From: Pseudomonas mendocina
Lineage (GTDB): Bacteria > Pseudomonadota > Gammaproteobacteria > Pseudomonadales > Pseudomonadaceae
DNA: 64,000 nucleotides
Direction of reading: 5' to 3'
Assembly (NCBI RefSeq): GCF_003008615.1
Contig: NZ_CP027657.1
Span: 3,224,001-3,288,000, forward strand
Position numbers and translations under genes: made by a program
Notes under the pieces: model-generated
Seen by the model: the letters and a program-made list of their open reading frames with translations, nothing else
Told to the model about the DNA's origin: nothing
Databases searched by the model: none
Part shown: piece by piece, positions 1-64,000 of the stretch
How positions within the stretch are numbered: the stretch's first letter is position 1
How the letters are laid out: each line of letters opens with the position of its first letter

Positions 1-54
1 ATGCAATCCGGGGCGTTTCGGCGCGGCTATCCCCGGATTGCATCCGGGCTACGG
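1..54. repeat. Palindromic intergenic repeat, family A
   Basis: Two inverted arms around GCAATCCGGGG and CCCCGGATTGCATCCGGGCTAC flank a short spacer. The same CCCGGAT(T)NCATCCGGGCTAC arm recurs at about 23347-23371 and 38079-38140. This is a dispersed repeat of the REP type commonly seen between pseudomonad genes. No coding function is proposed. Confidence 0.7.
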
Positions 55-123
55 GAATCTTTTCAAAAATATTTGCAGCATCGGTTCAGGAATGCACTGC
101 GCCCTCGTCTTCTGTTTCTGCAA

Positions 124-140
124 ATGCGACTTCTTCGCAT
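124..140. promoter_or_regulatory. Inverted repeat upstream of the TonB receptor gene
   Basis: ATGCGA and TCGCAT form a perfect 6-bp inverted repeat with a 5-base spacer, 30 bases before the receptor start codon. It could be an operator or a small leader hairpin. It does not match a Fur box convincingly, and no regulator gene is visible upstream inside the window. Confidence 0.3.
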
Positions 141-169
141 GAATAGCCAGCAGAGCACAGGACATCAGC

Positions 170-2572
170 ATGCGTTCGATTCCCTTCTTCCCGACGTTGA
201 TCGCGCTTTCCCTCGGCCTTGCCGTCGCGCAGGTGCAGGCCGTCGAACTCGACATTCCGGCCCAACCCCTGGATTCGGCGCTCACTGATTTTGCCGAGCA
301 GGCCGGCATCCGCCTGCTGTACGACGCCAGCCTGACCCGTGGCGCAACCAGCAGTCGGGCGCTCAAAGGCGATTACTCGGTGGACGAGGGATTACAGCAG
401 TTGCTGCGGGGCAGCGGCCTGACCTTCAGCGTCGGCGTCGACGGAACCGTCACTCTGATCCCTGTGCCTGACAACGGCGATACGCTGGAGCTGGGTGCCA
501 CCACTGTCAGTGGTCAGCTCGATGGCCGTCGCGACTTGCCCAGCAGCTACGCCGGCGGTCAGGTGGCGCGCGGTGCGAACATCGGCCTGCTGGGCAATCA
601 GGACATGCAGGACGCGCCATTCGCCTTTGCCAGTTACACCTCCGAGCTGATCGAGACGCGTCAGGCGCAGACCCTGGCCGACGTGTTGGCCAGTGATCCG
701 GGCATACGCCAGTCTTATGGTTTCGGAAACTTCTCGCAGGTCTTCGTCGTGCGCGGCTTTCAGCTGTACAGCGATGACATCTCCTTCAATGGCCTGTACG
801 GCGTGCTGCCACGGCAGATCGTTTCCACCGAGGCGGTCGAGCGTGTTGAGGTGTTCAAGGGCGCCAACGCCTTCATCAACGGTGTGGCACCTGGTGGCAG
901 TGGTGTTGGTGGTGCGATCAACGTGGTGTCCAAGCGCGCCGAAGATACCCCGACCCGCAGTTTCACCCTGGACTATGCCAATGCAAGCCGCGTGGGCGGG
1001 CACCTGGATCTCGGCCGCCGTTTCGGTGAGGACAACCGCTTCGGTGCGCGCCTGAACCTGGCCCAGCGTGAGGGCGAGACGGGTATCGATGGCGAGCATT
1101 CGCGTTTCAGCCTGGCCACCCTGGGGCTGGATTATCGCGGTGAGCGCCTGCGCCTGGCGGCTGATCTCGGCTACCAGAAGCAGCGGGTGAACGAGGGGCG
1201 CTCGGTGGTTTACCTGACCACCACCGGCACCACTTCCACGCTGAACGGCAAGGTGCCGTCGGCTCCAGACTCCAGGCACAACTACGCCCAGCCCTGGAGC
1301 TGGTCGCAGCTCGAAGACACCTATGGCATGTTCAGTGCCGAGTACGATCTGTCTCCGTCCTGGACCGCCTACCTCATCGGCGGCGGCAAGTACACGCGGG
1401 AGAATGGCGTGTACGCCTCCAGCTACGTGTACGGTGCCGACGGCGCGGCGCGCATCGGCCGCCTGTATTCGCCGCTGGATCAGGAAACCCTGAGTGTGGC
1501 CAGCGGCCTGCGCGGCGAGCTGCTGACCGGCCCGGTCAGTCATAAGATCAACCTGGCGGCCAACGGCATCTGGCAGGAAAAGCGCAATGCTTTCCAGTCC
1601 ACCAGCGTCGCCAATCGGAGCTATGGCAACCTCTATGACGGGCTACCTGTACCCGTGCCGACGGCCAGCCCACCCTCCGGTGACCTGCACCACCCGGACA
1701 CCACAGCCAAGGTACAGAACAAGAGCCTGGCAGTGTCCGACACCCTGGGCTTCTACGACGACCGCGTTCTGCTGACCCTGGGCGTCCGTCGCCAGTCCAT
1801 CGGTGCCGATGCCTGGAGCGCGGCCAACGGTGTCCGTACTTCCAACTACCAGGAGAGCATCACCACGCCGGCCTATGGCTTGGTGATCAAGCCCACCGAG
1901 TATCTGTCGCTGTATGCCAATCGTGTGGAGTCGCTTCAGCAGGGGCCGACCGCTCCGAATGCCGCCAACAACCGTGGGACGATGTTCGCGCCTTACCGTT
2001 CCAAGCAGACCGAGGTGGGGATGAAGCTGGACTGGGGACGTTTCGGCGGCAACCTGAGCGTCTTTCGCATTGAGCAGCCGCAAGGCGTGATCGATGGCAG
2101 CGGCAATTACGGTGTGGATGCCGAGCAGCGCAACCGCGGTATCGAGCTGAGCCTGTTCGGTGAGCCGCTCCGTGGACTGCGCCTACTGGGAGGCGCGACC
2201 TGGACGGAAGCGGAACTGCGTGGCACCACGGGTGGCTATAACGATGGCAACCAAGCCGTTGGTGTACCCGAGTTCCAGTTCAACGTGGGCGCCGACTGGG
2301 ACGTGCTGGGTGTGCCGGGGCTGAGCCTCAATGGTCTGCTGCTACGCACTGGTGGCCAGTTCGTTGATACGGGCAACGACTACAGCATTCCCGCCTGGAC
2401 TCGCGTCGACCTGGGCGCTCGCTACAAAACCCGTCTGGACGAGCGCGCCGTGACCTTCAATGCGCTGGTGGAGAACGTCGCCGACGAGAATTACTGGGCA
2501 TCGGCCAATGGCGGCTACCTGACCCAGGGCGCGCCGCGCACCTTCAAGGTCTCGGCAACGGTCGACTTCTGA
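170..2572 (+). CDS. TonB-dependent receptor with N-terminal STN signalling domain
   Basis: Outer-membrane beta-barrel receptor of 800 residues. A signal peptide (about residues 1-24) precedes an STN domain (about 25-100, with the typical LDIPAQPLDSAL start), a plug domain (about 125-250, with VERVEVFKGANAF) and a barrel ending in aromatic Phe. STN domains touch a FecR-type anti-sigma partner, so transcription is probably coupled to ligand binding; that partner would lie outside the window on the left. The start is set by AGGA at 159-162. The barrel resembles siderophore receptors, but the ligand cannot be read from sequence. The gene runs into a TldD/TldE-like protease pair 93 bases downstream, an unusual partner for a siderophore receptor. 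Confidence 0.93.
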   Translation: MRSIPFFPTLIALSLGLAVAQVQAVELDIPAQPLDSALTDFAEQAGIRLLYDASLTRGATSSRALKGDYSVDEGLQQLLRGSGLTFSVGVDGTVTLIPVPDNGDTLELGATTVSGQLDGRRDLPSSYAGGQVARGANIGLLGNQDMQDAPFAFASYTSELIETRQAQTLADVLASDPGIRQSYGFGNFSQVFVVRGFQLYSDDISFNGLYGVLPRQIVSTEAVERVEVFKGANAFINGVAPGGSGVGGAINVVSKRAEDTPTRSFTLDYANASRVGGHLDLGRRFGEDNRFGARLNLAQREGETGIDGEHSRFSLATLGLDYRGERLRLAADLGYQKQRVNEGRSVVYLTTTGTTSTLNGKVPSAPDSRHNYAQPWSWSQLEDTYGMFSAEYDLSPSWTAYLIGGGKYTRENGVYASSYVYGADGAARIGRLYSPLDQETLSVASGLRGELLTGPVSHKINLAANGIWQEKRNAFQSTSVANRSYGNLYDGLPVPVPTASPPSGDLHHPDTTAKVQNKSLAVSDTLGFYDDRVLLTLGVRRQSIGADAWSAANGVRTSNYQESITTPAYGLVIKPTEYLSLYANRVESLQQGPTAPNAANNRGTMFAPYRSKQTEVGMKLDWGRFGGNLSVFRIEQPQGVIDGSGNYGVDAEQRNRGIELSLFGEPLRGLRLLGGATWTEAELRGTTGGYNDGNQAVGVPEFQFNVGADWDVLGVPGLSLNGLLLRTGGQFVDTGNDYSIPAWTRVDLGARYKTRLDERAVTFNALVENVADENYWASANGGYLTQGAPRTFKVSATVDF

Positions 2573-2665
2573 GCTGGAAAGGGCCTGCCTTGGCAGACCA
2601 GCGGTTGATCCGTCTGCGCGATTGTTTTCATACTGACCTCCTTTGCCCCATGCCGAGGAGGCTCG

Positions 2666-4108
2666 ATGTTCGCCCTCAGCGATACCCTGCAACACCGTTT
2701 TGCCGCGCTGAAAAGCAGCGCTGATTTCTGGTCGTTGCGCCATGTGCAGGAAAGCCGAGAATCCTACTGGGTGCGCCGGCGGGTCGCGCAGGCGCCATCC
2801 TTCGTCGACGATGCCGGTGCCATACTCAGCGTGCGCATCGCTGGCGTCGAGGCGTATGCGGCAACCAGCGATATCAGCCAGGCCGGCTTGCAGGCCGCGC
2901 TGGAGCGGGCCGAGCAGATGGCCCGGGCTCTGGCCGGACATAACCTGCTGGATCTCGGCAGCCTGCCGCAGCCCACCGAGCAGAGCGATGACGTGATGCC
3001 CGGATACGAGCAGCCGCTGGCAGGCGCTGCGCACTGGTTCGAGTTGCTGATGGCGGAGTCGGCGCTGATTCCCCGTGACGCGCGTCTGGTGGACAGCCAT
3101 GTCGGGCTGACCTTCACCTGCCACGAGCAGATCTACCTCAACAGTGCCGGTGCGCGATTGCGTCGTGCCCAGCGCTACGTTTTCCCGCAGGTTGGGGTGA
3201 CGGCCAGCGACGAGCATGACAGTCAGAGCCGCAGCTTCGGCGGCAGCCACATGGCGCGCCAGGGTGGCGCTGAGGTTCTACAGCAATTGGGGGTGATCGG
3301 CAGCGCTGCGCGTATTGCCGACGAGGCGCTGCAACTGCTGCTGGCGCCCAACACCCCGAACGGTTCGCGCGACCTGCTGCTGATGCCCGATCAGATGATC
3401 CTGCAGATTCACGAGTCCATCGGTCACCCGCTGGAGCTGGATCGCATCCTCGGTGACGAGCGCAACTTCGCCGGCACCAGTTTCATCCGCCAGGAGGATT
3501 TAGGCCATTACCGCTATGGCTCGCCTCTGCTCAACGTCAGTTTCGATCCGGGTGTGCCGGGCGAGTTGTCCAGCTACAGCTTCGATGACGACGGCACGCC
3601 GGCCGAACGTCAGTTACTGATCCGCGACGGCATCCTCCAGCGGCCGCTCGGCGGCGCGTTGTCGCAATGGCGCAGCGGTCTGCCGGGTGTGGCCAACAGC
3701 CGCGCGTGCAGCTGGAACCGGCCGCCCATCGACCGCATGGCCAACCTCAATCTGGAGCCGGGCGACAAGAGCCTGGCCGAGCTGGTCGGCGGCATCGAGC
3801 ACGGCATTTTGATGAGCAACAACCGCTCCTGGTCGATCGACGATGCGCGCAACAAATTCCAGTTCGGCTGTGAGTGGGGGCAACTGATCGAGAACGGTGA
3901 ACTCAAGGGCGTGGTGAAGAACCCCAACTACCGCGGCATTTCCGCTCAGTTCTGGCGCAATCTGTGTGCAGTGGGTGATGCCAGTACCTTCGAGATATTG
4001 GGCACGCCGTACTGCGGCAAGGGCGAGCCCAATCAGGTGATTCGTGTGGGGCATGCCTCGCCGGCCTGCGTGTTCGCCGATATCGACGTATTCGGAGGGG
4101 CCGCCTGA
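2666..4108 (+). CDS. TldD-like metalloprotease subunit
   Basis: A 480-residue member of the TldD/PmbA (U62) family. The HExxxH zinc motif HESIGH is at residues 249-254, which marks it as the catalytic TldD-type subunit. In known systems TldD and TldE form a heterodimer with a buried active site that degrades or trims unfolded peptides, including RiPP leaders such as that of microcin B17. The next gene starts on the last base of this stop codon, so the two are translationally coupled. Pseudomonads usually carry a housekeeping tldD/pmbA pair elsewhere. This copy sits behind a TonB receptor and is probably a specialised paralogue that acts on an imported or modified peptide (inference). Confidence 0.9.
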   Translation: MFALSDTLQHRFAALKSSADFWSLRHVQESRESYWVRRRVAQAPSFVDDAGAILSVRIAGVEAYAATSDISQAGLQAALERAEQMARALAGHNLLDLGSLPQPTEQSDDVMPGYEQPLAGAAHWFELLMAESALIPRDARLVDSHVGLTFTCHEQIYLNSAGARLRRAQRYVFPQVGVTASDEHDSQSRSFGGSHMARQGGAEVLQQLGVIGSAARIADEALQLLLAPNTPNGSRDLLLMPDQMILQIHESIGHPLELDRILGDERNFAGTSFIRQEDLGHYRYGSPLLNVSFDPGVPGELSSYSFDDDGTPAERQLLIRDGILQRPLGGALSQWRSGLPGVANSRACSWNRPPIDRMANLNLEPGDKSLAELVGGIEHGILMSNNRSWSIDDARNKFQFGCEWGQLIENGELKGVVKNPNYRGISAQFWRNLCAVGDASTFEILGTPYCGKGEPNQVIRVGHASPACVFADIDVFGGAA

Positions 4109-5427
4109 TGGACGCACGTCATCATTTCAGCGAGTTGCTGGCTTACCTGCAGGGGCAGGTCGTTGGCGAGGAAGGATTCACCCTGGCCTATGCGGCCGAG
4201 GTGTCCAGTTTCATCCGTTTCAATCAGGGGCGTGTGCGCCAGGCCGGGCAGGTGCAGCAGGTCTACGCCACACTGTCGCTGTACCAGGGCCAGCGCCATG
4301 CCGAGAGCAAGCTGGCGCTCAGCGGTGTGCTCGAAGACGACCTGACGCAAGTGCAGCAGGCCTTGCAGCGTTTGCGCCTGGTCTTGCCGACGCTCAGTGA
4401 CGATCCTTACCTGCGCCTGAACCGTGAGGCCTGGCGCAGTGAGCTGGCTGCCGCAGGCGAGCCATTGGATGCGGCGGCCATGGCCGAGCAGGTCGTCAGT
4501 GCGGGCGGTGGCCTGGACTTGGTCGGCTTTCTCGCTGTCGGGCCGCAGTATCAGGGCTTCGCCAGCTCCTGGGGTGCATTCGGCTGGTACGCCGCGAGCA
4601 GTTTCAATCTCGAATTCAGCCTGTTCCATGGCACCGGCCAGGCCGTGAAGAGCGCCTATGCCGGCGAGCAGTGGGACGTGCAGGCGTTCGCTCGTAAGCT
4701 GGATGTCGCGCGGCAACAGCTGGATTTCCTCTGTCGTCCGGCGAAGTCATTGCAGCCGGGCACCTATCGCGCCTATCTGGCTCCGGCTGCGCTGGAGGAG
4801 TTGGTCAGCCTGTTCTGCTGGGGCTTCGGCGCCCAGGCTCTGGCCTCCGGCGGCAGTCCGCTGCAACGGCTGTTCAATGGCAAGGCCGAGCTCAGCCGAC
4901 AGGTGACGATGGAAGAACGTATCGAAGGTGGCCTGGCGCCGGCCTTCACCCCTGAAGGGCCGCGTCAGCCGCTGCGCCTGATCAGTCAGGGGCGAGCTGG
5001 CGAACGCCTGGTCAGCTCGCGTAGCGCCGCCGAGTATGGGCTGATCGCCAATGGCGCCTGCGGTGGCGAATACCCCTTGTCCCTGCGTATGCACGGTGGC
5101 GATCTGAACGAGCAGGATGTGCTGCAGCGGCTCGGCACGGGCCTGTATATCGGCAACCTGTGGTACGGCAACTTCTCCGATCTGCCGGCTGGGCGCCTGA
5201 CCGGTATGACCCGCTTCGCCACCTTCTGGGTCGAGGACGGACAGATCTCGGCACCGGTGAACACGATGCGTTTCGATGATTCGCTGTTCGACTTTCTCGG
5301 CCCGCAACTCGAGGCCCTGACCCGCGAACCCGAACTGCTGCTGCCCGGCGGTACTTACGGCGCCAGGCAGACGGGGTCGATGGCACTGCCGGGGGCGTTG
5401 TTATCGCGATTTACCCTGACTTTGTAA
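4108..5427 (+). CDS. TldE/PmbA-like protease partner subunit
   Basis: A 439-residue TldD/PmbA-family protein without the HExxxH motif, which fits the non-catalytic TldE (PmbA) role. The C-terminal part has the family's glycine-rich stretches (for example LYIGNLWYGNFSD) and a final PGALLSRFTLTL. Its ATG overlaps the upstream stop codon by one base, so a 1:1 complex with the TldD-like subunit is likely. It converges with rlmG after 11 bases. The pair is not the canonical genomic neighbourhood of tldD/pmbA as I know it. Confidence 0.88.
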   Translation: MDARHHFSELLAYLQGQVVGEEGFTLAYAAEVSSFIRFNQGRVRQAGQVQQVYATLSLYQGQRHAESKLALSGVLEDDLTQVQQALQRLRLVLPTLSDDPYLRLNREAWRSELAAAGEPLDAAAMAEQVVSAGGGLDLVGFLAVGPQYQGFASSWGAFGWYAASSFNLEFSLFHGTGQAVKSAYAGEQWDVQAFARKLDVARQQLDFLCRPAKSLQPGTYRAYLAPAALEELVSLFCWGFGAQALASGGSPLQRLFNGKAELSRQVTMEERIEGGLAPAFTPEGPRQPLRLISQGRAGERLVSSRSAAEYGLIANGACGGEYPLSLRMHGGDLNEQDVLQRLGTGLYIGNLWYGNFSDLPAGRLTGMTRFATFWVEDGQISAPVNTMRFDDSLFDFLGPQLEALTREPELLLPGGTYGARQTGSMALPGALLSRFTLTL

Positions 5428-5438
5428 GAGCGTTCGTC

Positions 5439-6563
5439 TTACTTGCGCGCCTTGAGCACCACGAACTTCGGGTTGGCCGCGACCTGTTCGACGCCGCGAA
5501 ACAGGCGTGCCAGCTTGGCGTGATAGCCCAGGTGGCGGTTGCCGACGATCCACAGTTCGCCGCCGGTAACCAGCGCCGCGCGGGCCTGTTGGAACATGCG
5601 CCAGGCGAGGAAGTCGCCGACCACCTGTTGCTGGTGGAACGGCGGATTGCACAGCACCAGATCCAGCGAGTCGGCCGGCTGTTCGGCCAGGCCGTCAGCG
5701 GCGCGGAGAGTCACCGGGCGTTCGCCGAGCACCGCTCGCCAATTCTCCTGCGCTGACTGCACGGCCATGTACGACTCGTCCACCAGGGTCAGCTCCGCCT
5801 GCGGGCTGCCCAGGGCGTAGGCGATGCCCAGTACGCCGTTGCCGCAACCGAGGTCGGCGACGCGGATGCGGCCGAGGTGGCGTGGCAGGTGCGGGAGGAA
5901 GGCGCGGGTGCCGATATCCAGGCCATCGCGGCAGAACACGTTGGCGTGGTTGATCAGTTCGAGCGCGGGTTTATCAAGCGTATAGCGAGTGGGGTAGGGC
6001 GAGACCGGTGCTGCTTTCGTCTGCGCTGTGGCCATCAGCAGGCGGGCTTTCTTTACCGCCAGCGAGGCCTGAACCGGGCCGATGTATCGTTCCAGCAGGT
6101 CGCCGGCGGCGCGTGGCAGGTGCTTGATCATCGCCCCGGCCACCACGCGGGCGTCAGGCGCCAACTGGCCATGCAGGCGAATCAGTTGCTCTTCCAGCAG
6201 CGCCAGGGTCTTGGGTACGCGAATCAGCACCCAGTGGAATGGCCCTTGCGCCGTTTCGCTGGCCGGCACGAAACGCACGGCTTCGGCCGGCAGGCCATTG
6301 CGCGCCAGGTTTTTCTGCAATGCCAGGTGGCCCAGGTGCGAATCGCCACTGCTGGTCACCTGACAGTGTGCGGCCAGCGAGCAGGCGAGAGCGCCGAAAC
6401 CATCGTTGAGCACCAGCACCCGTTCGTCTGGCCCGATGCCCTGTTCGTGCAGATGGTTCAACAGGTATTCGTCGGCTGCGTCGAAGGCCTGCAGAGGCTC
6501 GTTCTGCTGCTCCGGCTGGCGAATCAGGTCGAGGTCGGCGAAGGGAGTGGCGAGTTGCGGCAT
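5439..6563 (-). CDS. rlmG: 23S rRNA (guanine-N2)-methyltransferase RlmG
   Basis: Predicted to methylate G1835 (E. coli numbering) of 23S rRNA with S-adenosylmethionine. The 374-residue protein has a degenerate N-terminal methyltransferase-like half and a functional C-terminal half containing VADLGCGNGVLGI (SAM motif I) and LVLCNPPFHQ (the NPPF motif of N-methyltransferases). Length and architecture match RlmG; RsmC is the closest alternative and is shorter. Monocistronic by appearance. Confidence 0.9.
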   Translation of the reverse strand: MPQLATPFADLDLIRQPEQQNEPLQAFDAADEYLLNHLHEQGIGPDERVLVLNDGFGALACSLAAHCQVTSSGDSHLGHLALQKNLARNGLPAEAVRFVPASETAQGPFHWVLIRVPKTLALLEEQLIRLHGQLAPDARVVAGAMIKHLPRAAGDLLERYIGPVQASLAVKKARLLMATAQTKAAPVSPYPTRYTLDKPALELINHANVFCRDGLDIGTRAFLPHLPRHLGRIRVADLGCGNGVLGIAYALGSPQAELTLVDESYMAVQSAQENWRAVLGERPVTLRAADGLAEQPADSLDLVLCNPPFHQQQVVGDFLAWRMFQQARAALVTGGELWIVGNRHLGYHAKLARLFRGVEQVAANPKFVVLKARK

Positions 6564-6749
6564 GGCGTGCAGTTTCCGGAGGCGTTTGGAGCTGGCGCAT
6601 CATAGCTGCTGGCGTCCTCGCACCCCAACATTCATGAATGCGCTTACATGTGCTGCTGGACAAGTGTGAGCGCCGATGGCTAAGTCTCACTCGTTGGCCT
6701 TGGTAGGTATATGCCTCCAGGCATTTGAGAGCATGAGCGAGAGACAAGA

Positions 6750-7436
6750 TTGAGCGTTTCTGAAGCAAAACCGATTCGCCGCCGGACGCTGCACAGCGAG
6801 ATCGTCGATCACCTGCGTGAGCTGATCGTCAGCGGCGAGCTGGAGCCGGGCCAGAAGATACCGGAGAAGGCGCTGTGCGAGCGCTTCGACATCTCCCGCA
6901 CGCCGTTGCGTGAAGCGCTCAAGGCGTTGGCGGCCGAAGGCATGATCGAATTGCTGCCGCAGCGTGGCGCGCGCGTGGTCACCATCACCGACGAGGAATT
7001 GCAGGAGCTGTTTCCGATCATTGCCAGCATCGAGGCGCTGGCCGGTGAAATGGCTTGCGAGAAGATCACCGATGCACAGCTCGAGGCTATTCGGCAGATG
7101 CACGAGGACATGATCGAGGCCTATCAGGCGTCACGTGCGATGGAGTACTCGCGGCTCAATCGTGCCATCCACTTCGCCATTTTCGAGGCAGCCGACAATG
7201 CCTCGCTGCTGGCGCTGTACCGCAATCTCGAACTACGCATTCGCAATATCCGGCATACCGTGCGTCAGGCGCCGGGGGACTGGAAAGAGGCGGTGAGCGA
7301 TCACGAGAAAATCCTCCAGGCCCTGAAGGCACGCGATGGCAGCCAGCTCGCCAAGATCATGCGTCAGCACGTGATGAACACCGCGCGCACGGTACGCCAT
7401 TCCATCGACGAACTCGTCAGCACACAGCCAGGCTAG
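6750..7436 (+). CDS. GntR-family regulator (FadR/FCD subfamily)
   Basis: A 228-residue repressor-type protein. A winged helix-turn-helix lies at about residues 10-75 (ALCERFDISRTPLREAL) and an all-helical FCD ligand domain at about 85-220. The start is TTG at 6750. The only nearby ATG, at 6733, is in another frame and opens a six-codon mini-ORF whose TGA overlaps the TTG, so translation may be coupled. It lies 238 bases upstream of a polar amino-acid ABC transporter in the same orientation and probably controls it. The effector would be the transported compound or a breakdown product. Confidence 0.88.
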   Translation: MSVSEAKPIRRRTLHSEIVDHLRELIVSGELEPGQKIPEKALCERFDISRTPLREALKALAAEGMIELLPQRGARVVTITDEELQELFPIIASIEALAGEMACEKITDAQLEAIRQMHEDMIEAYQASRAMEYSRLNRAIHFAIFEAADNASLLALYRNLELRIRNIRHTVRQAPGDWKEAVSDHEKILQALKARDGSQLAKIMRQHVMNTARTVRHSIDELVSTQPG

Positions 7437-7535
7437 CGGCCGTTGCCCTGCAGGTTTCATCGGTCAACTCTTCAGCGGATCTGCGTCCAATAACGAGCAT
7501 CGCCTCGGAAAATCGCCCCAACTTCGTGCAATTAA

Positions 7536-7547
7536 AATGAATTCATT
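7536..7547. promoter_or_regulatory. AT-rich palindrome in the ABC operon promoter region
   Basis: AATGAATTCATT is a perfect 12-bp palindrome in an AT-rich stretch (7530-7570) that otherwise breaks high-GC sequence. It lies between the GntR gene and the binding-protein gene and is a candidate operator or promoter core. No TNGTNNNACNA-type GntR site was seen here. The rest of 7437-7674 shows nothing recognisable. Confidence 0.3.
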
Positions 7548-7674
7548 ATTTATTATTCTTTTTTGTTGACGATGCCGATTGCAGTCCCGCAGAGTGATCC
7601 GGCGATGCTTGCTAGGGCACGCCGGCGCCCACGAAAGGGAGTCGTTGCGCGATAACAAAACAGGGGGCAAAACC

Positions 7675-8574
7675 ATGAAGAAGATTCTTGCGGCTTCGTC
7701 GATGATGCTGATGTTCGCGGCAGCGGGAGTGTCTGCACAGGAAGGCACGCTGGCGAAGATTGCCGAGCTGGGGGAGATCAGCGTCGGTCACCGTGATGGC
7801 GCGGTACCGTTTTCCTACTACGACGATCAGCAGCGTCCGATTGGCTATGCCATGGACCTGTGCGCGAAAGTCGTCGAGGCCATCAAGCTCAAGCTGGACG
7901 AACCGGAACTGAAGGTCAGCTACCTGCCGGTTACCGGTGCCACTCGCATGCCGCTGCTGGCCAACGGCACCATCGACATGGAGTGCGGTACCACCACCAA
8001 CAACGCCGAGCGTCAGCGTCAGGTGAGCTTCTCCAACACCTATTTCGTGGCCGGCGTGCGCATTCTCTCCAAGAAGAGCGCACCGATCGAGACCATGGCC
8101 GATGCCAAGGGCAAGACCGTGGTCACCCTGGCCGGCACCACCAGCGTCAAGGTCATCAGTGAGATCAACGCCGCGCAGAACCTCGGCCTCAATGTGTTGA
8201 GCGTCAAGGATCTGGCCGAAGGCATGCTGACCCTGCAGACCGAGCGCGCCGTGGCGCTGATCTTCGACGACGTGTCGATTGCCGGTGCAGCTGCCACCTC
8301 GAAGAACCCGGGTGACTTCGTCATGTCCGCCGAGCCGCTGTCGATCGAGCCGTACGGCATCATGCTGCGTCGCGGCGACGAGGCCTTCAAGGAAGTGGTC
8401 AACGCCACCCTCGACGAGCTGTACGCCAGCGGCGAGATCAACGCCATCTACGACAAGTGGTTCGTTCAGGCGATTCCGCCACGCGGCATCAACATGAACT
8501 TCCCGATGTCCAGCCAACTGAAGAAAGTCATCGCCCAGCCGACCGACGAAGCGGATCCCGAGCTGTACCGCTGA
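7675..8574 (+). CDS. Polar amino-acid ABC transporter, periplasmic binding protein (GltI-like)
   Basis: A 299-residue binding protein with signal peptide (about 1-22, cut after SAQ or nearby) and the SBP_bac_3 fold: VGHRDGAVPFSYYD near the N-terminus, LPVTGATRMPLL and DMECGTTTNN in lobe 1. The sequence resembles GltI, the glutamate/aspartate binding protein. The ATG at 7675 follows CAGGGGG; the longer frame from 7579 lacks a ribosome site and would bury the signal peptide. It is followed by two permeases and an ATPase. The association with an SHMT-like enzyme suggests a beta-hydroxy amino acid or similar substrate rather than plain glutamate, but this is inference. Confidence 0.9.
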   Translation: MKKILAASSMMLMFAAAGVSAQEGTLAKIAELGEISVGHRDGAVPFSYYDDQQRPIGYAMDLCAKVVEAIKLKLDEPELKVSYLPVTGATRMPLLANGTIDMECGTTTNNAERQRQVSFSNTYFVAGVRILSKKSAPIETMADAKGKTVVTLAGTTSVKVISEINAAQNLGLNVLSVKDLAEGMLTLQTERAVALIFDDVSIAGAAATSKNPGDFVMSAEPLSIEPYGIMLRRGDEAFKEVVNATLDELYASGEINAIYDKWFVQAIPPRGINMNFPMSSQLKKVIAQPTDEADPELYR

Positions 8575-8588
8575 TCGAGCGACGCCAA

Positions 8589-8615
8589 CCCGGTCGGCGC
8601 TCTGCGCCGACCGGG
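8589..8615 (+). other. Stem-loop between binding-protein and permease genes
   Basis: A perfect 12-bp stem (CCCGGTCGGCGC / GCGCCGACCGGG) with a 3-base loop and no T-run. Such hairpins behind periplasmic binding-protein genes often protect the upstream mRNA or partly stop transcription, giving more binding protein than permease. It is not a REP family member. Confidence 0.7.
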
Positions 8616-8643
8616 CCATGACATGCACTGGATGGGCTAGGCC

Positions 8644-9381
8644 ATGAGCTACAACTGGAACTGGTGGATCTTCTTCGAGCCCTCGCTCGATGGCACCAAT
8701 ACCTATTTGATGACGCTGATCTGGGGGGCCTGCTGGACGGTCGCCACGGCCATCGGCGCCTTCACCATCGCCATCGTGCTCGGCTCGCTGGTGGGTGTCG
8801 CACGAACCTCGCCGCTGGCCTGGATGCGCGCGCTGGGCACCGGCTTCGTCGAGCTGTTTCGCAACATTCCGCTGCTGGTGCAGATGTTCCTCTGGTACTT
8901 CGTACTGCCGGAACTGCTGCCGCCCGATCTGGGGCGCTGGTTCAAGCAGTTGCCGAATTCCGCGTTCTACACGGCGGTGATCTGCCTGGGTTGCTACCAC
9001 GCCGCGCGTATGGCCGAAGTGGTGCGTGCCGGTCTGGAGAGTCTATCGCGTGGGCAGCGCATGGCCGGTCTGGCCATGGGCCTGACGCTGGTGCAGACCT
9101 ACCGTTACGTGCTGTTGCCGATGGCCTATCGCATCGTGGTGCCGGCCATCACCTCCGAATTCCTCAGTTGCACCAAGAACACCTCGGTTGCCCTGGCCAT
9201 CGGCCTGATGGAGCTGACCGGCAGCGCCCGTGCGATGCAGGAAAACAGCTTCCAGACCTTCGAGGCCTTCACGGCAGCAACCACCCTGTATCTGGTGCTC
9301 AACCTGATCATCGTCTTCGCCATGCGCGCCGTCGAGCGCAAGGCCGCTGTGCCGGGCTACGGCCTGCGGAAGGAGAGCTGA
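8644..9381 (+). CDS. Polar amino-acid ABC transporter permease 1 (GltJ-like)
   Basis: A 245-residue inner-membrane permease of the HisMQ type, with five or more hydrophobic segments and the EAA loop around VRAGLESLSRGQRMAGLAMGL. The phrase FVELFRNIPLLVQMF is typical of the GltJ group. It forms a heterodimeric channel with the next gene product, which starts two bases after this stop codon. Confidence 0.9.
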   Translation: MSYNWNWWIFFEPSLDGTNTYLMTLIWGACWTVATAIGAFTIAIVLGSLVGVARTSPLAWMRALGTGFVELFRNIPLLVQMFLWYFVLPELLPPDLGRWFKQLPNSAFYTAVICLGCYHAARMAEVVRAGLESLSRGQRMAGLAMGLTLVQTYRYVLLPMAYRIVVPAITSEFLSCTKNTSVALAIGLMELTGSARAMQENSFQTFEAFTAATTLYLVLNLIIVFAMRAVERKAAVPGYGLRKES

Positions 9382-9383
9382 AG

Positions 9384-10076
9384 ATGTTTGGCAGTTTCGA
9401 CCTGGGAGTGGTGGTCGACTCGCTCCCCTATCTGTTCTACACCGGCATGAGCTTCACCCTGACGCTCACGCTGTTCGCCACCATCGGCGGCATCTTCTTC
9501 GGCTCGCTGCTGGCGATCATGCGCCTGTCGCGCTATCGCGCGCTGTCGATGTTCGCCGGCGGCTACGTCAACCTGCTGCGCTCGCTGCCGCTGGTGCTGG
9601 TGATCTTCTGGTTCTACTTCATGGTGCCCTTCGTGGTGCAGTGGATCACCGGTGCACCGCGTCCGGTGCGCATCGACCCGTTCTGGTCGTCGGTGATCAC
9701 CTTCACCCTGTTCGAGGCCTGCTACTTCTGCGAGATCATCCGCTCCGGTATCCAGTCGCTGCCCAAGGGCCAGACCCAGGCGTCGATGGCGCTGGGCCTG
9801 ACCAATCGCCAGGGCTTGTTCTACGTGGTACTGCCGCAGGCGCTGCGCAACATGCTGCCGCTGATGCTCACGCAGACCATCGTGCTGTTTCAGGACACCT
9901 CGCTGGTCTACATCCTCTCGATCACCGACTTCCTCGGCGCCGCGGCGAAGATCGCCCAGCGCGACGGTCGCCTGCTGGAGATGTACGTCTTCGCCGCGCT
10001 CGTCTACTTCGTGATCTCCCTGCTCGCCTCCTATGCCGTACGCCGCCTGCAAAAGCGCGTCGCCATCATTCGCTAA
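9384..10076 (+). CDS. Polar amino-acid ABC transporter permease 2 (GltK-like)
   Basis: A 230-residue HisMQ-type permease starting at ATG 9384 after AGGAGAG. It has an EAA loop ([18 protein letters not shown]) and the phrase [18 protein letters not shown]. It pairs with the preceding permease. The C-terminus ends 13 bases before the ATPase start, consistent with one transcript. Confidence 0.9.
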
Positions 10077-10089
10077 GGGCCCTTTCGTC

Positions 10090-10824
<735 letters not shown>

Positions 10825-10839
10825 CGCCGGACGAAAATC

Positions 10840-12018
10840 ATGGAAATGCCCAACGAGCAGCAATTGCTGGCGATGGCGGCTGCGCGCGGCGCAGCCCTGC
10901 GTGACGGTCGTGTGGTGCTGTATGCCGGTGCCAACCTGCCCAGCGAAGAGGCCCAGCAGGCCTACAGCGTCGAGCTGAGCGCCTACCCGGCGATGGGGCC
11001 GAGCTACGCCAAGGAACAGCCGGATACCGATCTGGTCTCTGGTCTCGAAGTGGCCGTGCGCGAGCGCATCTGCAGCCTGTTCGGCGCCACCTGGGCCGAG
11101 CCACGGCTGCCCAGTTGCACCATCGCCAACCTGGCCGTGTTCCACGCCTTCAGCCGGCCGGGTGACCTGCTGCTGGCGCCTGCCGCGGCCCATGGCGGGC
11201 ACCTCAGTCAGCGCCGCGGCGGCACGCCGGAACTGGCCGGGTTGCGCGTGGCCGATCTGCCTTTCGATACCCGCGCCTGCCGCCTGGATGCCCAGGCCGC
11301 TGCCGAGCAGGTGCGCACGCTGCGCCCTGCGTTGGTGATGCTCGGCCGCTCGGTGATCATCACCCCTGACGACATCGAACCGGTGGTAGCTGCCGCTCGC
11401 GAAGTGGGGGCAAAAACCATTTTCGACGCTTCGCACGTGTCCGGGCTGATCGCCGGCGGCACCTTCCCCAACCCATTGGAGCTGGGCGTCGATATCCTCA
11501 CCAGCTCCACCTACAAGACCCTGCCGGGTCGCCCGCACAGCCTGATCGCCGGTCGTCATGCCGAAGATGGCGAGCGCCTGGCGCGTTTCATCGACCGCGC
11601 GCTGCTGGCCAACTACGACGCCGGCAAGTTGCCGTCCTTCCTGGTCACCCTGCAGCAGGCCGAAGCCGATGGCGGCGCCTATGCACGGCGCGTCTGCGCG
11701 GCCAGCCAGACCTTCGCCAGGGTGTTGCGTGAGCTGAACGTGGCGGTGATCGCGCCGAACCCCGGCGAGGTCTTCACCCATCAGGTGCTGGTGCCGATGA
11801 GCAATGCACTGGATGCTCCGGCGACGATCAAGGCATTGGAGCAGGAAGGCATTCTGGTCGGCACCTGCAACGACCCGACCACGCCGGGCGCTTATGCCCT
11901 GCGTGTCGGCACCCAGTTTATCGTTGCCCAGGGGCAGGACGAGCAGGTGGACAACATTGCCCGTTGGCTGGCCGCTGCACTGCGTCGCGAGGTCGACGGC
12001 CGCATGTCCGTCGCCTGA
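10840..12018 (+). CDS. SHMT-like PLP-dependent enzyme, divergent from GlyA
   Basis: A 392-residue fold-type I PLP enzyme related to serine hydroxymethyltransferase. The PLP lysine is Lys226 in TSSTYKTLPG, and FDASHVSGLIAGGTFPNPLEL (residues 195-215) parallels the GlyA core. Compared with the true GlyA of this window ([14 protein letters not shown]), the His before the lysine is Tyr and the RGPRGG turn is changed. The [15 protein letters not shown] segment of GlyA is replaced by AEPRLPSCTIAN, and that region contributes to the active site. It probably cleaves or builds a beta-hydroxy amino acid without tetrahydrofolate, or uses an alpha-substituted serine. It is the last gene of an amino-acid uptake operon. 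Function beyond the family is unknown. Confidence 0.8.
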   Translation: MEMPNEQQLLAMAAARGAALRDGRVVLYAGANLPSEEAQQAYSVELSAYPAMGPSYAKEQPDTDLVSGLEVAVRERICSLFGATWAEPRLPSCTIANLAVFHAFSRPGDLLLAPAAAHGGHLSQRRGGTPELAGLRVADLPFDTRACRLDAQAAAEQVRTLRPALVMLGRSVIITPDDIEPVVAAAREVGAKTIFDASHVSGLIAGGTFPNPLELGVDILTSSTYKTLPGRPHSLIAGRHAEDGERLARFIDRALLANYDAGKLPSFLVTLQQAEADGGAYARRVCAASQTFARVLRELNVAVIAPNPGEVFTHQVLVPMSNALDAPATIKALEQEGILVGTCNDPTTPGAYALRVGTQFIVAQGQDEQVDNIARWLAAALRREVDGRMSVA

Positions 12019-12029
12019 GTTCGCACCGG

Positions 12030-12054
12030 CGCTCGGTGGTCACGCCACCGAGCG
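12030..12054. terminator. Hairpin between convergent genes
   Basis: A perfect 10-bp stem (CGCTCGGTGG / CCACCGAGCG) with a 5-base loop lies just after the SHMT-like stop and overlaps the stop codon of the convergent dehydrogenase gene. There is no T-run, so it is either a weak bidirectional terminator or an mRNA 3' end stabiliser. Confidence 0.5.
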
Positions 12055-13452
12055 GAAGATCTTGCCGGGATTCATCAGGTTGTGCGGATCGAGCGCCTGC
12101 TTGATCGCACGCATCACGTCGATGGCCACCTCGCCGTGCTCTTCCAATAGATAGTCGATCTTGTGCAGGCCGATACCATGTTCGCCGGTGCAGGTGCCAC
12201 CGGCGGCCAGCGCGCGCTCGACGATCAGGCGATTGAGCCGTTCCGACTCGGCCACTTCGGCAGCGTCGTTCGGGTCGAGCAGTAGGCAGACATGGAAGTT
12301 GCCGTCACCGACATGGCCAAACACCGGGGCGATCAGGCTCGAACTGGCCAGGTCGTCCTGCGCGCCGAGCACGCACTCGGCCAGGCGCGACAGCGGCACG
12401 CAGACATCGGTGGATGACGAGCGGCAGCCTGGCTTGAGCTGCAGGAAAGCGAACAGTGCGTTGTGCCGGGCGCTCCACAGCTTGTTGCGTTCCTCCTGCT
12501 GGGTCGCCCACTGGAAGCCGCTGCCACCGTTGCCGTCGGCCAGCTCCTGCACGCTCTGCGCCTGCTCGGCGACGCTCGCCTCGTTGCCGTGGAATTCCAG
12601 GAACAGCGTCGGCGCTTCGTTCAGCTCCAGCTTGAAGTAGCGATTCAGGGCGCTGATGGCCAGGGCATCGACCAATTCGGCGCGGGCCACGGGGATGCCC
12701 ATCTGGATGGTTTCGATCACCGTCTGCACCGCACCCTGCACCGAGGCGAAGCTGCACACGGCAGCGGAAATGGCTTCCGGCTGCGGGTGCAGCTTGAGGG
12801 TGATCTCGCTGATCACGCCCAGGGTGCCTTCGCTGCCGACCAGCAGCCGCGCCAGGTCATAACCGGCGGAGGATTTCTTCGCCAGCGAGCCGGCCTTGAG
12901 CACACGGCCGTCGGCCAGCACGGCGGTCAGACCAAGCACGTTCTCGCGCATGGTGCCGTAGCGCACGGCATTGGTGCCCGAGGCGCGGGTGGCGCACATG
13001 CCGCCGATGCTGGCGTCGGCGCCGGGGTCGATGGGGAAGAACAGGCCGCTGGCGCGCAGGTATTCGTTGAGCGCCTTGCGGGTGATGCCCGGCTGTACGG
13101 TGATGCTCATGTCTTCGGGGCGGAACTCCAGCACCTGATCCATCTGCGACACGTCCAGGCTCAGGCCGCCATGCACCGCCAGCAGATGGCCTTCCAGCGA
13201 CGAGCCGCTGCCGTAGGGAATCACCGGCACGCGGTGTTCGTGGCACTGGCGGAGGATGGCGACGATCTCGTCCTGGCTGCTGGCGAAGGCCACGGCATCC
13301 GGCGGCATCGGGTCGTACAGCGATTCGTCACGGCCGTGGTGCTCGCGCACGGCGGCAGCGGTGCTGAAGCGTTCGCCGAGCAGTTCGATGAGGGCGGCGC
13401 TGAAGGCGGCCGGCAATTCGCGGCGCGGAGCGAGTGGTACGTGAAGGGTCAT
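12040..13452 (-). CDS. FAD-linked D-2-hydroxyacid dehydrogenase (D-lactate/glycolate oxidase family)
   Basis: A 470-residue FAD_binding_4 / FAD-oxidase_C protein. N-terminal motifs are PYGSGSSLEGH and GGLSLDVSQM; DPGADASIGGMCATRASGTNAVRYG binds FAD; the C-terminal metal/substrate region has HVGDGNFHVCLL and CTGEHGIGLHK. This matches cytochrome-linked D-lactate dehydrogenase (LDHD/Dld) and GlcD. It oxidises a D-2-hydroxy acid and passes electrons to the respiratory chain. It lies 46 bases downstream of a GntR regulator in the same orientation, probably in one operon, and next to a sugar-acid pathway. It may act on glycolate or lactate made there (inference). Confidence 0.87.
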   Translation of the reverse strand: MTLHVPLAPRRELPAAFSAALIELLGERFSTAAAVREHHGRDESLYDPMPPDAVAFASSQDEIVAILRQCHEHRVPVIPYGSGSSLEGHLLAVHGGLSLDVSQMDQVLEFRPEDMSITVQPGITRKALNEYLRASGLFFPIDPGADASIGGMCATRASGTNAVRYGTMRENVLGLTAVLADGRVLKAGSLAKKSSAGYDLARLLVGSEGTLGVISEITLKLHPQPEAISAAVCSFASVQGAVQTVIETIQMGIPVARAELVDALAISALNRYFKLELNEAPTLFLEFHGNEASVAEQAQSVQELADGNGGSGFQWATQQEERNKLWSARHNALFAFLQLKPGCRSSSTDVCVPLSRLAECVLGAQDDLASSSLIAPVFGHVGDGNFHVCLLLDPNDAAEVAESERLNRLIVERALAAGGTCTGEHGIGLHKIDYLLEEHGEVAIDVMRAIKQALDPHNLMNPGKIFRSVA

Positions 13453-13498
13453 TGCGGGTTCCTTGTTGTTATTAGGTCGCCCGCGACGCTGGTGCCGG

Positions 13499-14221
13499 CT
13501 ACAGCGGCGTCAGTTCGTTCATCACGGTATCGAGGGCGAGGCGGGTGTCGTCGAGTTGCACCAGCGAGGCATGCCGCGCGCCAAGGGCGTCGCGGTTCTT
13601 GATCGCGGTGAGGATCGCCTTGTGGCGTGGCAGGCTGAGCGCCTGGGTGTTGGGGCGCAGGTTGGTGACGGTGATCGATTCGCGCAGTGGCAACGACAGC
13701 ATGTTGCACATGTAGGCAAGCAGGTCGTTGTGGGTGGCTTCGGCGATGGCGCGGTGGAAGTCGATGTCCGGCTGCAGCATTTCCTGGCGCGTCTGCGCTT
13801 TTTCCATGCGCTGGTAGGCATCCTCGATGGCGGCGATGTCTTGCTCGGTCGCCGTGGTCGCAGCCATGGCGGCGATCTCCGGTTCGAGAATCCGCCGTAC
13901 CCCGGCCAGGGTGTTGAAGAACTCGCTCTGCGGCGTGCTCTGCACCAGCCAGTAGAGCACGTCCGGGTCGAGCAGGTGCCATTCGCTGCGTGGGCGTACC
14001 ACGGTGCCGACGCGCGGCTTGGAATACACCAGACCCTTGGCGACCAGTACCTTGGTCGCTTCGCGCAGTACCGGACGACTGACCTGGTATTCCTCGCACA
14101 GGCTCGACTCCAGGGGCAGCTTCTCGTCCGGCTTGAAGCGGCCAGAGACGATACGCATGCCCAGTTCGTGAACGATACGGGCGTGCATGCTCTTGCGCGG
14201 TTTTGGGGTCTGGTAATCCAT
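13499..14221 (-). CDS. GntR-family regulator (FadR/FCD subfamily) of the sugar-acid region
   Basis: A 240-residue FCD-type regulator with a winged helix (about 12-78: SSLCEEYQVSRPVLREATKVL) and WHLLDPDVLYWL, a phrase frequent in sugar-acid regulators such as DgoR/ExuR-like FCD proteins. It lies between the dehydratase and the FAD dehydrogenase genes on the same strand. The dehydratase/MFS divergent promoter contains TAGTATGACTA, an exact TNGTNNNACNA FCD site, so this protein is the likely local repressor with a sugar acid or 2-keto-3-deoxy acid as inducer. Confidence 0.88.
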   Translation of the reverse strand: MDYQTPKPRKSMHARIVHELGMRIVSGRFKPDEKLPLESSLCEEYQVSRPVLREATKVLVAKGLVYSKPRVGTVVRPRSEWHLLDPDVLYWLVQSTPQSEFFNTLAGVRRILEPEIAAMAATTATEQDIAAIEDAYQRMEKAQTRQEMLQPDIDFHRAIAEATHNDLLAYMCNMLSLPLRESITVTNLRPNTQALSLPRHKAILTAIKNRDALGARHASLVQLDDTRLALDTVMNELTPL

Positions 14222-14497
14222 GAAGTCGGCGTTGCTCCGAATGAATGCCGCGCATCATAGCATCGCTCCCGCGCCGTTTCGGACTGGTGCCCATTGCTCG
14301 CCGTCGTACGCTTTGTATCAGCGCCTTTCGGTGCATAGGCGGGGTGTTGGGCGCAGGCGTGAGGCGGATGGGTATCGGGTCATTGGCGTTCTACTCCCGG
14401 ATGGAGTGCTCCACACCGGTGTGCCGGTGCGGAGCGGGAATAAAAAGGGGAGCATCACCCGGGCAGAGCGGGCCCCCAAGGAGGTTATCGTGATGCG

Positions 14498-16237
14498 TCA
14501 GTGCGAGTGTCGCGGTACGTCCGAACCACGGCAGCCGACCAGGAAGTCGAAGTCGCAGCCTTCGTCGGCCTGCAGCACGTGATCGACGTAGAGGCGGGCG
14601 TAGCCGCTGTCGAAGATCTTGGCGCTGGTGTCGGGCTTCAGATCGGCCAGGCGGCCAGCCAGTTCTTCGTCGCTGATGTCCAGGTGCAGGCGGCCGCCGG
14701 CACAATCCAGTTCGATGAAATCGCCATTGCGTACCGCCGCTAGTGGGCCGCCGGCAGCGGCTTCCGGGGCCACGTGCAGCACCACGGTGCCGTAGGCGGT
14801 GCCGCTCATGCGCGCGTCGGAGATGCGCACCATGTCGGTGATGCCCTTGGCCAGCACCTTGGGCGGCAGACCCATGTTGCCGACTTCGGCCATGCCGGGG
14901 TAACCCTTGGGCCCGGCGTTCTTCAGCACCAGCACGCAGGTTTCGTCGACATCCAGATCCGGATCGGCGATACGCGCCTTGTAGTCGTCGAAGTTCTCGA
15001 ACACCACGGCCCGGCCACGGTGTTGCATCAACGCCGGGGTGGCGGCGGACGGTTTGATCACCGCGCCGCGTGGCGACAGGTTGCCACGCAGGATGCACAG
15101 GCCGCCGTCGGCGATCAGCGGGTTGTCCAGGGGGCGCACGACTTCGTCGTTGTACTGCGGTGCGGTCTGGCAGTTGCTCCAGATGCTCTTGCCGTTGGCA
15201 GTCAGCGCATCCGGGTTGGGCAGCAGGCCGGCTTCGCCAAGACGGCGGATCACCGCGGGCAGGCCGCCGGCGTAGTAGAACTCTTCCATCAGGAAGCGCC
15301 CCGACGGTTGCAGGTCGACGATGGTCGGCGTGCCCTTGCCGATGCGCGTCCAGTCTTCCAGGTCGAGTTGCACACCGATGCGGCCGGCGATGGCCTTGAG
15401 GTGGATCACCGCGTTGGTCGAACCGCCGATGGCGGCGTTGAGGCGAATGGCGTTCTCGAAGGCTTCCTTGGTGAGGATCTTCGACAGGCGCAGGTCTTCG
15501 TGAACCATGTCGACGATGCGCATGCCGGACAGGTGCGCCAGCACGTAGCGGCGCGAGTCGACGGCCGGGATGGCGGCGTTGTGCGGCAGCGAGGTGCCCA
15601 GCGCTTCGGCCATGCAGGCCATGGTCGAGGCGGTGCCCATGGTGTTGCAGGTACCGGCCGAGCGCGACATGCCGGCTTCGGCCGAGAGAAATTCGTTGAG
15701 GTCGATCTCGCCGGCCTTGTAGGCCTCGTGCATCTGCCAGACCACGGTGCCGGAGCCGATGTCCTTGCCCTTGTGCTTGCCGTTGAGCATCGGCCCGCCG
15801 GTCACCACAATGGCCGGCACGTCGCAGCTGGCAGCGCCCATCAGCAGGGCAGGGGTGGTCTTGTCGCAGCCGGTGAGCAGCACCACGGCGTCGACCGGGT
15901 TGCCGCGGATGGCTTCCTCGACATCCATGCTGGCCAGGTTGCGCGTCAGCATGGCGGTGGGGCGCAGGTTCGACTCGCCGCTGGAGAACACCGGGAACTC
16001 GACGGGGAAGCCGCCGGCCTCGAGCACGCCTTTCTTCACATGGTCAGCGATCTTGCGAAAGTGTGCGTTGCACGGCGTCAGCTCGGACCAGGTGTTGCAG
16101 ATGCCGATGATCGGCTTGCCGCGGAATTCGTGATCCGGGATGCCCTGGTTCTTCATCCAGCTGCGGTACATGAAGCCGTTCTTGTCGGCGGTGCCGAACC
16201 ATTGAGCGGAGCGGAGGGTGGTCTTCTTATCAGTCAT
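14498..16237 (-). CDS. IlvD/Edd-family sugar-acid dehydratase (L-arabinonate dehydratase type)
   Basis: A 579-residue Fe-S dehydratase. Cysteines 56 (TPCNAH), 124 (TGCDKTTP) and 197 (GTCNTMGTAS) are spaced as the 2Fe-2S ligands in pentonate dehydratases, and the length equals that of the Rhizobium L-arabinonate dehydratase as I recall it. It removes water from C2/C3 of an aldonic acid to give the 2-keto-3-deoxy acid. Branched-chain IlvD is less likely: the protein has the sugar-acid opening RSAQWFGTADKNGFMYRSWM and sits with an ACS-type permease and a pyruvate aldolase. The true substrate (arabinonate, xylonate or a 5-deoxypentonate) cannot be decided from sequence. Confidence 0.88.
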   Translation of the reverse strand: MTDKKTTLRSAQWFGTADKNGFMYRSWMKNQGIPDHEFRGKPIIGICNTWSELTPCNAHFRKIADHVKKGVLEAGGFPVEFPVFSSGESNLRPTAMLTRNLASMDVEEAIRGNPVDAVVLLTGCDKTTPALLMGAASCDVPAIVVTGGPMLNGKHKGKDIGSGTVVWQMHEAYKAGEIDLNEFLSAEAGMSRSAGTCNTMGTASTMACMAEALGTSLPHNAAIPAVDSRRYVLAHLSGMRIVDMVHEDLRLSKILTKEAFENAIRLNAAIGGSTNAVIHLKAIAGRIGVQLDLEDWTRIGKGTPTIVDLQPSGRFLMEEFYYAGGLPAVIRRLGEAGLLPNPDALTANGKSIWSNCQTAPQYNDEVVRPLDNPLIADGGLCILRGNLSPRGAVIKPSAATPALMQHRGRAVVFENFDDYKARIADPDLDVDETCVLVLKNAGPKGYPGMAEVGNMGLPPKVLAKGITDMVRISDARMSGTAYGTVVLHVAPEAAAGGPLAAVRNGDFIELDCAGGRLHLDISDEELAGRLADLKPDTSAKIFDSGYARLYVDHVLQADEGCDFDFLVGCRGSDVPRHSH

Positions 16238-16253
16238 GGCGCGGTCAACTCTT

Positions 16254-16268
16254 ATTAGTATGACTAAT
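16254..16268. promoter_or_regulatory. GntR (FCD) operator palindrome, dehydratase side
   Basis: ATTAGT-ATG-ACTAAT is a perfect 15-bp palindrome whose core TAGTATGACTA matches the FCD-type consensus TNGTNNNACNA exactly. It lies 17 bases upstream of the dehydratase start, in the divergent region shared with the MFS gene. Confidence 0.7.
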
Positions 16269-16328
16269 TTGTTTTGGTGAGCTGAATCTAACCCATAAAA
16301 ACTGATTTTGAAATCGTTGCGCCTTAAA

Positions 16329-16339
16329 AAGTATTACTA
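16329..16339. promoter_or_regulatory. Second, weaker GntR-type site on the MFS side
   Basis: AAGTATTACTA matches the TNGTNNNACNA pattern except for the first base. Two sites of unequal strength in one divergent promoter suggest joint control of the dehydratase and the MFS-aldolase operon by the neighbouring GntR protein (inference). Confidence 0.4.
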
Positions 16340-16405
16340 TATTGTCTCGTCCCACTCGGCAGGCGACGAGTGCCTGTGCAGTGGCCTGCCCTGACAACGA
16401 TCCAG

Positions 16406-16416
16406 AACAAAAACAA
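16406..16416 (+). promoter_or_regulatory. Crc/Hfq catabolite-control motif before the MFS gene
   Basis: AACAAAAACAA contains overlapping AANAANAA motifs immediately upstream of the GTGGAGA ribosome site. In pseudomonads such A-rich motifs bind Hfq with Crc and block translation when preferred carbon sources are present. Confidence 0.5.
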
Positions 16417-16430
16417 TGTGGAGACCCGCC

Positions 16431-17738
16431 ATGACTGCGGAAGCTCGGATTATTCGCACGCTTACCTTCAGGTTGATTCCCTTCCTGATCCTGCTTTATC
16501 TGGTTGCCTTCATCGACCGCTCCGCTGTCGGCTTCGCCAAGCTGCACATGAACGCCGATATTGGCCTCAGTGACCTGGCCTATGGCTTTGGTGCCGGCCT
16601 GTTCTTCATCGGCTACTTCATCTTCGAAGTTCCCAGCAACCTGCTGCTCGAACGCTTCGGCGCGCGCCGCTGGTTCGCCCGCATCCTGATTACCTGGGGG
16701 CTGATCACCGTCGGCATGGCCTTCGTCACCGGGCCGTACAGCTTCTATGTGATGCGCTTTCTGCTCGGTGCGGCCGAGGCTGGCTTCTTCCCCGGTGTGC
16801 TGTACTACATCACCCGCTGGTACCCGGTACGCCATCGCGGCAAGGTGCTGGGTTTCTTCATTCTCTCGCAGCCCATCGCGCTGATGGTCACCGGCCCGCT
16901 GTCGGGCGCCCTGCTGGGCATGGATGGCATCGCCGGTCTGCACGGCTGGCAGTGGCTGTTCATCGTCATCGGCCTGCCGGCCGTGGCCCTGGCCTGGCCG
17001 ACCCTGCGCATCCTGCCGGATACGCCGAAAGACGCCGCCTGGCTGGCCGAGGCAGATCGCAACTGGCTGCTCGGTGAGCTGGACAAGGATCGCAAGGAAT
17101 ACGGCCAGACCGAACACACCAATCCGCTCAAGGCGCTGACCGACCGCCGCGTGTTGCTGCTGGCGCTGCTCTACCTGCCCAGCACCCTGAGCACCTACGG
17201 CCTGGGGCTGTGGCTGCCGACGCTGGTACACCAGTTCGGTGGCAGCGACCTTACAACAGGTTTCATCTCGGCGATTCCGTACGTCTTCGGCATCATCGGT
17301 CTGCTGCTGATTCCACGTAGCTCCGATCGCCTCAACGACCGCTACGGGCACCTCACCTTCCTCTACATCCTCGGCAGCGCCGGCCTGTTCCTCAGCGCCT
17401 GGCTGGGCTCGCCGGTGTTGCAGCTGGCGGCGCTGTGCATGACTGCCTTCAGCCTGTTCTCGGTCACCGCGATCTTCTGGGTGCTGCCGGGGCGCTTCCT
17501 CACCGGTGCCAGCGCCGCCGCCGGTATTGCCCTGATCAACTCGTTCGGCAACCTGGGCGGCTACATCGGCCCGTTCGGTATCGGTGCGCTCAAGGAGTAC
17601 ACCGGCACGCTGTCCTCGGGCCTGTACTTCCTGTCGGCGGTGATGATCAGCGGCGTGCTGCTGACCTACATCGTCTACCGCAAGCTGGAAAAGAAGACCC
17701 CCGTGCCGCAGGGCGTGGTGATCGAGCAGGCGTCCTGA
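16431..17738 (+). CDS. MFS transporter, anion:cation symporter (ACS) family
   Basis: A 435-residue 12-helix permease. The ATG at 16431 follows GGAGA; an ATG at 16416 lies inside the A-rich leader and is less likely. The loop [17 protein letters not shown] and the segment [22 protein letters not shown] are hallmarks of the ACS family (hexuronate, galactonate, phthalate and tartrate carriers). It heads the operon with the acetaldehyde dehydrogenase and aldolase genes, divergent from the dehydratase, so it most likely imports the sugar acid that the dehydratase uses. Confidence 0.9.
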
Positions 17739-17778
17739 TCTCTGGCGGACAGGGACGTCCGCCCTTTGGAGCAACTAC

Positions 17779-18720
17779 ATGAGCAGAAAGCTGAAAGTCG
17801 CCATCGTCGGCTCGGGCAACATCGGCACCGACCTGATGATCAAGTTGATGCGCAACGCCAAGCACCTGGAAATGGGCGCGATGGTCGGTATCGATCCGGC
17901 CTCCGATGGCCTGGCCCGCGCCGCGCGCCTGGGCGTGGCCACCACCCATGAGGGCGTCGAAGGCCTGACCCGTCTGCCGGTGTTCGCCGATATCGACTTC
18001 GTCTTCGATGCCACCAGTGCCGGTGCCCACGTGAAGAACGACGCCTTTCTGCGTGGCATCAAGCCGGGCATCCGGCTGATCGACCTGACGCCGGCGGCCA
18101 TCGGTCCGTACTGCGTACCGGTGGTGAATCTCGAGCAGAACCTGGCCCAGCTCAACGTCAATATGGTCACCTGCGGCGGCCAGGCGACCATCCCGATGGT
18201 CGCGGCAGTCTCGCGCGTGGCCAAGGTGCATTACGCCGAGATCATCGCCTCGATCGCCAGCAAGTCCGCCGGCCCCGGCACCCGCGCCAATATCGACGAA
18301 TTCACCGAGACCACCTCCAAGGCCATCGAAGTGATCGGCGGTGCAGCCAAGGGCAAGGCGATCATCGTCATGAACCCGGCCGAGCCGCCTTTGATGATGC
18401 GCGACACCGTGTTCGTGCTCAGCGAAGCCGCCGACCAGGCGCGGATCGAAGCCAGCGTCGAAGAGATGGCTGCCGCCGTGCAGGCCTACGTGCCGGGCTA
18501 CCGCCTCAAGCAGCAGGTGCAGTTCGACGTGATCCCCGAGTCGGCGCCGCTGAACATTCCCGGCCATGGTCGCTTCAGCGGCCTGAAGACCTCGATCTTC
18601 CTCGAAGTGGAAGGCGCCGCCCATTACCTGCCGGCCTACGCCGGCAACCTCGACATCATGACCTCCGCCGCGCTGGCCACCGCCGAGCGCATGGCACAGT
18701 CGATGGGAGCCTCGGCATGA
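17779..18720 (+). CDS. Acetaldehyde dehydrogenase (acylating), DmpF/MhpF type
   Basis: Converts acetaldehyde, NAD+ and CoA to acetyl-CoA. The 313-residue protein has the Rossmann start [14 protein letters not shown] and the catalytic thiol Cys132 in [11 protein letters not shown]. Enzymes of this type form a complex with the 4-hydroxy-2-oxovalerate aldolase and receive the aldehyde through an internal channel. The aldolase gene starts on an ATGA overlap with this stop codon. Usually the pair ends aromatic meta-cleavage pathways together with a 2-oxopent-4-enoate hydratase; no such hydratase or ring-cleavage gene is present here. Confidence 0.95.
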
Positions 18721-19730
18721 GCAAGAAACTCTTTATCTCCGACGTGACCCTGCGCGACGGCAGCCACGCGATTCGCCACCAGTACTCGATCCAGAACGTG
18801 CAGGACATCGCCCGCGCGCTGGATCAGGCCAGGGTCGACTCCATCGAAGTCACCCACGGCGACGGCCTGCAGGGCTCCAGCTTCAACTATGGCTTCGGTG
18901 CGCACAGCGACCTGGAGTGGATCGAAGCCGCTGCCGACGTCATCGAGCACGCGCGCATCGCCGTGTTGCTGCTGCCGGGCATCGGCACCGTGCACGACCT
19001 CAAGGCCGCCTATGACGCCGGCGCCCGTACCGTGCGCGTGGCCACTCACTGCACCGAGGCGGATGTGTCGAAGCAGCACATCGAATACGCACGCAGCCTG
19101 GGCATGGACACCGTGGGCTTTCTGATGATGAGTCATATGATCCCGGCCGAGGAGCTGGCGCGTCAGGGCAAGCTGATGGAGAGCTACGGCGCGCAGTGCA
19201 TCTACATGGCCGACTCCGGCGGCGCGATGAACATGAATGACATCCGCGACCGCATGCGCGCGTTCAAGGCCACGCTGAACCCGGAAACCCAGACCGGCAT
19301 GCACGCCCACCACAACTTGAGCCTGGGCGTGGCCAACTCCATCGTCGCGGTGGAGGAGGGCTGTGATCGTGTCGACGCCAGCCTGGCTGGCATGGGCGCC
19401 GGTGCCGGTAACGCACCGCTGGAGGTGTTCATCGCCGCCGCCGAACGCATGGGCTGGAACCATGGCACCGACCTCTACAAGCTGATGGATGCTGCCGACG
19501 ATCTGGTGCGCCCGCTGCAGGATCGCCCGGTGCGGGTCGACCGGGAAACCCTCGGCCTGGGCTATGCCGGCGTCTACTCCAGCTTCCTGCGGCATGCCGA
19601 AGTGGCGGCTGCGAAGTACGGGCTGAAGACCCTCGACATCCTCGTCGAACTGGGCAAGCGCCGGATGGTCGGCGGCCAGGAAGACATGATCGTCGACGTG
19701 GCGCTGGATCTGCTCGCCCGTCGCGCCTGA
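18717..19730 (+). CDS. 4-hydroxy-2-oxovalerate aldolase, DmpG/MhpE type
   Basis: Class II aldolase of 337 residues that splits 4-hydroxy-2-oxopentanoate into pyruvate and acetaldehyde. Motifs are [15 protein letters not shown] near the N-terminus (metal and base residues), the metal ligands in [15 protein letters not shown], and a C-terminal DmpG communication domain. It overlaps the dehydrogenase gene by 4 bases. Together with the dehydratase across the divergent promoter, a route from a 2,3,4-trihydroxy acid to pyruvate and acetyl-CoA can be drawn without any aromatic precursor. Confidence 0.95.
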
Positions 19731-19800
19731 CTCGCTGATGGCTCCCTCGCTCTGGCGTATGGAGCATCAGCCAAGGCTCTCTCCCCAGATATACCTGGAT

Positions 19801-19857
19801 CCCCGCCTGCGCGGGGATGACGAGACGGTGGGGGGGGCATTCCCGCGAAGGCGGGAA
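19801..19857. repeat. Two short GC hairpin repeats downstream of the aldolase gene
   Basis: CCCCGC-CTGC-GCGGGG (19801-19816) and TTCCCGC-GAAG-GCGGGAA (19840-19857) are adjacent small palindromes of a kind scattered between genes in many proteobacteria. They could end the sugar-acid operon transcript. Nothing else is seen between 19731 and 19993. Confidence 0.6.
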
Positions 19858-19993
19858 CCCAGCCGGGGGCTACCACTCTCTGCGTGGGAGCGATCCTGTT
19901 GCGGCGATCACCCATGATGCCCATGCGATCTGACGGTTTTTGTCGCGCGGCTTTTGCGCGACACTGCGGGCACCATTCGGCCAGGAGCTTCGC

Positions 19994-20770
19994 ATGACCG
20001 TCAGCGATGACAAGTTCACCCGCCAGACCCTGCTCGACGTGCAGACGCTGACACCGAGCCTGTTCACCCTGCGCACCACGCGCGATGCGGGTTTTCGCTT
20101 CCGTGCCGGGCAGTTCGTGCGCCTGGGTGTGGAAAAGGCCGACGGCTCGGTGGTCTGGCGCCCCTATTCGCTGGTTTCGGCGCCGCACGACGAGCACCTG
20201 GATTTCTTCTCCATCGTGGTGCCCGGCGGCGAGTTCACCAGCGAGTTGAGCCGTCTGCGCGTCGGCGACACCCTGTTGGTGGAGAAGATGGCCACCGGTT
20301 ACCTGACCCTGGATCGCTTCGTCGACGGCCGCGACCTCTGGTTGCTCGGCAGTGGCACCGGCATCGCACCGTTCCTGTCGATGCTGCAAGATTTCGAGGT
20401 GTGGCAGCGTTTCGAGCGCATCGTGCTGGTGTACAGCGCGCGCAACGTCGCCGAACTGGCCTATCAGCCGATGATCAAGGGGTTCGCTGAGTTGGAACAT
20501 CTGGCCGAGTTCGCGCACAAGCTCACTTACCTGCCGGTGGTCACCCGCGAGCAGGTGCCGGGTTGCCTCAATGCACGTATCACTGAACTGCTCGACAATG
20601 GTGAGCTGGAGCGTGCCGCGGGGCTGTCGCTGACGCCTGAGCACTCGCGGGTGATGATCTGCGGCAACCCGCAAATGATCGATGACACTCGCCAGCGCCT
20701 GAAAGCCCGTGGCCTGAATCTGAGCCTGACGCGTCGGCCAGGTCAGGTCGCTGTCGAGAATTACTGGTAA
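19994..20770 (+). CDS. fpr: Ferredoxin/flavodoxin-NADP+ reductase
   Basis: A 258-residue reductase with FAD motif RPYSLVSAP, pyrophosphate loop GGEFTSELSRL, NADPH motif LLGSGTGIAPFLSML and C-terminal VAVENYW, all typical of bacterial subclass I/II Fpr. It moves electrons between NADPH and ferredoxin or flavodoxin and in pseudomonads is linked to oxidative stress and iron release from bacterioferritin. The ATG at 19994 follows AGGAG; the longer frame has no ribosome site. It appears to be transcribed alone. Confidence 0.93.
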   Translation: MTVSDDKFTRQTLLDVQTLTPSLFTLRTTRDAGFRFRAGQFVRLGVEKADGSVVWRPYSLVSAPHDEHLDFFSIVVPGGEFTSELSRLRVGDTLLVEKMATGYLTLDRFVDGRDLWLLGSGTGIAPFLSMLQDFEVWQRFERIVLVYSARNVAELAYQPMIKGFAELEHLAEFAHKLTYLPVVTREQVPGCLNARITELLDNGELERAAGLSLTPEHSRVMICGNPQMIDDTRQRLKARGLNLSLTRRPGQVAVENYW

Positions 20771-21052
20771 GAACTGGTAACAAAATGGCGACTTTCGATG
20801 TGACCTGCGCTCCAGTACATTCGGCGGTCTGTTTTTCATCGTTCGGTCTTCATGGACAGCGACAGTAGTCGATCGCCCTCGCCAGTATGGTTGGGGGCGA
20901 CACATCACAGAGAGGGCGCCACTCGGCGTCGATTCTTCTTGCAGCACCGTGCTGCATATTCTTTCCGCCAGTCGAAAACTCACGCGCCTGTATCAGGCTT
21001 GCGCGATGCTTTCGGCTGTCTTCGTTTTCCCCTAGAGAGAGCTGCACGCTAA
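20771..21052. other. Non-coding stretch before the TerC-family gene
   Basis: There are 282 bases without a credible gene. A 6-7-bp hairpin (GCAGCAC/GTGCTGC, 20941-20955) is visible. I looked for a yybP-ykoY manganese riboswitch, since that class often precedes terC/alx genes, and did not find its conserved loops. Confidence 0.5.
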
Positions 21053-22606
21053 ATGGAATGGATCGCTGATCCGACGGCCTGGTTAGGCCTGTTGACCCTG
21101 ATCGTCCTGGAAATCGTCCTGGGCATCGACAACCTGGTGTTCATCGCCATTCTCGCCGACAAGCTGCCGCCCGAGCAGCGTGACCGTGCGCGGGTGATAG
21201 GCCTGAGCCTGGCATTGATCATGCGCCTCGGTCTGCTGGCCAGCATGGCCTGGCTGGTAACGCTGACCGATCCGCTGGTCGAGGTGTTCGGCAAGACCTT
21301 CTCCGGGCGTGATCTGATCATGCTGTTCGGTGGTGTGTTCCTGCTGTTCAAGGCCACCATGGAGCTGCACGAACGCCTGGAAGGGCGCACCCACCAGCCG
21401 GGTGGCGCGCGTACCTATGCCAAGTTCTGGCCAGTGGTGGCACAGATCATCGTGCTCGACGCGGTGTTCTCCCTCGACGCGGTGATCACCGCCGTCGGCA
21501 TGGTCGAGCACCTGGAAGTGATGATGATCGCGGTGATCATCTCCATTGGTCTGATGATCGTCGCCAGCAAGCCGCTGACCGCTTTCGTCAACGCGCGCCC
21601 GACGGTAATCATGCTGTGCCTGGGCTTCTTGATGATGATCGGCTTCAGCCTGACCGCCGAAGGCCTGGGCTTCCATATTCCGAAGGGCTACCTGTACGCC
21701 GCCATCGGTTTCTCGATCCTCATCGAGGTGTTCAACCAGGTCGCTCGTTCGCGCCGCAAGCGCAGCCTGCAGGGCGAGCGAGGCCTGCGTGAGCGCACCG
21801 CGCATGCGGTACTGCGCCTGCTTGGCGGCAAGGTCGAGGCTGACGAGGTCGGTGAGGACATCGCCGATATGATCGGTGGTGAACCGGGTGAGCAGGCGCT
21901 GTTCGACCGTCGCGAGCGGGTGATGATCCGTGGCGTGCTGGGCCTGGCTGAGCAGTCGATCCGCAAGGCCATGACCGACCGTATGGAAGTCGACCGCATC
22001 GATATCGATGCCCCTGCGGAGAAGATCCACCAGGCGCTCCTGGACTCGCCGCACTCGCGCCTGGTGGTGGTGCGTGCCTCGAAGCCCGAGGAGCCGCTGG
22101 GCTACATCCACAAGAAGGAATTGTTCAAGGAACTGCTCAAGGGCGAGCAGCCGGATATCGAAAGCCTGGTGCGTGCGCCGATCAACCTGCCGGAGAGCGT
22201 GTCGGTGCTCAGCGCGCTGGAACAGATGCGCCAGGCCTCGACCCACGTGGCTTTCGTGGTCAACGAGTTTGGTGGTTTCGAAGGCCTGTTGACGCTGACC
22301 GATATCCTCGAGGCGATTGCTGGTGAGCTGCCAGACGCCAGCGAAGTGGACGGTCCGGAGATCGAACAGGTCGACGGTGGCTGGCGGGTCAACGGTGCGC
22401 TGAACCTGGCCGTGTTGCGTGAGCGACTGGGCTTTGCCGCCGCCGCGAGCGAGGACTACCAGACGGTTGCCGGCCTGGCCATGAGCCTGCTCGACCGCCT
22501 GCCGGTGATCGGCGACCAGTTGGAGCATGCCGACTGGCGCCTGACCGTGACCGAGGTGAAGGATCGCCGGGTCAGCAAGGTGTTGCTGGTGCCGCTGACG
22601 GTATGA
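21053..22606 (+). CDS. TerC-family membrane protein with CBS pair and CorC-type domain
   Basis: A 517-residue inner-membrane protein. The TerC domain (about 1-235, seven or more helices) has [16 protein letters not shown] and [17 protein letters not shown], each with acidic residues in the membrane. Two CBS domains follow (about 300-420) and then a CorC/HlyC transporter-associated domain (about 430-515). This is the YegH/YoaE architecture. TerC proteins act in metal-ion (often Mn2+) export or metalation of exported proteins; the exact role here is open. The 3' end carries a strong hairpin. Confidence 0.9.
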
Positions 22607-22613
22607 AGCGGGC

Positions 22614-22636
22614 GCGGGTCGTCGCGGACGACCCGC
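22614..22636 (+). terminator. Hairpin after the TerC-family gene
   Basis: A perfect 10-bp GC-rich stem (GCGGGTCGTC / GACGACCCGC) with a 3-base loop starts 8 bases after the stop codon. No T-run follows, so termination efficiency is uncertain. Confidence 0.55.
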
Positions 22637-22650
22637 ATGGCACTAACTGA

Positions 22651-22659
22651 GCTAGGCTG
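22651..22659 (+). promoter_or_regulatory. Shared upstream box of the YdcH-like genes, copy 1
   Basis: GCTAGGCTG occurs 31 bases before the ATG of the first YdcH-like gene, and an identical nonamer stands 29 bases before the second. CTAGGCT is close to a stationary-phase (RpoS-type) -10 element, which is the likeliest reading. Confidence 0.4.
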
Positions 22660-22690
22660 ATGAGAGGTTTCTTCCGCAGGAGGTTCTTTC

Positions 22691-22939
22691 ATGCCGCTCG
22701 AACATCATCCCCTGACCCGCGAATTCCCCCAGCAAGGCGACGTCATGCGCAAGCTGATGCAAAGTGACCCGCACTTTCCTCGCCTGGCTGGCGAGTACGA
22801 GGCGCTGGACAAGCGCATCTACGAGATAGAGGACGGACGGGAGGCGGCCGATGACCTGACCCTGCAAGGGCTCAAGCTGCAGAGGGTGGGGCTCAAGGAT
22901 GAGATTGCCGAGCTGCTGCGCAAGGCGGGCAGTGCTTGA
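22691..22939 (+). CDS. YdcH-family small protein (DUF465), copy 1
   Basis: An 82-residue, highly charged helical protein matching the YdcH/DUF465 pattern: FPRLAGEYEALDKRIYEIE and LKLQRVGLKDEIAELL. A good ribosome site (GCAGGAGG) stands before ATG 22691. The family's function is not established. A paralogue follows 68 bases downstream with its own promoter-like box. Confidence 0.85.
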   Translation: MPLEHHPLTREFPQQGDVMRKLMQSDPHFPRLAGEYEALDKRIYEIEDGREAADDLTLQGLKLQRVGLKDEIAELLRKAGSA

Positions 22940-22969
22940 TCCTGATCAACTGAACGGTCGACGTGTGGC

Positions 22970-22978
22970 GCTAGGCTG
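22970..22978 (+). promoter_or_regulatory. Shared upstream box of the YdcH-like genes, copy 2
   Basis: Identical nonamer GCTAGGCTG at nearly the same distance from the second YdcH-like start as copy 1 is from the first. This argues that each gene has its own promoter and that the unit duplicated together with its control region. Confidence 0.4.
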
Positions 22979-23007
22979 GAGTCATCTTCCTTGTCAGAGG
23001 CTCCGCC

Positions 23008-23286
23008 ATGCACGTCGACCATCACCCACTGGTTCACGATTTTCCCGAACACCGCAGCGAGCTGCAGCGCTTGCGTCAGAGCGATGAGCAGTTCTCGCGC
23101 CAGGCCGAAGAATACGAAGCCCTGGACAAGCGCATCTGTCGTATCGAAGACGGTATCGAGTTGCTCGATGACGTCACCCTCAGTGCTCTAAAACTCAGCC
23201 GCGTCGCGCTCAAGGACGAACTGGCGCGTCAGCTCAAACGGGCTGCGGGCCAGTGCTGTGGTTGTGGCAATGGCTGTCGTGGTTGA
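23008..23286 (+). CDS. YdcH-family small protein (DUF465), copy 2 with cysteine-rich tail
   Basis: A 92-residue paralogue of the preceding protein, sharing HHPL..FP, EYEALDKRI and LKDELA blocks. Unlike copy 1 it ends in QCCGCGNGCRG, a four-cysteine tail that could bind a metal or form disulfides. The start at 23008 follows AGAGG. Function unknown; the tandem arrangement points to local duplication. Confidence 0.83.
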   Translation: MHVDHHPLVHDFPEHRSELQRLRQSDEQFSRQAEEYEALDKRICRIEDGIELLDDVTLSALKLSRVALKDELARQLKRAAGQCCGCGNGCRG

Positions 23287-23302
23287 CCGCTCGGCATAAC
23301 AC

Positions 23303-23371
23303 GGTGCGCGCGGCGCACCCTACGAGATCGCTATCGGTGCGCACCGGTTTCCCGGATTTCATCCGGGCTAC
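23303..23371. repeat. Dispersed palindromic repeats (families B and A)
   Basis: GGTGCGCGCGGCGCACCCTACG (23303-23324) belongs to a family with copies at 52018-52039, 52063-52083 (inverted) and 63490-63511. It is followed by a family A arm (CCCGGATTTCATCCGGGCTAC, about 23351-23371). They lie between convergent genes. Confidence 0.7.
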
Positions 23372-23391
23372 ACCATGTGAGCCGATAGGCC

Positions 23392-23895
23392 TCAATGCAC
23401 AGGCGGGTTGATCAGATAGGTCAGCAATCCGTCCGCCTCATCTTCCGTCCAGACGGCCCTTGGTGGTCTCGGTAACTCGCCCATCAGTTTCTGCCAGAAG
23501 GCCAGGGCCACGTCGTCCTGGCGGTAGAAACGCACCAGCCAGGTACTGCCATCGCCCATCGCCTGTTGTACCAGGGCGCGGCCAATACCCTGACGGCGGT
23601 AGCGTTTGAGAATGAACAGATCGGCGAACTCCGGGGCATCGATCTCGGGTAGCTCGCTGCGTTCGACCAGCAGGAAACCGGCAATGAAACCATCGGCCAG
23701 GATCAGGCTGGCACTCCAGCCTGGCTCCTGCCAGTAGCGTTGCAGATGTTCCTCGTGGATGTAGAAACGGCCATCCGTTTCGACGTCTTCCTGTTCCCAG
23801 TCGGAACTGTCGTAGGAATAGAACTGGTAGAGGTTGCGGATCAGCGGCAACTGCTCGACGGTGGTAGGAATCAGCTCGATGGTGAGTGCGTTCAC
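23392..23895 (-). CDS. GNAT-family N-acetyltransferase
   Basis: A 167-residue acetyl-CoA-dependent acyltransferase. The CoA-binding loop is RRQGIGRALV, and the central strand AGFLLVERSELPEI fits the GNAT fold. I place the start at GTG 23895, because it overlaps the upstream repressor stop as GTGA; an ATG at 23913 would lengthen the overlap to 22 bases. Substrate unknown. Coupled translation behind an S24-type regulator suggests shared control. Confidence 0.8.
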   Translation of the reverse strand: MNALTIELIPTTVEQLPLIRNLYQFYSYDSSDWEQEDVETDGRFYIHEEHLQRYWQEPGWSASLILADGFIAGFLLVERSELPEIDAPEFADLFILKRYRRQGIGRALVQQAMGDGSTWLVRFYRQDDVALAFWQKLMGELPRPPRAVWTEDEADGLLTYLINPPVH

Positions 23896-24590
23896 AGCAG
23901 GGCACCTCGCCACACCAGGCGGCCGACGATTTCCAGGTGTTCCCGGTCTATCTCGAATTCACGGTGCGAGGGGTTGTCGCATAGCGTGCGTACCTTGCCA
24001 CCGGGTTCCAGCTGCAGGCGCCTGACCAGGGTATTGCCGGCGTCCTGAATCACGTAGACCTTGTCGTCCTGAATGTCGCGGGCATTGATGTCGATCAGCA
24101 CGATGTCGCCATCGCGAATGGTCGGCGACATGCTGTCTCCGCGAATCTGCATGGCCGCCAGCGCCTTGCTGTCCAGCCCATTGCTGCCCAGCCAGTGGCG
24201 ACAGAAGGCCTGCGAGGTGAGGGTGGTCTTGCGCGTGGCCACCACTTCTTTCTGGGCCGACTCTTCCTCTCCCAGCCAGGGCAGCAAGGTCAGCGAACTG
24301 GGGCGGCTGCCTTCCTGGCTTTTCTCCACGGGGCCTTCGCCAGTGGCCAGCCACTGCAGGCTGACGCCCGTCGCCTGCGCCAGGCTGACCAGCACCTTGC
24401 GCGAAGGATCGCCGCCATTGAGGTAACGGCTCAGGCCGCTGTTGGAAATGCCCGCCTTCTTCGCCAGTGCGCTGGCATTGCCGGCCCGATTGCACAGGGT
24501 TTTCAGGCGTTCGACGAAGTCGTCTGCCGGGGAGGAATCATTGGCTGATTTCGCTATAGCGAAATTCAATTCCTCTTTAGGGGTTCTCAT
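23892..24590 (-). CDS. XRE/S24-type repressor lacking the catalytic lysine
   Basis: A 232-residue regulator: helix-turn-helix at about residues 24-82 (ALAKKAGISNSGLSRYLNGG) and a LexA/CI-like S24 domain at about 110-225. Ser153 sits in IRGDSMSPT as expected for the nucleophile. The lysine expected 37 residues later (the LexA Ser119-Lys156 spacing) is Arg190 in LVRRLQL, and no Ala-Gly cleavage site is apparent. Self-cleavage is therefore doubtful; the protein may sense a ligand or protein partner instead. It is divergent from the organosulfur operon, and copies of the octamer TTCGCTAT in the shared region suggest it controls itself and that operon. Confidence 0.85.
   Translation of the reverse strand: MRTPKEELNFAIAKSANDSSPADDFVERLKTLCNRAGNASALAKKAGISNSGLSRYLNGGDPSRKVLVSLAQATGVSLQWLATGEGPVEKSQEGSRPSSLTLLPWLGEEESAQKEVVATRKTTLTSQAFCRHWLGSNGLDSKALAAMQIRGDSMSPTIRDGDIVLIDINARDIQDDKVYVIQDAGNTLVRRLQLEPGGKVRTLCDNPSHREFEIDREHLEIVGRLVWRGALL
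24549..24564. promoter_or_regulatory. Perfect palindrome TTTCGCTATAGCGAAA, candidate repressor operator
   Basis: A 16-bp perfect palindrome lies within the first codons of the S24-repressor gene. Its half-site TTCGCTAT recurs at 24684-24691 (reverse) and 24749-24756 in the divergent region upstream of the TonB receptor. Autoregulation by binding just inside the gene is plausible for an XRE repressor. Confidence 0.55.
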
Positions 24591-24683
24591 CGGCTGCTGT
24601 CTTCCCTTTGATGAATATTTATATAACTAAAAACTATTTCTAATGTTTTTTAATTTCCTTAAAGTGCTATCAACCCGAGGCAA

Positions 24684-24756
24684 ATAGCGAAGTTGCTTTG
24701 GATTCTAGAGGCGCATTGCGCTCCCGCCAAGGAATAAGGCTGCATTTTTTCGCTAT
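24684..24756. promoter_or_regulatory. Two further TTCGCTAT half-sites upstream of the organosulfur operon
   Basis: ATAGCGAA at 24684-24691 and TTCGCTAT at 24749-24756 repeat the half-site of the palindrome at 24549-24564. They stand 62-134 bases before the TonB receptor start, where a promoter would lie. The rest of the 227-base gap is AT-rich and shows no other motif. Confidence 0.45.
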
Positions 24757-24817
24757 CGCGTACCTGTCGGCAGATCGCGGTTGACTTTGTGAACCATCCA
24801 GCGATCGAGCCAACATC

Positions 24818-27226
24818 ATGAGAAGAACATCTTCCTTCTTTGCTTTGCGTGCATTTCCCGTTCTTGGCCTGGCGAGTCTCGCCTTGCCTTTCCCGGCTCC
24901 GGCCTTTGCCGCCGATGGCGCCGACAAGCTCTCCACCGTCGTCGTCACCGGTACTCGCGTGAGTGGCCGCCAGGCTGCCGACGCCGTGCAGCCCATCGAT
25001 GTCATCAGTGGCGAACAACTGAGCAACCAGGGCACCAGCGATCTGGCCGGTGCGCTGAACAAGCTGCTGGCCTCGGTCAGCGTGCCGCGGCCGCACAATA
25101 CCGTCGGTGGCGAGGCGGTGCGCCCGCTGGTCATGCGTGGCCTGGCGCCGGATCAGGCGCTGGTGCTGGTCAATGGCAAGCGTCGCAACGCCGGTGCTTT
25201 CCTCAATACCGGTGGCGCCCTGGGGCGTGGCACCAACCCGATCGACCTGGCGGCGATTCCGGTATCGGCCATCGAGCGCGTCGAGGTGCTGCGCGATGGC
25301 GCGTCGGCGCGCTACGGCTCGGACGCCATTGCCGGGGTGATCAACATCATCCTCAAGGATCAGAGCGAAGGCGGCGGAATCAACGCCACCCTCGGCCGCT
25401 ACGACGATGGCGATGGCACGCGCCGTGAGCTGCAGGGCTTCGCCGGTTTCGCCCTGGGCGAGTCCGGTTCGCTGACGCTGTCCGCCGAAGGCCAGCACAA
25501 CGATGCGACCAACCGTGCCGGTGCGGACATCACCCCTGGCGCACAGGCTGATGGCGTCTATGGCCAGGTCACCAACAAGGTCGGCGCGCCGGCCCTGGAG
25601 AGCGGCAAGCTGGCCTTCAACGCCAGCTATGCCCTCAACGATGCCGTCGAGCTGTACAGCTTCGGTACCTGGAGTCGGCGTGACGCGCAGAGCCACTACG
25701 GCCGCCAGCGGGCGACCAGTGCCGCGGTCGCCGCCTACTTCCCGGACGGCTACCTGCCGCAGTACGACCCGGTGATCAAGGATCAGGCGCTGGTGTTCGG
25801 CTCCCGTGGCCAGCTGGCTGGCGAGTGGGCCTACGATGCCTCCGTGGACTGGGGACGCAACACCTATGATCCGTACATCAAGAGCGTCAACACCCGGCTG
25901 TTCAACGAGACGGGCAGCTCGCCGACCAACTTCCACAACGGCACCTACGAGTCCTCGCAGTGGGTCGGTAACCTCAACCTGTCGCGCGCCTTCGACGTGG
26001 GCCTGGTCGAGCCGCTGTCGGTGTCCGTCGGCCTGGAATACCAGGCGCAGGATCTGGAGATCAGCGCCGGTGACTACGCTTCCTGGTATGGCGCCGGTGC
26101 GGTGTCGATGCCAGGCATCTCGCCGCTGAGCGCCGGCGACTGGAGTCGCCACAGCCTGGCCACTTATCTGGATCTGGAGGGCAAGGTCACCGACAAGCTG
26201 ACCCTGTCGCTGGCGGCCCGTCACGAGAACTACAGCGATTTCGGCAATTCGGTGTCCGGTTCGTTGTCGGCTCGCTATGACTTCACCCCGCGTATCGCTT
26301 TGCGCGGCTCGCTGTCCAACGGTTTCCGCGCGCCGACCCTGACCCAGCAGCATTATTCGAGCATCCAGAGCCAGAGTCAGGATCTGGGCAACGGCCCGGT
26401 GCTGGTGCAGTCCGGCACCTTCGCCGTGGATTCCAATATCGCGCGCCTGCTCGGCGCCGAAGATCTCGAGGCGGAGACCTCGCAGAGTCAGACCATCGGC
26501 CTGGTGCTGCGTCCGACCGACAACCTGACGCTGACCGCCGATGCCTACCGCATCACCATCGATGATCGCATCAACCTGTCCTCGGCCTTCCCGGTGACCT
26601 CGGCGGTGGCCCGCCAGTACCTGCTCGACAACGGCATCGTCAGCGACAGCTACCAGAGCGTGCGTTACATGACCAACGCCGCCGACACCCGCACCATCGG
26701 CCTCGACCTCACCGGTGAGTACCGCTGGCGCCTGGACAACGGCGACAACCTCAAGGGCACGCTGACCTACGCCTACAACCGCACCAAGGTCACCGACCTG
26801 GCGGAAAGCCCGGCGATCCTCGGTCAGCTCGGCATCCCGATCAGCCTGGTGGAGCGGCGCGAGGTCGGCCAACTGACCGACACCAACCCGCGGCACAAGC
26901 TGATCATCGCTGGCGACTACTCGATCAGTGCGCTGAACCTGGATCTGCACGCCGCGCTCAACCGCTATGGTTCGTTCTGGGTCTACAGCAACACCAGCCC
27001 TAACCTCGACCAGAAGTTCGCCTCCAAATGGACGCTCGACCTGTCCGCCAGCTACTCCTGGAGCGACAACTGGCGGCTGACCGTGGGCGCCGACAATCTG
27101 TTCGACACCCGCCCGGATCGCACCCGCGCCGAGAACAACGCTACCGGTACCTTCCAGTACACCAGCTATTCGCCGCTGTCGGCTGACGGGGCCTTCTACT
27201 ACGCCTCGCTGAACTTCGCCTGGTGA
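24818..27226 (+). CDS. TonB-dependent receptor, first gene of the organosulfur operon
   Basis: An 802-residue outer-membrane receptor with signal peptide (about 1-31, ending APAFA), a TonB-box-like STVVVTGTR, plug domain (IERVEVLRDGASARYGSDAIAGVINI) and a barrel ending in aromatic Trp. It has no STN domain, so control is not by surface signalling. The plug resembles general organic-molecule receptors more than siderophore receptors. The ABC permease gene follows after 10 bases. In this context it would carry a bulky sulfur compound across the outer membrane (inference). Confidence 0.92.
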   Translation: MRRTSSFFALRAFPVLGLASLALPFPAPAFAADGADKLSTVVVTGTRVSGRQAADAVQPIDVISGEQLSNQGTSDLAGALNKLLASVSVPRPHNTVGGEAVRPLVMRGLAPDQALVLVNGKRRNAGAFLNTGGALGRGTNPIDLAAIPVSAIERVEVLRDGASARYGSDAIAGVINIILKDQSEGGGINATLGRYDDGDGTRRELQGFAGFALGESGSLTLSAEGQHNDATNRAGADITPGAQADGVYGQVTNKVGAPALESGKLAFNASYALNDAVELYSFGTWSRRDAQSHYGRQRATSAAVAAYFPDGYLPQYDPVIKDQALVFGSRGQLAGEWAYDASVDWGRNTYDPYIKSVNTRLFNETGSSPTNFHNGTYESSQWVGNLNLSRAFDVGLVEPLSVSVGLEYQAQDLEISAGDYASWYGAGAVSMPGISPLSAGDWSRHSLATYLDLEGKVTDKLTLSLAARHENYSDFGNSVSGSLSARYDFTPRIALRGSLSNGFRAPTLTQQHYSSIQSQSQDLGNGPVLVQSGTFAVDSNIARLLGAEDLEAETSQSQTIGLVLRPTDNLTLTADAYRITIDDRINLSSAFPVTSAVARQYLLDNGIVSDSYQSVRYMTNAADTRTIGLDLTGEYRWRLDNGDNLKGTLTYAYNRTKVTDLAESPAILGQLGIPISLVERREVGQLTDTNPRHKLIIAGDYSISALNLDLHAALNRYGSFWVYSNTSPNLDQKFASKWTLDLSASYSWSDNWRLTVGADNLFDTRPDRTRAENNATGTFQYTSYSPLSADGAFYYASLNFAW

Positions 27227-27236
27227 GGTGCGGGTA

Positions 27237-27974
27237 ATGGATCTACTCCAAGCCTGGTTCACGTCCTGGGGCGTGAACCTGACCATCCTCTGGGATCCTA
27301 TCGATCGCCAGCGCTTTCTCCTCGGGCTGGCGTTGACCATCGCGCTGTCGGTGCTGAGCGTGGCGATCTCGCTGGTGATCGGGGTGCTTGGCGCCTGGAT
27401 GAAGGGCAGTCGCTGGGATCTACCGCGGCAACTGGTCACTCTCTATGTCGAGGTATTCCGCAACACGCCGCTGCTGATCCAGCTGTTCTTCTTCTACTTC
27501 GGCCTGGGTGCGCTGCTGTCGTTCGAGCTGAACGACGGCAACGCACAGAGCCAGTTGATCGTGAATTTCTTCTGGGCCCTGCTGGTGCTCGGCATTCATG
27601 CCGGTGCCTATCAGGTGGAGGCGATTCGCGGCAGCCTCGATGCGGTGCCGCGCTCGACCATCGAGGCGGCGCAGTCGCTTGGCCTGAACCCGGCGCAGAC
27701 CTTTCGCAAGGTGGTGCTGCCGCTGGCCTTGCGTAACGCGTTGCCGTCGGTGGGCAACAGCCTGGTGCAGGCAGTCAAGGCGACCTCGGTGGCCTACGCC
27801 ATCGCCGTACCTGAGCTGACCTACGCGGCCAACCGGATCTGGAGTGACAACTTCAACGTCCCGGAAATGATGGTCGTGCTGTTCATCACCTATTTCACCC
27901 TGCTTGGGTTGGTGTCGATGGGCATGCGCGCCATCGAGCGCCGCCTGACCTTGCCGGGGTACCACGGCCTATGA
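27237..27974 (+). CDS. Amino-acid-type ABC permease 1 (organosulfur operon)
   Basis: A 245-residue HisMQ-type permease with YVEVFRNTPLLIQLFFFYFG and EAA loop GSLDAVPRSTIEAAQSLGL. ATG 27237 has GAGGT seven bases upstream; the GTG at 27228 overlaps that site and is less likely. It forms a channel with the next gene product (ATGA overlap). This is a polar-amino-acid rather than a sulfonate (SsuC) permease, so the substrate probably carries an amino-acid-like group. Confidence 0.9.
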   Translation: MDLLQAWFTSWGVNLTILWDPIDRQRFLLGLALTIALSVLSVAISLVIGVLGAWMKGSRWDLPRQLVTLYVEVFRNTPLLIQLFFFYFGLGALLSFELNDGNAQSQLIVNFFWALLVLGIHAGAYQVEAIRGSLDAVPRSTIEAAQSLGLNPAQTFRKVVLPLALRNALPSVGNSLVQAVKATSVAYAIAVPELTYAANRIWSDNFNVPEMMVVLFITYFTLLGLVSMGMRAIERRLTLPGYHGL

Positions 27975-28777
27975 ATACCTTGGTTGCTTCCTTCGAGCGT
28001 GCCGCTGGCGGCCTGGCCGGTTACCTGCGGCCGACCCCGGCGAAACTGCTGGCGCTTGCCGTGCTGGGCTGGATCGCACATTGGCTGCAGGGCCATAGCG
28101 AAGTGCTGCAGCTGTTCTGGCGCTGGCTGCCGGCGCTGTTGCAGGGCTTCGCGGTGAACATCTGGATCGGCCTGGTCTCGGTCGTTCTGGCCAGCCTGCT
28201 GGGGCTGCTGCTCGGCGCCCTGCAGGTCTCGCCACGGTCGCTGCTGGCACGGCCGGCGCGGCTGTTCACGCTGTTCTTCCGCAATGCGCCGTGGCTGGTG
28301 GTGATCTTCTTCATCATGTACCTGATCCCCTTCGAGGTGGAGTGGGGCGGCGAGTACTACCAGATTCCGGACTGGATCAAGGTCGCCGTCGGCCTGTCGC
28401 TGACCGCTTCCGGCTACGCCGCCGAAGTGGTGCGTGGCGGCATCCAGTCGGTGCCCGTGGCGCAGTGGGAGGCGGCGGCTTCGCTCGGCCTCGATCGTCG
28501 CCAGATCCTGCGCAAGGTGGTTCTGCCGCAGGCCCTGCGCAGCATGCTGCCGGCCTGGATGAACCTCTACTGCACCGTGACCATGGCCACCGCCCTGGCC
28601 AGCCTGCTGGGCATCGAGGATCTGATGACCACCATGCAGCTGCGCCTGGCCGCCGAGTCACGCCCCGAGCTGCTGCTGCCCGGCTACCTCTTCGTGTTCC
28701 TGGTTTTCTTCTTCTACATCTATCCGATTTCTCGTGCCTCCAAGGCGCTGGAACGCAAGTGGAGCCTGCATGACTAG
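27971..28777 (+). CDS. Amino-acid-type ABC permease 2 (organosulfur operon)
   Basis: A 268-residue HisMQ-type permease with an extra N-terminal membrane helix, the phrase LFTLFFRNAPWLVVIFFIMY and EAA loop GGIQSVPVAQWEAAASLGL. It overlaps permease 1 by 4 bases and the ATPase gene by 8 bases. The two permeases together match the layout of glutamate/aspartate or cystine-type importers. Confidence 0.9.
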   Translation: MNTLVASFERAAGGLAGYLRPTPAKLLALAVLGWIAHWLQGHSEVLQLFWRWLPALLQGFAVNIWIGLVSVVLASLLGLLLGALQVSPRSLLARPARLFTLFFRNAPWLVVIFFIMYLIPFEVEWGGEYYQIPDWIKVAVGLSLTASGYAAEVVRGGIQSVPVAQWEAAASLGLDRRQILRKVVLPQALRSMLPAWMNLYCTVTMATALASLLGIEDLMTTMQLRLAAESRPELLLPGYLFVFLVFFFYIYPISRASKALERKWSLHD

Positions 28778-29504
28778 TCCCCAGATCGCGGTGCGCGGCA
28801 TCCGCAAATCCTTCAATGGCACCCAGGTGCTCGATGGTTTCTCGCTGGAGGTGGCGCCGTCGGAGATCGTCTGCCTGATCGGTCCGTCCGGCTCCGGCAA
28901 GTCGACCCTGCTACGTACCCTCAATGGCCTGACACCGATCGAGGCTGGCGAGATCGAGGTCTGCGGCATTCGCGTCGACGACCCGCAGGTCGATCTGCTG
29001 GCGCTGCGCCGGCGCATCGGCCTGATCTTCCAGAGCTACAACCTGTTCCCGCACCTGAACGTGCTGGACAACATCACCCTGGCGCCGACCAGCGTGCTCA
29101 AGGAGCCGCTGCCGCAGGCCCGCGAATATGCCCGCGAGTTGCTGCGCAAGGTGCGCCTGGAGGACAAGGCCGAGGCCTTTCCCGGTCAGCTGTCCGGAGG
29201 CCAGCAGCAGCGCGTGGCGATTGCCCGCAGCCTGGCCATGCGCCCGGACGTGATGATGTTCGACGAGGTCACCGCCGCGCTCGACCCGGAAACCGTCAAG
29301 GAAGTGCTGACCACCATCCGCGATGTGGCCGCCAGTGGCATGACCTGCCTGATCGTCACCCACGAGATGCAGTTCGCCCGCGAGATCGCCGACCGGGTGT
29401 TCTTCACCGACCGTGGTCGCATCGTCGAGCAGGGGCCGCCCGCCCACTTGTTCGGCGCCCCGCAAGACCCGCGTACCCAGCGTTTCCTCGACAACTGCCT
29501 GTGA
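28770..29504 (+). CDS. Amino-acid-type ABC transporter ATPase (organosulfur operon)
   Basis: A 244-residue ATPase: Walker [12 protein letters not shown], signature LSGGQQQR, Walker B VMMFDEVTAALDPE (Val replaces the usual Pro) and IVTHEMQFAREIADR. The start at 28770 sits inside the 3' end of permease 2. It closes the membrane part of the importer; the binding protein is encoded separately at 30863, after the monooxygenase. Confidence 0.92.
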   Translation: MTSPQIAVRGIRKSFNGTQVLDGFSLEVAPSEIVCLIGPSGSGKSTLLRTLNGLTPIEAGEIEVCGIRVDDPQVDLLALRRRIGLIFQSYNLFPHLNVLDNITLAPTSVLKEPLPQAREYARELLRKVRLEDKAEAFPGQLSGGQQQRVAIARSLAMRPDVMMFDEVTAALDPETVKEVLTTIRDVAASGMTCLIVTHEMQFAREIADRVFFTDRGRIVEQGPPAHLFGAPQDPRTQRFLDNCL

Positions 29505-29521
29505 TTTCCCGAGGCCCTGCC

Positions 29522-30859
29522 ATGAGTTCTTCCCCGCGACACCTCAAGCTGTTCCTGTTCCCTGCGGCCAGTGGCGCGCATGTCGCCGCCTGGCGCCACC
29601 CGGCCTCGCGCGACGGCGCCCCGGATTTTGCCGCCGACCGCGCCACCGCCGAGCTGGCCGAGGCGGCCGGTTTCGATGCGCTGTTCTTCGCCGACCGTCT
29701 GGCCTTCGGCGGGCGTGACAAAGCCAGTGCCGAGCGCTCCTCCGGTGCTGCCGGGCTCGAACCGCTGACCCTGCTCGCCGCGCTGTCGGCGGTGACGCGT
29801 GACATCGGCCTGGTGGCCACCGCCAGCACCTCCTATCAGGAGCCATTTCATGTGGCGCGCAGCTTCGCTTCGCTCGATCACCTCAGTGGTGGTCGCGCCG
29901 GCTGGAACCTGGTGACCTCGCTGACCGATGCCGAGGCTGGCAATTTCGGTCGCGAGCAGCACTTCGAGCACGGCGAGCGCTACCAGCGTGCTGAAGAGTT
30001 CGTCGATGTGGTCAAGGCGCTGTGGGACAGCCTCGAAGACGACGCCTTCCCGCGTGACAAGGCCAGTGGCCGTTACCTCGATGGCAGCAAGGTGCACCCG
30101 CTGGAGCATCGCGGCCGGCACTTCTCGGTGCGCGGGCCGCTCAACGTGCCACGTCCGCCGCAGGGCCATCCGCTGGTGGTGCAGGCCGGCTCCTCGGAGG
30201 AGGGCCTGCAACTGGCGGCGCGGGTCGCCGATGTGGTGTTCACCACCCAGCAGGAGCTGGCCCAGGCGCAGGCCTTCTACTGCGAGCTGAAGTCGCGCCT
30301 GCCGGCCTTCGGTCGCCAGCCTGAGCAGCAACTGATCATGCCTGGCCTGTCGGTGATAGTCGGACGCAGCCGCGGCGAAGCCGAGGACAAGCTGCGCGCG
30401 CTCAACGAACTGATCGATATCGACGTGGCGGTGTCGTTCCTCTCCGCGCTGTCGGGAGGTACTGACCTGTCGGCCTATCCCCTCGACGGCCCACTGCCCG
30501 AGCTGGCGCTGACCAACGGTAACCGCAGCAAGCAGGCGCTGTTCCTGCGCCAGGCGCGTGAGAAAGGCCTGAGCATTCGCCAGTTGGCGCTGCAGGTGGC
30601 GGGCTCCGGTGGTCACCGCGTATTGCTCGGTACGGCCGAGGAGGTGGCTGACGACCTGCAGCTGTGGTTCGAGTCGGGCGCCGCCGATGGCTTCAACTTC
30701 AAGCCGCTGTACCTGGACGACAACCTGCGCGAGTTCGCCGAGCAGGTGTTGCCGATCCTGCGCGAGCGCGGCCTGTTCAAACACCAGTACGCCGCCGGCA
30801 CGCTGCGCGAGAAGCTCGGCCTGGCGCGTCCACTCAACCGTTTCCAGGGCAGGAGCTGA
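29522..30859 (+). CDS. FMN-dependent monooxygenase of the DszA/NtaA/SnaA family
   Basis: A 445-residue luciferase-like monooxygenase that would need reduced FMN from a separate reductase. Family blocks are YQEPFHVARSFASLDHLSGG, GWNLVTSLTDAEAGNFG, HFEHGERYQRAEEFVDVVKAL and VVQAGSSEEG, and the length equals that of DszA and nitrilotriacetate monooxygenase. DszA opens a sulfone to a sulfinate; NtaA cleaves a C-N bond. With a DszB-like desulfinase in the same operon, C-S oxidation is the more likely job. ATG 29522 with GAGG seven bases upstream is preferred to the GTG at 29501. No FMN reductase gene is in the operon. Confidence 0.88.
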   Translation: MSSSPRHLKLFLFPAASGAHVAAWRHPASRDGAPDFAADRATAELAEAAGFDALFFADRLAFGGRDKASAERSSGAAGLEPLTLLAALSAVTRDIGLVATASTSYQEPFHVARSFASLDHLSGGRAGWNLVTSLTDAEAGNFGREQHFEHGERYQRAEEFVDVVKALWDSLEDDAFPRDKASGRYLDGSKVHPLEHRGRHFSVRGPLNVPRPPQGHPLVVQAGSSEEGLQLAARVADVVFTTQQELAQAQAFYCELKSRLPAFGRQPEQQLIMPGLSVIVGRSRGEAEDKLRALNELIDIDVAVSFLSALSGGTDLSAYPLDGPLPELALTNGNRSKQALFLRQAREKGLSIRQLALQVAGSGGHRVLLGTAEEVADDLQLWFESGAADGFNFKPLYLDDNLREFAEQVLPILRERGLFKHQYAAGTLREKLGLARPLNRFQGRS

Positions 30860-30862
30860 ATC

Positions 30863-31723
30863 ATGCGCTTCGCACTTCTGGCCAGTCTGCTGCTGGCCCT
30901 GACGGCAAACCCGCTGCTGGCGGCCGACGAGCCGGCCGACGGCCTCAAGCAGATCCGTGACCGTGGACGGGTGGCGGTATGCACCACCATGGCCTTCCCG
31001 CTGTTCGCCTACTACGACGAGCAGGGCAAGCCGGCGGGCATGATTCACGACCTGATCGTCGACGTGCAGCAACGTCTCGAGCAGCGCCTGGGGCGTTCGC
31101 TGGAGTTGCAGGTGGTGCGTGTGACACCGACCAACCGCATCGAATTCGTCCGCCAGGGGCGCTGCGACTTCATGGTCTCGACGCTTTCCTATTCGCCGGA
31201 ACGCAAGGTGCAGCTGGACTTCGCCGAGCCCGGTTTCTACCGTTCCGGCACCACCGTGCTTGCGCTCAAGTCGACGTCCATCGACAGCTGGGAAGCGCTG
31301 CGCGGCAAGAGCATCTGCTCGTCGCCGACCAACTCCTGGCTGCGTATCGGCGAGCGCCGCTTCGGCATCAACTTCGTCACCTACTTCGGTGGCGAGATCG
31401 ACTCGCAGAAGGCCGTGGTCGACGGCCGCTGCCTGGGTCTGGCGGCCTACGACACCTACTTCGAGGTGCTGCTGCAACGCGACGGCGCGAATGTCTGGCG
31501 CGACTTCGAGATCAAGCTGCCGAGCCAGGACTTCGCCTACTGGTCGATCACCCTGCGCAACAACCGCCCGCAGCTGCGCGCCTTTCTCGATGAGGTGGTC
31601 GCCGACTGGCACCGCAGCGGGCTGATCGTCGAGCTGGAAAAACGCCATGGCATTCCTGCCAACCCCTGGGTAGCCGAGCAGCATCAGCGCTACGCCGCCA
31701 ACACTTCTGACGTGGAGAACTGA
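30863..31723 (+). CDS. Periplasmic binding protein, SBP_bac_3 family (organosulfur operon)
   Basis: A 286-residue binding protein with signal peptide (1-20, LLAADEP) and a polar-amino-acid receptor fold: RVAVCTTMAFPLFAYYDEQGKPAGM, RQGRCDFMVSTLSYSPERK. The residues VSTLSYSPERKVQLDFAEP parallel the loop that holds the amino-acid carboxylate in this family. It serves the ABC permeases encoded upstream. It stands between two enzyme genes, which shows that uptake and breakdown are co-transcribed. Confidence 0.9.
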   Translation: MRFALLASLLLALTANPLLAADEPADGLKQIRDRGRVAVCTTMAFPLFAYYDEQGKPAGMIHDLIVDVQQRLEQRLGRSLELQVVRVTPTNRIEFVRQGRCDFMVSTLSYSPERKVQLDFAEPGFYRSGTTVLALKSTSIDSWEALRGKSICSSPTNSWLRIGERRFGINFVTYFGGEIDSQKAVVDGRCLGLAAYDTYFEVLLQRDGANVWRDFEIKLPSQDFAYWSITLRNNRPQLRAFLDEVVADWHRSGLIVELEKRHGIPANPWVAEQHQRYAANTSDVEN

Positions 31724-31724
31724 A

Positions 31725-32597
31725 ATGTCCCTGATTCATGAACGCAACCGGGCGATCCGTGCCCTGATCGAGGAAGTGCGCGCCGCCAAGGCCGAGGAGG
31801 CCGGTGAAACCCCGGCTTTCGTCGCGCGCATCAAGAACGCGGTGAATACCCTCAGCCAGCGCAGCGAGCTGTTCCCCATCGACAGCTTCCCGATCAAGCT
31901 CAACACCCACGCCGGGCTGTATCGCCTGGGTGAGGACGCCGACCGGCAGAACGCGCTGTACATCACCGGTGGCATCTACGGCAAGGTGCAGACCCAGCCG
32001 CATACGCATCCGGCCTGGGTGTCCATGGGGGCGGTGAAAGGCCTCGAGCGCAACCGTATCTACCAGCGGATCGATGACGCCAGCGTCGAAGGACAGGGCC
32101 AACTGGAAGTGCTGGAAGTCACCGACGTGGTGCCGGGAGCGCCGGCCTTCATCGGCAGCGGCCTGTACCACACCCTGGAAGTCGAGGACGACATCCAGAC
32201 CCTGCACCTGCACCTGTACGACGCCGGCCTGGACGACCCGGCCAATTCCGGCCTGCCGGTGTTCGAGGCGCCCGACAGCCGCAACTACGTGCGCACGCCA
32301 TCGGCGGTGCAGCGCCAGGTGGTGTCCGGGGTGCATCCCTCGACCTTCGGTGAGGTGAGCGAGGCGCTGGCGTCCGGTGAGCCGCTGGAAGTCATCGCTG
32401 TCGATCACCACAACCCGCTGCTGGAAAAGCTGGTGACTCCGCGCCGCGTCAGCCTGGACGATTGGGAGGCCAGCAGTGCCGGCCTGCAAGGCAGCCCCGA
32501 GGTGCCCGTGGTGCTGGTCGGTCAGGTCAAGGCCGTGGAACTGGCCGCGCAACGTCTGGCGCGCCTTGGCTACAGCTATTTCACCCACCTGCGCTGA
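31725..32597 (+). CDS. Thiol-dioxygenase-like cupin fused to a rhodanese-like domain without cysteine
   Basis: A 290-residue two-domain protein. Residues about 50-170 are a cupin resembling cysteine dioxygenase; His93, His95 (QPHTHPAW) and His149 (GLYHTLEV) are candidate iron ligands. Residues about 203-290 resemble a rhodanese (VHPSTFGEVSEALASGEPL, PVVLVGQVKAVELAAQRLARLGY), but the loop that should hold the sulfur-carrying cysteine has Val. A thiol dioxygenase turns R-SH into R-SO2H, the type of substrate the DszB-like enzyme of this operon would use. The gene lies between the binding-protein and M3 peptidase genes. Family assignment is from visible motifs only. Confidence 0.65.
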   Translation: MSLIHERNRAIRALIEEVRAAKAEEAGETPAFVARIKNAVNTLSQRSELFPIDSFPIKLNTHAGLYRLGEDADRQNALYITGGIYGKVQTQPHTHPAWVSMGAVKGLERNRIYQRIDDASVEGQGQLEVLEVTDVVPGAPAFIGSGLYHTLEVEDDIQTLHLHLYDAGLDDPANSGLPVFEAPDSRNYVRTPSAVQRQVVSGVHPSTFGEVSEALASGEPLEVIAVDHHNPLLEKLVTPRRVSLDDWEASSAGLQGSPEVPVVLVGQVKAVELAAQRLARLGYSYFTHLR

Positions 32598-32604
32598 GGT
32601 TCGC

Positions 32605-34392
32605 ATGAGCGACGTGCCAGTCGCCGGGCCGGTTTGCGCCCTGGCGGATCTGTTCACCGACCAGCAGGCCTGGGAGGCCGCCCTGGACGAGCTGCGCGGG
32701 CTGCTGGATGAGGTGGCGCCCGAGCCGCCTGGCGATGGTGTGGCGCTGCTGTTTTGGCTGCAGGCTGTAGACGGCCTGCAGCGCCGTCAGGGGCGTCTGT
32801 CCACCTATATGGGCATCCAGAGTTTCGTCGATGGCCGCGCCAGCGAGCCACAGCGTCATGCGGCGCGCCTGCGCGAATCCGGTGCCGCCATCGGCCAGCG
32901 TCTGGCAGCGTTCAATGCACTGCTGGTGCTGACCGATGAGGCTGCCTGGGCGCAGTGGCTGCACGTCGAACCGGGGCTGGGTGTTTATGCCGGGCGCTAT
33001 CGCTCGTTGCGCGCTGGCCGTCAGCATGTGCTTGCCGGCGAGGTCGAGCGCGCCCTCGCCGCGCTGGATACCAGTCTGCAACTGCCGGTGCAGCTGTACC
33101 GGCGGATCAAGGCCGGCGACCTGCGTTTCGCCGAGGTCGAGGATGCCGCGGGCGTGCGCTGGCCGTTCAGCCTGTCACGCTTCGAAAAACGCTTCGAGAC
33201 CAGTCCCGATGCCAGGCTGCGGGCTTCGGCCGCCAGGGTGTTCGCCGATGGCGTGTCGGCGCATCGGCATGCCTTCGCCGCCGCCTATGCCGGTGAAGTG
33301 TCGCGCCAGGTGAGCCTGGCGCGTCTGCGGGGGTTCAACGATACCCTGGATCTGCTGTTCTGGCAGCAGGGTATCGACCGCGCCTTCTTCGAGGCCCAGC
33401 GTGCGGTATTCAACGAAGGGCTGGCGCCACTGATGCGCCGCTTCGTCGAGGTCAAGCGACGTCTGCTCGGTCTGCCGAAGCTGGCCTTTCACGATCTCAA
33501 GGCCTACCCGCCACAGATTCCCGGCGAGGTCAGCTTCGACTTCGCCCGCGAGGCCATCCTCGCCGCTGGCCAGGCGCTCGGCGATGACTATGCCGAGGTG
33601 CTGCGCCGCGCTTTCGACGAGCGCTGGGTGGAGCACGCTCAGCAGCCGAACAAGGCCGACAGCTCCGGCTGCGCCAGCCCGTTCGGGCCGCATCCTTACG
33701 TGCTGATGACCTGGACGGGCAGCCCGCGCGACATGTTCCTGCTGGCCCACGAACTGGGCCATGCCGTGCATTTCCACTGGTCGGCCGAGCACCAGGCGGT
33801 GCTCAACGCCGCGCCGCTGCGCTATTTCATCGAGGCACCGTCGACCCTCAACGAGCTGCTGCTGGCCGCTCATCTGCTGCGCAGCGACGATGCGACCCAG
33901 CGCCTGTCGGCGGTGTTCGAGCTGCTCAACAGCTACTACCACAACTTCGTCACCCATTATCTGGAGTCGGAGTTCCAGGTGCGCGTCTATCACCAGGCGG
34001 ATGCCGGGAGCCTGCCCGGTGCCGAAGCCCTGGAGCGGATCAAGACCCAGGTGCTGCGCGACTTCTGGGGCGACGCGGTGGACATCGACGACACGGCCGG
34101 ACTCACCTGGCTGCGTCAGCAGCACTACTACATGGGGCTCTACCCCTATACCTACGCAGCCGGACAAAGCATTGCCAGCCTCTACCAAGTGCGCCTGGCC
34201 AGTGATCCGCAGGCCGCCGAGCGCTGGTGTGCGGCCCTGCGCCAGGGCAGTTCGATCGATGCCGCGACGCTGCTCCAGCAACTGGATCTGGACATGCGCG
34301 ACGGCGCTGCCTTCCGCGCAGTGCTCGGCCTGATCGACGGCCATGTGACCCAGCTCGAACAGCTTGCCCAACCCTATTTCTCCGAGGAATGA
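32605..34392 (+). CDS. M3-family oligoendopeptidase (PepF-like)
   Basis: A 595-residue metallopeptidase of the M3 family with zinc motif HELGH at residues 382-386 (FLLAHELGHAVHFHW) and a downstream acidic ligand in YFIEAPSTLNELLLA. There is no signal peptide, so it acts in the cytoplasm on short peptides. The start at ATG 32605 removes an N-terminal extension that overlaps the cupin gene. Its place inside the operon suggests that the imported compound is a peptide or peptide conjugate that needs trimming, for example a glutathione-like adduct (inference). Confidence 0.88.
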   Translation: MSDVPVAGPVCALADLFTDQQAWEAALDELRGLLDEVAPEPPGDGVALLFWLQAVDGLQRRQGRLSTYMGIQSFVDGRASEPQRHAARLRESGAAIGQRLAAFNALLVLTDEAAWAQWLHVEPGLGVYAGRYRSLRAGRQHVLAGEVERALAALDTSLQLPVQLYRRIKAGDLRFAEVEDAAGVRWPFSLSRFEKRFETSPDARLRASAARVFADGVSAHRHAFAAAYAGEVSRQVSLARLRGFNDTLDLLFWQQGIDRAFFEAQRAVFNEGLAPLMRRFVEVKRRLLGLPKLAFHDLKAYPPQIPGEVSFDFAREAILAAGQALGDDYAEVLRRAFDERWVEHAQQPNKADSSGCASPFGPHPYVLMTWTGSPRDMFLLAHELGHAVHFHWSAEHQAVLNAAPLRYFIEAPSTLNELLLAAHLLRSDDATQRLSAVFELLNSYYHNFVTHYLESEFQVRVYHQADAGSLPGAEALERIKTQVLRDFWGDAVDIDDTAGLTWLRQQHYYMGLYPYTYAAGQSIASLYQVRLASDPQAAERWCAALRQGSSIDAATLLQQLDLDMRDGAAFRAVLGLIDGHVTQLEQLAQPYFSEE

Positions 34393-34397
34393 CCGCC

Positions 34398-35468
34398 ATG
34401 AGCACCCCTACCGTTCTCAATCTCGACAGCGGCTGCCCGGCGCTGTGGTACAGCCGCTGCCCGGTGCCGACCACTTCCGGTATCGCCCAGCACTACCGCT
34501 GGCTGCATCGCGCCTTCGCCGAGCGCGGCGTCGAGCTGCAGTCGTTGCGCGCCTCTGCGGACGCCCGGGTGCGCGAGGCGCACTACAACCACGCGCATCC
34601 GGACATGTTCCGCGAGGGCGGCAACGTGCCGCCGATCTGGGCGCGCGCCAGCGGCCAGGACACCCTGGTGGTTGGCATCACCTGGGTGGACGAGCGCCAG
34701 GTGCTGCTGGTCCGCGACGACAGCCCGCTGCGTGAACCGAGCGGCCTGCCGGGCCGGCGCCTGGGGCTGCCCAAGCACCACACGCGCAATGTCGATATCG
34801 CCCGTACCGCGCATCTGCGCGGCCTGCTCACGGCCCTCGAACTGGCCGAGGTGCCACGCGAGGCGGTGGCCTTCGTCGATATCGAAGGCGGTGAATTCGA
34901 CCTGCGCGAAACCGGCCAGGCTGGCGCGGGTGGCGACCGTGCCGATCTGCTCGCGGCACTGCTCGAAGGACGCGTTGATGCCATCTATGCCAAGGGCGCG
35001 AGTAGCGTCGCGCTGCAGGCAAAGCATGGTTTGCGCGCCTTGCTCGATATCAATGCCCATCCCGATCCGCTGGTGCGGGTCAACGCCGGCACGCCACGAC
35101 CGATCACCGTCAACCGCGACCTGGTGCAGCGCGCGCCGGAGCTGGTCAGCCAATACCTGGCCGTGCTCCTGGCCACCGCCGATTGGGCGCGTGAGCACCG
35201 TGACGCGGCAGTGCTCGCCCTGGCCGAGGAGACCGCCAGCAGCCCCGAGTCGATCCTCCAGGGCTATGGTGAGAGTTTCCATCTGCACCTGCGCCCGGCG
35301 CTGAGCGACACGTATCGGCAGGGCCTGGCGCTGCAGAAGGATTTCCTCCTGCGCGAAGGCTTCCTGCCCGGTGACTTCGATGTCGCCAGCTGGATCGACC
35401 CGGCGCCGCTGGCGGCAGCAGAGGCTCTGGCCGGCGAGCTGGGCTGGCTGTTCCGGGACGCGCGATGA
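34398..35468 (+). CDS. DszB-like desulfinase (sulfinate C-S hydrolase family)
   Basis: A 356-residue protein with the SsuA/NMT1 binding-protein fold but no signal peptide. It aligns with 2'-hydroxybiphenyl-2-sulfinate desulfinase: YSRCPVPTT matches YSNCPVPN, and the segment AHYNHAHPDMFREGGNVPP (residues 61-79) aligns without gaps to the DszB active-site loop. Cys21, His62 and Arg72 correspond to DszB Cys27, His60 and Arg70, the residues known to be needed for catalysis. VLLVRDDSPLREPSGLPGRRLGLP continues the match. It should release sulfite from an organic sulfinate. A sulfonate-binding protein is the alternative, but the missing signal peptide and the conserved triad argue against it. Confidence 0.82.
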   Translation: MSTPTVLNLDSGCPALWYSRCPVPTTSGIAQHYRWLHRAFAERGVELQSLRASADARVREAHYNHAHPDMFREGGNVPPIWARASGQDTLVVGITWVDERQVLLVRDDSPLREPSGLPGRRLGLPKHHTRNVDIARTAHLRGLLTALELAEVPREAVAFVDIEGGEFDLRETGQAGAGGDRADLLAALLEGRVDAIYAKGASSVALQAKHGLRALLDINAHPDPLVRVNAGTPRPITVNRDLVQRAPELVSQYLAVLLATADWAREHRDAAVLALAEETASSPESILQGYGESFHLHLRPALSDTYRQGLALQKDFLLREGFLPGDFDVASWIDPAPLAAAEALAGELGWLFRDAR

Positions 35469-36652
35469 GGGGCGGCGCGTTCCTGCTGCCGTTTCTCTCA
35501 CTGGCCACGCTCAGTGGCGCCACCCTGGGCATGGCCAAGCTGATCACCACCCTGTACGCCCTGGAGCTGGGCGCGAGCGCCGCGCAGATCGGCCTGATCG
35601 GCGCGGCCGAAGCCCTGGGCATGGTGCTGTTGACCCTGCCGGCGGGGCTGCTGATCGACCGTTTCGGCAGTCGTCGGCTGTACCTGCTGGCCAGCTTGCT
35701 GCCGGTGTTGCTGCACCTGGCCATTCTGGCCTGGGCGAACTGGCTCTGGCTGGCGGCGCTGCGCCTGCTGGTGGGCACTTGCGTGCCGTTTCGTTCGGTG
35801 GCGATGAGTGGGTTGTTCCTGCAACGCCTGCCCGAGTTAGGGATGAGCAAGGCAGGCTGGTTCCGTGGTGCGCTGATGGTTGGCCTGCTGTTGCTGGGGC
35901 CGTGGCTGGGCAATTGGCTGTACAGCCACTTCGGTGCACTGGCGTTCGTCTGGGTCGCGCTCAGTTTCGCCGGGATGGGGCTGTGGGGGCTGCGTTTCTG
36001 GCGCCAGGAGGCATCGGTGGTCAGCACCAGCCGGCGCTCCGGTGGTTTGCCGGTGTTGCTTGGCGAGCCTGCCTTGCGCCACTGCTGTCTGATCGAGTGG
36101 TTGGCCAGTGCAACTGGCAGCCTGTTCGCCACCTTCGCCCTGGTCTTGTGTCTGGAGCAGTTGCACTGGTCGCAGAGCGAAGCCGTGGCGTTGCTGACCA
36201 CGCAGGGGTTGGTCACGGTGCTGGCGTTGTTTGGCCTTGGCCGATTGTTGGCCGGGCTGGCGCCACGGACGATCTACCTGCTGGCCTTGCCGGCTGGTTG
36301 CCTGGCTTTATGGCTGATGGGCCGACTCGATTCCTTCGCTGGCCTGCTGCTGGCGGCAGTGCTGCTCAGCCTGGCGGCTTCGGCGGTGCACCTGGCGAAC
36401 GTCGGTCGTCTGTCCCGGCTGCCGCTGGACAAGGGCGGCGTTTCCGGTCTGTTCAGCCTGGCGCAAACCCTGGGCATGCTCGGCGGCAGCTTGCTGGGCG
36501 CCGGGCTCAGCCACTGGCTCGAACTGCGCCAGTTGTTTCCCGCCTGGGCATTGTTGCTGCTTGCCGGTGCGGCACTGATTGCCTGGTCGGAGTGGCGAGC
36601 GCGTGCAGGTGCTGGCGAAACGTGCGTGGCGGTGGATCGCTCTGGTCTGTAA
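35465..36652 (+). CDS. MFS transporter at the end of the organosulfur operon
   Basis: A 395-residue protein with about 12 hydrophobic helices and an MFS loop-2/3 signature (GLLIDRFGSRRLYLLASLL). It overlaps the desulfinase gene by 4 bases (ATGA). It could export the desulfurised carbon skeleton or surplus sulfite, as expected when only the sulfur is wanted. No specificity can be read from sequence. It is the last gene of a ten-gene operon; radA starts 59 bases later with its own leader. Confidence 0.82.
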   Translation: MRGGAFLLPFLSLATLSGATLGMAKLITTLYALELGASAAQIGLIGAAEALGMVLLTLPAGLLIDRFGSRRLYLLASLLPVLLHLAILAWANWLWLAALRLLVGTCVPFRSVAMSGLFLQRLPELGMSKAGWFRGALMVGLLLLGPWLGNWLYSHFGALAFVWVALSFAGMGLWGLRFWRQEASVVSTSRRSGGLPVLLGEPALRHCCLIEWLASATGSLFATFALVLCLEQLHWSQSEAVALLTTQGLVTVLALFGLGRLLAGLAPRTIYLLALPAGCLALWLMGRLDSFAGLLLAAVLLSLAASAVHLANVGRLSRLPLDKGGVSGLFSLAQTLGMLGGSLLGAGLSHWLELRQLFPAWALLLLAGAALIAWSEWRARAGAGETCVAVDRSGL

Positions 36653-36711
36653 ATCTATCCAGTAGTTCGGTATCGTTCCAGCCTTCGCTCAACAGGCAGG
36701 ACGATTTCCCC

Positions 36712-38070
36712 ATGGCCAAGGCTAAACGCATGTACGGCTGCACCGAGTGCGGCGCCACCTTTCCCAAATGGGCTGGGCAGTGTGGCGAGTGTGGCGCCTG
36801 GAACACCCTGGTGGAAACCGTGGTCGAGGGCGCTACGCCCAGCGGGCGCACCGGTTGGGCCGGCGACAAGGCCAATATCAAGACCCTGGCCGAGGTCAGC
36901 GTCGAGGAGATTCCGCGCTTTTCCACCGCCTCCGGCGAGCTGGATCGTGTGCTCGGCGGCGGCCTGGTCGATGGCTCGGTGGTGCTGATCGGCGGCGATC
37001 CGGGCATCGGCAAGTCGACCATCCTCCTGCAGACCCTGTGCAACATCGCCCAGCGCTTTCCGGCCTTGTACGTCACCGGTGAGGAATCGCAGCAGCAGGT
37101 GGCCATGCGTGCACGGCGCCTGGACTTGCCGCAGGACAAGCTCAAGGTGATGACCGAAACCTGCATCGAGACGATCATCGCCACCGCGCGGCAGGAAAAA
37201 CCCAAGGTGATGGTGATCGACTCGATCCAGACCATCTTCACCGAGCAACTGCAATCGGCCCCGGGCGGCGTCGCCCAGGTGCGCGAGAGCGCGGCGCTGT
37301 TGGTGCGTTTCGCCAAGCAGAGCGGCACGGCGATCTTCCTGGTCGGCCACGTCACCAAGGAAGGCGCGCTGGCCGGCCCGCGCGTGTTGGAGCACATGGT
37401 CGACACGGTGCTGTATTTCGAGGGCGAGTCCGATGGTCGCCTGCGCTTGCTGCGGGCGGTGAAGAACCGCTTCGGCGCGGTCAACGAGCTGGGCGTGTTC
37501 GGCATGACCGACAAGGGCCTCAAGGAGGTTTCCAACCCCTCGGCGATCTTCCTCACCCGCGCTCAGGAGGCAGTGCCCGGCAGTGTGGTGATGGCCACCT
37601 GGGAAGGCTCGCGGCCGATGCTGGTGGAGGTGCAGGCGTTGGTCGACACCAGCCACCTGGCGAATCCGCGCCGGGTCACCCTGGGCCTGGATCAGAACCG
37701 CCTGGCCATGCTCCTGGCCGTGCTGCATCGCCACGGCGGTATCCCGACCTATGACCAGGATGTGTTCCTCAACGTGGTCGGCGGGGTCAAGGTGCTGGAG
37801 ACGGCGTCCGACCTGGCGCTGATGGCGGCGGTGATCTCCAGCCTGCGCAACCGGCCGCTGGAGCATGACCTGCTGGTGTTCGGCGAGATCGGCCTGTCCG
37901 GCGAGATCCGTCCGGTGCCGAGTGGCCAGGAACGTTTGAAGGAGGCCGCCAAGCACGGCTTCAAGCGCGCCATCGTGCCCAAGGGCAATGCGCCGAAGGA
38001 GTCTCCAGCGGGGTTGCAGGTCATCCCGGTGACACGCCTGGAACAGGCGCTGGATGCGCTGTTCGAGTAG
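36712..38070 (+). CDS. radA: DNA recombination/repair ATPase RadA
   Basis: A 452-residue RadA (Sms). An N-terminal C4 zinc finger (CTECGATFPKWAGQCGEC), Walker A GGDPGIGKST, the RadA-specific KNRFG motif (AVKNRFGAVNE) and a C-terminal Lon-protease-like domain (FGEIGLSGEIRPV) are all present. It drives branch migration during recombination. In P. aeruginosa, as I recall, radA is beside mapZ and near cstA; here an AT-rich island and a two-component system stand between radA and cstA. Confidence 0.96.
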   Translation: MAKAKRMYGCTECGATFPKWAGQCGECGAWNTLVETVVEGATPSGRTGWAGDKANIKTLAEVSVEEIPRFSTASGELDRVLGGGLVDGSVVLIGGDPGIGKSTILLQTLCNIAQRFPALYVTGEESQQQVAMRARRLDLPQDKLKVMTETCIETIIATARQEKPKVMVIDSIQTIFTEQLQSAPGGVAQVRESAALLVRFAKQSGTAIFLVGHVTKEGALAGPRVLEHMVDTVLYFEGESDGRLRLLRAVKNRFGAVNELGVFGMTDKGLKEVSNPSAIFLTRAQEAVPGSVVMATWEGSRPMLVEVQALVDTSHLANPRRVTLGLDQNRLAMLLAVLHRHGGIPTYDQDVFLNVVGGVKVLETASDLALMAAVISSLRNRPLEHDLLVFGEIGLSGEIRPVPSGQERLKEAAKHGFKRAIVPKGNAPKESPAGLQVIPVTRLEQALDALFE

Positions 38071-38078
38071 AGGATGGC

Positions 38079-38140
38079 GTAGCACGGATGCAATCCGGGG
38101 CTTTTGCGGTGTCGTTCTTCCCGGATTTCATCCGGGCTAC
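38079..38140. repeat. Palindromic intergenic repeat, family A
   Basis: Two arms in inverted orientation, GTAGCACGGATGCAATCCGG (38079-38098) and CCCGGATTTCATCCGGGCTAC (38120-38140). Same family as at 1-54 and about 23351-23371. Lies directly behind radA. Confidence 0.75.
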
Positions 38141-38261
38141 GTCTCTGTATCGGCTGCGGCGTTCTGCCGCGACCCGGCTCTGGTGGAAATTGACCCGGGT
38201 CAATAGATAGCAGGCTATCGGCGCGCAGCATGAAGGCGTATCCAAACAAGGAGACACCATC

Positions 38262-38411
38262 ATGTTCCTGTTCTTCGACTTCTTCTCCCGTGCCTTCAAC
38301 TTCGATGCCCAGGCCGTGCAATCGCGCGATGCAGTGCCGCGTGAACGGCAACGTATCGAGGCGCGCCGTCAGCGTCGCCAGGCCGCCGAGGCCGCCTGCC
38401 GCATCCACTGA
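38262..38411 (+). CDS. Small arginine/alanine-rich hypothetical protein
   Basis: A 49-residue ORF with AAGGAGA before the ATG. It begins with an aromatic, hydrophobic MFLFFDFFSRAFNF and ends with an arginine- and alanine-rich helix (about residues 27-46). No family is recognised. The good ribosome site and biased composition suggest a real gene, perhaps a membrane-surface microprotein. It faces the response-regulator gene convergently. Confidence 0.55.
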   Translation: MFLFFDFFSRAFNFDAQAVQSRDAVPRERQRIEARRQRRQAAEAACRIH

Positions 38412-38439
38412 GTGCGCTTCGTCGCTCGCGGCGCGCGCC

Positions 38440-39090
38440 TCATTCCGGGCGCGCGTCCAGCTCAGGCGACCAGCCGTGTTCCATGGCCTGACGCATCAGG
38501 TCGGCAGGTTTCTCGATATCCAGTTTGCGGCGGATGCTCAGGCGGTGGGTTTCCACGGTGCGCACGCTGATCGCCAGTTCGCGCGCCATGGCCTTGTTGT
38601 TCAGGCCCTGGGCCATCATCAGCAGTACCTGCCGTTCGCGTGGGGTCAGTTCGGCCTCTTGCTGCGGTTCGCTGCTGGCCAGTTTTTCGGCGATGTCGCT
38701 GCTGTAGAAGCGCCCTCCCACGGCGAGCACCTCGATGGCCGAAACGATCTCGCGCGACGGCGCATCCTTGAGCACGTAACCCGAGGCGCCGGCGCGTAGC
38801 GACTGGCTGACGTATTCCTGATTGTCGTACATGCTCAGGATCAGCACCTTGAGCGATGGGTGCAGTTGCTTGAGCGTGGCAGTCAGCTCCAGGCCATTGA
38901 TGTCCTTGAGGCCGATATCCATGACCACGATGTCGGGGCGTTCACGTTCGACCAGGGTCAGTGCCTCCTTGCCGCAGCCGGTTTCGCCGACCACCTTGAA
39001 GCGCTCGACCATTTCCAGCAGCGCGCGCACGCCGTCACGCACCAGGGCGTGGTCGTCGATCAGGGCTATGCGGATCGAAGCGCTATCCAT
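38440..39090 (-). CDS. LuxR/NarL-family response regulator
   Basis: A 216-residue regulator: receiver domain (1-120) with phospho-acceptor Asp58 (VVMDIG) and Lys108 (YVLKDAP), then a LuxR-type helix-turn-helix (about 148-205, LTPRERQVLLMMAQGLNNKAMARELAI). The ATG at 39090 has AGGAGG four bases upstream; longer frames run into the kinase gene. It works with the sensor kinase encoded ten bases upstream. Target genes are unknown. Confidence 0.93.
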   Translation of the reverse strand: MDSASIRIALIDDHALVRDGVRALLEMVERFKVVGETGCGKEALTLVERERPDIVVMDIGLKDINGLELTATLKQLHPSLKVLILSMYDNQEYVSQSLRAGASGYVLKDAPSREIVSAIEVLAVGGRFYSSDIAEKLASSEPQQEAELTPRERQVLLMMAQGLNNKAMARELAISVRTVETHRLSIRRKLDIEKPADLMRQAMEHGWSPELDARPE

Positions 39091-39100
39091 CCTGCCTCCT

Positions 39101-40447
39101 TCAATTGGGTTCCAGGCGCAGAGCCACGTGCAGTTCGGTGCGTTGCGGTTGGGAGCTGATGCGGAACTGACCGCCAAAGTGCTCGACCCGTTCGCGGATA
39201 TTGCGCAGGCCGATACCGCCGTGGCTGTGCTCGATGTGATCCGGGTCGAAGCCGACACCGTCGTCGCGGATGCGCAGCTCGATACGTCGCGGCATACCGT
39301 TCAGGTCGATTTCCACATGGCTGGCATGGGCGTGCCGTTCGATGTTGGTCAGCGCCTCCTGAAGAATGCGAAACAGCGCCACGGTCACCCCGGTGGGCGG
39401 GCGCACGTCACCTAGATCACTATGGTAGTCGACGGTCAGGCCGCTGCGCTGGGCGAACTCCGATGCCAGTTGACCGATAGCCGAGGACAGGCCGAGGGTG
39501 TCCAGCAGGGAAGGATGCAGGTCGTGGGAAATACGCCGCACTTCGCCGATGGCACCTGCCAGGTGCTGGATACCGCGGTGCAGGGTGGCGCCGGCGCGAG
39601 CGTCAGCGGTATCGAGTTGCTGGGCGGCCAGCTCGAACTGGAACTTGATCGATACCAGTTGCTGGCTGATACCGTCATGCAGTTCACGTGATACCCGTGA
39701 GCGTTCCTCCTCTTGCGAGGTGACGATGCGTTGGGTCAGTTGCTGCAGCTTGCGGTCGGCCAGGCGGTGTTCACTGACGTTGAGGGTCAGGCCGCTGGCG
39801 TACACCAGCAGCACGGCGATCAGCGCCACCACACCAATGGTCAGTACGGTGCTGTAGAGACCGTCGGTCACGTCGCTGCGTACCTGGCGGATGGCCTGTT
39901 CGACGTCATCGAGGTAGATGCCGGTGCCGAGCATCCAGCCCCAGCGATCGAGCATCACCACGTAGGCGAGCTTCTCGGACTCCTCACCGCTGGAGGGCTT
40001 GCGCCAGCGATAGGGCTGGAAACCATCGCCCTCGCTGGCGCTTTTCAGCAGTGCCTGGATCACTGGCAGACCGCGGCCGTCAGTCATGTTCCACAGATCG
40101 CGGCCAACCAGCTCGCGCTGACGCGGATGCATCAGACTGCGGCCATGCTCGTCATAGACGAAGAAGTAGCCATCGCTGCCGAAGTTCATCCGCTGCAGCA
40201 CATCGAGCACTTGCTGGCGGGTCTGCTCGTCGTCGCCACTCTGGTAAAGCGGCTCGATGGTGCTGAGGGCGAGACCTACGTAGTGGCGCAGCTCGGCCTT
40301 CTTGCTGCTCATGATGCTTTGTTCGATCAACTGCGCCTGTTGTTCGCCCAGGCGCTGGTTCTGCAGCATCACCAGCAGGCCGACCACGGTGACCGCGAGC
40401 AGCAGGGGCAGAAGGCTGAGGGTGACGATCTTGTGCTTGAGCTGCAT
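39101..40447 (-). CDS. Sensor histidine kinase with periplasmic Cache domain
   Basis: A 448-residue NarL-type kinase. It has an N-terminal membrane helix (about 6-30), a periplasmic single-Cache domain (about 32-185, with DGYFFVYDEHGRSLMHP and GWMLGTGIYLDDVEQAI), a second membrane helix (about 190-212), HisKA_3 with SRELHDGISQQL, and a HATPase domain (LRIRDDGVGFD, GIGLRNIRERVE). Cache domains of this kind bind small organic acids. The start at 40447 is chosen because the membrane helix follows directly; starts at 40492 and 40501 are possible. Confidence 0.9.
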   Translation of the reverse strand: MQLKHKIVTLSLLPLLLAVTVVGLLVMLQNQRLGEQQAQLIEQSIMSSKKAELRHYVGLALSTIEPLYQSGDDEQTRQQVLDVLQRMNFGSDGYFFVYDEHGRSLMHPRQRELVGRDLWNMTDGRGLPVIQALLKSASEGDGFQPYRWRKPSSGEESEKLAYVVMLDRWGWMLGTGIYLDDVEQAIRQVRSDVTDGLYSTVLTIGVVALIAVLLVYASGLTLNVSEHRLADRKLQQLTQRIVTSQEEERSRVSRELHDGISQQLVSIKFQFELAAQQLDTADARAGATLHRGIQHLAGAIGEVRRISHDLHPSLLDTLGLSSAIGQLASEFAQRSGLTVDYHSDLGDVRPPTGVTVALFRILQEALTNIERHAHASHVEIDLNGMPRRIELRIRDDGVGFDPDHIEHSHGGIGLRNIRERVEHFGGQFRISSQPQRTELHVALRLEPN

Positions 40448-40501
40448 GGTTTCAGGCGGGGGTGGGGCGATGCTATAGGTTCGGCCCTTCATGACGACCA
40501 C

Positions 40502-40832
40502 GCAAGAGCTGGGTTATGAATCTCGACGTTTTGCGTAGTGGTCTGTCTGGTCTGTTCCGGGCTTAGTGGACACTGATTTAAGGTGGATAAGGCTCACCGC
40601 AAGGAGTGTTCATGACTCGGATCAGAGGGGGAGATGGCCGCTGCACGCCGATAGTGGCAAGAAGGGCTGCTGCACTCGGGGCTGCGCCTAGGGCCACCAA
40701 GCCTTGCTGTAACGATACCGCATCGTCCCCTGCCCTGCTCCATAGTGTCGGCGCAGACCCTTGAGCGTTCTTTTAGAGTGCCTAGGCGTACTCTTCTGAG
40801 TGCGCCTAAGCTGCTTGAACTATTGGTTCGGC
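40502..40832. other. Non-coding junction region with a possible IS remnant
   Basis: There are 331 bases without a credible gene. Around 40564-40616 (TTAGTGGACACTGATTTAAG, then AAGGAGTGTTC before an ATG at 40612) it resembles the left end and first start codon of an IS3-like element, but the reading frame is lost soon after. It marks the transition from high-GC core sequence to the AT-richer island. Confidence 0.35.
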
Positions 40833-41378
40833 TTAGGGGTGAATTGGATATTCTCCGTCGTAGCAAATGATGTAGTTCATCACGAGAAACGGTTGGCGGT
40901 TCTCGTGCGGAGCACCATTGCCTACCGAAGATATTGCAGACGGGCTCATGCCGACTTCTGGCGTTGTTTGCGATACGAAGCTTTTTTGGCCTGTTCCAGG
41001 TACATGGCCGATATAGTTATCGGTTGCAGGAGTTTGCACATAAGCAGTAGGGCCTGCTGACGATGATCCACTGAACAAGGCATGGTTGTGAGGTGGAATT
41101 TGATTGCTAGTCAGGGTCGTGCTGTCCTCCCCGTACGTGGTACCGAAGTTGTGGTTGGTCAAGCCCGTACCCTGGCCGTAACAGGAAACGGCCCTACCTT
41201 GTAGATCTGGTACCTTGAAGTTGTTGTTGTTTATGCTTCCTCCGAACCGGTTACCCAATATGGCAAACAGTGCCTGATATTGGGAGATGTTCAATAGCTG
41301 ACCATTGCACAGCAACCACCCGTCCGGTGCCCAATTCCAGGTTATGATCCGGATTTCTCCGATAAATGCATCATCCAT
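40833..41378 (-). CDS. Tail-collar domain protein 3 (microcystin-dependent-protein-like)
   Basis: A 181-residue protein of the phage tail-collar family: FIGEIRIITWNWAPDGWLLCNGQLLNISQYQALFAILG, then FKVPDLQGRAV and IPPHNHALF, ending HENRQPFLVMNYIICYDGEYP. Such proteins occur in tandem in many non-phage genomes as Mdp-like proteins, and trimerise in tail fibres. No other phage structural gene is present, so this is probably not a prophage. It is the last of three tandem paralogues. Confidence 0.85.
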   Translation of the reverse strand: MDDAFIGEIRIITWNWAPDGWLLCNGQLLNISQYQALFAILGNRFGGSINNNNFKVPDLQGRAVSCYGQGTGLTNHNFGTTYGEDSTTLTSNQIPPHNHALFSGSSSAGPTAYVQTPATDNYIGHVPGTGQKSFVSQTTPEVGMSPSAISSVGNGAPHENRQPFLVMNYIICYDGEYPIHP

Positions 41379-41408
41379 GTCATTCTCCGTATTTATCTGA
41401 GCTTCTGC

Positions 41409-41942
41409 TTATTGGAAGTTTGGAAATAGGCCAGCTGTGCATATGATGTAGTTCATTGCAATTGTGGACATGCTGTTTTCATGACTCTGGCCTCCACCGT
41501 AAGCTGCCTCCAGAGCTGCATCTTTCATCGATGAGATGGTGAAAACAGCAGCGCTTTCTGGCATGTAGAAGCCCAGTGCAGGCTTGCCAAGCAGGGGGGT
41601 GCCCTGTGGGCTTGTCTGTGTGGCACTAGCCTTGGTTGCATTGACGATATGATTATGGGCGGGAAAACTTGCCGTGGTAATAGTGACAGTCTCAGCGCCT
41701 GCCGTCTGGCCGAGGGTGTAGTTGGTTATGGTTTGGGGGCCTTTGCCTATATGCAAAGGTAGTCTGCCGCGGAGGTCGGGTAATTTGAAGTTGGTTTTTC
41801 CGTCGCCACCGTAAATATTGCTGATCAGGGCGAACAGTACCTCATTGCCTGCAATGTTGAGTGTTGCTCCATTACACAGGGCCCAGTCGTTCGGGGCGTA
41901 GTCTCCGGCAAATAGGCGAATCTGACCCACATAAGCTTCCAT
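41409..41942 (-). CDS. Tail-collar domain protein 2
   Basis: A 177-residue paralogue with AYVGQIRLFAGDYAPNDWALCNG, FKLPDLRGRLPLHIGKGP and FPAHNHIVNATKASATQ, ending HENSMSTIAMNYIICTAGLFP. The ATG at 41942 follows AAAGGGA. The HEN(R/S) block and final strand are kept while the middle insert (about 105-150) differs from its neighbours, as if the variable part faces a ligand or partner. Confidence 0.85.
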   Translation of the reverse strand: MEAYVGQIRLFAGDYAPNDWALCNGATLNIAGNEVLFALISNIYGGDGKTNFKLPDLRGRLPLHIGKGPQTITNYTLGQTAGAETVTITTASFPAHNHIVNATKASATQTSPQGTPLLGKPALGFYMPESAAVFTISSMKDAALEAAYGGGQSHENSMSTIAMNYIICTAGLFPNFQ

Positions 41943-41986
41943 GATAATTCCCTTTCTTTGATGGGCGTTGAATCGTTCGTGTTGGT

Positions 41987-42502
41987 TCAGAAGGGGCGCG
42001 GGGGGTAGAGGCCGACAGTTGCGATACAAAACTGCAGCGCAATAGACGGCTGCCGGTTTTCGTGTGGCTGCGAGCCTCCGGTTATTGCCATGCTGCCTGA
42101 GGCGAGAGCCTGTGGAGTGGAGTTGGCAGCGGCGTAGATAGCAGTCACTGCTTGGGACAACATATTGTTGGCCGGGTTATTGTTAGCCGGGGGAAGATCC
42201 ACGGCATACATTCGATGGGTGTGTGGGGGGATATGGTTGGTCGTTAATGTGACACTTTCGAGCCCTGCTGCCAGCCCCATAGTATAGGCCGGTGCGGCGG
42301 TTGTGCCTTGATTGACGATCACCCTGCCGCGCAGATCGGGTATGCCGAAAGTGGTTTTGCCATCGCCGCCATAAACCGTGCCTAGCAGGCTAAAAAGTGC
42401 GGCATATTGGTTGATGTTCAGTACTTGACCATTGCACGGTAGCCATCCCTGAGGAGTTTGGTTAAATGCAAAAAGGGTAATTTCACCTACAAATGGATCC
42501 AT
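41987..42502 (-). CDS. Tail-collar domain protein 1
   Basis: A 171-residue paralogue, first of the three in transcription order: PFVGEITLFAFNQTPQGWLPCNGQVLNI, FGIPDLRGRVIVNQGTT, IPPHTHRMYAVDL and HENRQPSIALQFCIATVGLYPP. The AAGGAAAAAAAC leader is a usable ribosome site. The triplet is transcribed away from the RiPP precursor, with the two start regions facing each other across about 310 bases. Confidence 0.85.
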   Translation of the reverse strand: MDPFVGEITLFAFNQTPQGWLPCNGQVLNINQYAALFSLLGTVYGGDGKTTFGIPDLRGRVIVNQGTTAAPAYTMGLAAGLESVTLTTNHIPPHTHRMYAVDLPPANNNPANNMLSQAVTAIYAAANSTPQALASGSMAITGGSQPHENRQPSIALQFCIATVGLYPPRPF

Positions 42503-42813
42503 GTTTTTTTCCTTGTGCAGGAAGCCTTCGTGCGCATTATTTATAAAGGGCTATGAACTGCCTTGCTTATGAAAAATATGCATAAAGGTTTCTTCGTATT
42601 GTTAATACTTTCCTTTTCATTAATGAGTCTGTTTTTGCAGACACCCTTTCACTGTAGTGCTGGCTGGAGATTTTACAAATGAGAGATGGCGATTCTCATG
42701 TAAAGGAGAGGGGCATCTGGGCTGGAGGGGGAGATGGTCGGATGGACGGAATTAGTGGGATGTGCTAAAAATATCTGCTTGATAGTTATTGCTTGGGATA
42801 TTGGAGGGTGACG
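42503..42813. other. AT-rich divergent promoter region, collar genes / RiPP precursor
   Basis: There are 311 bases with no convincing gene. It is markedly AT-rich (for example 42560-42625) and should hold the promoters for the collar operon to the left and the precursor to the right. No operator or hairpin stands out. Confidence 0.5.
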
Positions 42814-42972
42814 ATGAATATTGTTAATGGGCAAGTGGCTGAAGATGTGAACTGCGAGGCGGATGCTATGCGTAAGCAGTGGAAGTCGCCGGTTGTCGAG
42901 GTGCATGAAGTCGAGGATCTGACAATGGCAGGCTCCACTAACACGAATGATGGTGTCGGTGGCTCTAGCTAA
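42814..42972 (+). CDS. Lasso-peptide-like RiPP precursor
   Basis: A 52-residue precursor with strong ribosome site GGAGGG five bases before the ATG. The leader carries W23-x-x-P26-x-V28, like the Y/W-x-x-P-x-L motif bound by PqqD-type RRE proteins, and ends LTM with Thr37 at the -2 position typical of lasso leaders. The predicted core is AGSTNTNDGVGGSS (39-52): Ala1 can be joined to Asp8 to make an 8-residue ring. The TMAG junction and a C-terminal Ser resemble paeninodin-type precursors, whose last Ser is phosphorylated by an HPr-kinase-like enzyme; such an enzyme is encoded nearby. The gene is on the opposite strand to the enzymes. Core boundaries are predicted, not proven. Confidence 0.75.
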   Translation: MNIVNGQVAEDVNCEADAMRKQWKSPVVEVHEVEDLTMAGSTNTNDGVGGSS

Positions 42973-43123
42973 GTAGTTGTGGTTTTTACTGACGAGACGA
43001 CTGGTCTTCTCGAAGGTTGGCTAGTGCTATCGGGGGGGCAGGAGGGCGTTACAATTTTCGCTCGTCTTGTTTTTTCCAGTGGAGCCGTAGTAGTCGATGA
43101 GGAGACAAGTTCGTCTTTGATGG

Positions 43124-45067
43124 CTATGGGAGCATATTTTTCGCTGCGGCCATATGTATAAAATGCCCAATTGCGATAAGTCGCAGTAGCTTGAAGTTTT
43201 TTTGGGTTTCACTGCTCTGGTCTGACGAAGAAAAAGCCTCTAACTGGTTCTGAATGAATGACATGTCGAGAAGGCTGCATGCCAGTGGTTGCTTTTGAAA
43301 TAACTCGAGCTCGCGATAAAGTTCGTGCTGCTCTTTATTTATTTTGTATTTCCAGTCCGCCCCTTGTTTGCCTTTTGTGCGGGAGTTAATTGTTGCGGAT
43401 GGCCAGTAGCGTTTTAATGCTCGTCTTAGTAGCCAACGATTAGTGCCGTTTTTATGGAATTGTTCTACTGGAATCGATTGGCAGTAGTTAATCAGGCGTA
43501 TATCTGCGGTGGGGTCGCGTCCGTCAACTCCGCTAAGTGCTAGTCGCCCTTTACCATATTCTGCACTGTCTAGTCGGGTCAGTACCTTCTTGCGCCACTG
43601 CCTGCTTTCTTCTCGGCGCGTAGTCATGTTGGGGTAACGTCCTAGCTGGCTGCAATATTCCTGCAGTATTGGGTCTGCCAAAAGAGTGGGATTGATCCCT
43701 TGTGCGAGGGAAATGTTTCCCCTGATCCTTTGTATTGTTGGTTCAAGGAAACTCTGAAGTTTGCCGGGTAGAGAGGGGGCGAGCATCTTGTAGAGGGTAT
43801 GCAGTCGTGCACGGTTACTGATGCCGCGCAGTTGAAAGTTAAGCTGTTGCAGTAAAACCGATATCTTGCGTTCTCGCAGAAGCGAGTTGAGTACATGGTC
43901 GCCATGGTAGCTGATGGTGAAGTTGCCCAAGTCGCCAACTAATAACGTGGTTGCTCCTTGTGTCGCTGAAATTCTGGCAATATGCATATCCCAGAGTAAA
44001 TTCACTACATTCTTGGCTGGGCGATTATAGAGTCTGAACATTTTTTCCAGCATATCCACTATGCTGGCTTCGTCGGTTCTGACTAAATGATGGTGGATGT
44101 TGGGGAATAGGGCCGCAACCTGCGCTGCTAGGGGGCCCTCGTCCAATACTTGTCTGGAAGACGTTGGCAGCCCGGCAGGATTGGGCACGGATGTAAATGC
44201 ATGCAGGCTTTGGCTTGTTTCTGCCAGTTGACGAGCCGCTATGCTGCTGATTGTGGCGCTATCGAACCCAGCGCTTAGTTGGCTGGCTATACCACCTGTT
44301 GAGCGGAGACGGCAGCGCACGGCCTCTTCGAGTTTTTCCACGAAAGCATCGACATAGTCATCATTGGATTTGAAATAAATACGCTCTTCTGTTGATGGTT
44401 CCCAGTAACGTCTGGAATGGTAGGTGCCGTCAGCATGAAGGAGCGCCCAATGGCCGGGCAACAGGCGTTTGATATTCGCAAAGTAACTGTGCTCTGAAGT
44501 ATCTGGTAGCAGAAGCAATAGATCGCGTATCCGCTCTTCATCTGGGGCTGTCGCTACTTCGGGTAGTGCCAGCAATCCTGCTGGCATGGAAGCAAAGCCA
44601 AACCAGCCATTACCTTGGTGATAGAAAAGAGGGCGCTTGCCCATCTGGTCACGGGCGATAAAGAGGCTTTGCCGCTCTTTATCCCATATAGCGAAGGCAA
44701 AATCTCCTAGCAGATGATCGAGTAGTTGTTGCTCCCATTTCTCATAGGCAGTCAGTAATACATCGGCATCCGCCATGTGTTTCAAGCGGACAGAGGGGAT
44801 GTTCAGTTTATGGCCGAGCTCTGCGCGATTATCCAAGCGGACATCAGCAACCAGCACAAATCTTCCATTGCCACCTTGTAGAGGTTGATGGTCGTGTTGA
44901 TCTTCTGGCAGAAGCCTTGTAAGACGACTGCCCAGCGCTGCATGCAGTCCATCCCACATCCCTTGTGTGTGGCGGCCATAAGGCTCTAGAGCTGCGTGAA
45001 CGATGCTGCAGCGCCTGGCGGCATTAGGGGTCTTGTCTAGCTGGATAAGCCCGCAAATAGCGCTCAT
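43124..45067 (-). CDS. Asparagine-synthetase-like lasso cyclase
   Basis: A 647-residue AsnB homologue. The N-terminal glutaminase-like domain starts MSAICGLIQL, so no Cys stands at position 2 and ammonia production is unlikely. The synthetase domain has the ATP-binding SxGxDS motif as LSAGFDSATI. This architecture fits lasso cyclases, which adenylate the ring Asp/Glu and join it to the core N-terminus. It is last in a minus-strand operon and converges on the precursor gene. Ordinary asparagine synthetase is the alternative, but the RiPP context and N-terminus favour a cyclase. Codon usage is visibly AT-richer than in the flanking core genes. Confidence 0.8.
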   Translation of the reverse strand: MSAICGLIQLDKTPNAARRCSIVHAALEPYGRHTQGMWDGLHAALGSRLTRLLPEDQHDHQPLQGGNGRFVLVADVRLDNRAELGHKLNIPSVRLKHMADADVLLTAYEKWEQQLLDHLLGDFAFAIWDKERQSLFIARDQMGKRPLFYHQGNGWFGFASMPAGLLALPEVATAPDEERIRDLLLLLPDTSEHSYFANIKRLLPGHWALLHADGTYHSRRYWEPSTEERIYFKSNDDYVDAFVEKLEEAVRCRLRSTGGIASQLSAGFDSATISSIAARQLAETSQSLHAFTSVPNPAGLPTSSRQVLDEGPLAAQVAALFPNIHHHLVRTDEASIVDMLEKMFRLYNRPAKNVVNLLWDMHIARISATQGATTLLVGDLGNFTISYHGDHVLNSLLRERKISVLLQQLNFQLRGISNRARLHTLYKMLAPSLPGKLQSFLEPTIQRIRGNISLAQGINPTLLADPILQEYCSQLGRYPNMTTRREESRQWRKKVLTRLDSAEYGKGRLALSGVDGRDPTADIRLINYCQSIPVEQFHKNGTNRWLLRRALKRYWPSATINSRTKGKQGADWKYKINKEQHELYRELELFQKQPLACSLLDMSFIQNQLEAFSSSDQSSETQKNFKLLRLIAIGHFIHMAAAKNMLP

Positions 45068-45085
45068 TGTTTGTCCTTAACAATC

Positions 45086-45919
45086 TCAGAGATATCCAAG
45101 GCGTCGCATGACCTGACCGTGATCGTGCTCGATTTGCGCAACTTGTGCAGGTGTTAGCACCTCTTTCCAGCCTCCGGCCTTGCCTGAACGAAAGAAATGC
45201 CTACCTGGCGCCATAGTCTCTTTGAACCCGTTCTGTGTTTCCTGCTTTTTCAATTCGCTGAAGCGAGTGTTCAGGGCTGCTTGTTCGTAAATTTCGATTG
45301 TCTTGTCTAGCCCCGCGTGATGTGCGATACGCGCCCCCTGTTGGACTGGATCCGCAAGCATGTCTTCATAGCGCACCAGAAGTGGAGAGGGATGGGCCTG
45401 ATCGAGCCAGCTTTCCACGTGTTGACTCCAGGTGAGAAGTGGTTGGCTTGTATTGGGTGTGAACTTCGTAGCGCTGTGACCTAGAGCTGAGTCGGGAGTG
45501 GCCATGCGTTTTATGGCGTAATCAACGGATTGTCCGAGGTGATGGGCAAAGGAGATGGCCACGTCACGTGGGTCACGCACGATATAGATACTGGAGTGGG
45601 TCAGCTCCGGAGGGAAAAGTGGCAGCCCTTCTGAATTACGTACCCAGGCATCGTGAACCTTGTGCAGGCTTACGCCCTTGACTAGGCGACTGTAGGTGGA
45701 CATGGCCACAGGTCGTGCTGACAATATCTCTTCCTGTGTTAGATCTGCCGTAGCTATGCCGAGCAAGTCATCCAGAAAATAGCGAGACGAGGGTTGCGTT
45801 ACGATATCCAACTTATTGATATCTATGGGGCGGCCATCTTGTTTGACACTACTCAGAAAGGCCCTTACCCAGGTATTGCCGGATTTGGGATAAGACGCCA
45901 GCCAGATAAAAGCACTCAT
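45086..45919 (-). CDS. PAPS-dependent sulfotransferase in the RiPP cluster
   Basis: A 277-residue sulfotransferase with the 5'-phosphosulfate loop YPKSGNTWVRAF at residues 10-21 and the 3'-phosphate loop IYIVRDPRDVAISF at about 112-125. It would move sulfate from PAPS to a hydroxyl group. It overlaps the kinase gene (ATGA) and stands 18 bases before the cyclase gene, so it belongs to the same operon. The predicted core offers Ser and Thr hydroxyls but no Tyr. Sulfation of the peptide is a prediction; sulfotransferases are not part of the classical lasso set. Confidence 0.85.
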   Translation of the reverse strand: MSAFIWLASYPKSGNTWVRAFLSSVKQDGRPIDINKLDIVTQPSSRYFLDDLLGIATADLTQEEILSARPVAMSTYSRLVKGVSLHKVHDAWVRNSEGLPLFPPELTHSSIYIVRDPRDVAISFAHHLGQSVDYAIKRMATPDSALGHSATKFTPNTSQPLLTWSQHVESWLDQAHPSPLLVRYEDMLADPVQQGARIAHHAGLDKTIEIYEQAALNTRFSELKKQETQNGFKETMAPGRHFFRSGKAGGWKEVLTPAQVAQIEHDHGQVMRRLGYL

Positions 45920-46815
45920 GATGCGGCTACATGCTCAATCAGTTCGATAGTGCTATCTAGCTGCGAGAGGTCATCTGGGCGTTGCAGAACCATTACTGGA
46001 ACGTTGCTGATCAATTGTCCCAGCTGCTTGAAATAGGTCTGTTCTGCGCCAAGCAGTCGTGACAAGCGTTGTCGATAAATATGTGTGCGAAGTTGTGCAA
46101 GTGCGCTGATTTTGTCTAGCGTTAATAGTTCGGCAGAAGCAATGTATTTTCTAGGGGCCAGAATAATAATGGTTTGTAGTCGGGTGGGAAGATTGTTGAA
46201 GTCTGAATTTGCTGGGTAGTGGAATTTCTGCAGGCCAGTCCTTGCCTTGCTGAGATTGTTGGTCTGAATGGTCAGCGCATCAGCAGCATCTTGCCATAAC
46301 TTTATGCTTGGAAAGCCGGGCTGTACTTCAGTTCTGAGTGGATCTAGGACGCTAATGTCGTCGCACAGAAGCTGGTGGCCGCGTTTGATCAGTGCTGTGG
46401 CGGTGGTTGATTTCCCTGCGCCAGACTGTCCTACCAGAGTAATCGCAGCATCGCCTATCCTCACGGTGGCTCCATGTAAGGGTAAGGCCCGTCTTTGGTG
46501 GCAAATCAATCCTAGAGCTGGGCCCAGCAGGAAAGTCATGATCTCTCCCTGCGTGGTTTCATTGCCTGCTTCTATGATTATCTGTTGTCCTGCCGATACC
46601 AGAATTGACAATCTGCCGCTTATGCGTATGAGCGCTTTTCCATTGGAGTAAAGAGTCAAGAATGGGCTGGAAAATAAGACTGGCTGATCGATGGAGGGGA
46701 TGGCCGCATGCGTAACATGAATATCCGGTGTGAGTTGAGGCAAGTTAAGTATACTCAACAGGGGAAGGGGACTATCTGAGCGTAGGTGCCATCCACATAG
46801 GGAATAATCAAACAT
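45916..46815 (-). CDS. HPr-kinase-like peptide kinase
   Basis: A 299-residue protein related to HPr kinase/phosphorylase: Walker A GQSGAGKST at residues 129-137, LPLHGATV before it and a CDD acidic pair at 151-153. Proteins of this kind in lasso clusters (paeninodin) phosphorylate the C-terminal Ser of the precursor. NCBI-type annotation would probably be HprK-related kinase A. The predicted precursor here ends in two Ser residues, which fits. No HPr gene is nearby. It is second in the operon, 59 bases after the PqqD-like gene. Confidence 0.82.
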   Translation of the reverse strand: MFDYSLCGWHLRSDSPLPLLSILNLPQLTPDIHVTHAAIPSIDQPVLFSSPFLTLYSNGKALIRISGRLSILVSAGQQIIIEAGNETTQGEIMTFLLGPALGLICHQRRALPLHGATVRIGDAAITLVGQSGAGKSTTATALIKRGHQLLCDDISVLDPLRTEVQPGFPSIKLWQDAADALTIQTNNLSKARTGLQKFHYPANSDFNNLPTRLQTIIILAPRKYIASAELLTLDKISALAQLRTHIYRQRLSRLLGAEQTYFKQLGQLISNVPVMVLQRPDDLSQLDSTIELIEHVAAS

Positions 46816-46857
46816 GGCGTATCTTACAATCCATTGTTGTACTTGATGTTATTAAAC

Positions 46858-46876
46858 AAGTGTGCAAGACACACTT
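46858..46876. other. Hairpin at the end of the PqqD-like gene
   Basis: AAGTGTG-CAAGA-CACACTT forms a 7-bp stem across the PqqD-like stop codon, inside the operon. It may act as a weak attenuator that lowers expression of the enzymes relative to the recognition protein. Confidence 0.4.
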
Positions 46877-47153
46877 ATTCGTGGATTTCTATCAAGTGGT
46901 TCTCTGCCAGCATGGTAAGGACTTTGCAAACGTCCGCCTGTATGGTTTTCAGGTCAGCATCGTAGTCATTGGCCAAGGCGCTGCATAAGTCTAATAACAG
47001 TGGCTGGCTGTCGAGTCGATTCCAGATGTCCGTACTGATATCGTCGAAGGCAAAGTATTTGCCGGAATCAACCCCCAGTAGGACGATCTTGCCATCTATT
47101 TCTGATGCGAGCTGATCCAGTCGCTTGCTGACTCGTGCATTGAGTGAAAGCAT
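46875..47153 (-). CDS. PqqD-like RiPP recognition element (B1-type)
   Basis: A 92-residue PqqD-family protein: a small beta-strand/helix start (IDGKIVLLGVDSGKYFAFDDISTDIW) and a helical second half (LCSALANDYDADLKTIQADVCKVLTMLAENHLI). In lasso systems the B1 protein binds the leader and delivers the precursor to the B2 protease and cyclase. The ATG at 47153 is chosen because the upstream in-frame extension is low-complexity and AT-rich. It is the first gene of the minus-strand operon. Confidence 0.83.
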   Translation of the reverse strand: MLSLNARVSKRLDQLASEIDGKIVLLGVDSGKYFAFDDISTDIWNRLDSQPLLLDLCSALANDYDADLKTIQADVCKVLTMLAENHLIEIHE

Positions 47154-47604
47154 GCTCGTATTTCCATCCTTAAAATACTTTACAAGATTATGATTTATAT
47201 TGCGCTTATGGTGCATATATTGCTGGTTCTTGCACCAGTATAAAGTTCTATTTTCAACATGCAATCGCATGGAGTCCAATGATGTTGGGCGCTCCGTTAC
47301 GCCAGCTGTTTCACAACGGCGCGGTTCTACTCTGGTGCCAGCGAACCGGCCATTGGTGACCCTAGAGCAGTGGTGGTGGGGATTGGCGTGGCTTGAGCAG
47401 CAGAGCGATTGATGAGGCTGCCTGTTCCTGGCATCGGCAGCGCAAGCACTGGTCTACGCTTCTACGTAGTTATACGCAATGGCTTCTGGGTAGTTCTGCG
47501 AATTCCGTCGGTTGGCGCATATCCGGATAGTGGTCAGGCTCCCTCGGAGTACCCACAAGAACAATGATCGCCGTCGCCCAAGAGGCTTCGGTAGGAGAGC
47601 TGCA
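47154..47604. other. Right island junction and cstA leader
   Basis: There are 451 bases with no convincing gene; a 70-codon frame at 47200-47412 lacks a ribosome site and family signature. The sequence changes from AT-rich (to about 47280) to core-like GC. AAGAACAA at 47557-47564 fits the Crc/Hfq motif AANAANAA about 40 bases before the cstA start. No leader-peptidase (B2) gene is found here. Confidence 0.5.
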
Positions 47605-49665
47605 ATGACCCGAATTGCCGGCCATGCCGTCTGGTTCGCCGTCGCGTTGCTGGGCGCCTTCGCCCTCGGCACCGTTGCGCTGAGCCGTGGTGAATCCATC
47701 AATGCCTTATGGATCGTGGTTGCCGCCGTAGCGATCTACCTGGTCGCATACCGCTACTACAGCCTGTTCATCGCCAACAAGGTGATGGGGCTGGATCCCT
47801 CCCGCGCTACACCCGCTGTCGTCAACAACGACGGTCTCGATTACGTCCCCACCAACAAGCACATCCTCTTCGGTCACCACTTCGCCGCCATTGCTGGCGC
47901 AGGCCCGCTGGTGGGCCCGGTGCTGGCTGCACAGATGGGCTACCTGCCTGGCACCCTGTGGTTGATCGCTGGCGTGGTGCTGGCTGGTGCGGTGCAGGAC
48001 TTCATGGTGCTGTTCCTGTCCACGCGTCGCAACGGTCGCTCGCTGGGCGACATGGTGCGTGAGGAAATGGGCCGGATTCCCGGTACCATCGCGCTGTTCG
48101 GTTGCTTCCTGATCATGATCATCATCCTCGCGGTGCTCTCGTTGATCGTGGTCAAGGCCCTGGCCGAAAGCCCGTGGGGTATGTTCACGGTGATGGCGAC
48201 CATTCCCATCGCGGTGTTCATGGGCGTGTACATGCGCTACATCCGCCCGGGCCGTATCGGTGAAATTTCGCTGATCGGCGTGGTGCTGCTGCTTGGTTCG
48301 ATCTGGCTCGGTGGCGTGGTCGCGGCCGATCCGTACTGGGGCCCGGCCTTCACCTTCACCGGCGTGCAGATCACCTGGATGCTGATCGGCTATGGCTTCG
48401 TCGCCGCCGTGCTGCCGGTGTGGCTGATCCTGGCGCCGCGCGATTACCTGTCGACCTTCCTCAAGATCGGTACCATCCTGGCCCTGGCGGTCGGTATCCT
48501 GATCACCATGCCGGAACTGAAGATGCCGGCGCTGACCCAGTTCATCGACGGTACCGGCCCGGTATGGAAGGGCGGCCTGTTTCCCTTCCTGTTCATCACC
48601 ATCGCCTGTGGTGCGGTATCGGGCTTCCATGCACTGATCAGTTCTGGCACCACGCCCAAGCTGCTGGCCAACGAAGCCCACGCGCGCTACATCGGTTATG
48701 GCGGCATGCTGATGGAGTCGTTCGTCGCCATCATGGCCATGGTCGCCGCGTCGGTGATCGAACCGGGCATCTACTTCGCCATGAACAGCCCCGCTGCACT
48801 GGTCGGTAGCGACGTGCAATCGGTAGCCGCCACCGTCAGCAGCTGGGGTTTCATGATCACCCCCGAGCAGCTCGAGGCCACGGCCCGTGACATCGGCGAG
48901 CACAGCATCCTGGCCCGTGCCGGTGGTGCGCCGACGCTGGCCGTGGGGATCGCGCAGATCCTGCACAGCGTACTGCCGGGTGAGAACACCATGGCCTTCT
49001 GGTACCACTTCGCGATCCTCTTCGAAGCGCTGTTCATCCTCACCGCGGTGGACGCCGGTACCCGTGCCGGGCGTTTCATGCTGCAGGATCTGCTGGGCAA
49101 TTTCGTCCCGGCGTTGAAGAAGACCGAGTCCTGGGCTGCCAACATGATCGCCACCGGTGGTTGCGTGGCGCTGTGGGGCTGGTTGCTGTATCAGGGCGTG
49201 GTCGATCCGCTGGGCGGCATCAACACCCTGTGGCCGCTGTTCGGCATCTCCAACCAGATGCTGGCGGGTATCGCGCTGATGCTCGGTTGCGTGGTGCTGA
49301 TCAAGATGAAGCGCCAGCGCTACGTCTGGGTCACCCTGGTTCCGGCCGTATGGTTGCTGATTTGCACCACCACGGCCGGCCTGATCAAACTGTTCGACTC
49401 GAACCCGGCGGTTGGCTTCCTGGCCCTGGCCGACAAGTACAGTGCGGCGATTGCCAAGGGTGAGGTAATCGCCCCGGCCAAGGACATGGCGCAGATGCAC
49501 CATGTACTGTTCAATGCCTACACCAACGCGACGCTGACCATACTGTTCCTGTTCGTGGTGATGAGCATTCTGTTCTACGCGATCAAGGTCGGCAGGGCAG
49601 CGCTGGCCAAGCCGGAACGCACCGACCGTGAGGCGCCGTATCAGTCGGCTGCCGAGCTGAGCTAA
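47605..49665 (+). CDS. cstA: CstA-family pyruvate/peptide transporter
   Basis: A 686-residue inner-membrane protein with some 16 hydrophobic segments, including [20 protein letters not shown] and [25 protein letters not shown], which are signature stretches of CstA. Members import pyruvate or peptides during carbon starvation. The ATG at 47605 follows TAGGAGAG; the longer frame has an arginine-rich nonsense N-terminus. The YbdD-like gene follows after 10 bases, the standard pairing. Confidence 0.95.
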
Positions 49666-49675
49666 GGAGCACGTC

Positions 49676-49879
49676 ATGTTCAACGACCTCGCCCGCATGG
49701 GCCGCTACCTGGGCCAGGCTGCCCGTATGCTGGTGGGCATGCCCGACTACGACACCTATGTCGAGCACATGGCCAACAAGCACCCGGATCAGCCGGTAAT
49801 GAGCTACGAGGCGTTCTTCCGTGAACGCCAGGAAGCGCGTTATGGTGGCGGTAATGGACGGCCTGTGCGCTGTTGTTGA
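49676..49879 (+). CDS. ybdD: YbdD/YjiX-family small protein
   Basis: A 67-residue protein with [34 protein letters not shown], diagnostic of the YbdD family that accompanies CstA/BtsT transporters and is needed for their activity in E. coli. It ends in PVRCC. Strong AAGGAG before the ATG. Confidence 0.93.
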
Positions 49880-49896
49880 ACCGCTGTCAGCTACCC

Positions 49897-49921
49897 ACAC
49901 GCCACGCTTGCCGTGGCGTGT
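49897..49921 (+). terminator. Terminator of the cstA-ybdD operon
   Basis: A perfect 10-bp stem (ACACGCCACG / CGTGGCGTGT) with a 5-base loop, followed by TTCATTTCT. Stands 17 bases after the ybdD stop. Confidence 0.7.
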
Positions 49922-49973
49922 TCATTTCTGGATGGCATGACAGGCTTGTCGCCATCTTTCGAGGATGTATCGA

Positions 49974-50954
49974 ATGTCTCAACTGCCCATTCCCGTCACC
50001 GTGCTCACCGGCTTTCTCGGTGCCGGCAAGACCACGCTGCTGCGCCACATGCTCAAGGCCGAGCACGGCTTGCGCCTGGCGGTGATCGAGAACGAATTCA
50101 GCGCTACGCCCATCGATGGCCAACTGCTCGGCGATGAGCCGGTGAAGCTGGTCACCCTGGCCAACGGTTGCGTGTGCTGCTCGATCCACGTCGAGTTGGA
50201 AAAGGCGCTGTTTCTGTTGCTGGACAAACTCGACGCCGGCGAGCTGGCCTTCGACCGCCTGGTGATCGAGTGCACCGGTCTGGCTGACCCGGCGCCGGTG
50301 GCGCAGACCTTCTTCGCCACCGAAGAACTGGGGGCGCGCTACCGGCTCGATGGCATCGTCACCCTGGTCGATGCGGTCAACGCCGAGCGTCACCTGAGCG
50401 AGACCATCGCCCAGGCCCAGGTCGGTTTCGCCGACCTCATCCTGCTGAGCAAGACCGATCTGGCTGACGCGGCCAGCGTCGAGGCGCTGCGAGCCCGTTT
50501 GCAACGAATCAACCGGCGCGCGCCGGTTCAGGTGGTCGAGCATGGTCGTATCGATCTTGAATCACTGCTCGATCTGCGCGGTTTCGAACTCGATCCCACA
50601 CCAGTGCGCGGCCTGACACTGCGCCCGCTGGCGCCCGCGACGAACACGCCGGATCGTATCCGTACGTTGGTGCTGGAGAGTGCCGAACCGGTCGATCTGG
50701 AGCGCCTGAGCGCCTTCATGGAAGGCTTGCTGGCACGTTTCGGCGATGCGCTGCTGCGCTACAAGGGCGTGCTCGCGGTGGCGAACGAGCCGCGTCGCCT
50801 GGTGTTCCAGGGCGTGCTGCGGCTGTATAGCTTCGACTGGGACAGCGAGTGGGCGCCGGACGAAACGCGCGAAAGCGTGCTGGTGTTCATCGGTGACGAT
50901 CTGCCCGAGGACGAAATCCGTCAGGGGTTCGCCGAGGCACTCGGGCAGCGTTGA
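49974..50954 (+). CDS. CobW/P47K-family GTPase (YjiA-like)
   Basis: A 326-residue G3E GTPase and probable metallochaperone. GTP-binding P-loop GFLGAGKTTLL at the N-terminus, metal-site motif GCVCCS (CxCC) and a C-terminal CobW_C domain. ATG 49974 has GAGG nine bases upstream; an ATG at 49965 sits too close to that site. It keeps its place behind cstA-ybdD as in P. aeruginosa. It probably hands zinc or a related metal to a client protein. Confidence 0.9.
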   Translation: MSQLPIPVTVLTGFLGAGKTTLLRHMLKAEHGLRLAVIENEFSATPIDGQLLGDEPVKLVTLANGCVCCSIHVELEKALFLLLDKLDAGELAFDRLVIECTGLADPAPVAQTFFATEELGARYRLDGIVTLVDAVNAERHLSETIAQAQVGFADLILLSKTDLADAASVEALRARLQRINRRAPVQVVEHGRIDLESLLDLRGFELDPTPVRGLTLRPLAPATNTPDRIRTLVLESAEPVDLERLSAFMEGLLARFGDALLRYKGVLAVANEPRRLVFQGVLRLYSFDWDSEWAPDETRESVLVFIGDDLPEDEIRQGFAEALGQR

Positions 50955-51326
50955 TCAGGGTTTGTCGCCGAGGGCGGCAAGCTCGCGCTCCAGCAGGCTC
51001 TCGTCACCCAGGTTGAGCTCGACCAGGCGACGCAGATGGCTGATCGAATCCAGGTCGATATGACGGCAGACGAAGCCGAGATAGCCGGCCTGGGTTCGGG
51101 TCAGCAGGACTTCCATCTTCACCCGTGCCTCGTCGCCGAGCTGGATCTGCGCCTCGAACGGTTGATCCGGATCGGCGTTCCAATCCGCAGGCGTCTCTAC
51201 CATCAGGCCCTTGAGCGAGAGGTCATGTAACACCGCCGACCAGCGCCGCTCGCCTTGCACGAGCACGGTGGGGGCGTCGAAGGCGATGCGCTGAAAACGC
51301 CGACGCTCGTTGGCTGTATCACTCAT
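50955..51326 (-). CDS. mapZ: Type IV PilZ-domain protein MapZ (FimW/PA4608-like)
   Basis: A 123-residue single PilZ domain with c-di-GMP motifs RRRFQRI and DLSLKG. Length and sequence match MapZ, which binds the chemoreceptor methyltransferase CheR1 when loaded with c-di-GMP and so changes flagellar switching. The ATG at 51326 follows GGAG. In P. aeruginosa it is beside radA; here it lies beyond cstA and the CobW gene. Confidence 0.8.
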
Positions 51327-51495
51327 TCCCGAACTCCGATCTGCAGGTTTCCCCACACTATAGCCAAGGCGGCTGTCGGTGGTCTCGAATTGTGTCGAAT
51401 GGCATGAACGGTAGCGCTGGTTGTTTGACAGCTGGGGTGACCTGACCAAAGCTCCTTATGCAGTTTCAATCAATCGATATTACGGGGCGATAGAT

Positions 51496-52002
51496 ATGAG
51501 CAAGCGAATGTTGGGCAGGGGTCTGATCTTTGGCGTCCTGAGCATGGCCAGCGTAGGGGCGTTCGCCGACGCGGCCGGGGGCAACGGCTGCGGCTGGGGC
51601 AACATGCTATTCGAAGGACAGCGCGGCATGGCTCCACATTTCCTCGCCACCACCACCAACGGCACCTTTGGCAACGCTACCTTCGGCATGACCTCCGGCA
51701 CCAACGGTTGCGACACCAGCGGCGCGCTGGGCTACAACGGCCGCTCGATGCTGGCGATGAACGGCATGCTCGACTCCATCGCCGAAGACATGGCCATGGG
51801 CCAGGGGGAGGCGCTCGATGCCTACGCGACCTTGCTGGGCGTCGAAGCTCGGGATCGTGCGCATTTCGCCAAGGTCACCCATGACAACTTCGGCAGCATC
51901 TTCAGCCAAGCCGATGCCACCAGTGAGCAGGTACTGGCGGCAACCCTGGAGGTGATGAGTCGCGATACACAGCTGGCGCGTTACGTGAAACAGCCCGCGT
52001 AG
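51496..52002 (+). CDS. DUF3015-family exported protein
   Basis: A 168-residue protein with a signal peptide (about 1-23, VGAFADAAG). It has GCGWGNMLFEGQRGMAPHFLATTTNGTFGN, cysteines at GNGCGWG and NGCDTSG that may form a disulfide, and a helical C-terminal half. These are features of DUF3015. Secreted or periplasmic; function unknown. Confidence 0.8.
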   Translation: MSKRMLGRGLIFGVLSMASVGAFADAAGGNGCGWGNMLFEGQRGMAPHFLATTTNGTFGNATFGMTSGTNGCDTSGALGYNGRSMLAMNGMLDSIAEDMAMGQGEALDAYATLLGVEARDRAHFAKVTHDNFGSIFSQADATSEQVLAATLEVMSRDTQLARYVKQPA

Positions 52003-52017
52003 GCACGTCCGCTTCGT

Positions 52018-52083
52018 GGTGCGCACGGCGCACCCTACGGCTTCGAGCAGATCCGGAGTTCAGTAGGGTGCGCCGTGCGCACC
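52018..52083. repeat. Family B repeat as an inverted pair
   Basis: GGTGCGCACGGCGCACCCTACG (52018-52039) is followed by its reverse complement (52063-52083), which can fold into a 21-bp stem. Single copies of the same repeat occur at 23303 and 63490. Placed between convergent genes. Confidence 0.75.
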
Positions 52084-52124
52084 AGTCGTATCCATGCACT
52101 ACAAGGAAATCGACCAGGCAAAAA

Positions 52125-52148
52125 GAAGCCCGCCAATTGGCGGGCTTC
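52125..52148 (-). terminator. Intrinsic terminator of glyA
   Basis: A 10-bp stem (GAAGCCCGCC / GGCGGGCTTC) around AATT, followed on the minus strand by TTTTT. It lies 18 bases after the glyA stop codon. Confidence 0.88.
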
Positions 52149-52166
52149 TTCGTTTCAGGCCGAACC

Positions 52167-53420
52167 TTAGTTGCCGTAAACCGGGAACTTGGCACACAGC
52201 GCTTTGACCTGCTCACGCACACGGCCTTCGACTTCGTCGTTGCCGATGTTGGCCAGCACTTCGCAGATCCAGCCCGCCAACTGACGGCACTCGTCTTCCT
52301 TGAAGCCGCGCGTGGTCACGGCCGGGGTGCCGATACGCAGGCCGGAGGTGACGAACGGCGAACGCGGGTCGTTCGGTACGCTGTTCTTGTTCACGGTGAT
52401 GAAGGCGCGGCCCAGGGCGGCGTCGGCATCTTTACCGGTGATGTCTTGCTTGATCAGCGAGAGCAGGAACAGGTGGTTCTGGGTACCGCCGGAAACCACG
52501 TCGTAGCCGTTGTCGATGAACACTTTGGCCATGACCTGAGCGTTCTTCACCACTTGCTGCTGGTAAGCCTTGAACTCGGGCTGCAGGGCTTCCTTGAAGC
52601 ACACGGCCTTGGCGGCGATGACGTGCTCCAGCGGGCCGCCTTGTGCGCCTGGGAAGACCGCGGAGTTGAGCTTCTTCTCGATCTCTTCGTTCTTCTTCGC
52701 CAGGATCAGGCCGCCGCGCGGACCGCGCAGGGTCTTGTGGGTGGTGGTGGTGACCACGTCGGCGAACGGTACCGGGTTCGGGTAAACGCCAGCAGCAACT
52801 AGGCCGGCCACGTGAGCCATGTCGACGAACAGGTAGGCACCGACCTTGTCGGCGATGGCGCGGAAGCGGGCGAAGTCCAGCACCTGCGAGTAGGCGCTGA
52901 AACCGGCAACGATCATCTTCGGCTTGTGCTCGACGGCCAGGCGCTCGACTTCGTCGTAGTCGATCAGGCCGGCATCGGTGATGCCGTACTGCACGGCGTT
53001 GTACAGCTTGCCGGAGGAGGAAACGCTGGCGCCGTGGGTCAGGTGACCGCCGTGAGCCAGGCTCATGCCGAGGATGGTGTCACCAGCGCTGAGCAGAGCC
53101 AGGTAGACAGCTGCGTTGGCTTGCGAGCCAGCGTGCGGCTGAACGTTGGCGTAGTCGGCACCGAACAGCTCCTTGGCGCGGTCGATGGCCAGTTGCTCGA
53201 CCACGTCGACGTACTCGCAACCACCGTAGTAGCGCTTGCCCGGATAACCCTCGGCGTACTTGTTGGTCAGCACGCTGCCCTGGGCTTCCATTACCGCCGG
53301 GCTGGTGTAGTTTTCCGAGGCGATCAGCTCGATGTGTTCTTCCTGGCGTTGGGCTTCCTGCTCCATGGCAGCAAACAATTCGGCGTCATAACGAGCAAGG
53401 TTCAAATCACGGCTGAACAT
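52167..53420 (-). CDS. glyA: Serine hydroxymethyltransferase
   Basis: A 417-residue GlyA that interconverts serine and glycine with tetrahydrofolate. The PLP lysine is in [15 protein letters not shown], with [15 protein letters not shown] and [17 protein letters not shown] typical of the housekeeping enzyme. The glyA paralogue next to CobW matches the pseudomonad arrangement. It is a useful contrast to the divergent SHMT-like protein at 10840-12018, which lacks several of these residues. Confidence 0.97.
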
Positions 53421-53483
53421 GGCAATCCCCTGAAAACCAGTTGGGCGGAATAAAGAGGGGGCGGATTCTACCGCAAAGGTCGC

Positions 53484-53548
53484 AATCAGGCATATGAAGG
53501 TCGGTCATGAGGCTGACAAATGGCCTTCATCTAGCTGTATGCCTGATT
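53484..53548. other. Extended interrupted hairpin at the flavoprotein gene end
   Basis: AATCAGGCATATGAAGG (53484-53500) pairs with CCTTCAT (53524-53530) and TATGCCTGATT (53538-53548), giving 11- and 7-bp perfect stems separated by a 7-base bulge. It overlaps the stop codon of the flavoprotein gene and lies 64 bases before glyA. It may end or protect the upstream mRNA. Confidence 0.55.
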
Positions 53549-55244
53549 AGTCCAGGGTTGCTGCGTGTCGTCCGGCAATGTAGCCAAATGTCATGGCCGG
53601 CCCCAGGTTGATCCCGCCGGACGGGTAATGACCGCCCAGTGGGCTGGCCATGTCGGTGCCTGCGGCATAAAGACCGATAATTGCTTGGCCGCCATCGTCC
53701 AGCACGCGGGCATGGCCGTCTGTACGCAGCCCGGCAAAGGTGCCGAAGCAGCCCGGTTGTACCTTCACCGCGTAGAACGGGCCGTGCTCGATGGGCGCGA
53801 CGCAGGGGTTCGGGCCCTTGTGGTTGGCGTCGCCGCTGCGGCGGTTGAACGGTGTGCTGCCGCGCCCGAACTGCGGGTCTTCGCCCTGGCGTGCATGACG
53901 GTTGAACTCGGTGACGGTAAGGGCAAGGCCCGCCGGGTCGATGCCGCAGACCGCGGCCAGCTCTTCCAGCGTGTTGCCGCGCTTCAGGTAGCCGTTACGG
54001 ATATGCGGCCACAGCGGCACTGGTGCCGGGCGCGCGAAGCCCAGGCCATAGCGACGCTGGAAGCGGTGGTCGCAGATCAGCCAGGAGCAGGCCTCCTGAT
54101 CCTCGGGAATGGCCTTGAGCATGGCGTCGACATAGTCGTAGTAGCCGCCGGCTTCGTTGACGAAGCGCTGGCCGTTTTGCAGCACGCCGATGATGCCGGG
54201 CTTGCCGCGGTCGATGATATGCGGGAAGTGGCCGACGCTGCCGTCAGGGTAGGGCACCTTCGATACAGGCGCCCAGGCCACGGGGGAGCGCAGGTCGTCA
54301 GCGACCCGGCCACCCGCTGTTTCGCCCAGGCGCAGGCCGTCACCTGAACAAGACGCGGGCGGCAGGGCGAGGTTGTCGTGACCGCTGGCATCACGCGGGA
54401 ACATCGCCTTGCGTCGCAGCGGGTCGTTGGGGAAGCCGCCAGCGGCCAGCACCACGGCTTTGGCGCGGATGGTCAGCTCCTTGCCGGCGTGCTGCACCAC
54501 GGCACCGCGCACGATGCCGTCCTCGACGATCAGGCGCTGCGCTGGCGTGGATTCCATCAGTTGTACGCCAAGATCCTGCGCCGAGCGGGCCAGGCGTGCG
54601 ATCAGTGCCACGCCGTTGACCAGATGCATGGCGCGGCCATAGCGGGCCAGGTGGTAAAGGTGTGTGGTGAAACGGCGGATCACATGCAGCAACGCCTTGG
54701 GCGAGCGCGTCATGTTGAGGAAGGCGGCGAGATCCGCCCCCGCCATGATCGGCATGCCCATGAAGGAGGTTTCGCGCATGGTCTTGCGCAGTCGCGGCAG
54801 CAGGTCGAGCACTTCGTGACCGTCGTACGGGGCGGCGATCACCTGGTGGCCTCCGGTTGCAGCTCCGGGCGTATCGCCGTGCATGTCGGGGATGCCATTG
54901 CCGTCGACGAACTGCAGCGCTGTGTGCTGCTCGAAGAACGCCACCATGTCCGGGCAGTTTTCCAGGAAGGCATCGATCAGTTCGGGACGGTAGTGCTCAC
55001 CCAGCTCGTTGCGCAGGTAGGTACGCGGCTGTTCGAGGTCTTCCACGATGCCGGCGCGTTTGGCCAGCGGATTGCGCGGGACCCACATCCAGCCGCCGGA
55101 CCAGGCGGTGGCTCCGCCCAGTACGGGTTCTTTCTCTACCAGGATCACCCGTCGACCCAGGTGGGCGGCGCTGACGGCGGCGGCCAGCCCGGCAGCGCCG
55201 GAGCCCACCACCAGCAGGTCGCAGTCGAGGTCGGTGTGAGGCAT
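53547..55244 (-). CDS. FAD-dependent dehydrogenase, 3-ketosteroid dehydrogenase/fumarate reductase-like
   Basis: A 565-residue flavoprotein: N-terminal GSGAAGLAAAVSAAHLG dinucleotide fold, a C-terminal FAD loop GLYAAGTDMASPLGGHYPSGGINLG and a central substrate cap. Sequence and length fit the KstD/fumarate-reductase flavoprotein superfamily, which desaturates a carbon next to a carbonyl group. With a carboxylate transporter and IclR regulator in the neighbourhood, a cyclic or aromatic-precursor acid is more likely than a steroid (inference). A palindrome TGGAACTTGGTTCCA lies 30 bases before the start. Confidence 0.82.
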   Translation of the reverse strand: MPHTDLDCDLLVVGSGAAGLAAAVSAAHLGRRVILVEKEPVLGGATAWSGGWMWVPRNPLAKRAGIVEDLEQPRTYLRNELGEHYRPELIDAFLENCPDMVAFFEQHTALQFVDGNGIPDMHGDTPGAATGGHQVIAAPYDGHEVLDLLPRLRKTMRETSFMGMPIMAGADLAAFLNMTRSPKALLHVIRRFTTHLYHLARYGRAMHLVNGVALIARLARSAQDLGVQLMESTPAQRLIVEDGIVRGAVVQHAGKELTIRAKAVVLAAGGFPNDPLRRKAMFPRDASGHDNLALPPASCSGDGLRLGETAGGRVADDLRSPVAWAPVSKVPYPDGSVGHFPHIIDRGKPGIIGVLQNGQRFVNEAGGYYDYVDAMLKAIPEDQEACSWLICDHRFQRRYGLGFARPAPVPLWPHIRNGYLKRGNTLEELAAVCGIDPAGLALTVTEFNRHARQGEDPQFGRGSTPFNRRSGDANHKGPNPCVAPIEHGPFYAVKVQPGCFGTFAGLRTDGHARVLDDGGQAIIGLYAAGTDMASPLGGHYPSGGINLGPAMTFGYIAGRHAATLD

Positions 55245-55273
55245 GGCAGTGTCTCCGAGTACTTTTAATTTAT

Positions 55274-55288
55274 TGGAACTTGGTTCCA
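55274..55288. promoter_or_regulatory. IclR-type operator before the flavoprotein gene
   Basis: TGGAAC-TTG-GTTCCA is a perfect 15-bp palindrome with IclR/KdgR-like geometry. A near-identical box (TGGAACTGAGTTCTA) stands before the Gfo/Idh gene at 63563-63577. The IclR protein encoded at 62591 is the likely binder. Confidence 0.6.
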
Positions 55289-55390
55289 GATTTTATTGAT
55301 AAGTTGGCTGAAGGCCAAGCGGGAAAAAACTCGGATGCTTGGATGTCGTGCGTTTAGCGGTCAGTCGGCACTGATCGGCGGCTGCCAGCG

Positions 55391-55419
55391 CCGTATCTCG
55401 GCCGTCGACCGAGATACGG
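55391..55419 (-). terminator. Hairpin downstream of the chemoreceptor gene
   Basis: Perfect 11-bp stem CCGTATCTCGG / CCGAGATACGG with a 7-base loop, starting 17 bases after the chemoreceptor stop. There is no T-run, so termination strength is unclear. Confidence 0.5.
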
Positions 55420-55435
55420 TGTGGGTGAGGCGACC

Positions 55436-57370
55436 TCAGGTGCGAAAGCGGCCGATCTGCATCTGCAACTCGCCACCCAGCCTGGCCAGCTCGGCGCTGG
55501 ACAGTGCGGTCTGTTCGGTGGCACTGGCACTCTGTTCGCTGATGCCGCGTACATTGTCCAGGCTGCGATTGATCTCCATCGCGACCGCGCTCTGCTGCTC
55601 CGCGGCACTGGCGATCTGCTGGTTCATCTGTTCGATGAGCGCCACCGCCTGGTTGATCTGGCCCAGCGTCTGGCCGGCGACTTCGACGCCTGCCACGGCG
55701 CTCTGGCTCAATTGCTGGCTGGCCTGAGTTTGCGCCACGGCCTGCTGCACGCGTTGTTGCAGACGCTCGATCAGCGCTTCGATTTCGCTGGTGGAATCCT
55801 GGGTTCGGCGTGCCAGCCCACGGACTTCGTCGGCCACCACGGCAAAGCCACGGCCCTGCTCACCCGCTCGTGCGGCTTCGATGGCGGCGTTCAGCGCGAG
55901 CAGATTAGTCTGTTCGGCTACCGACTTGATCACGTCGAGGACGCTGCCGATGCGTTGGCTTTCCTTGTGCACCTGATCGACGGTCTCTTCGGTGCGCATC
56001 ACTTCCTTGGCCAGGTGTTCGATCTGTCCGATCACTTCGCGCACCAGGCGGTCACCGTCGCGTGCCTGTCGCTCGGCTTGCTGCGCTGCTTGCGATGCCT
56101 GTTCGGCGTCGCCGGCCACCTGTTGCACGCTGCCGACCATCTGCTGCATGGCGCAGGCGGTCTGGCTGGACTCCTGGCTTTGCTCCTTCACGCCTGCACG
56201 GGTCTGCTCGCTGACCGCTGAAAGTTCTTCGGCCGCTGCGGCGATCTGGCTGGCGCTGCCACCGATCTGGCCGATCAGCTCACGCAGGCTGTCGCGCATT
56301 TCCTGCAGGGCGGCCAGGAGCAAGCCGACTTCATCGCGACGCAGTGGCAGGCGTGCGCCATTGAGATCTCCGGAGGCAACCTGCTGGGCCAACTGCAGAC
56401 AGTCGCGCAGCGGCGTGACGATCATCCGGCGGATCAGCCAGCTGGCCAGGAAACCCAGCAACAGGGCGATCACGGTCAGCAGGGCCAGGCCTTGCAGCGA
56501 CCGTTCGTTCTGCTGGTGCATGTCCGTCTGTTGCTGGCGCAGCAGCTCCTCGCCTTGCAGCAGCATACGCTGCGCCAATTCGGCGAGTTCGATGCCGCTC
56601 TGTTGCTCGGCCTCCAGGCTACGGCGGTAGTAATTGAACGACTCGCGGTAGCTATCCAGCGCCCGTAGCGCTTCGTCGAGCGATGCCTGCTGCAGTGAGG
56701 GCAACTGGGATCGAAGTTGTTGCGCGGTTGCCGTCATGGCATCGAGGCGTTCCTGCCAGAGGCTGGCCTGCTCGGCTGTGCCGTACTGAATGAACTGGCT
56801 TTCCGCCAGACGCAGGCGCAACAGATCACGGGCCAACTGGTTGGCGGTCTCCGCCTGGGTGACGCTGTCGTCGGAGCGATTCTCGCCCTCGAACAACTGG
56901 TCGCGGATCGAATTCAGTTGATCCTGGGCGACCATTTCGAACTGGATCAAGGCTTCCTCGGCACGTATCGCCATGCCGGTCTGGGTGGAGGCAGCCTTCG
57001 CTTGGGTCTGCCGCAGATGCTCGAAGCGCTGCAGGTAGGCGTCGTTGCCGCTGCGCAGAGTATCCAGTTGCTCGCGGCCATCCGCGAGGCGATCCAACTG
57101 CTCGGCAATGATGGCGTGCTGAGCCGTGACCTTGTTATGCAGGCCGGTCTGCGGCGCGAGCAGGTGATCCTTTTCCAGCAGGCGCAGTTGCAGGATCTGC
57201 TGTTGCAACAGGGTGACCTGACTGGAGTGCTCGGCGTGCCGGAGGATATCGCTGGCTGTGCGCCAACCGCCCAGGGCGACCGCCAGGGTCAGCAGCATGA
57301 CCAGGGAAAAGCCCAGCAGGAGCTTGTGGCCGACCTTGAGGTCGGCAGTGCGTTCGATAATCCAGCGCAT
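55436..57370 (-). CDS. Methyl-accepting chemotaxis protein with large helical periplasmic domain
   Basis: A 644-residue chemoreceptor. A membrane helix (about 17-37), a long helical periplasmic region of some 250 residues (about 40-290), a second helix (about 292-312), HAMP, and a signalling domain with the conserved tip [32 protein letters not shown]. Size and helical content suggest an HBM (helical bimodular) sensor as in McpS, which detects organic acids. ATG 57370 follows GAGGAA. Its place beside a carboxylate transporter suggests it senses the same compound. Confidence 0.9.
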
Positions 57371-57446
57371 GGTGGTAATTCCTCGAACCGGTTGCACGTG
57401 AGAAGAACGCCAAAGGCGTCGGCCCAGGACGGCACCTAGGGGGGGT

Positions 57447-57472
57447 AAAAAAAGCCCGTCACGAGGACGGGC
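57447..57472 (-). terminator. Intrinsic terminator of the porin/transporter operon
   Basis: Stem GCCCGTC / GACGGGC around a 5-base loop, followed on the minus strand by seven T. Lies about 50 bases after the porin stop codon. Confidence 0.88.
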
Positions 57473-57524
57473 CGAAGGTGCCGTAACACATAGGAGTCAA
57501 TCGGTTAACAATGCCGCTGGGTGC

Positions 57525-58772
57525 TTACAGGATCGACAGCGGATAGTTGAAGATCAGGCGGTTCTCGTGCAGATCGACGCCCACGTCGCGGCGCACGTCG
57601 GAGTTACGCCAGCGGATGCTCAGGTTCTTCAGCGAGCCTTCCTGGATGGTGTAGGCCAGCTCGGATTCGCGGCCCCACTCTTCGGCATCGGTACGGCCGC
57701 CGGTGTGGATGTTGGAGCCACTGACGTAACGGTTCATCAGGGTCAGGCCCGGAATGCCGAGGCCGGCGAAGTTGTAGTCATGGCGAATCTGCCAGGAGCG
57801 TTCTTCCGGGTTGTCGTAGCTGTTGGTGAAACCGTCGTTGACCAGGGTGCCGCCGCTGGCGCCGTCGATACGCATGAACTTGGTATCACCACTGAGCTTC
57901 TGGTAAGCGACCATGAAGGTATTGTTGCCGGTCTTGGCGGTGAGTGCGCCCTGGTAGACCTTGTTGTCCAGCTTGCCGGCCTTGGCCGCGCCTTCTTCCT
58001 TGCCGTTGACGTAGCCGAGGTTGGCGCCCAGCACCCAGTCGCCGACCGGTTGGCTATGGGTCAGTTGCACGTAGCTCTGCTTGTAGACGTCTTCCAGGCG
58101 TGCGTGCCAGACGCCAACCATGGTGTTGTTGCCGTTGAAGCGGTATTCACCACCGGCGAAGTTGAAGTCATCACCCTCTACGCCACCGAAGGACATCTCT
58201 TCGCGGCTGGCATCGTTACGCTGGCTGTTCTTCCAGAACTGACCGCCGTACAGGGTCAGGCCGTCGATCTCGTTGGAGGTCAGTTGTGCGCCCTGGAAGG
58301 TTTGCGGCAGCGAGCGGCCATCGTCGGCACGCAGGATCGGCAGCACGGCGAACCACTCACCGACCTTCAGCTCGGTCTTGGACAGCTTGGCCTTGGCCGC
58401 GACAGCGGTGCGACCGAAGTCATCGGCCTGACGGCCATCGTCATGTACCGGCAGCAGTTGGCTGCCCGGGGTGCCACGACCACCGTCGAGTTTCACCGAG
58501 TACAGGCCGAGCACATCGAGGCCGAAGCCGACGGTGCCTTCGGTGTAGCCGGAACGGGCATCGAGAATGAAGCTCTGTGTCCAGGCGGAGGCTTGGCCCT
58601 GGCCACCCTGGGTCTGGTTGAGGAAGTTGCGGTTGAAGTAGTAATTGCGCAGGCCGAGGGTGACCTTGGCATCTTCGACGAAGCCGGCGGCGTGGACGCT
58701 GCCGACAGGCAGAGCGGCGATGACGGACAGGGCCAGGGCGCTGGGCAGCAGGCGAGTGATGGTGGTTTTCAT
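57525..58772 (-). CDS. OprD-family outer-membrane porin
   Basis: A 415-residue porin with signal peptide (about 1-28, VHAAGF) and OprD features: FVEDAKVTLGLRNYYFNRNF, LDARSGYTEGTVGFGLDVLG, KLSKTELKVGEW. Family members pass small carboxylates or basic amino acids; OpdH, the tricarboxylate member, accompanies tct genes. It closes the tctBAC operon. The leader AGGAAGAAAAACAATG merges the ribosome site with a Crc/Hfq-like A-rich motif. Confidence 0.92.
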   Translation of the reverse strand: MKTTITRLLPSALALSVIAALPVGSVHAAGFVEDAKVTLGLRNYYFNRNFLNQTQGGQGQASAWTQSFILDARSGYTEGTVGFGLDVLGLYSVKLDGGRGTPGSQLLPVHDDGRQADDFGRTAVAAKAKLSKTELKVGEWFAVLPILRADDGRSLPQTFQGAQLTSNEIDGLTLYGGQFWKNSQRNDASREEMSFGGVEGDDFNFAGGEYRFNGNNTMVGVWHARLEDVYKQSYVQLTHSQPVGDWVLGANLGYVNGKEEGAAKAGKLDNKVYQGALTAKTGNNTFMVAYQKLSGDTKFMRIDGASGGTLVNDGFTNSYDNPEERSWQIRHDYNFAGLGIPGLTLMNRYVSGSNIHTGGRTDAEEWGRESELAYTIQEGSLKNLSIRWRNSDVRRDVGVDLHENRLIFNYPLSIL

Positions 58773-58789
58773 TGTTTTTCTTCCTGTGT
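58772..58789 (-). promoter_or_regulatory. Crc/Hfq-type motif over the porin ribosome site
   Basis: On the minus strand AGGAAGAAAAACA directly precedes the ATG; read as ARN triplets (AGG AAG AAA AAC AAT) it fits Hfq distal-face binding. Catabolite control of translation is likely. Confidence 0.5.
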
Positions 58790-58887
58790 TGTCGTTTTTC
58801 AGGGTGCACGACCCCCTCTGCGCAGGCAGATACGCAAAAAGAGGGGGGCGCCGCCGGATTTACCGGCGGGAGTGCTTCAGGCCTGGA

Positions 58888-59889
58888 TCAGGGCTGGGCG
58901 ATGCCGACCGAGTCCGGGGAGATTTCGATGGCCTTGGCCTTGTACATCGACCAGGCGGTAACCGACTGCCAGCGCTTGAGGAAGGCTTCGGCTTCTGCAC
59001 CGCTGAGGTTCAGGCTCTGCGCACCGAAGTTCTTCAAAAAGCCCTGGAACTCGTCGTTACCCACGGCCTTGGCGTAGGCGTCGACCAGCTTCTGCTTGAC
59101 GTCATCCGGCGTGTCCTTGTGCACGAAGGCGCCCCAGAACGGGCCCCACGGCAGGTACTCGGCGATGGCTGGCAGATCCTTGGTGATCGGCTGTACGCCC
59201 GGCAGCTCCGGGGTTTCCTCGGTGGCGAACACAGCCAGGGCTTTGAGCTTGCCGCTGCGTACCAGCTCACGGGCTGCTGCCAGGCTCAACGGCATGAAGT
59301 CGATGTGCTTGCCCATCAGTGCGGTGATGCCGGGGCCGTCGCCGCCGAAGGTCACTTCACGCACTTTCAGCTCGTCCACCGCGTTGATCATCGCGCTGAC
59401 GGTGCTCGGCAGGCCGCCGGCGCCGGTGGAACCCATGCGCAGGGTGTCCGGGTTGGCCTTGGCCGCGGCCAGCAGCTCGCCCATGGTGTTGAACGGCGCG
59501 TCGGCGTTGGCGGCGATCACCACCACGTTCTGGCCGATGATGTTGACCGGGTAGAAGTCGGAGTAGTCGAAGTCGGCCAGTTTCAGCACTTTGTACAGCT
59601 GCGGGTTCTCGGCGCCGAGCAGGATGGCGTAGCCGTTGGGGCGCTGCTGCATGACGTAGGAGCTGCCGATCACGGCGGTGCCGCCCGGACGGTTGTTGAG
59701 GATGAACTTGCCGCCCAGTTCTTTCTCCACGTACGGAGTCAGGCTGCGCATCACGTTATCGGTGGCACCACCGGCACCCCAGGGGATGACCGCCTGGATG
59801 CTGCGCTCGGGGTATTCGGCATGGGCTGGCAGGGCCATGGTCAGCGCACTAAGGCCGAAGGCGGCGCCGGTCAGAAGGGATTTGAACAT
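58888..59889 (-). CDS. tctC: Tripartite tricarboxylate transporter, periplasmic receptor TctC
   Basis: A 333-residue Bug/TctC-type receptor with signal peptide (about 1-24, PAHAEYP). It opens with YPERSIQAVIPWGAGGATDNVMR and has NRPGGTAVIGSSYV, both family hallmarks. It captures a carboxylate in the periplasm for TctAB. The leader on the minus strand carries CACAACAACAA (59906-59916), an exact AANAANAA Crc/Hfq motif. Gene order tctB-tctA-tctC-porin on the minus strand. Confidence 0.93.
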   Translation of the reverse strand: MFKSLLTGAAFGLSALTMALPAHAEYPERSIQAVIPWGAGGATDNVMRSLTPYVEKELGGKFILNNRPGGTAVIGSSYVMQQRPNGYAILLGAENPQLYKVLKLADFDYSDFYPVNIIGQNVVVIAANADAPFNTMGELLAAAKANPDTLRMGSTGAGGLPSTVSAMINAVDELKVREVTFGGDGPGITALMGKHIDFMPLSLAAARELVRSGKLKALAVFATEETPELPGVQPITKDLPAIAEYLPWGPFWGAFVHKDTPDDVKQKLVDAYAKAVGNDEFQGFLKNFGAQSLNLSGAEAEAFLKRWQSVTAWSMYKAKAIEISPDSVGIAQP

Positions 59890-59905
59890 CTGGACTCTCC
59901 ATCGC

Positions 59906-59916
59906 TTGTTGTTGTG
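59906..59916 (-). promoter_or_regulatory. Crc/Hfq-type motif before tctC
   Basis: Minus-strand CACAACAACAA precedes the GGAGAG ribosome site of tctC. It is the clearest AANAANAA match in the window. Confidence 0.55.
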
Positions 59917-60033
59917 AGCCCCTGTCGAGGTCGGGGCACACCTTTATGATCCTGTCCACGATCCGTTGCGCGTCTTCCCGCCGAGGCAGGTTGCAGCCCG
60001 TGGGGTCGTGAACAGGCGCGTCTTGCCTCGTTG

Positions 60034-61548
60034 TCAGCCGCGCGCGGAGGCGGGGCTGAACTTGCTCTTGATCTTCTTCAGCAGTGGCGTATTGCCCAGC
60101 AGGATCAGCACCACGGCGCTGGTCAGGATCAGCGACAGCGGGCTGGTGACCAGTCCCTGCAGCAACTCCACCGGGTTGTCACCGGCCGAGGACATGGCCT
60201 GGCGGTACGAGGTGTCCATCAGCGGGCCGAGGATGGCGCCGAGGATGATCGGACCCATCTGGAAACCGAATATCTTCAGGATGTAGCCGAGCAGGCCGAA
60301 GCCGAGCATCCAGTACACCTCGGTCATGCTGCTGTTGATCGAGTAGGTGCCGACCACGCAGAGCACCAGGATCAGCGGGATCAGCACAGCCTTGGGCATC
60401 TCGACGAACTTGGCGAAGAGCTTGATGCCCATCAGGCCGAAGATCAGCAGGAAGATGTTGGCCAGCAGCAGGTTGCCTACGGTGAAGTAGAAGATGTGCG
60501 GGTTTTCCACCATCAGCATCGGGCCGGGGTTCAGGCCGTGGATCACCAGTGCACCGATGATCACTGCGGTCACCGCGTCACCCGGCATGCCGAGGGTCAG
60601 CATCGGCACATAGGCACCACCGACGGCTGCGCTGTTGGCGGTTTCCGGGGCTACCAGGCCTTCATAGGCGCCCTGGCCGAACGGCTTGGTCGGATTCTTC
60701 ACGGTGCGCTTGGCATGGTCGTAGGCCATCAGTGCGGCGATGTCGCCGCCGACGCCTGGCAGTACGCCGACCAGTACGCCGATGATCGAGGTGCGGATCG
60801 ACAGCGGCAGGAACTTCAGCATCATGGCGAAGGAGGGAATGATCTTGTCTACGACCTGGCGGGTCACCGGAGTTTCCAGGTTGTGCAACTGGTAGAACAG
60901 CTCGGCGACGCCGAACAGGCCGATCATCAGCACCACATAATGAATGCCGCCCATCAGCTCGACCTGACCGAGGGTGAAGCGACCTTCGGCGGTCACCGGA
61001 TCCATGCCCACCAGACCGATCACCGCGCCCAGCGCGGCGGCGAAGATGCCCTTGGCCAGCGAACCTTCGGCGAGGCTGCCGACCAGCAGCAGGCCGATGG
61101 CGGCCACCAGGAAGTAGTCGCGCGGGGCGAACTTCAGCGCCAGGTCACCGATCACCGGGGCCGCGCTGGCCAGTACGATGGTGCCGACGATGCCGCCGAC
61201 CACCGACATTACGGTAGTCAGTCCAATGGCACGTCCTGCTTCGCCCTGCTGCGCCAGCGGGTAGCCGTCGAACGACGTCGCAACCGAAGAGGGGCCTCCA
61301 GGGATGTTCAGTAGGATGGCGCTGCGGGAGCCACCATAGACACCGCCGATGAAGATGCCGACGATCAGCGCCAGGGCATCGTTGACGTCCCAGGAGAAGG
61401 TGAAGGACACCAGAATGGACACCGCCATGGTCACCGACAGGCCCGGAATGGCGCCGATATAGATACCGGCGAAGGTGCCCAGCGCCGTCAGCATCAACAG
61501 CTGCGGGTCAGTCCATGCCATCAGCAGGTAGGAAAAGTTGTCGCTCAT
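60034..61548 (-). CDS. tctA: Tripartite tricarboxylate transporter, large membrane subunit TctA
   Basis: A 504-residue membrane protein with about 11-12 helices. The two TctA signature stretches are visible: GAIPGLSVTMAVSILVSFTF and GVLPGVGGDIAALMAYDHAKR, the conserved re-entrant motifs. It uses the ion gradient for uptake. The start at 61548 (MSDNFSYLLMAW) is preferred over a longer frame that runs through tctB in the wrong register. Confidence 0.95.
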   Translation of the reverse strand: MSDNFSYLLMAWTDPQLLMLTALGTFAGIYIGAIPGLSVTMAVSILVSFTFSWDVNDALALIVGIFIGGVYGGSRSAILLNIPGGPSSVATSFDGYPLAQQGEAGRAIGLTTVMSVVGGIVGTIVLASAAPVIGDLALKFAPRDYFLVAAIGLLLVGSLAEGSLAKGIFAAALGAVIGLVGMDPVTAEGRFTLGQVELMGGIHYVVLMIGLFGVAELFYQLHNLETPVTRQVVDKIIPSFAMMLKFLPLSIRTSIIGVLVGVLPGVGGDIAALMAYDHAKRTVKNPTKPFGQGAYEGLVAPETANSAAVGGAYVPMLTLGMPGDAVTAVIIGALVIHGLNPGPMLMVENPHIFYFTVGNLLLANIFLLIFGLMGIKLFAKFVEMPKAVLIPLILVLCVVGTYSINSSMTEVYWMLGFGLLGYILKIFGFQMGPIILGAILGPLMDTSYRQAMSSAGDNPVELLQGLVTSPLSLILTSAVVLILLGNTPLLKKIKSKFSPASARG

Positions 61549-61561
61549 CTCGGGTGCCTCG

Positions 61562-62032
61562 TTATGGCAGGTAAACGCTGAAAGCCAGGGTGAACAGCAG
61601 GTAGATGACTGCCAGCAGCATCGCTGCCGCCAGTACCGCGCCCGCGACCCTGCCATTGCGCAGGTAGACGATCGAAAGCACCAGGAACACGAAGGTGCTG
61701 ACGTAGAAGCTGGCCCACTGAATGGCTGCCAGGTAGATCACGGCCAGTCCGAGGAAAATCAGGGTACGTCTCGGAAAATGCTCTTTGGCGAACAGGCGAG
61801 CCGAGTCCAGCCAGCCGTTGCTGTCGGGCTTGGCCTTGCCGATCAGCTCTAAGCCGATCTTGATCACCGAGAGCAGCATGATCAGGCCGACACCTAACGG
61901 GAAGGCGCCTGGCGAGTTGACCGAGGAAAAACCGGCAATGTCGTAGGCCAGGTAGAGGATGGCCAGGGTGAAGACCAGCAGCATTGCGCAAAAGGTGCGC
62001 TCGCCGACCAGCATTTTTTCTGTCTTGTTCAT
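61562..62032 (-). CDS. tctB: Tripartite tricarboxylate transporter, small membrane subunit TctB
   Basis: A 156-residue protein with four hydrophobic helices (about 13-30, 40-62, 88-106, 120-150) and the family phrase SPGAFPLGVGLIMLLSVIKIG. It partners TctA, whose gene starts 13 bases later. Confidence 0.92.
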   Translation of the reverse strand: MNKTEKMLVGERTFCAMLLVFTLAILYLAYDIAGFSSVNSPGAFPLGVGLIMLLSVIKIGLELIGKAKPDSNGWLDSARLFAKEHFPRRTLIFLGLAVIYLAAIQWASFYVSTFVFLVLSIVYLRNGRVAGAVLAAAMLLAVIYLLFTLAFSVYLP

Positions 62033-62075
62033 TGTCGCTCCGACAGGTGAGGAAACCGACGGGTCAGTGTCGTCG

Positions 62076-62291
62076 TCAGGCCGCGCGAGCGGACTGCAAT
62101 CGTGGGGTCAGGATGGAGACGAGGTACGACCAGAGGCTGAGGTGTTCGCTGTCGGTGCGGGTCGCCAGCATGGGCAGGGCGATGGGCGACAGGGATGACC
62201 AGTCATCGAGCAGGGGGCTGGATGGGGGGCAGGCAGCGACCTCATGAGGTGCTGGAGTTGCCGGGGCACGCAGGTGCTTGGGCTGTGGCAT
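62076..62291 (-). CDS. Possible small protein at the head of the tct operon
   Basis: A 71-residue frame opening MPQPKHLRAPATPAPHEVAA with AAGAAGG 10-12 bases before its ATG. It is proline-rich at first, then has an amphipathic stretch (LSLWSYLVSILTPRLQ). It lies in the tctB leader in the same direction. No family recognised. It may be a real leader protein or chance. Confidence 0.4.
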   Translation of the reverse strand: MPQPKHLRAPATPAPHEVAACPPSSPLLDDWSSLSPIALPMLATRTDSEHLSLWSYLVSILTPRLQSARAA

Positions 62292-62427
62292 GACAATCGA
62301 CCTTCTTATATTTATTGGCTGCTGAAATGTTCGACGCGCAATGGCACCAGGCAAAAGTGCGCGTCGTCTCAGGCGTGGTCGGAATAGTGAGCCGACCCTC
62401 CCCGCCATTTCAATTCGTTAAACGGAG

Positions 62428-62451
62428 TTCTGTTCGATAACCGAACAAGAA
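62428..62451. promoter_or_regulatory. Palindrome in the tct/IclR divergent promoter
   Basis: GTTCG-ATAAC-CGAAC extends to an imperfect TTCTGTTCG / CGAACAAGAA inverted repeat. It lies between the divergent tct operon and the iclR-type gene, a normal place for an IclR operator, although it differs from the TGGAAC-N3-GTTCCA boxes elsewhere. Confidence 0.5.
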
Positions 62452-62590
62452 CGAACCGGTTAGTACATTTGCGCTGGCATCGCAGTATGTCGTGTCTAGG
62501 GTCATGCTTCCAGAGGTTGGCGCAGGTTGCTGGCTCGCTTCTGCGCGGCTTTGTCTCTTAGAATCGGCGCAAAATTTTCAGGAACACCTC

Positions 62591-63367
62591 ATGGCCGGCA
62601 GTCAGATCGAACGCGCGCTCAGCCTTATCGAAAGCCTTACCCGCGAGCCCGGCGGCATGCCCATGCAAAGCCTGGCCGACGAGTTGGCGATTCCCAAGAG
62701 CGCCACGCACCGCATGCTCGCCGAGCTGATTCGCCTGGGCTACGTGCGCCAGGATCCGCAGACCAGCCGCTATCGCCTGTCCACCAAACTGGTGGCGCTG
62801 GGCTTTCGCTACCTGGCCAGCAGCGGTGCCGATGTGGTGCAGCCAATTCTCGACCGGTTGGCTGAGCGCAGCGGTGAGCTGGTGCGCCTTGGCGTGATCG
62901 AGGGCGAGCGGCAGACCTGGATCGCCAAGAGCCAGGGTGCCCGTTCCGGCCTGCGCTACGACCCGGACATGGGGCGCGAGGCGCCGCTGTTCTATACCGC
63001 CTCCGGGCATGCCTGGCTGGCCAGCATGAACGACGCCGATGCACTGGCGTTGGTGGAGCGCCAGGGCATTGCCGATCCTGCCGAGTTTGGCCCCAATGCG
63101 CCGCGCGATGAGCAGGAGCTGTTGCAGCGCCTGGCCCTGGCTCGCCAGCAGGGCTATGCCTGGGTCATGGAGAGCTCGTCGCTGGGTACGGCGGCGTTGG
63201 CTGCCGTGGTGCGTGATCCGCGCGATGCTCGGGTGATCGGTGTGCTCAGTATCGCCGGGCCGAGCGCTCGTCTGCCGCTTGCGCGCATTCACGAGCTGGC
63301 GGCAGAGCTGCTGGCCGCCGCTGCAGAACTCTCCGCGGCGAGCCCTGCCTCCGAGTTGTTCGCCTGA
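62591..63367 (+). CDS. IclR-family transcriptional regulator
   Basis: A 258-residue regulator with winged helix (about 5-70, LADELAIPKSATHRMLAELIRLGYV) and IclR effector domain (about 80-250). The ATG at 62591 follows AGGAA. It is divergent from the tct operon and upstream of the Gfo/Idh gene. It is the best candidate to bind the TGGAAC-N3-GTTCCA boxes at 55274 and 63563, linking transport and oxidation genes. Effector presumably the imported carboxylate. Confidence 0.92.
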   Translation: MAGSQIERALSLIESLTREPGGMPMQSLADELAIPKSATHRMLAELIRLGYVRQDPQTSRYRLSTKLVALGFRYLASSGADVVQPILDRLAERSGELVRLGVIEGERQTWIAKSQGARSGLRYDPDMGREAPLFYTASGHAWLASMNDADALALVERQGIADPAEFGPNAPRDEQELLQRLALARQQGYAWVMESSSLGTAALAAVVRDPRDARVIGVLSIAGPSARLPLARIHELAAELLAAAAELSAASPASELFA

Positions 63368-63402
63368 TCGGCTAGAAGCGACACGCCCATGGCCACGTAA
63401 TC

Positions 63403-63457
63403 GTAGGAGCGGCTTCAGCCACGAAGCACGGTGATTCGCGGCTGAAGCCGCTCCTAC
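63403..63457. repeat. Long inverted repeat, family C
   Basis: GTAGGAGCGGCTTCAGCC (63403-63420) and GGCTGAAGCCGCTCCTAC (63440-63457) are exact reverse complements. This is a very common pseudomonad intergenic hairpin and may end the iclR transcript. Confidence 0.8.
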
Positions 63458-63489
63458 GGCCTGTCGAATCCGATTCCTTTGCCGGTTTC

Positions 63490-63511
63490 GGTGCGCACGG
63501 CGCACCCTACG
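63490..63511. repeat. Family B dispersed repeat
   Basis: GGTGCGCACGGCGCACCCTACG, identical to the copy at 52018-52039. Confidence 0.7.
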
Positions 63512-63562
63512 ACGTTTCCGTACCGCGCGAAACTTCTCTGCATTTTCGTCTTGCGTAAAATT

Positions 63563-63577
63563 TGGAACTGAGTTCTA
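63563..63577. promoter_or_regulatory. IclR-type operator before the Gfo/Idh gene
   Basis: TGGAAC-TGA-GTTCTA matches the perfect palindrome at 55274-55288 with one mismatch in the outer arms. It stands 69 bases before the Gfo/Idh start. Confidence 0.55.
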
Positions 63578-63646
63578 AATATTAAAAGACGTGCGCCAGG
63601 GTCATCCGGCGTGCCCGCGCGAGAACGACAACAAGAGGATCACCGC

Positions 63647-64000
63647 GTGACTTCCCCCTTGCGTATTGCCCTGATCGGCGCCGGTGTCATGGGCCGACAG
63701 CATCATCAGCACTTGCAGGCTCTCGACGAAGCGCAACTGTGCGCCATTGCCGATCCTGGCCCGCAGGCCGCCGACTTCGCCGCTGAGTGTGGTGTGCCAT
63801 ATTTCGCCGATCACCAGCAGATGCTGGAGCAGGCCAGGCCCGAGGCGGTGATCGTCGCCAACCCCAATGCGCTGCATGTCAGCACGGCACTGGACTGCAT
63901 CGCTGCCGGCGTACCGGTGCTCTTGGAAAAACCGGTTGGCGTGCACCTGGACGAGGTGCGTGAGCTGGTTGCCGCCAGTGAACGCAGTGGTGTGCCGGTG
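63647..64000 (+). CDS. Gfo/Idh/MocA-family oxidoreductase (partial)
   Basis: The first 118 codons of a NAD(P)-dependent sugar or cyclitol dehydrogenase; the gene continues past the window. GTG start at 63647 after AAGAGGA. Motifs are IALIGAGVMGRQHHQHL (Rossmann) and VLLEKPVGV (the EKP substrate motif). With the IclR-type box in front it is probably part of the catabolic regulon of the flavoprotein dehydrogenase and tct transporter, so a cyclic polyol acid is a reasonable guess at the substrate class. Confidence 0.88.
   Translation, partial: MTSPLRIALIGAGVMGRQHHQHLQALDEAQLCAIADPGPQAADFAAECGVPYFADHQQMLEQARPEAVIVANPNALHVSTALDCIAAGVPVLLEKPVGVHLDEVRELVAASERSGVPV

Follow-up and report, generated by a model that had tools for sequence, protein, structure and literature searches.

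The closest described relatives of the locus examined here are lasso-peptide clusters that encode a kinase. For paeninodin from Paenibacillus and the kinases PadeK and ThcoK, the accessible text of PMC9266682 describes an HprK-like kinase with a His-Lys-Asp-Asp motif and a C-terminal Ser; the same motif is given for lasso kinases in the available sections of PMC10368454. Proteobacterial kinase clusters, such as that of SyanK, have the gene order A B1 B2 C K D, according to the accessible part of PMC5067487. In the bsf cluster of Bradymonas, the residue modified by BsfK is Ser3, and position −2 of the precursor is Ile (PMC10368454, in part). For anaerobes, lasso clusters containing genes for an HPr kinase and a sulfotransferase were in print in 2014 (PMC4289311, in part), and for Firmicutes such clusters were noted in 2016, as reported in PMC8498205 (in part); the accessible portions of both papers report these clusters without characterised sulfation. 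In our literature searches, no sulfated lasso peptide came up that had been characterised.

The window, a stretch of 64,000 nucleotides from Pseudomonas mendocina, contains a related set of genes (Table 1). The initial annotation had named a PqqD-like recognition protein, an HPr-kinase-like kinase, a PAPS sulfotransferase and an AsnB-like cyclase without Cys2, and these four assignments are borne out. B1 has a PF05402 match, and its two solved-structure matches are both lasso B1 proteins, TbiB1 and a lasso PqqD chaperone. The kinase has the PEPCK/HprK fold and has each of the eight residues listed for lasso kinases, with the His-Lys-Asp-Asp set (H114, K135, D152, D153) invariant in 9/9 aligned sequences. 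All three sulfotransferase motifs, which we take to be those of the PAPS site (5′- and 3′-phosphate binding), were found. The cyclase start reads MSAICG, placing Ser at position 2, so Cys2 is absent; Cys5 is present. The kinase and sulfotransferase genes share 4 bp, and gaps of 59 bp (B1–kinase) and 18 bp (sulfotransferase–cyclase) separate the remaining genes. The single operon proposed at the outset holds for these enzymes but not for the precursor, which is convergent with the cyclase on the opposite strand, 151 bp past the cyclase stop, and therefore lies outside it.

Table 1. Features of the locus; positions are counted from the first nucleotide of the window
Feature	Position	Strand	Evidence or remark
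Tail-collar-domain protein, 181 aa	40833..41378	-	PF07484 E 4e-24
Tail-collar-domain protein, 178 aa	41409..41945	-	PF07484 E 2e-25
Tail-collar-domain protein, 171 aa	41987..42502	-	PF07484 E 1e-28; 311 bp from precursor start
Precursor peptide A, 52 aa	42814..42972	+	homologue searches, motif reading
AsnB-like macrolactam cyclase C	43124..45067	-	PF00733, PF13537; SAGFDS ATP site
Sulfotransferase	45086..45919	-	PF00685 E 5e-28; motifs YPKSGNTW, RDPRDV, GKAGGWK
HprK/PEPCK-fold peptide kinase K	45916..46815	-	H114, G129, G132, G134, K135, S136, D152, D153
B1, stand-alone PqqD-like RiPP recognition element	46875..47153	-	PF05402 E 4e-15

The proposed precursor, a 52-residue peptide with W-x-x-P-x-V, Thr(−2) and a TMAG junction, was located as an ORF with conserved homologues and with GGAGG six bases 5′ of its ATG. 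Its leader comprises residues 1–38, in which WKSPVV supplies W23-x-x-P26-x-V28 and T37 occupies position −2 of the TM/AG junction; the predicted core is AGSTNTNDGVGGSS, with Asp8 and a C-terminal Ser-Ser. Searching 5.8 billion proteins with the precursor as a single sequence returned 4 homologues (E 1e-13 to 1e-25). A five-row precursor profile returned 13 (E 4e-11 to 9e-33, 49–96% identity), 4 of which are rows of the profile itself; P0001 seems to be the cluster holding the window's own precursor protein. A chance ORF is ruled out by the homologues from both searches, and on sequence conservation the precursor ORF is real. Trp-x-x-Pro, tested as the leader motif [YW]-x-x-P-x-[LVI], is present in 14/14 window-type precursors, as are Thr(−2), the C-terminal Ser-Ser and Asp8, the last providing the Asp or Glu that a macrolactam requires at core position 7–9. 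The core is conserved among the homologues, and the first 20 leader residues are variable. Within the core, position 3 is occupied by S, P, A or I, and the last Ser is invariant. A kinase site at position 3, as in BsfK, was considered and rejected, as Ser stands there in only 5/14.

Like paeninodin, the locus encodes B1, an AsnB-like cyclase, an HprK-like kinase with His-Lys-Asp-Asp and a precursor with a C-terminal Ser (PMC9266682, in part); unlike paeninodin, it has a sulfotransferase in the operon, a precursor gene that converges on the cyclase gene, neither B2 nor a transporter at the locus, and an NF033524 score below cut-off. The initial annotation had suggested a comparison with paeninodin-family models, and NF033524 does match the precursor (E 1e-4), but at 22 bits against a cut-off of 27. 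Neither of the other two lasso-specific NCBIfam models, NF033536 for B1 (E 8e-15, 55 bits, cut-off 80) and NF033535 for the cyclase (E 6e-97, 326 bits, cut-off 525), reaches its curated cut-off. With the A B1 B2 C K D clusters (SyanK), as far as the accessible part of PMC5067487 describes them, the locus shares a split B1, the cyclase and the kinase, whereas it lacks B2 and D and adds the sulfotransferase. Its predicted Asp8 ring, B1 and kinase with the same residues recall the bsf cluster, unlike which it shows a variable position 3, an invariant last Ser and Thr at −2 (PMC10368454, in part). Kinase and sulfotransferase genes in a lasso-type cluster are shared with the anaerobes and Firmicutes (PMC4289311 and PMC8498205, both in part); unlike in those clusters, the pair here overlaps, recurs in a gammaproteobacterial genus and has no B2 in cis.

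Three B2 queries found no B2 among the window ORFs of at least 35 aa. The possibility that the window conceals a divergent B2 was also considered and rejected, the same queries against the window ORFs and genome-wide PF13471 and NF033537 searches being negative there. The genome's single B2, recognized by both models, sits 554 kb away in a second lasso-type cluster, at G000:C1:3825097-3825480. No ABC transporter was found near the operon, and two distant ABC-type ORFs in the window score 68–71 bits with the transporter of the second cluster. By its gene content, the cluster is thus incomplete in cis. The second cluster comprises a kinase, a sulfotransferase, a cyclase and three precursor-like ORFs convergent to the cyclase, with genes for PqqD, B2 (PF13471), an ABC transporter and a nucleotidyltransferase 14–18 kb past it. 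It is surrounded by genes read as polysaccharide genes. The genome's two B1 proteins match each other at only 35 bits, and the window precursor may therefore not be a substrate of the distant B2. In genome G142, B1 and an Asn_synthase-type gene accompany the kinase at all three kinase loci, yet there are two B2 genes. The missing local B2 raises the question of whether a single leader peptidase is shared by two clusters of the same cell.

We consider that the locus probably encodes a divergent paeninodin-type macrolactam RiPP that is C-terminally phosphorylated, possibly sulfated, and dependent on B2 in trans. The proposal of a kinase-tailored (paeninodin) lasso-type RiPP cluster with a sulfotransferase is thereby retained in part: the conserved precursor and cyclase-adjacent ORFs favor it, whereas the missing local B2 and transporter, the models below cut-off and the plug-less tail do not. 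From these genes and motifs we infer the following route, including its ring and the supply of B2. B1 would bind the W-x-x-P-x-V leader and present the precursor, the HprK-like kinase would phosphorylate the invariant C-terminal Ser, and the sulfotransferase would sulfate a core hydroxyl, possibly that of the second Ser. B2, most likely supplied by the second cluster, would cleave after Thr-Met, and the AsnB-like cyclase would close an eight-residue ring by linking Ala1 with the side chain of Asp8, leaving a tail of six residues.

The shape of such a product is less certain. Across the window-type precursors, the predicted tail after Asp8 has 5–6 residues, with none larger than Val in 13/14 cores; with no bulky plug in these tails, threading is doubtful. 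The paeninodin tail is longer. It is quite conceivable, at somewhat below even chances, that the same enzymes make a branched (unthreaded) macrolactam whose short, Gly-rich tail fails to stay threaded. The tail composition speaks for this reading, but precursor-like ORFs of the wider family, with homologous cyclases, have Phe or Leu near their end (AGIFS, AGLLS), and, more speculatively, the tail could gain bulk from a phosphate or sulfate carried by its final Ser residues. An improbable elaboration would combine a plug-less macrolactam and a shared B2 in trans with a stopper formed by phosphate and sulfate groups on the C-terminal Ser pair in place of bulky side chains, the product acting with the collar-domain proteins and not as a free antibiotic.

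The missing genes invite other explanations. Maturation might proceed without a leader peptidase, or another host protease might trim the leader; we regard a dispensable B2 as unlikely, though worth keeping in view. Pseudomycoidin, going by the title of Zyubko 2019, is reportedly made in the absence of both leader and leader peptidase, a precedent that favors this explanation, as does B2 going undetected at 10/28 kinase loci read, window included, with three queries that can miss divergent B2 proteins. Thr(−2), a processing recognition element according to the accessible part of PMC10368454, is nonetheless invariant, which argues that B2 still reads the precursor. A decaying cluster, having lost B2 and the transporter with the remaining genes following, would explain the same absences and is a long shot: none of the four enzyme ORFs is truncated, their motifs are intact, the core is conserved where the start of the leader is not, and 15 cyclases at 55–95% identity lead before a drop to 41% (among the best 120 of 1031 matches). 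We give very little credence to the enzymes acting on the neighboring collar-domain proteins or a surface polymer, with the small ORF unrelated. The three adjacent collar genes and the setting of the second cluster would fit such a target, but the small ORF encodes a leader and a core of lasso type, and many related loci likewise have an ORF of this kind next to the cyclase.

This recurrence bears on the expected conservation of the small ORF beside the cyclase in related genomes, which is seen for the wider family; no second genome with the window's subtype was reached. A class-level search for the window-type cyclase gave 2/369 genomes, the window's own (1217 bits) and G683 (485 bits), and scans of genome contigs with the cyclase and with the precursor alignment were both empty. 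Cyclases 60–65% identical to that of the window belong to P0012 (Undibacterium squillarum) and P0015/P0016 (Pseudomonas sp. LRF_L74). The precursor-like ORFs elsewhere are identified by their position beside the cyclase, some by the precursor profile partly built from them, and NCBIfam lasso families matched 0/10 ORFs of this kind from other loci. At several loci, including the window, the precursor regex also picked up ORFs that are evidently due to chance. The kinase adjoins a sulfotransferase in 19/28 kinase loci read (11/12 in the genus, 3/8 in the class-level sample). At the other loci, the labels for sulfotransferase, B1, B2 and collar genes were assigned by phmmer, using between one and three queries per label, which makes any absence there tentative. 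Because the kinase–sulfotransferase pair is recurrent and the core short and well defined, the role of the sulfotransferase is directly testable by mass.

The genome has only three collar-domain genes, all adjoining the precursor, and 5/19 surveyed kinase loci have collar genes no more than 10 kb away, against 0.08 expected. Collar genes without lasso genes were found as triplets (L066–L072 and L075) and as a pair (L076). The recurrent collar-domain neighbors hint at a role other than that of a diffusible antimicrobial. No Rfam families were found in the window, which has 6 promoters against 5.7 expected and 2 terminators against 5.0 expected. A scan of viral contigs gave 14 loci at 22–34% identity.

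The cluster is probably a divergent form of the lasso clusters that are tailored by a kinase. It lies in a single-contig genome of 5.77 Mb, of which the window spans positions 3224001-3288000, and its minus-strand operon, ordered B1, kinase, sulfotransferase, cyclase, faces the precursor from 151 bp beyond the precursor stop. NCBIfam matches were obtained for B1 (lasso PqqD chaperone, E 8e-15) and the cyclase (lasso cyclase, E 6e-97), both under the curated cut-off. The precursor matched the paeninodin family (E 1e-4), also at a score under the curated cut-off. At E <= 0.001, two solved structures matched B1, TbiB1 and a lasso PqqD chaperone. The proposal of a lasso-type cluster with kinase and sulfotransferase is sound, and the locus is somewhat richer than was then seen.

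Locations of the cluster, its neighbors and related loci (window positions unless a locus or genome is named)
Feature	Location	Strand	Remarks
Precursor ORF, 52 codons	42814-42972	+	good ribosome-binding site ahead
B1	46875-47153	-	Pfam PqqD
Kinase	45916-46815	-	Pfam Hpr_kinase_C
Sulfotransferase	45086-45919	-	Pfam Sulfotransfer_1
Cyclase C	43124-45067	-	Pfam GATase_7 + Asn_synthase
Three tandem collar genes	40833-42502	-	phage-tail-collar domain
B2 (leader peptidase)	genome 3825097-3825480
Second cluster	L003:2807-9954 and L002:5118-8834		same genome as window
Kinase-cyclase cluster	L055:3788-11815		Azospirillum sp. TSH100 plasmid p1
Lone precursor-like ORF	L073:5138-5323	-	genome G142
Two-protein sets beside collar genes	L074:8753-10915 and L079:4619-6757

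Judged from sequence, the 52-codon precursor is a real gene. A single-sequence search returned 4 homologues, and a five-row alignment, which includes 4 of its own 13 matches, returned 13; the 96% match, P0001, seems to be the database cluster containing the window's own precursor protein. Across 14 precursors (window included), leader residues K21, W23, P26, E29, H31, V33, D35, L36 and T37(-2) are kept, as are core G2, T4, N5, D8, G9 and the terminal Ser-Ser. The first 20 residues of the leader vary, as do positions 1, 3, 6 and 7 of the core. These homologues, and the retained Thr at -2, bear out the precursor originally proposed. The core has 13-14 residues and therefore a 5-6-residue tail after Asp8, in which one match (P0130) has a Phe and the other precursors have residues no larger than Val.

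The kinase contains H114, G129, G132, G134, K135, S136, D152 and D153, residues listed for lasso kinases in excerpts of PMC9266682 and PMC10368454, and its AlphaFold model (mean pLDDT 91) best matches PEPCK folds, followed by HprK folds. PAPS-site motifs are intact in the sulfotransferase, whose closest solved structures are SULT1A-type enzymes, with bacterial TEG12 lower down. The cyclase has a SAGFDS ATP site and lacks Cys2, in agreement with the AsnB-like enzyme first described; cyclases 60% identical to it carry the name Pseudomonas sp. An HPr kinase and a sulfotransferase were noted in 2014 in some anaerobe lasso clusters, their role unclear (PMC4289311, excerpt), and Zhu 2016, as cited in an excerpt of PMC8498205, reported a sulfotransferase gene heading some Firmicute clusters. 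The proteobacterial lasso-kinase gene order is given as A B1 B2 C K D (PMC5067487, excerpt). We found no characterised sulfated lasso peptide in the open-licence literature, covered mostly at the level of listings.

A profile of 13 precursors matched 9 of 398 genus genomes, own genome included. The kinase loci examined numbered 28. Besides the window and the second cluster, they comprised 8 from a relatives search, 5 on plasmids (drawn from 15 plasmid records in which the kinase was matched), 5 from the precursor profile and 8 from a class-level sample in which 9 of 369 genomes, own genome included, had the kinase; a match in genome G089 falls outside the 28. The sulfotransferase adjoins the kinase in 19 of the 28, among which are 3 of the 8 class-level loci and 11 of the 12 within the genus, where loci were partly ascertained by similarity to the window's cluster and one genome (G051) is flagged as 9% contaminated. 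In loci such as L003, L030, L031, L032, L034, L055 and L060, precursor-like ORFs and the cyclase are convergent; in L033, L035, L056, L058 and L061-L063 they are co-directional.

The second cluster reads kinase, sulfotransferase, CobS-like ATPase, CobT/VWA-like protein and cyclase, with three precursor-like ORFs past the cyclase on the opposite strand. In Pfam its kinase reaches 25 bits, short of the cut-off of 33, but compared with the kinase of the window it scores 111 bits. At 14-18 kb past its cyclase, amid what we read as putative polysaccharide genes, are genes for PqqD, B2, an ABC transporter and a nucleotidyltransferase. Relatives of the ATPase-VWA pair also occur in L030, L031, L032, L060 and L064.

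The genome has one B2, over the cut-off and agreed by two models, 554 kb from the window's B1. We prefer the reading that B2 would be provided in trans to the window's cluster. Genome G142 is a parallel to this cluster without a local B2: B1 and an Asn_synthase-type gene accompany all three of its kinase loci, but it has two B2 genes. The B1 proteins of the window and the second cluster have only 35 bits in common.

The collar genes directly beside the precursor are the only three PF07484 genes in the genome. Of 19 kinase loci (15 genomes, two surveys), 5 lay no more than 10 kb from a collar gene, at gaps of 1.9-8.8 kb, against 0.08 expected under uniform placement (Poisson P 3e-8), an estimate that takes no account of such genes clustering. 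Collar clusters were tallied by hand, and the 10 kb limit was set after the first cases were known. Without the window's genome the count is 4 of 17 (P 1e-6). Other genomes with collar genes near kinase loci are G142, G051, which is flagged contaminated, and G594 and G707, which share one genus. Outside this count, a 10-kb stretch of an Azospirillum plasmid carries B1, kinase, cyclase, a lasso B2, three 'tail fiber' genes and a precursor-like ORF (last residue Gly, NCBIfam lasso match absent). Collar triplets or pairs in L066-L072, L075 and L076 lack lasso genes, which counts against specificity of the association, and we found no paper in the open-licence literature treating a lasso peptide together with a tail collar.

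Also present in the Azospirillum kinase-cyclase cluster, in which no sulfotransferase was found, are genes for a cupin and for an aspartyl/asparaginyl beta-hydroxylase; L058 holds a relative of this hydroxylase. In G142, three collar genes are the immediate neighbors of a lone lasso-precursor-like ORF that matched no NCBIfam model; the 14 kb read there yielded neither kinase nor cyclase, and neither B1 nor B2. At two further loci, collar genes adjoin a ~100-residue protein and a periplasmic-binding-like protein, similar by eye between the two.
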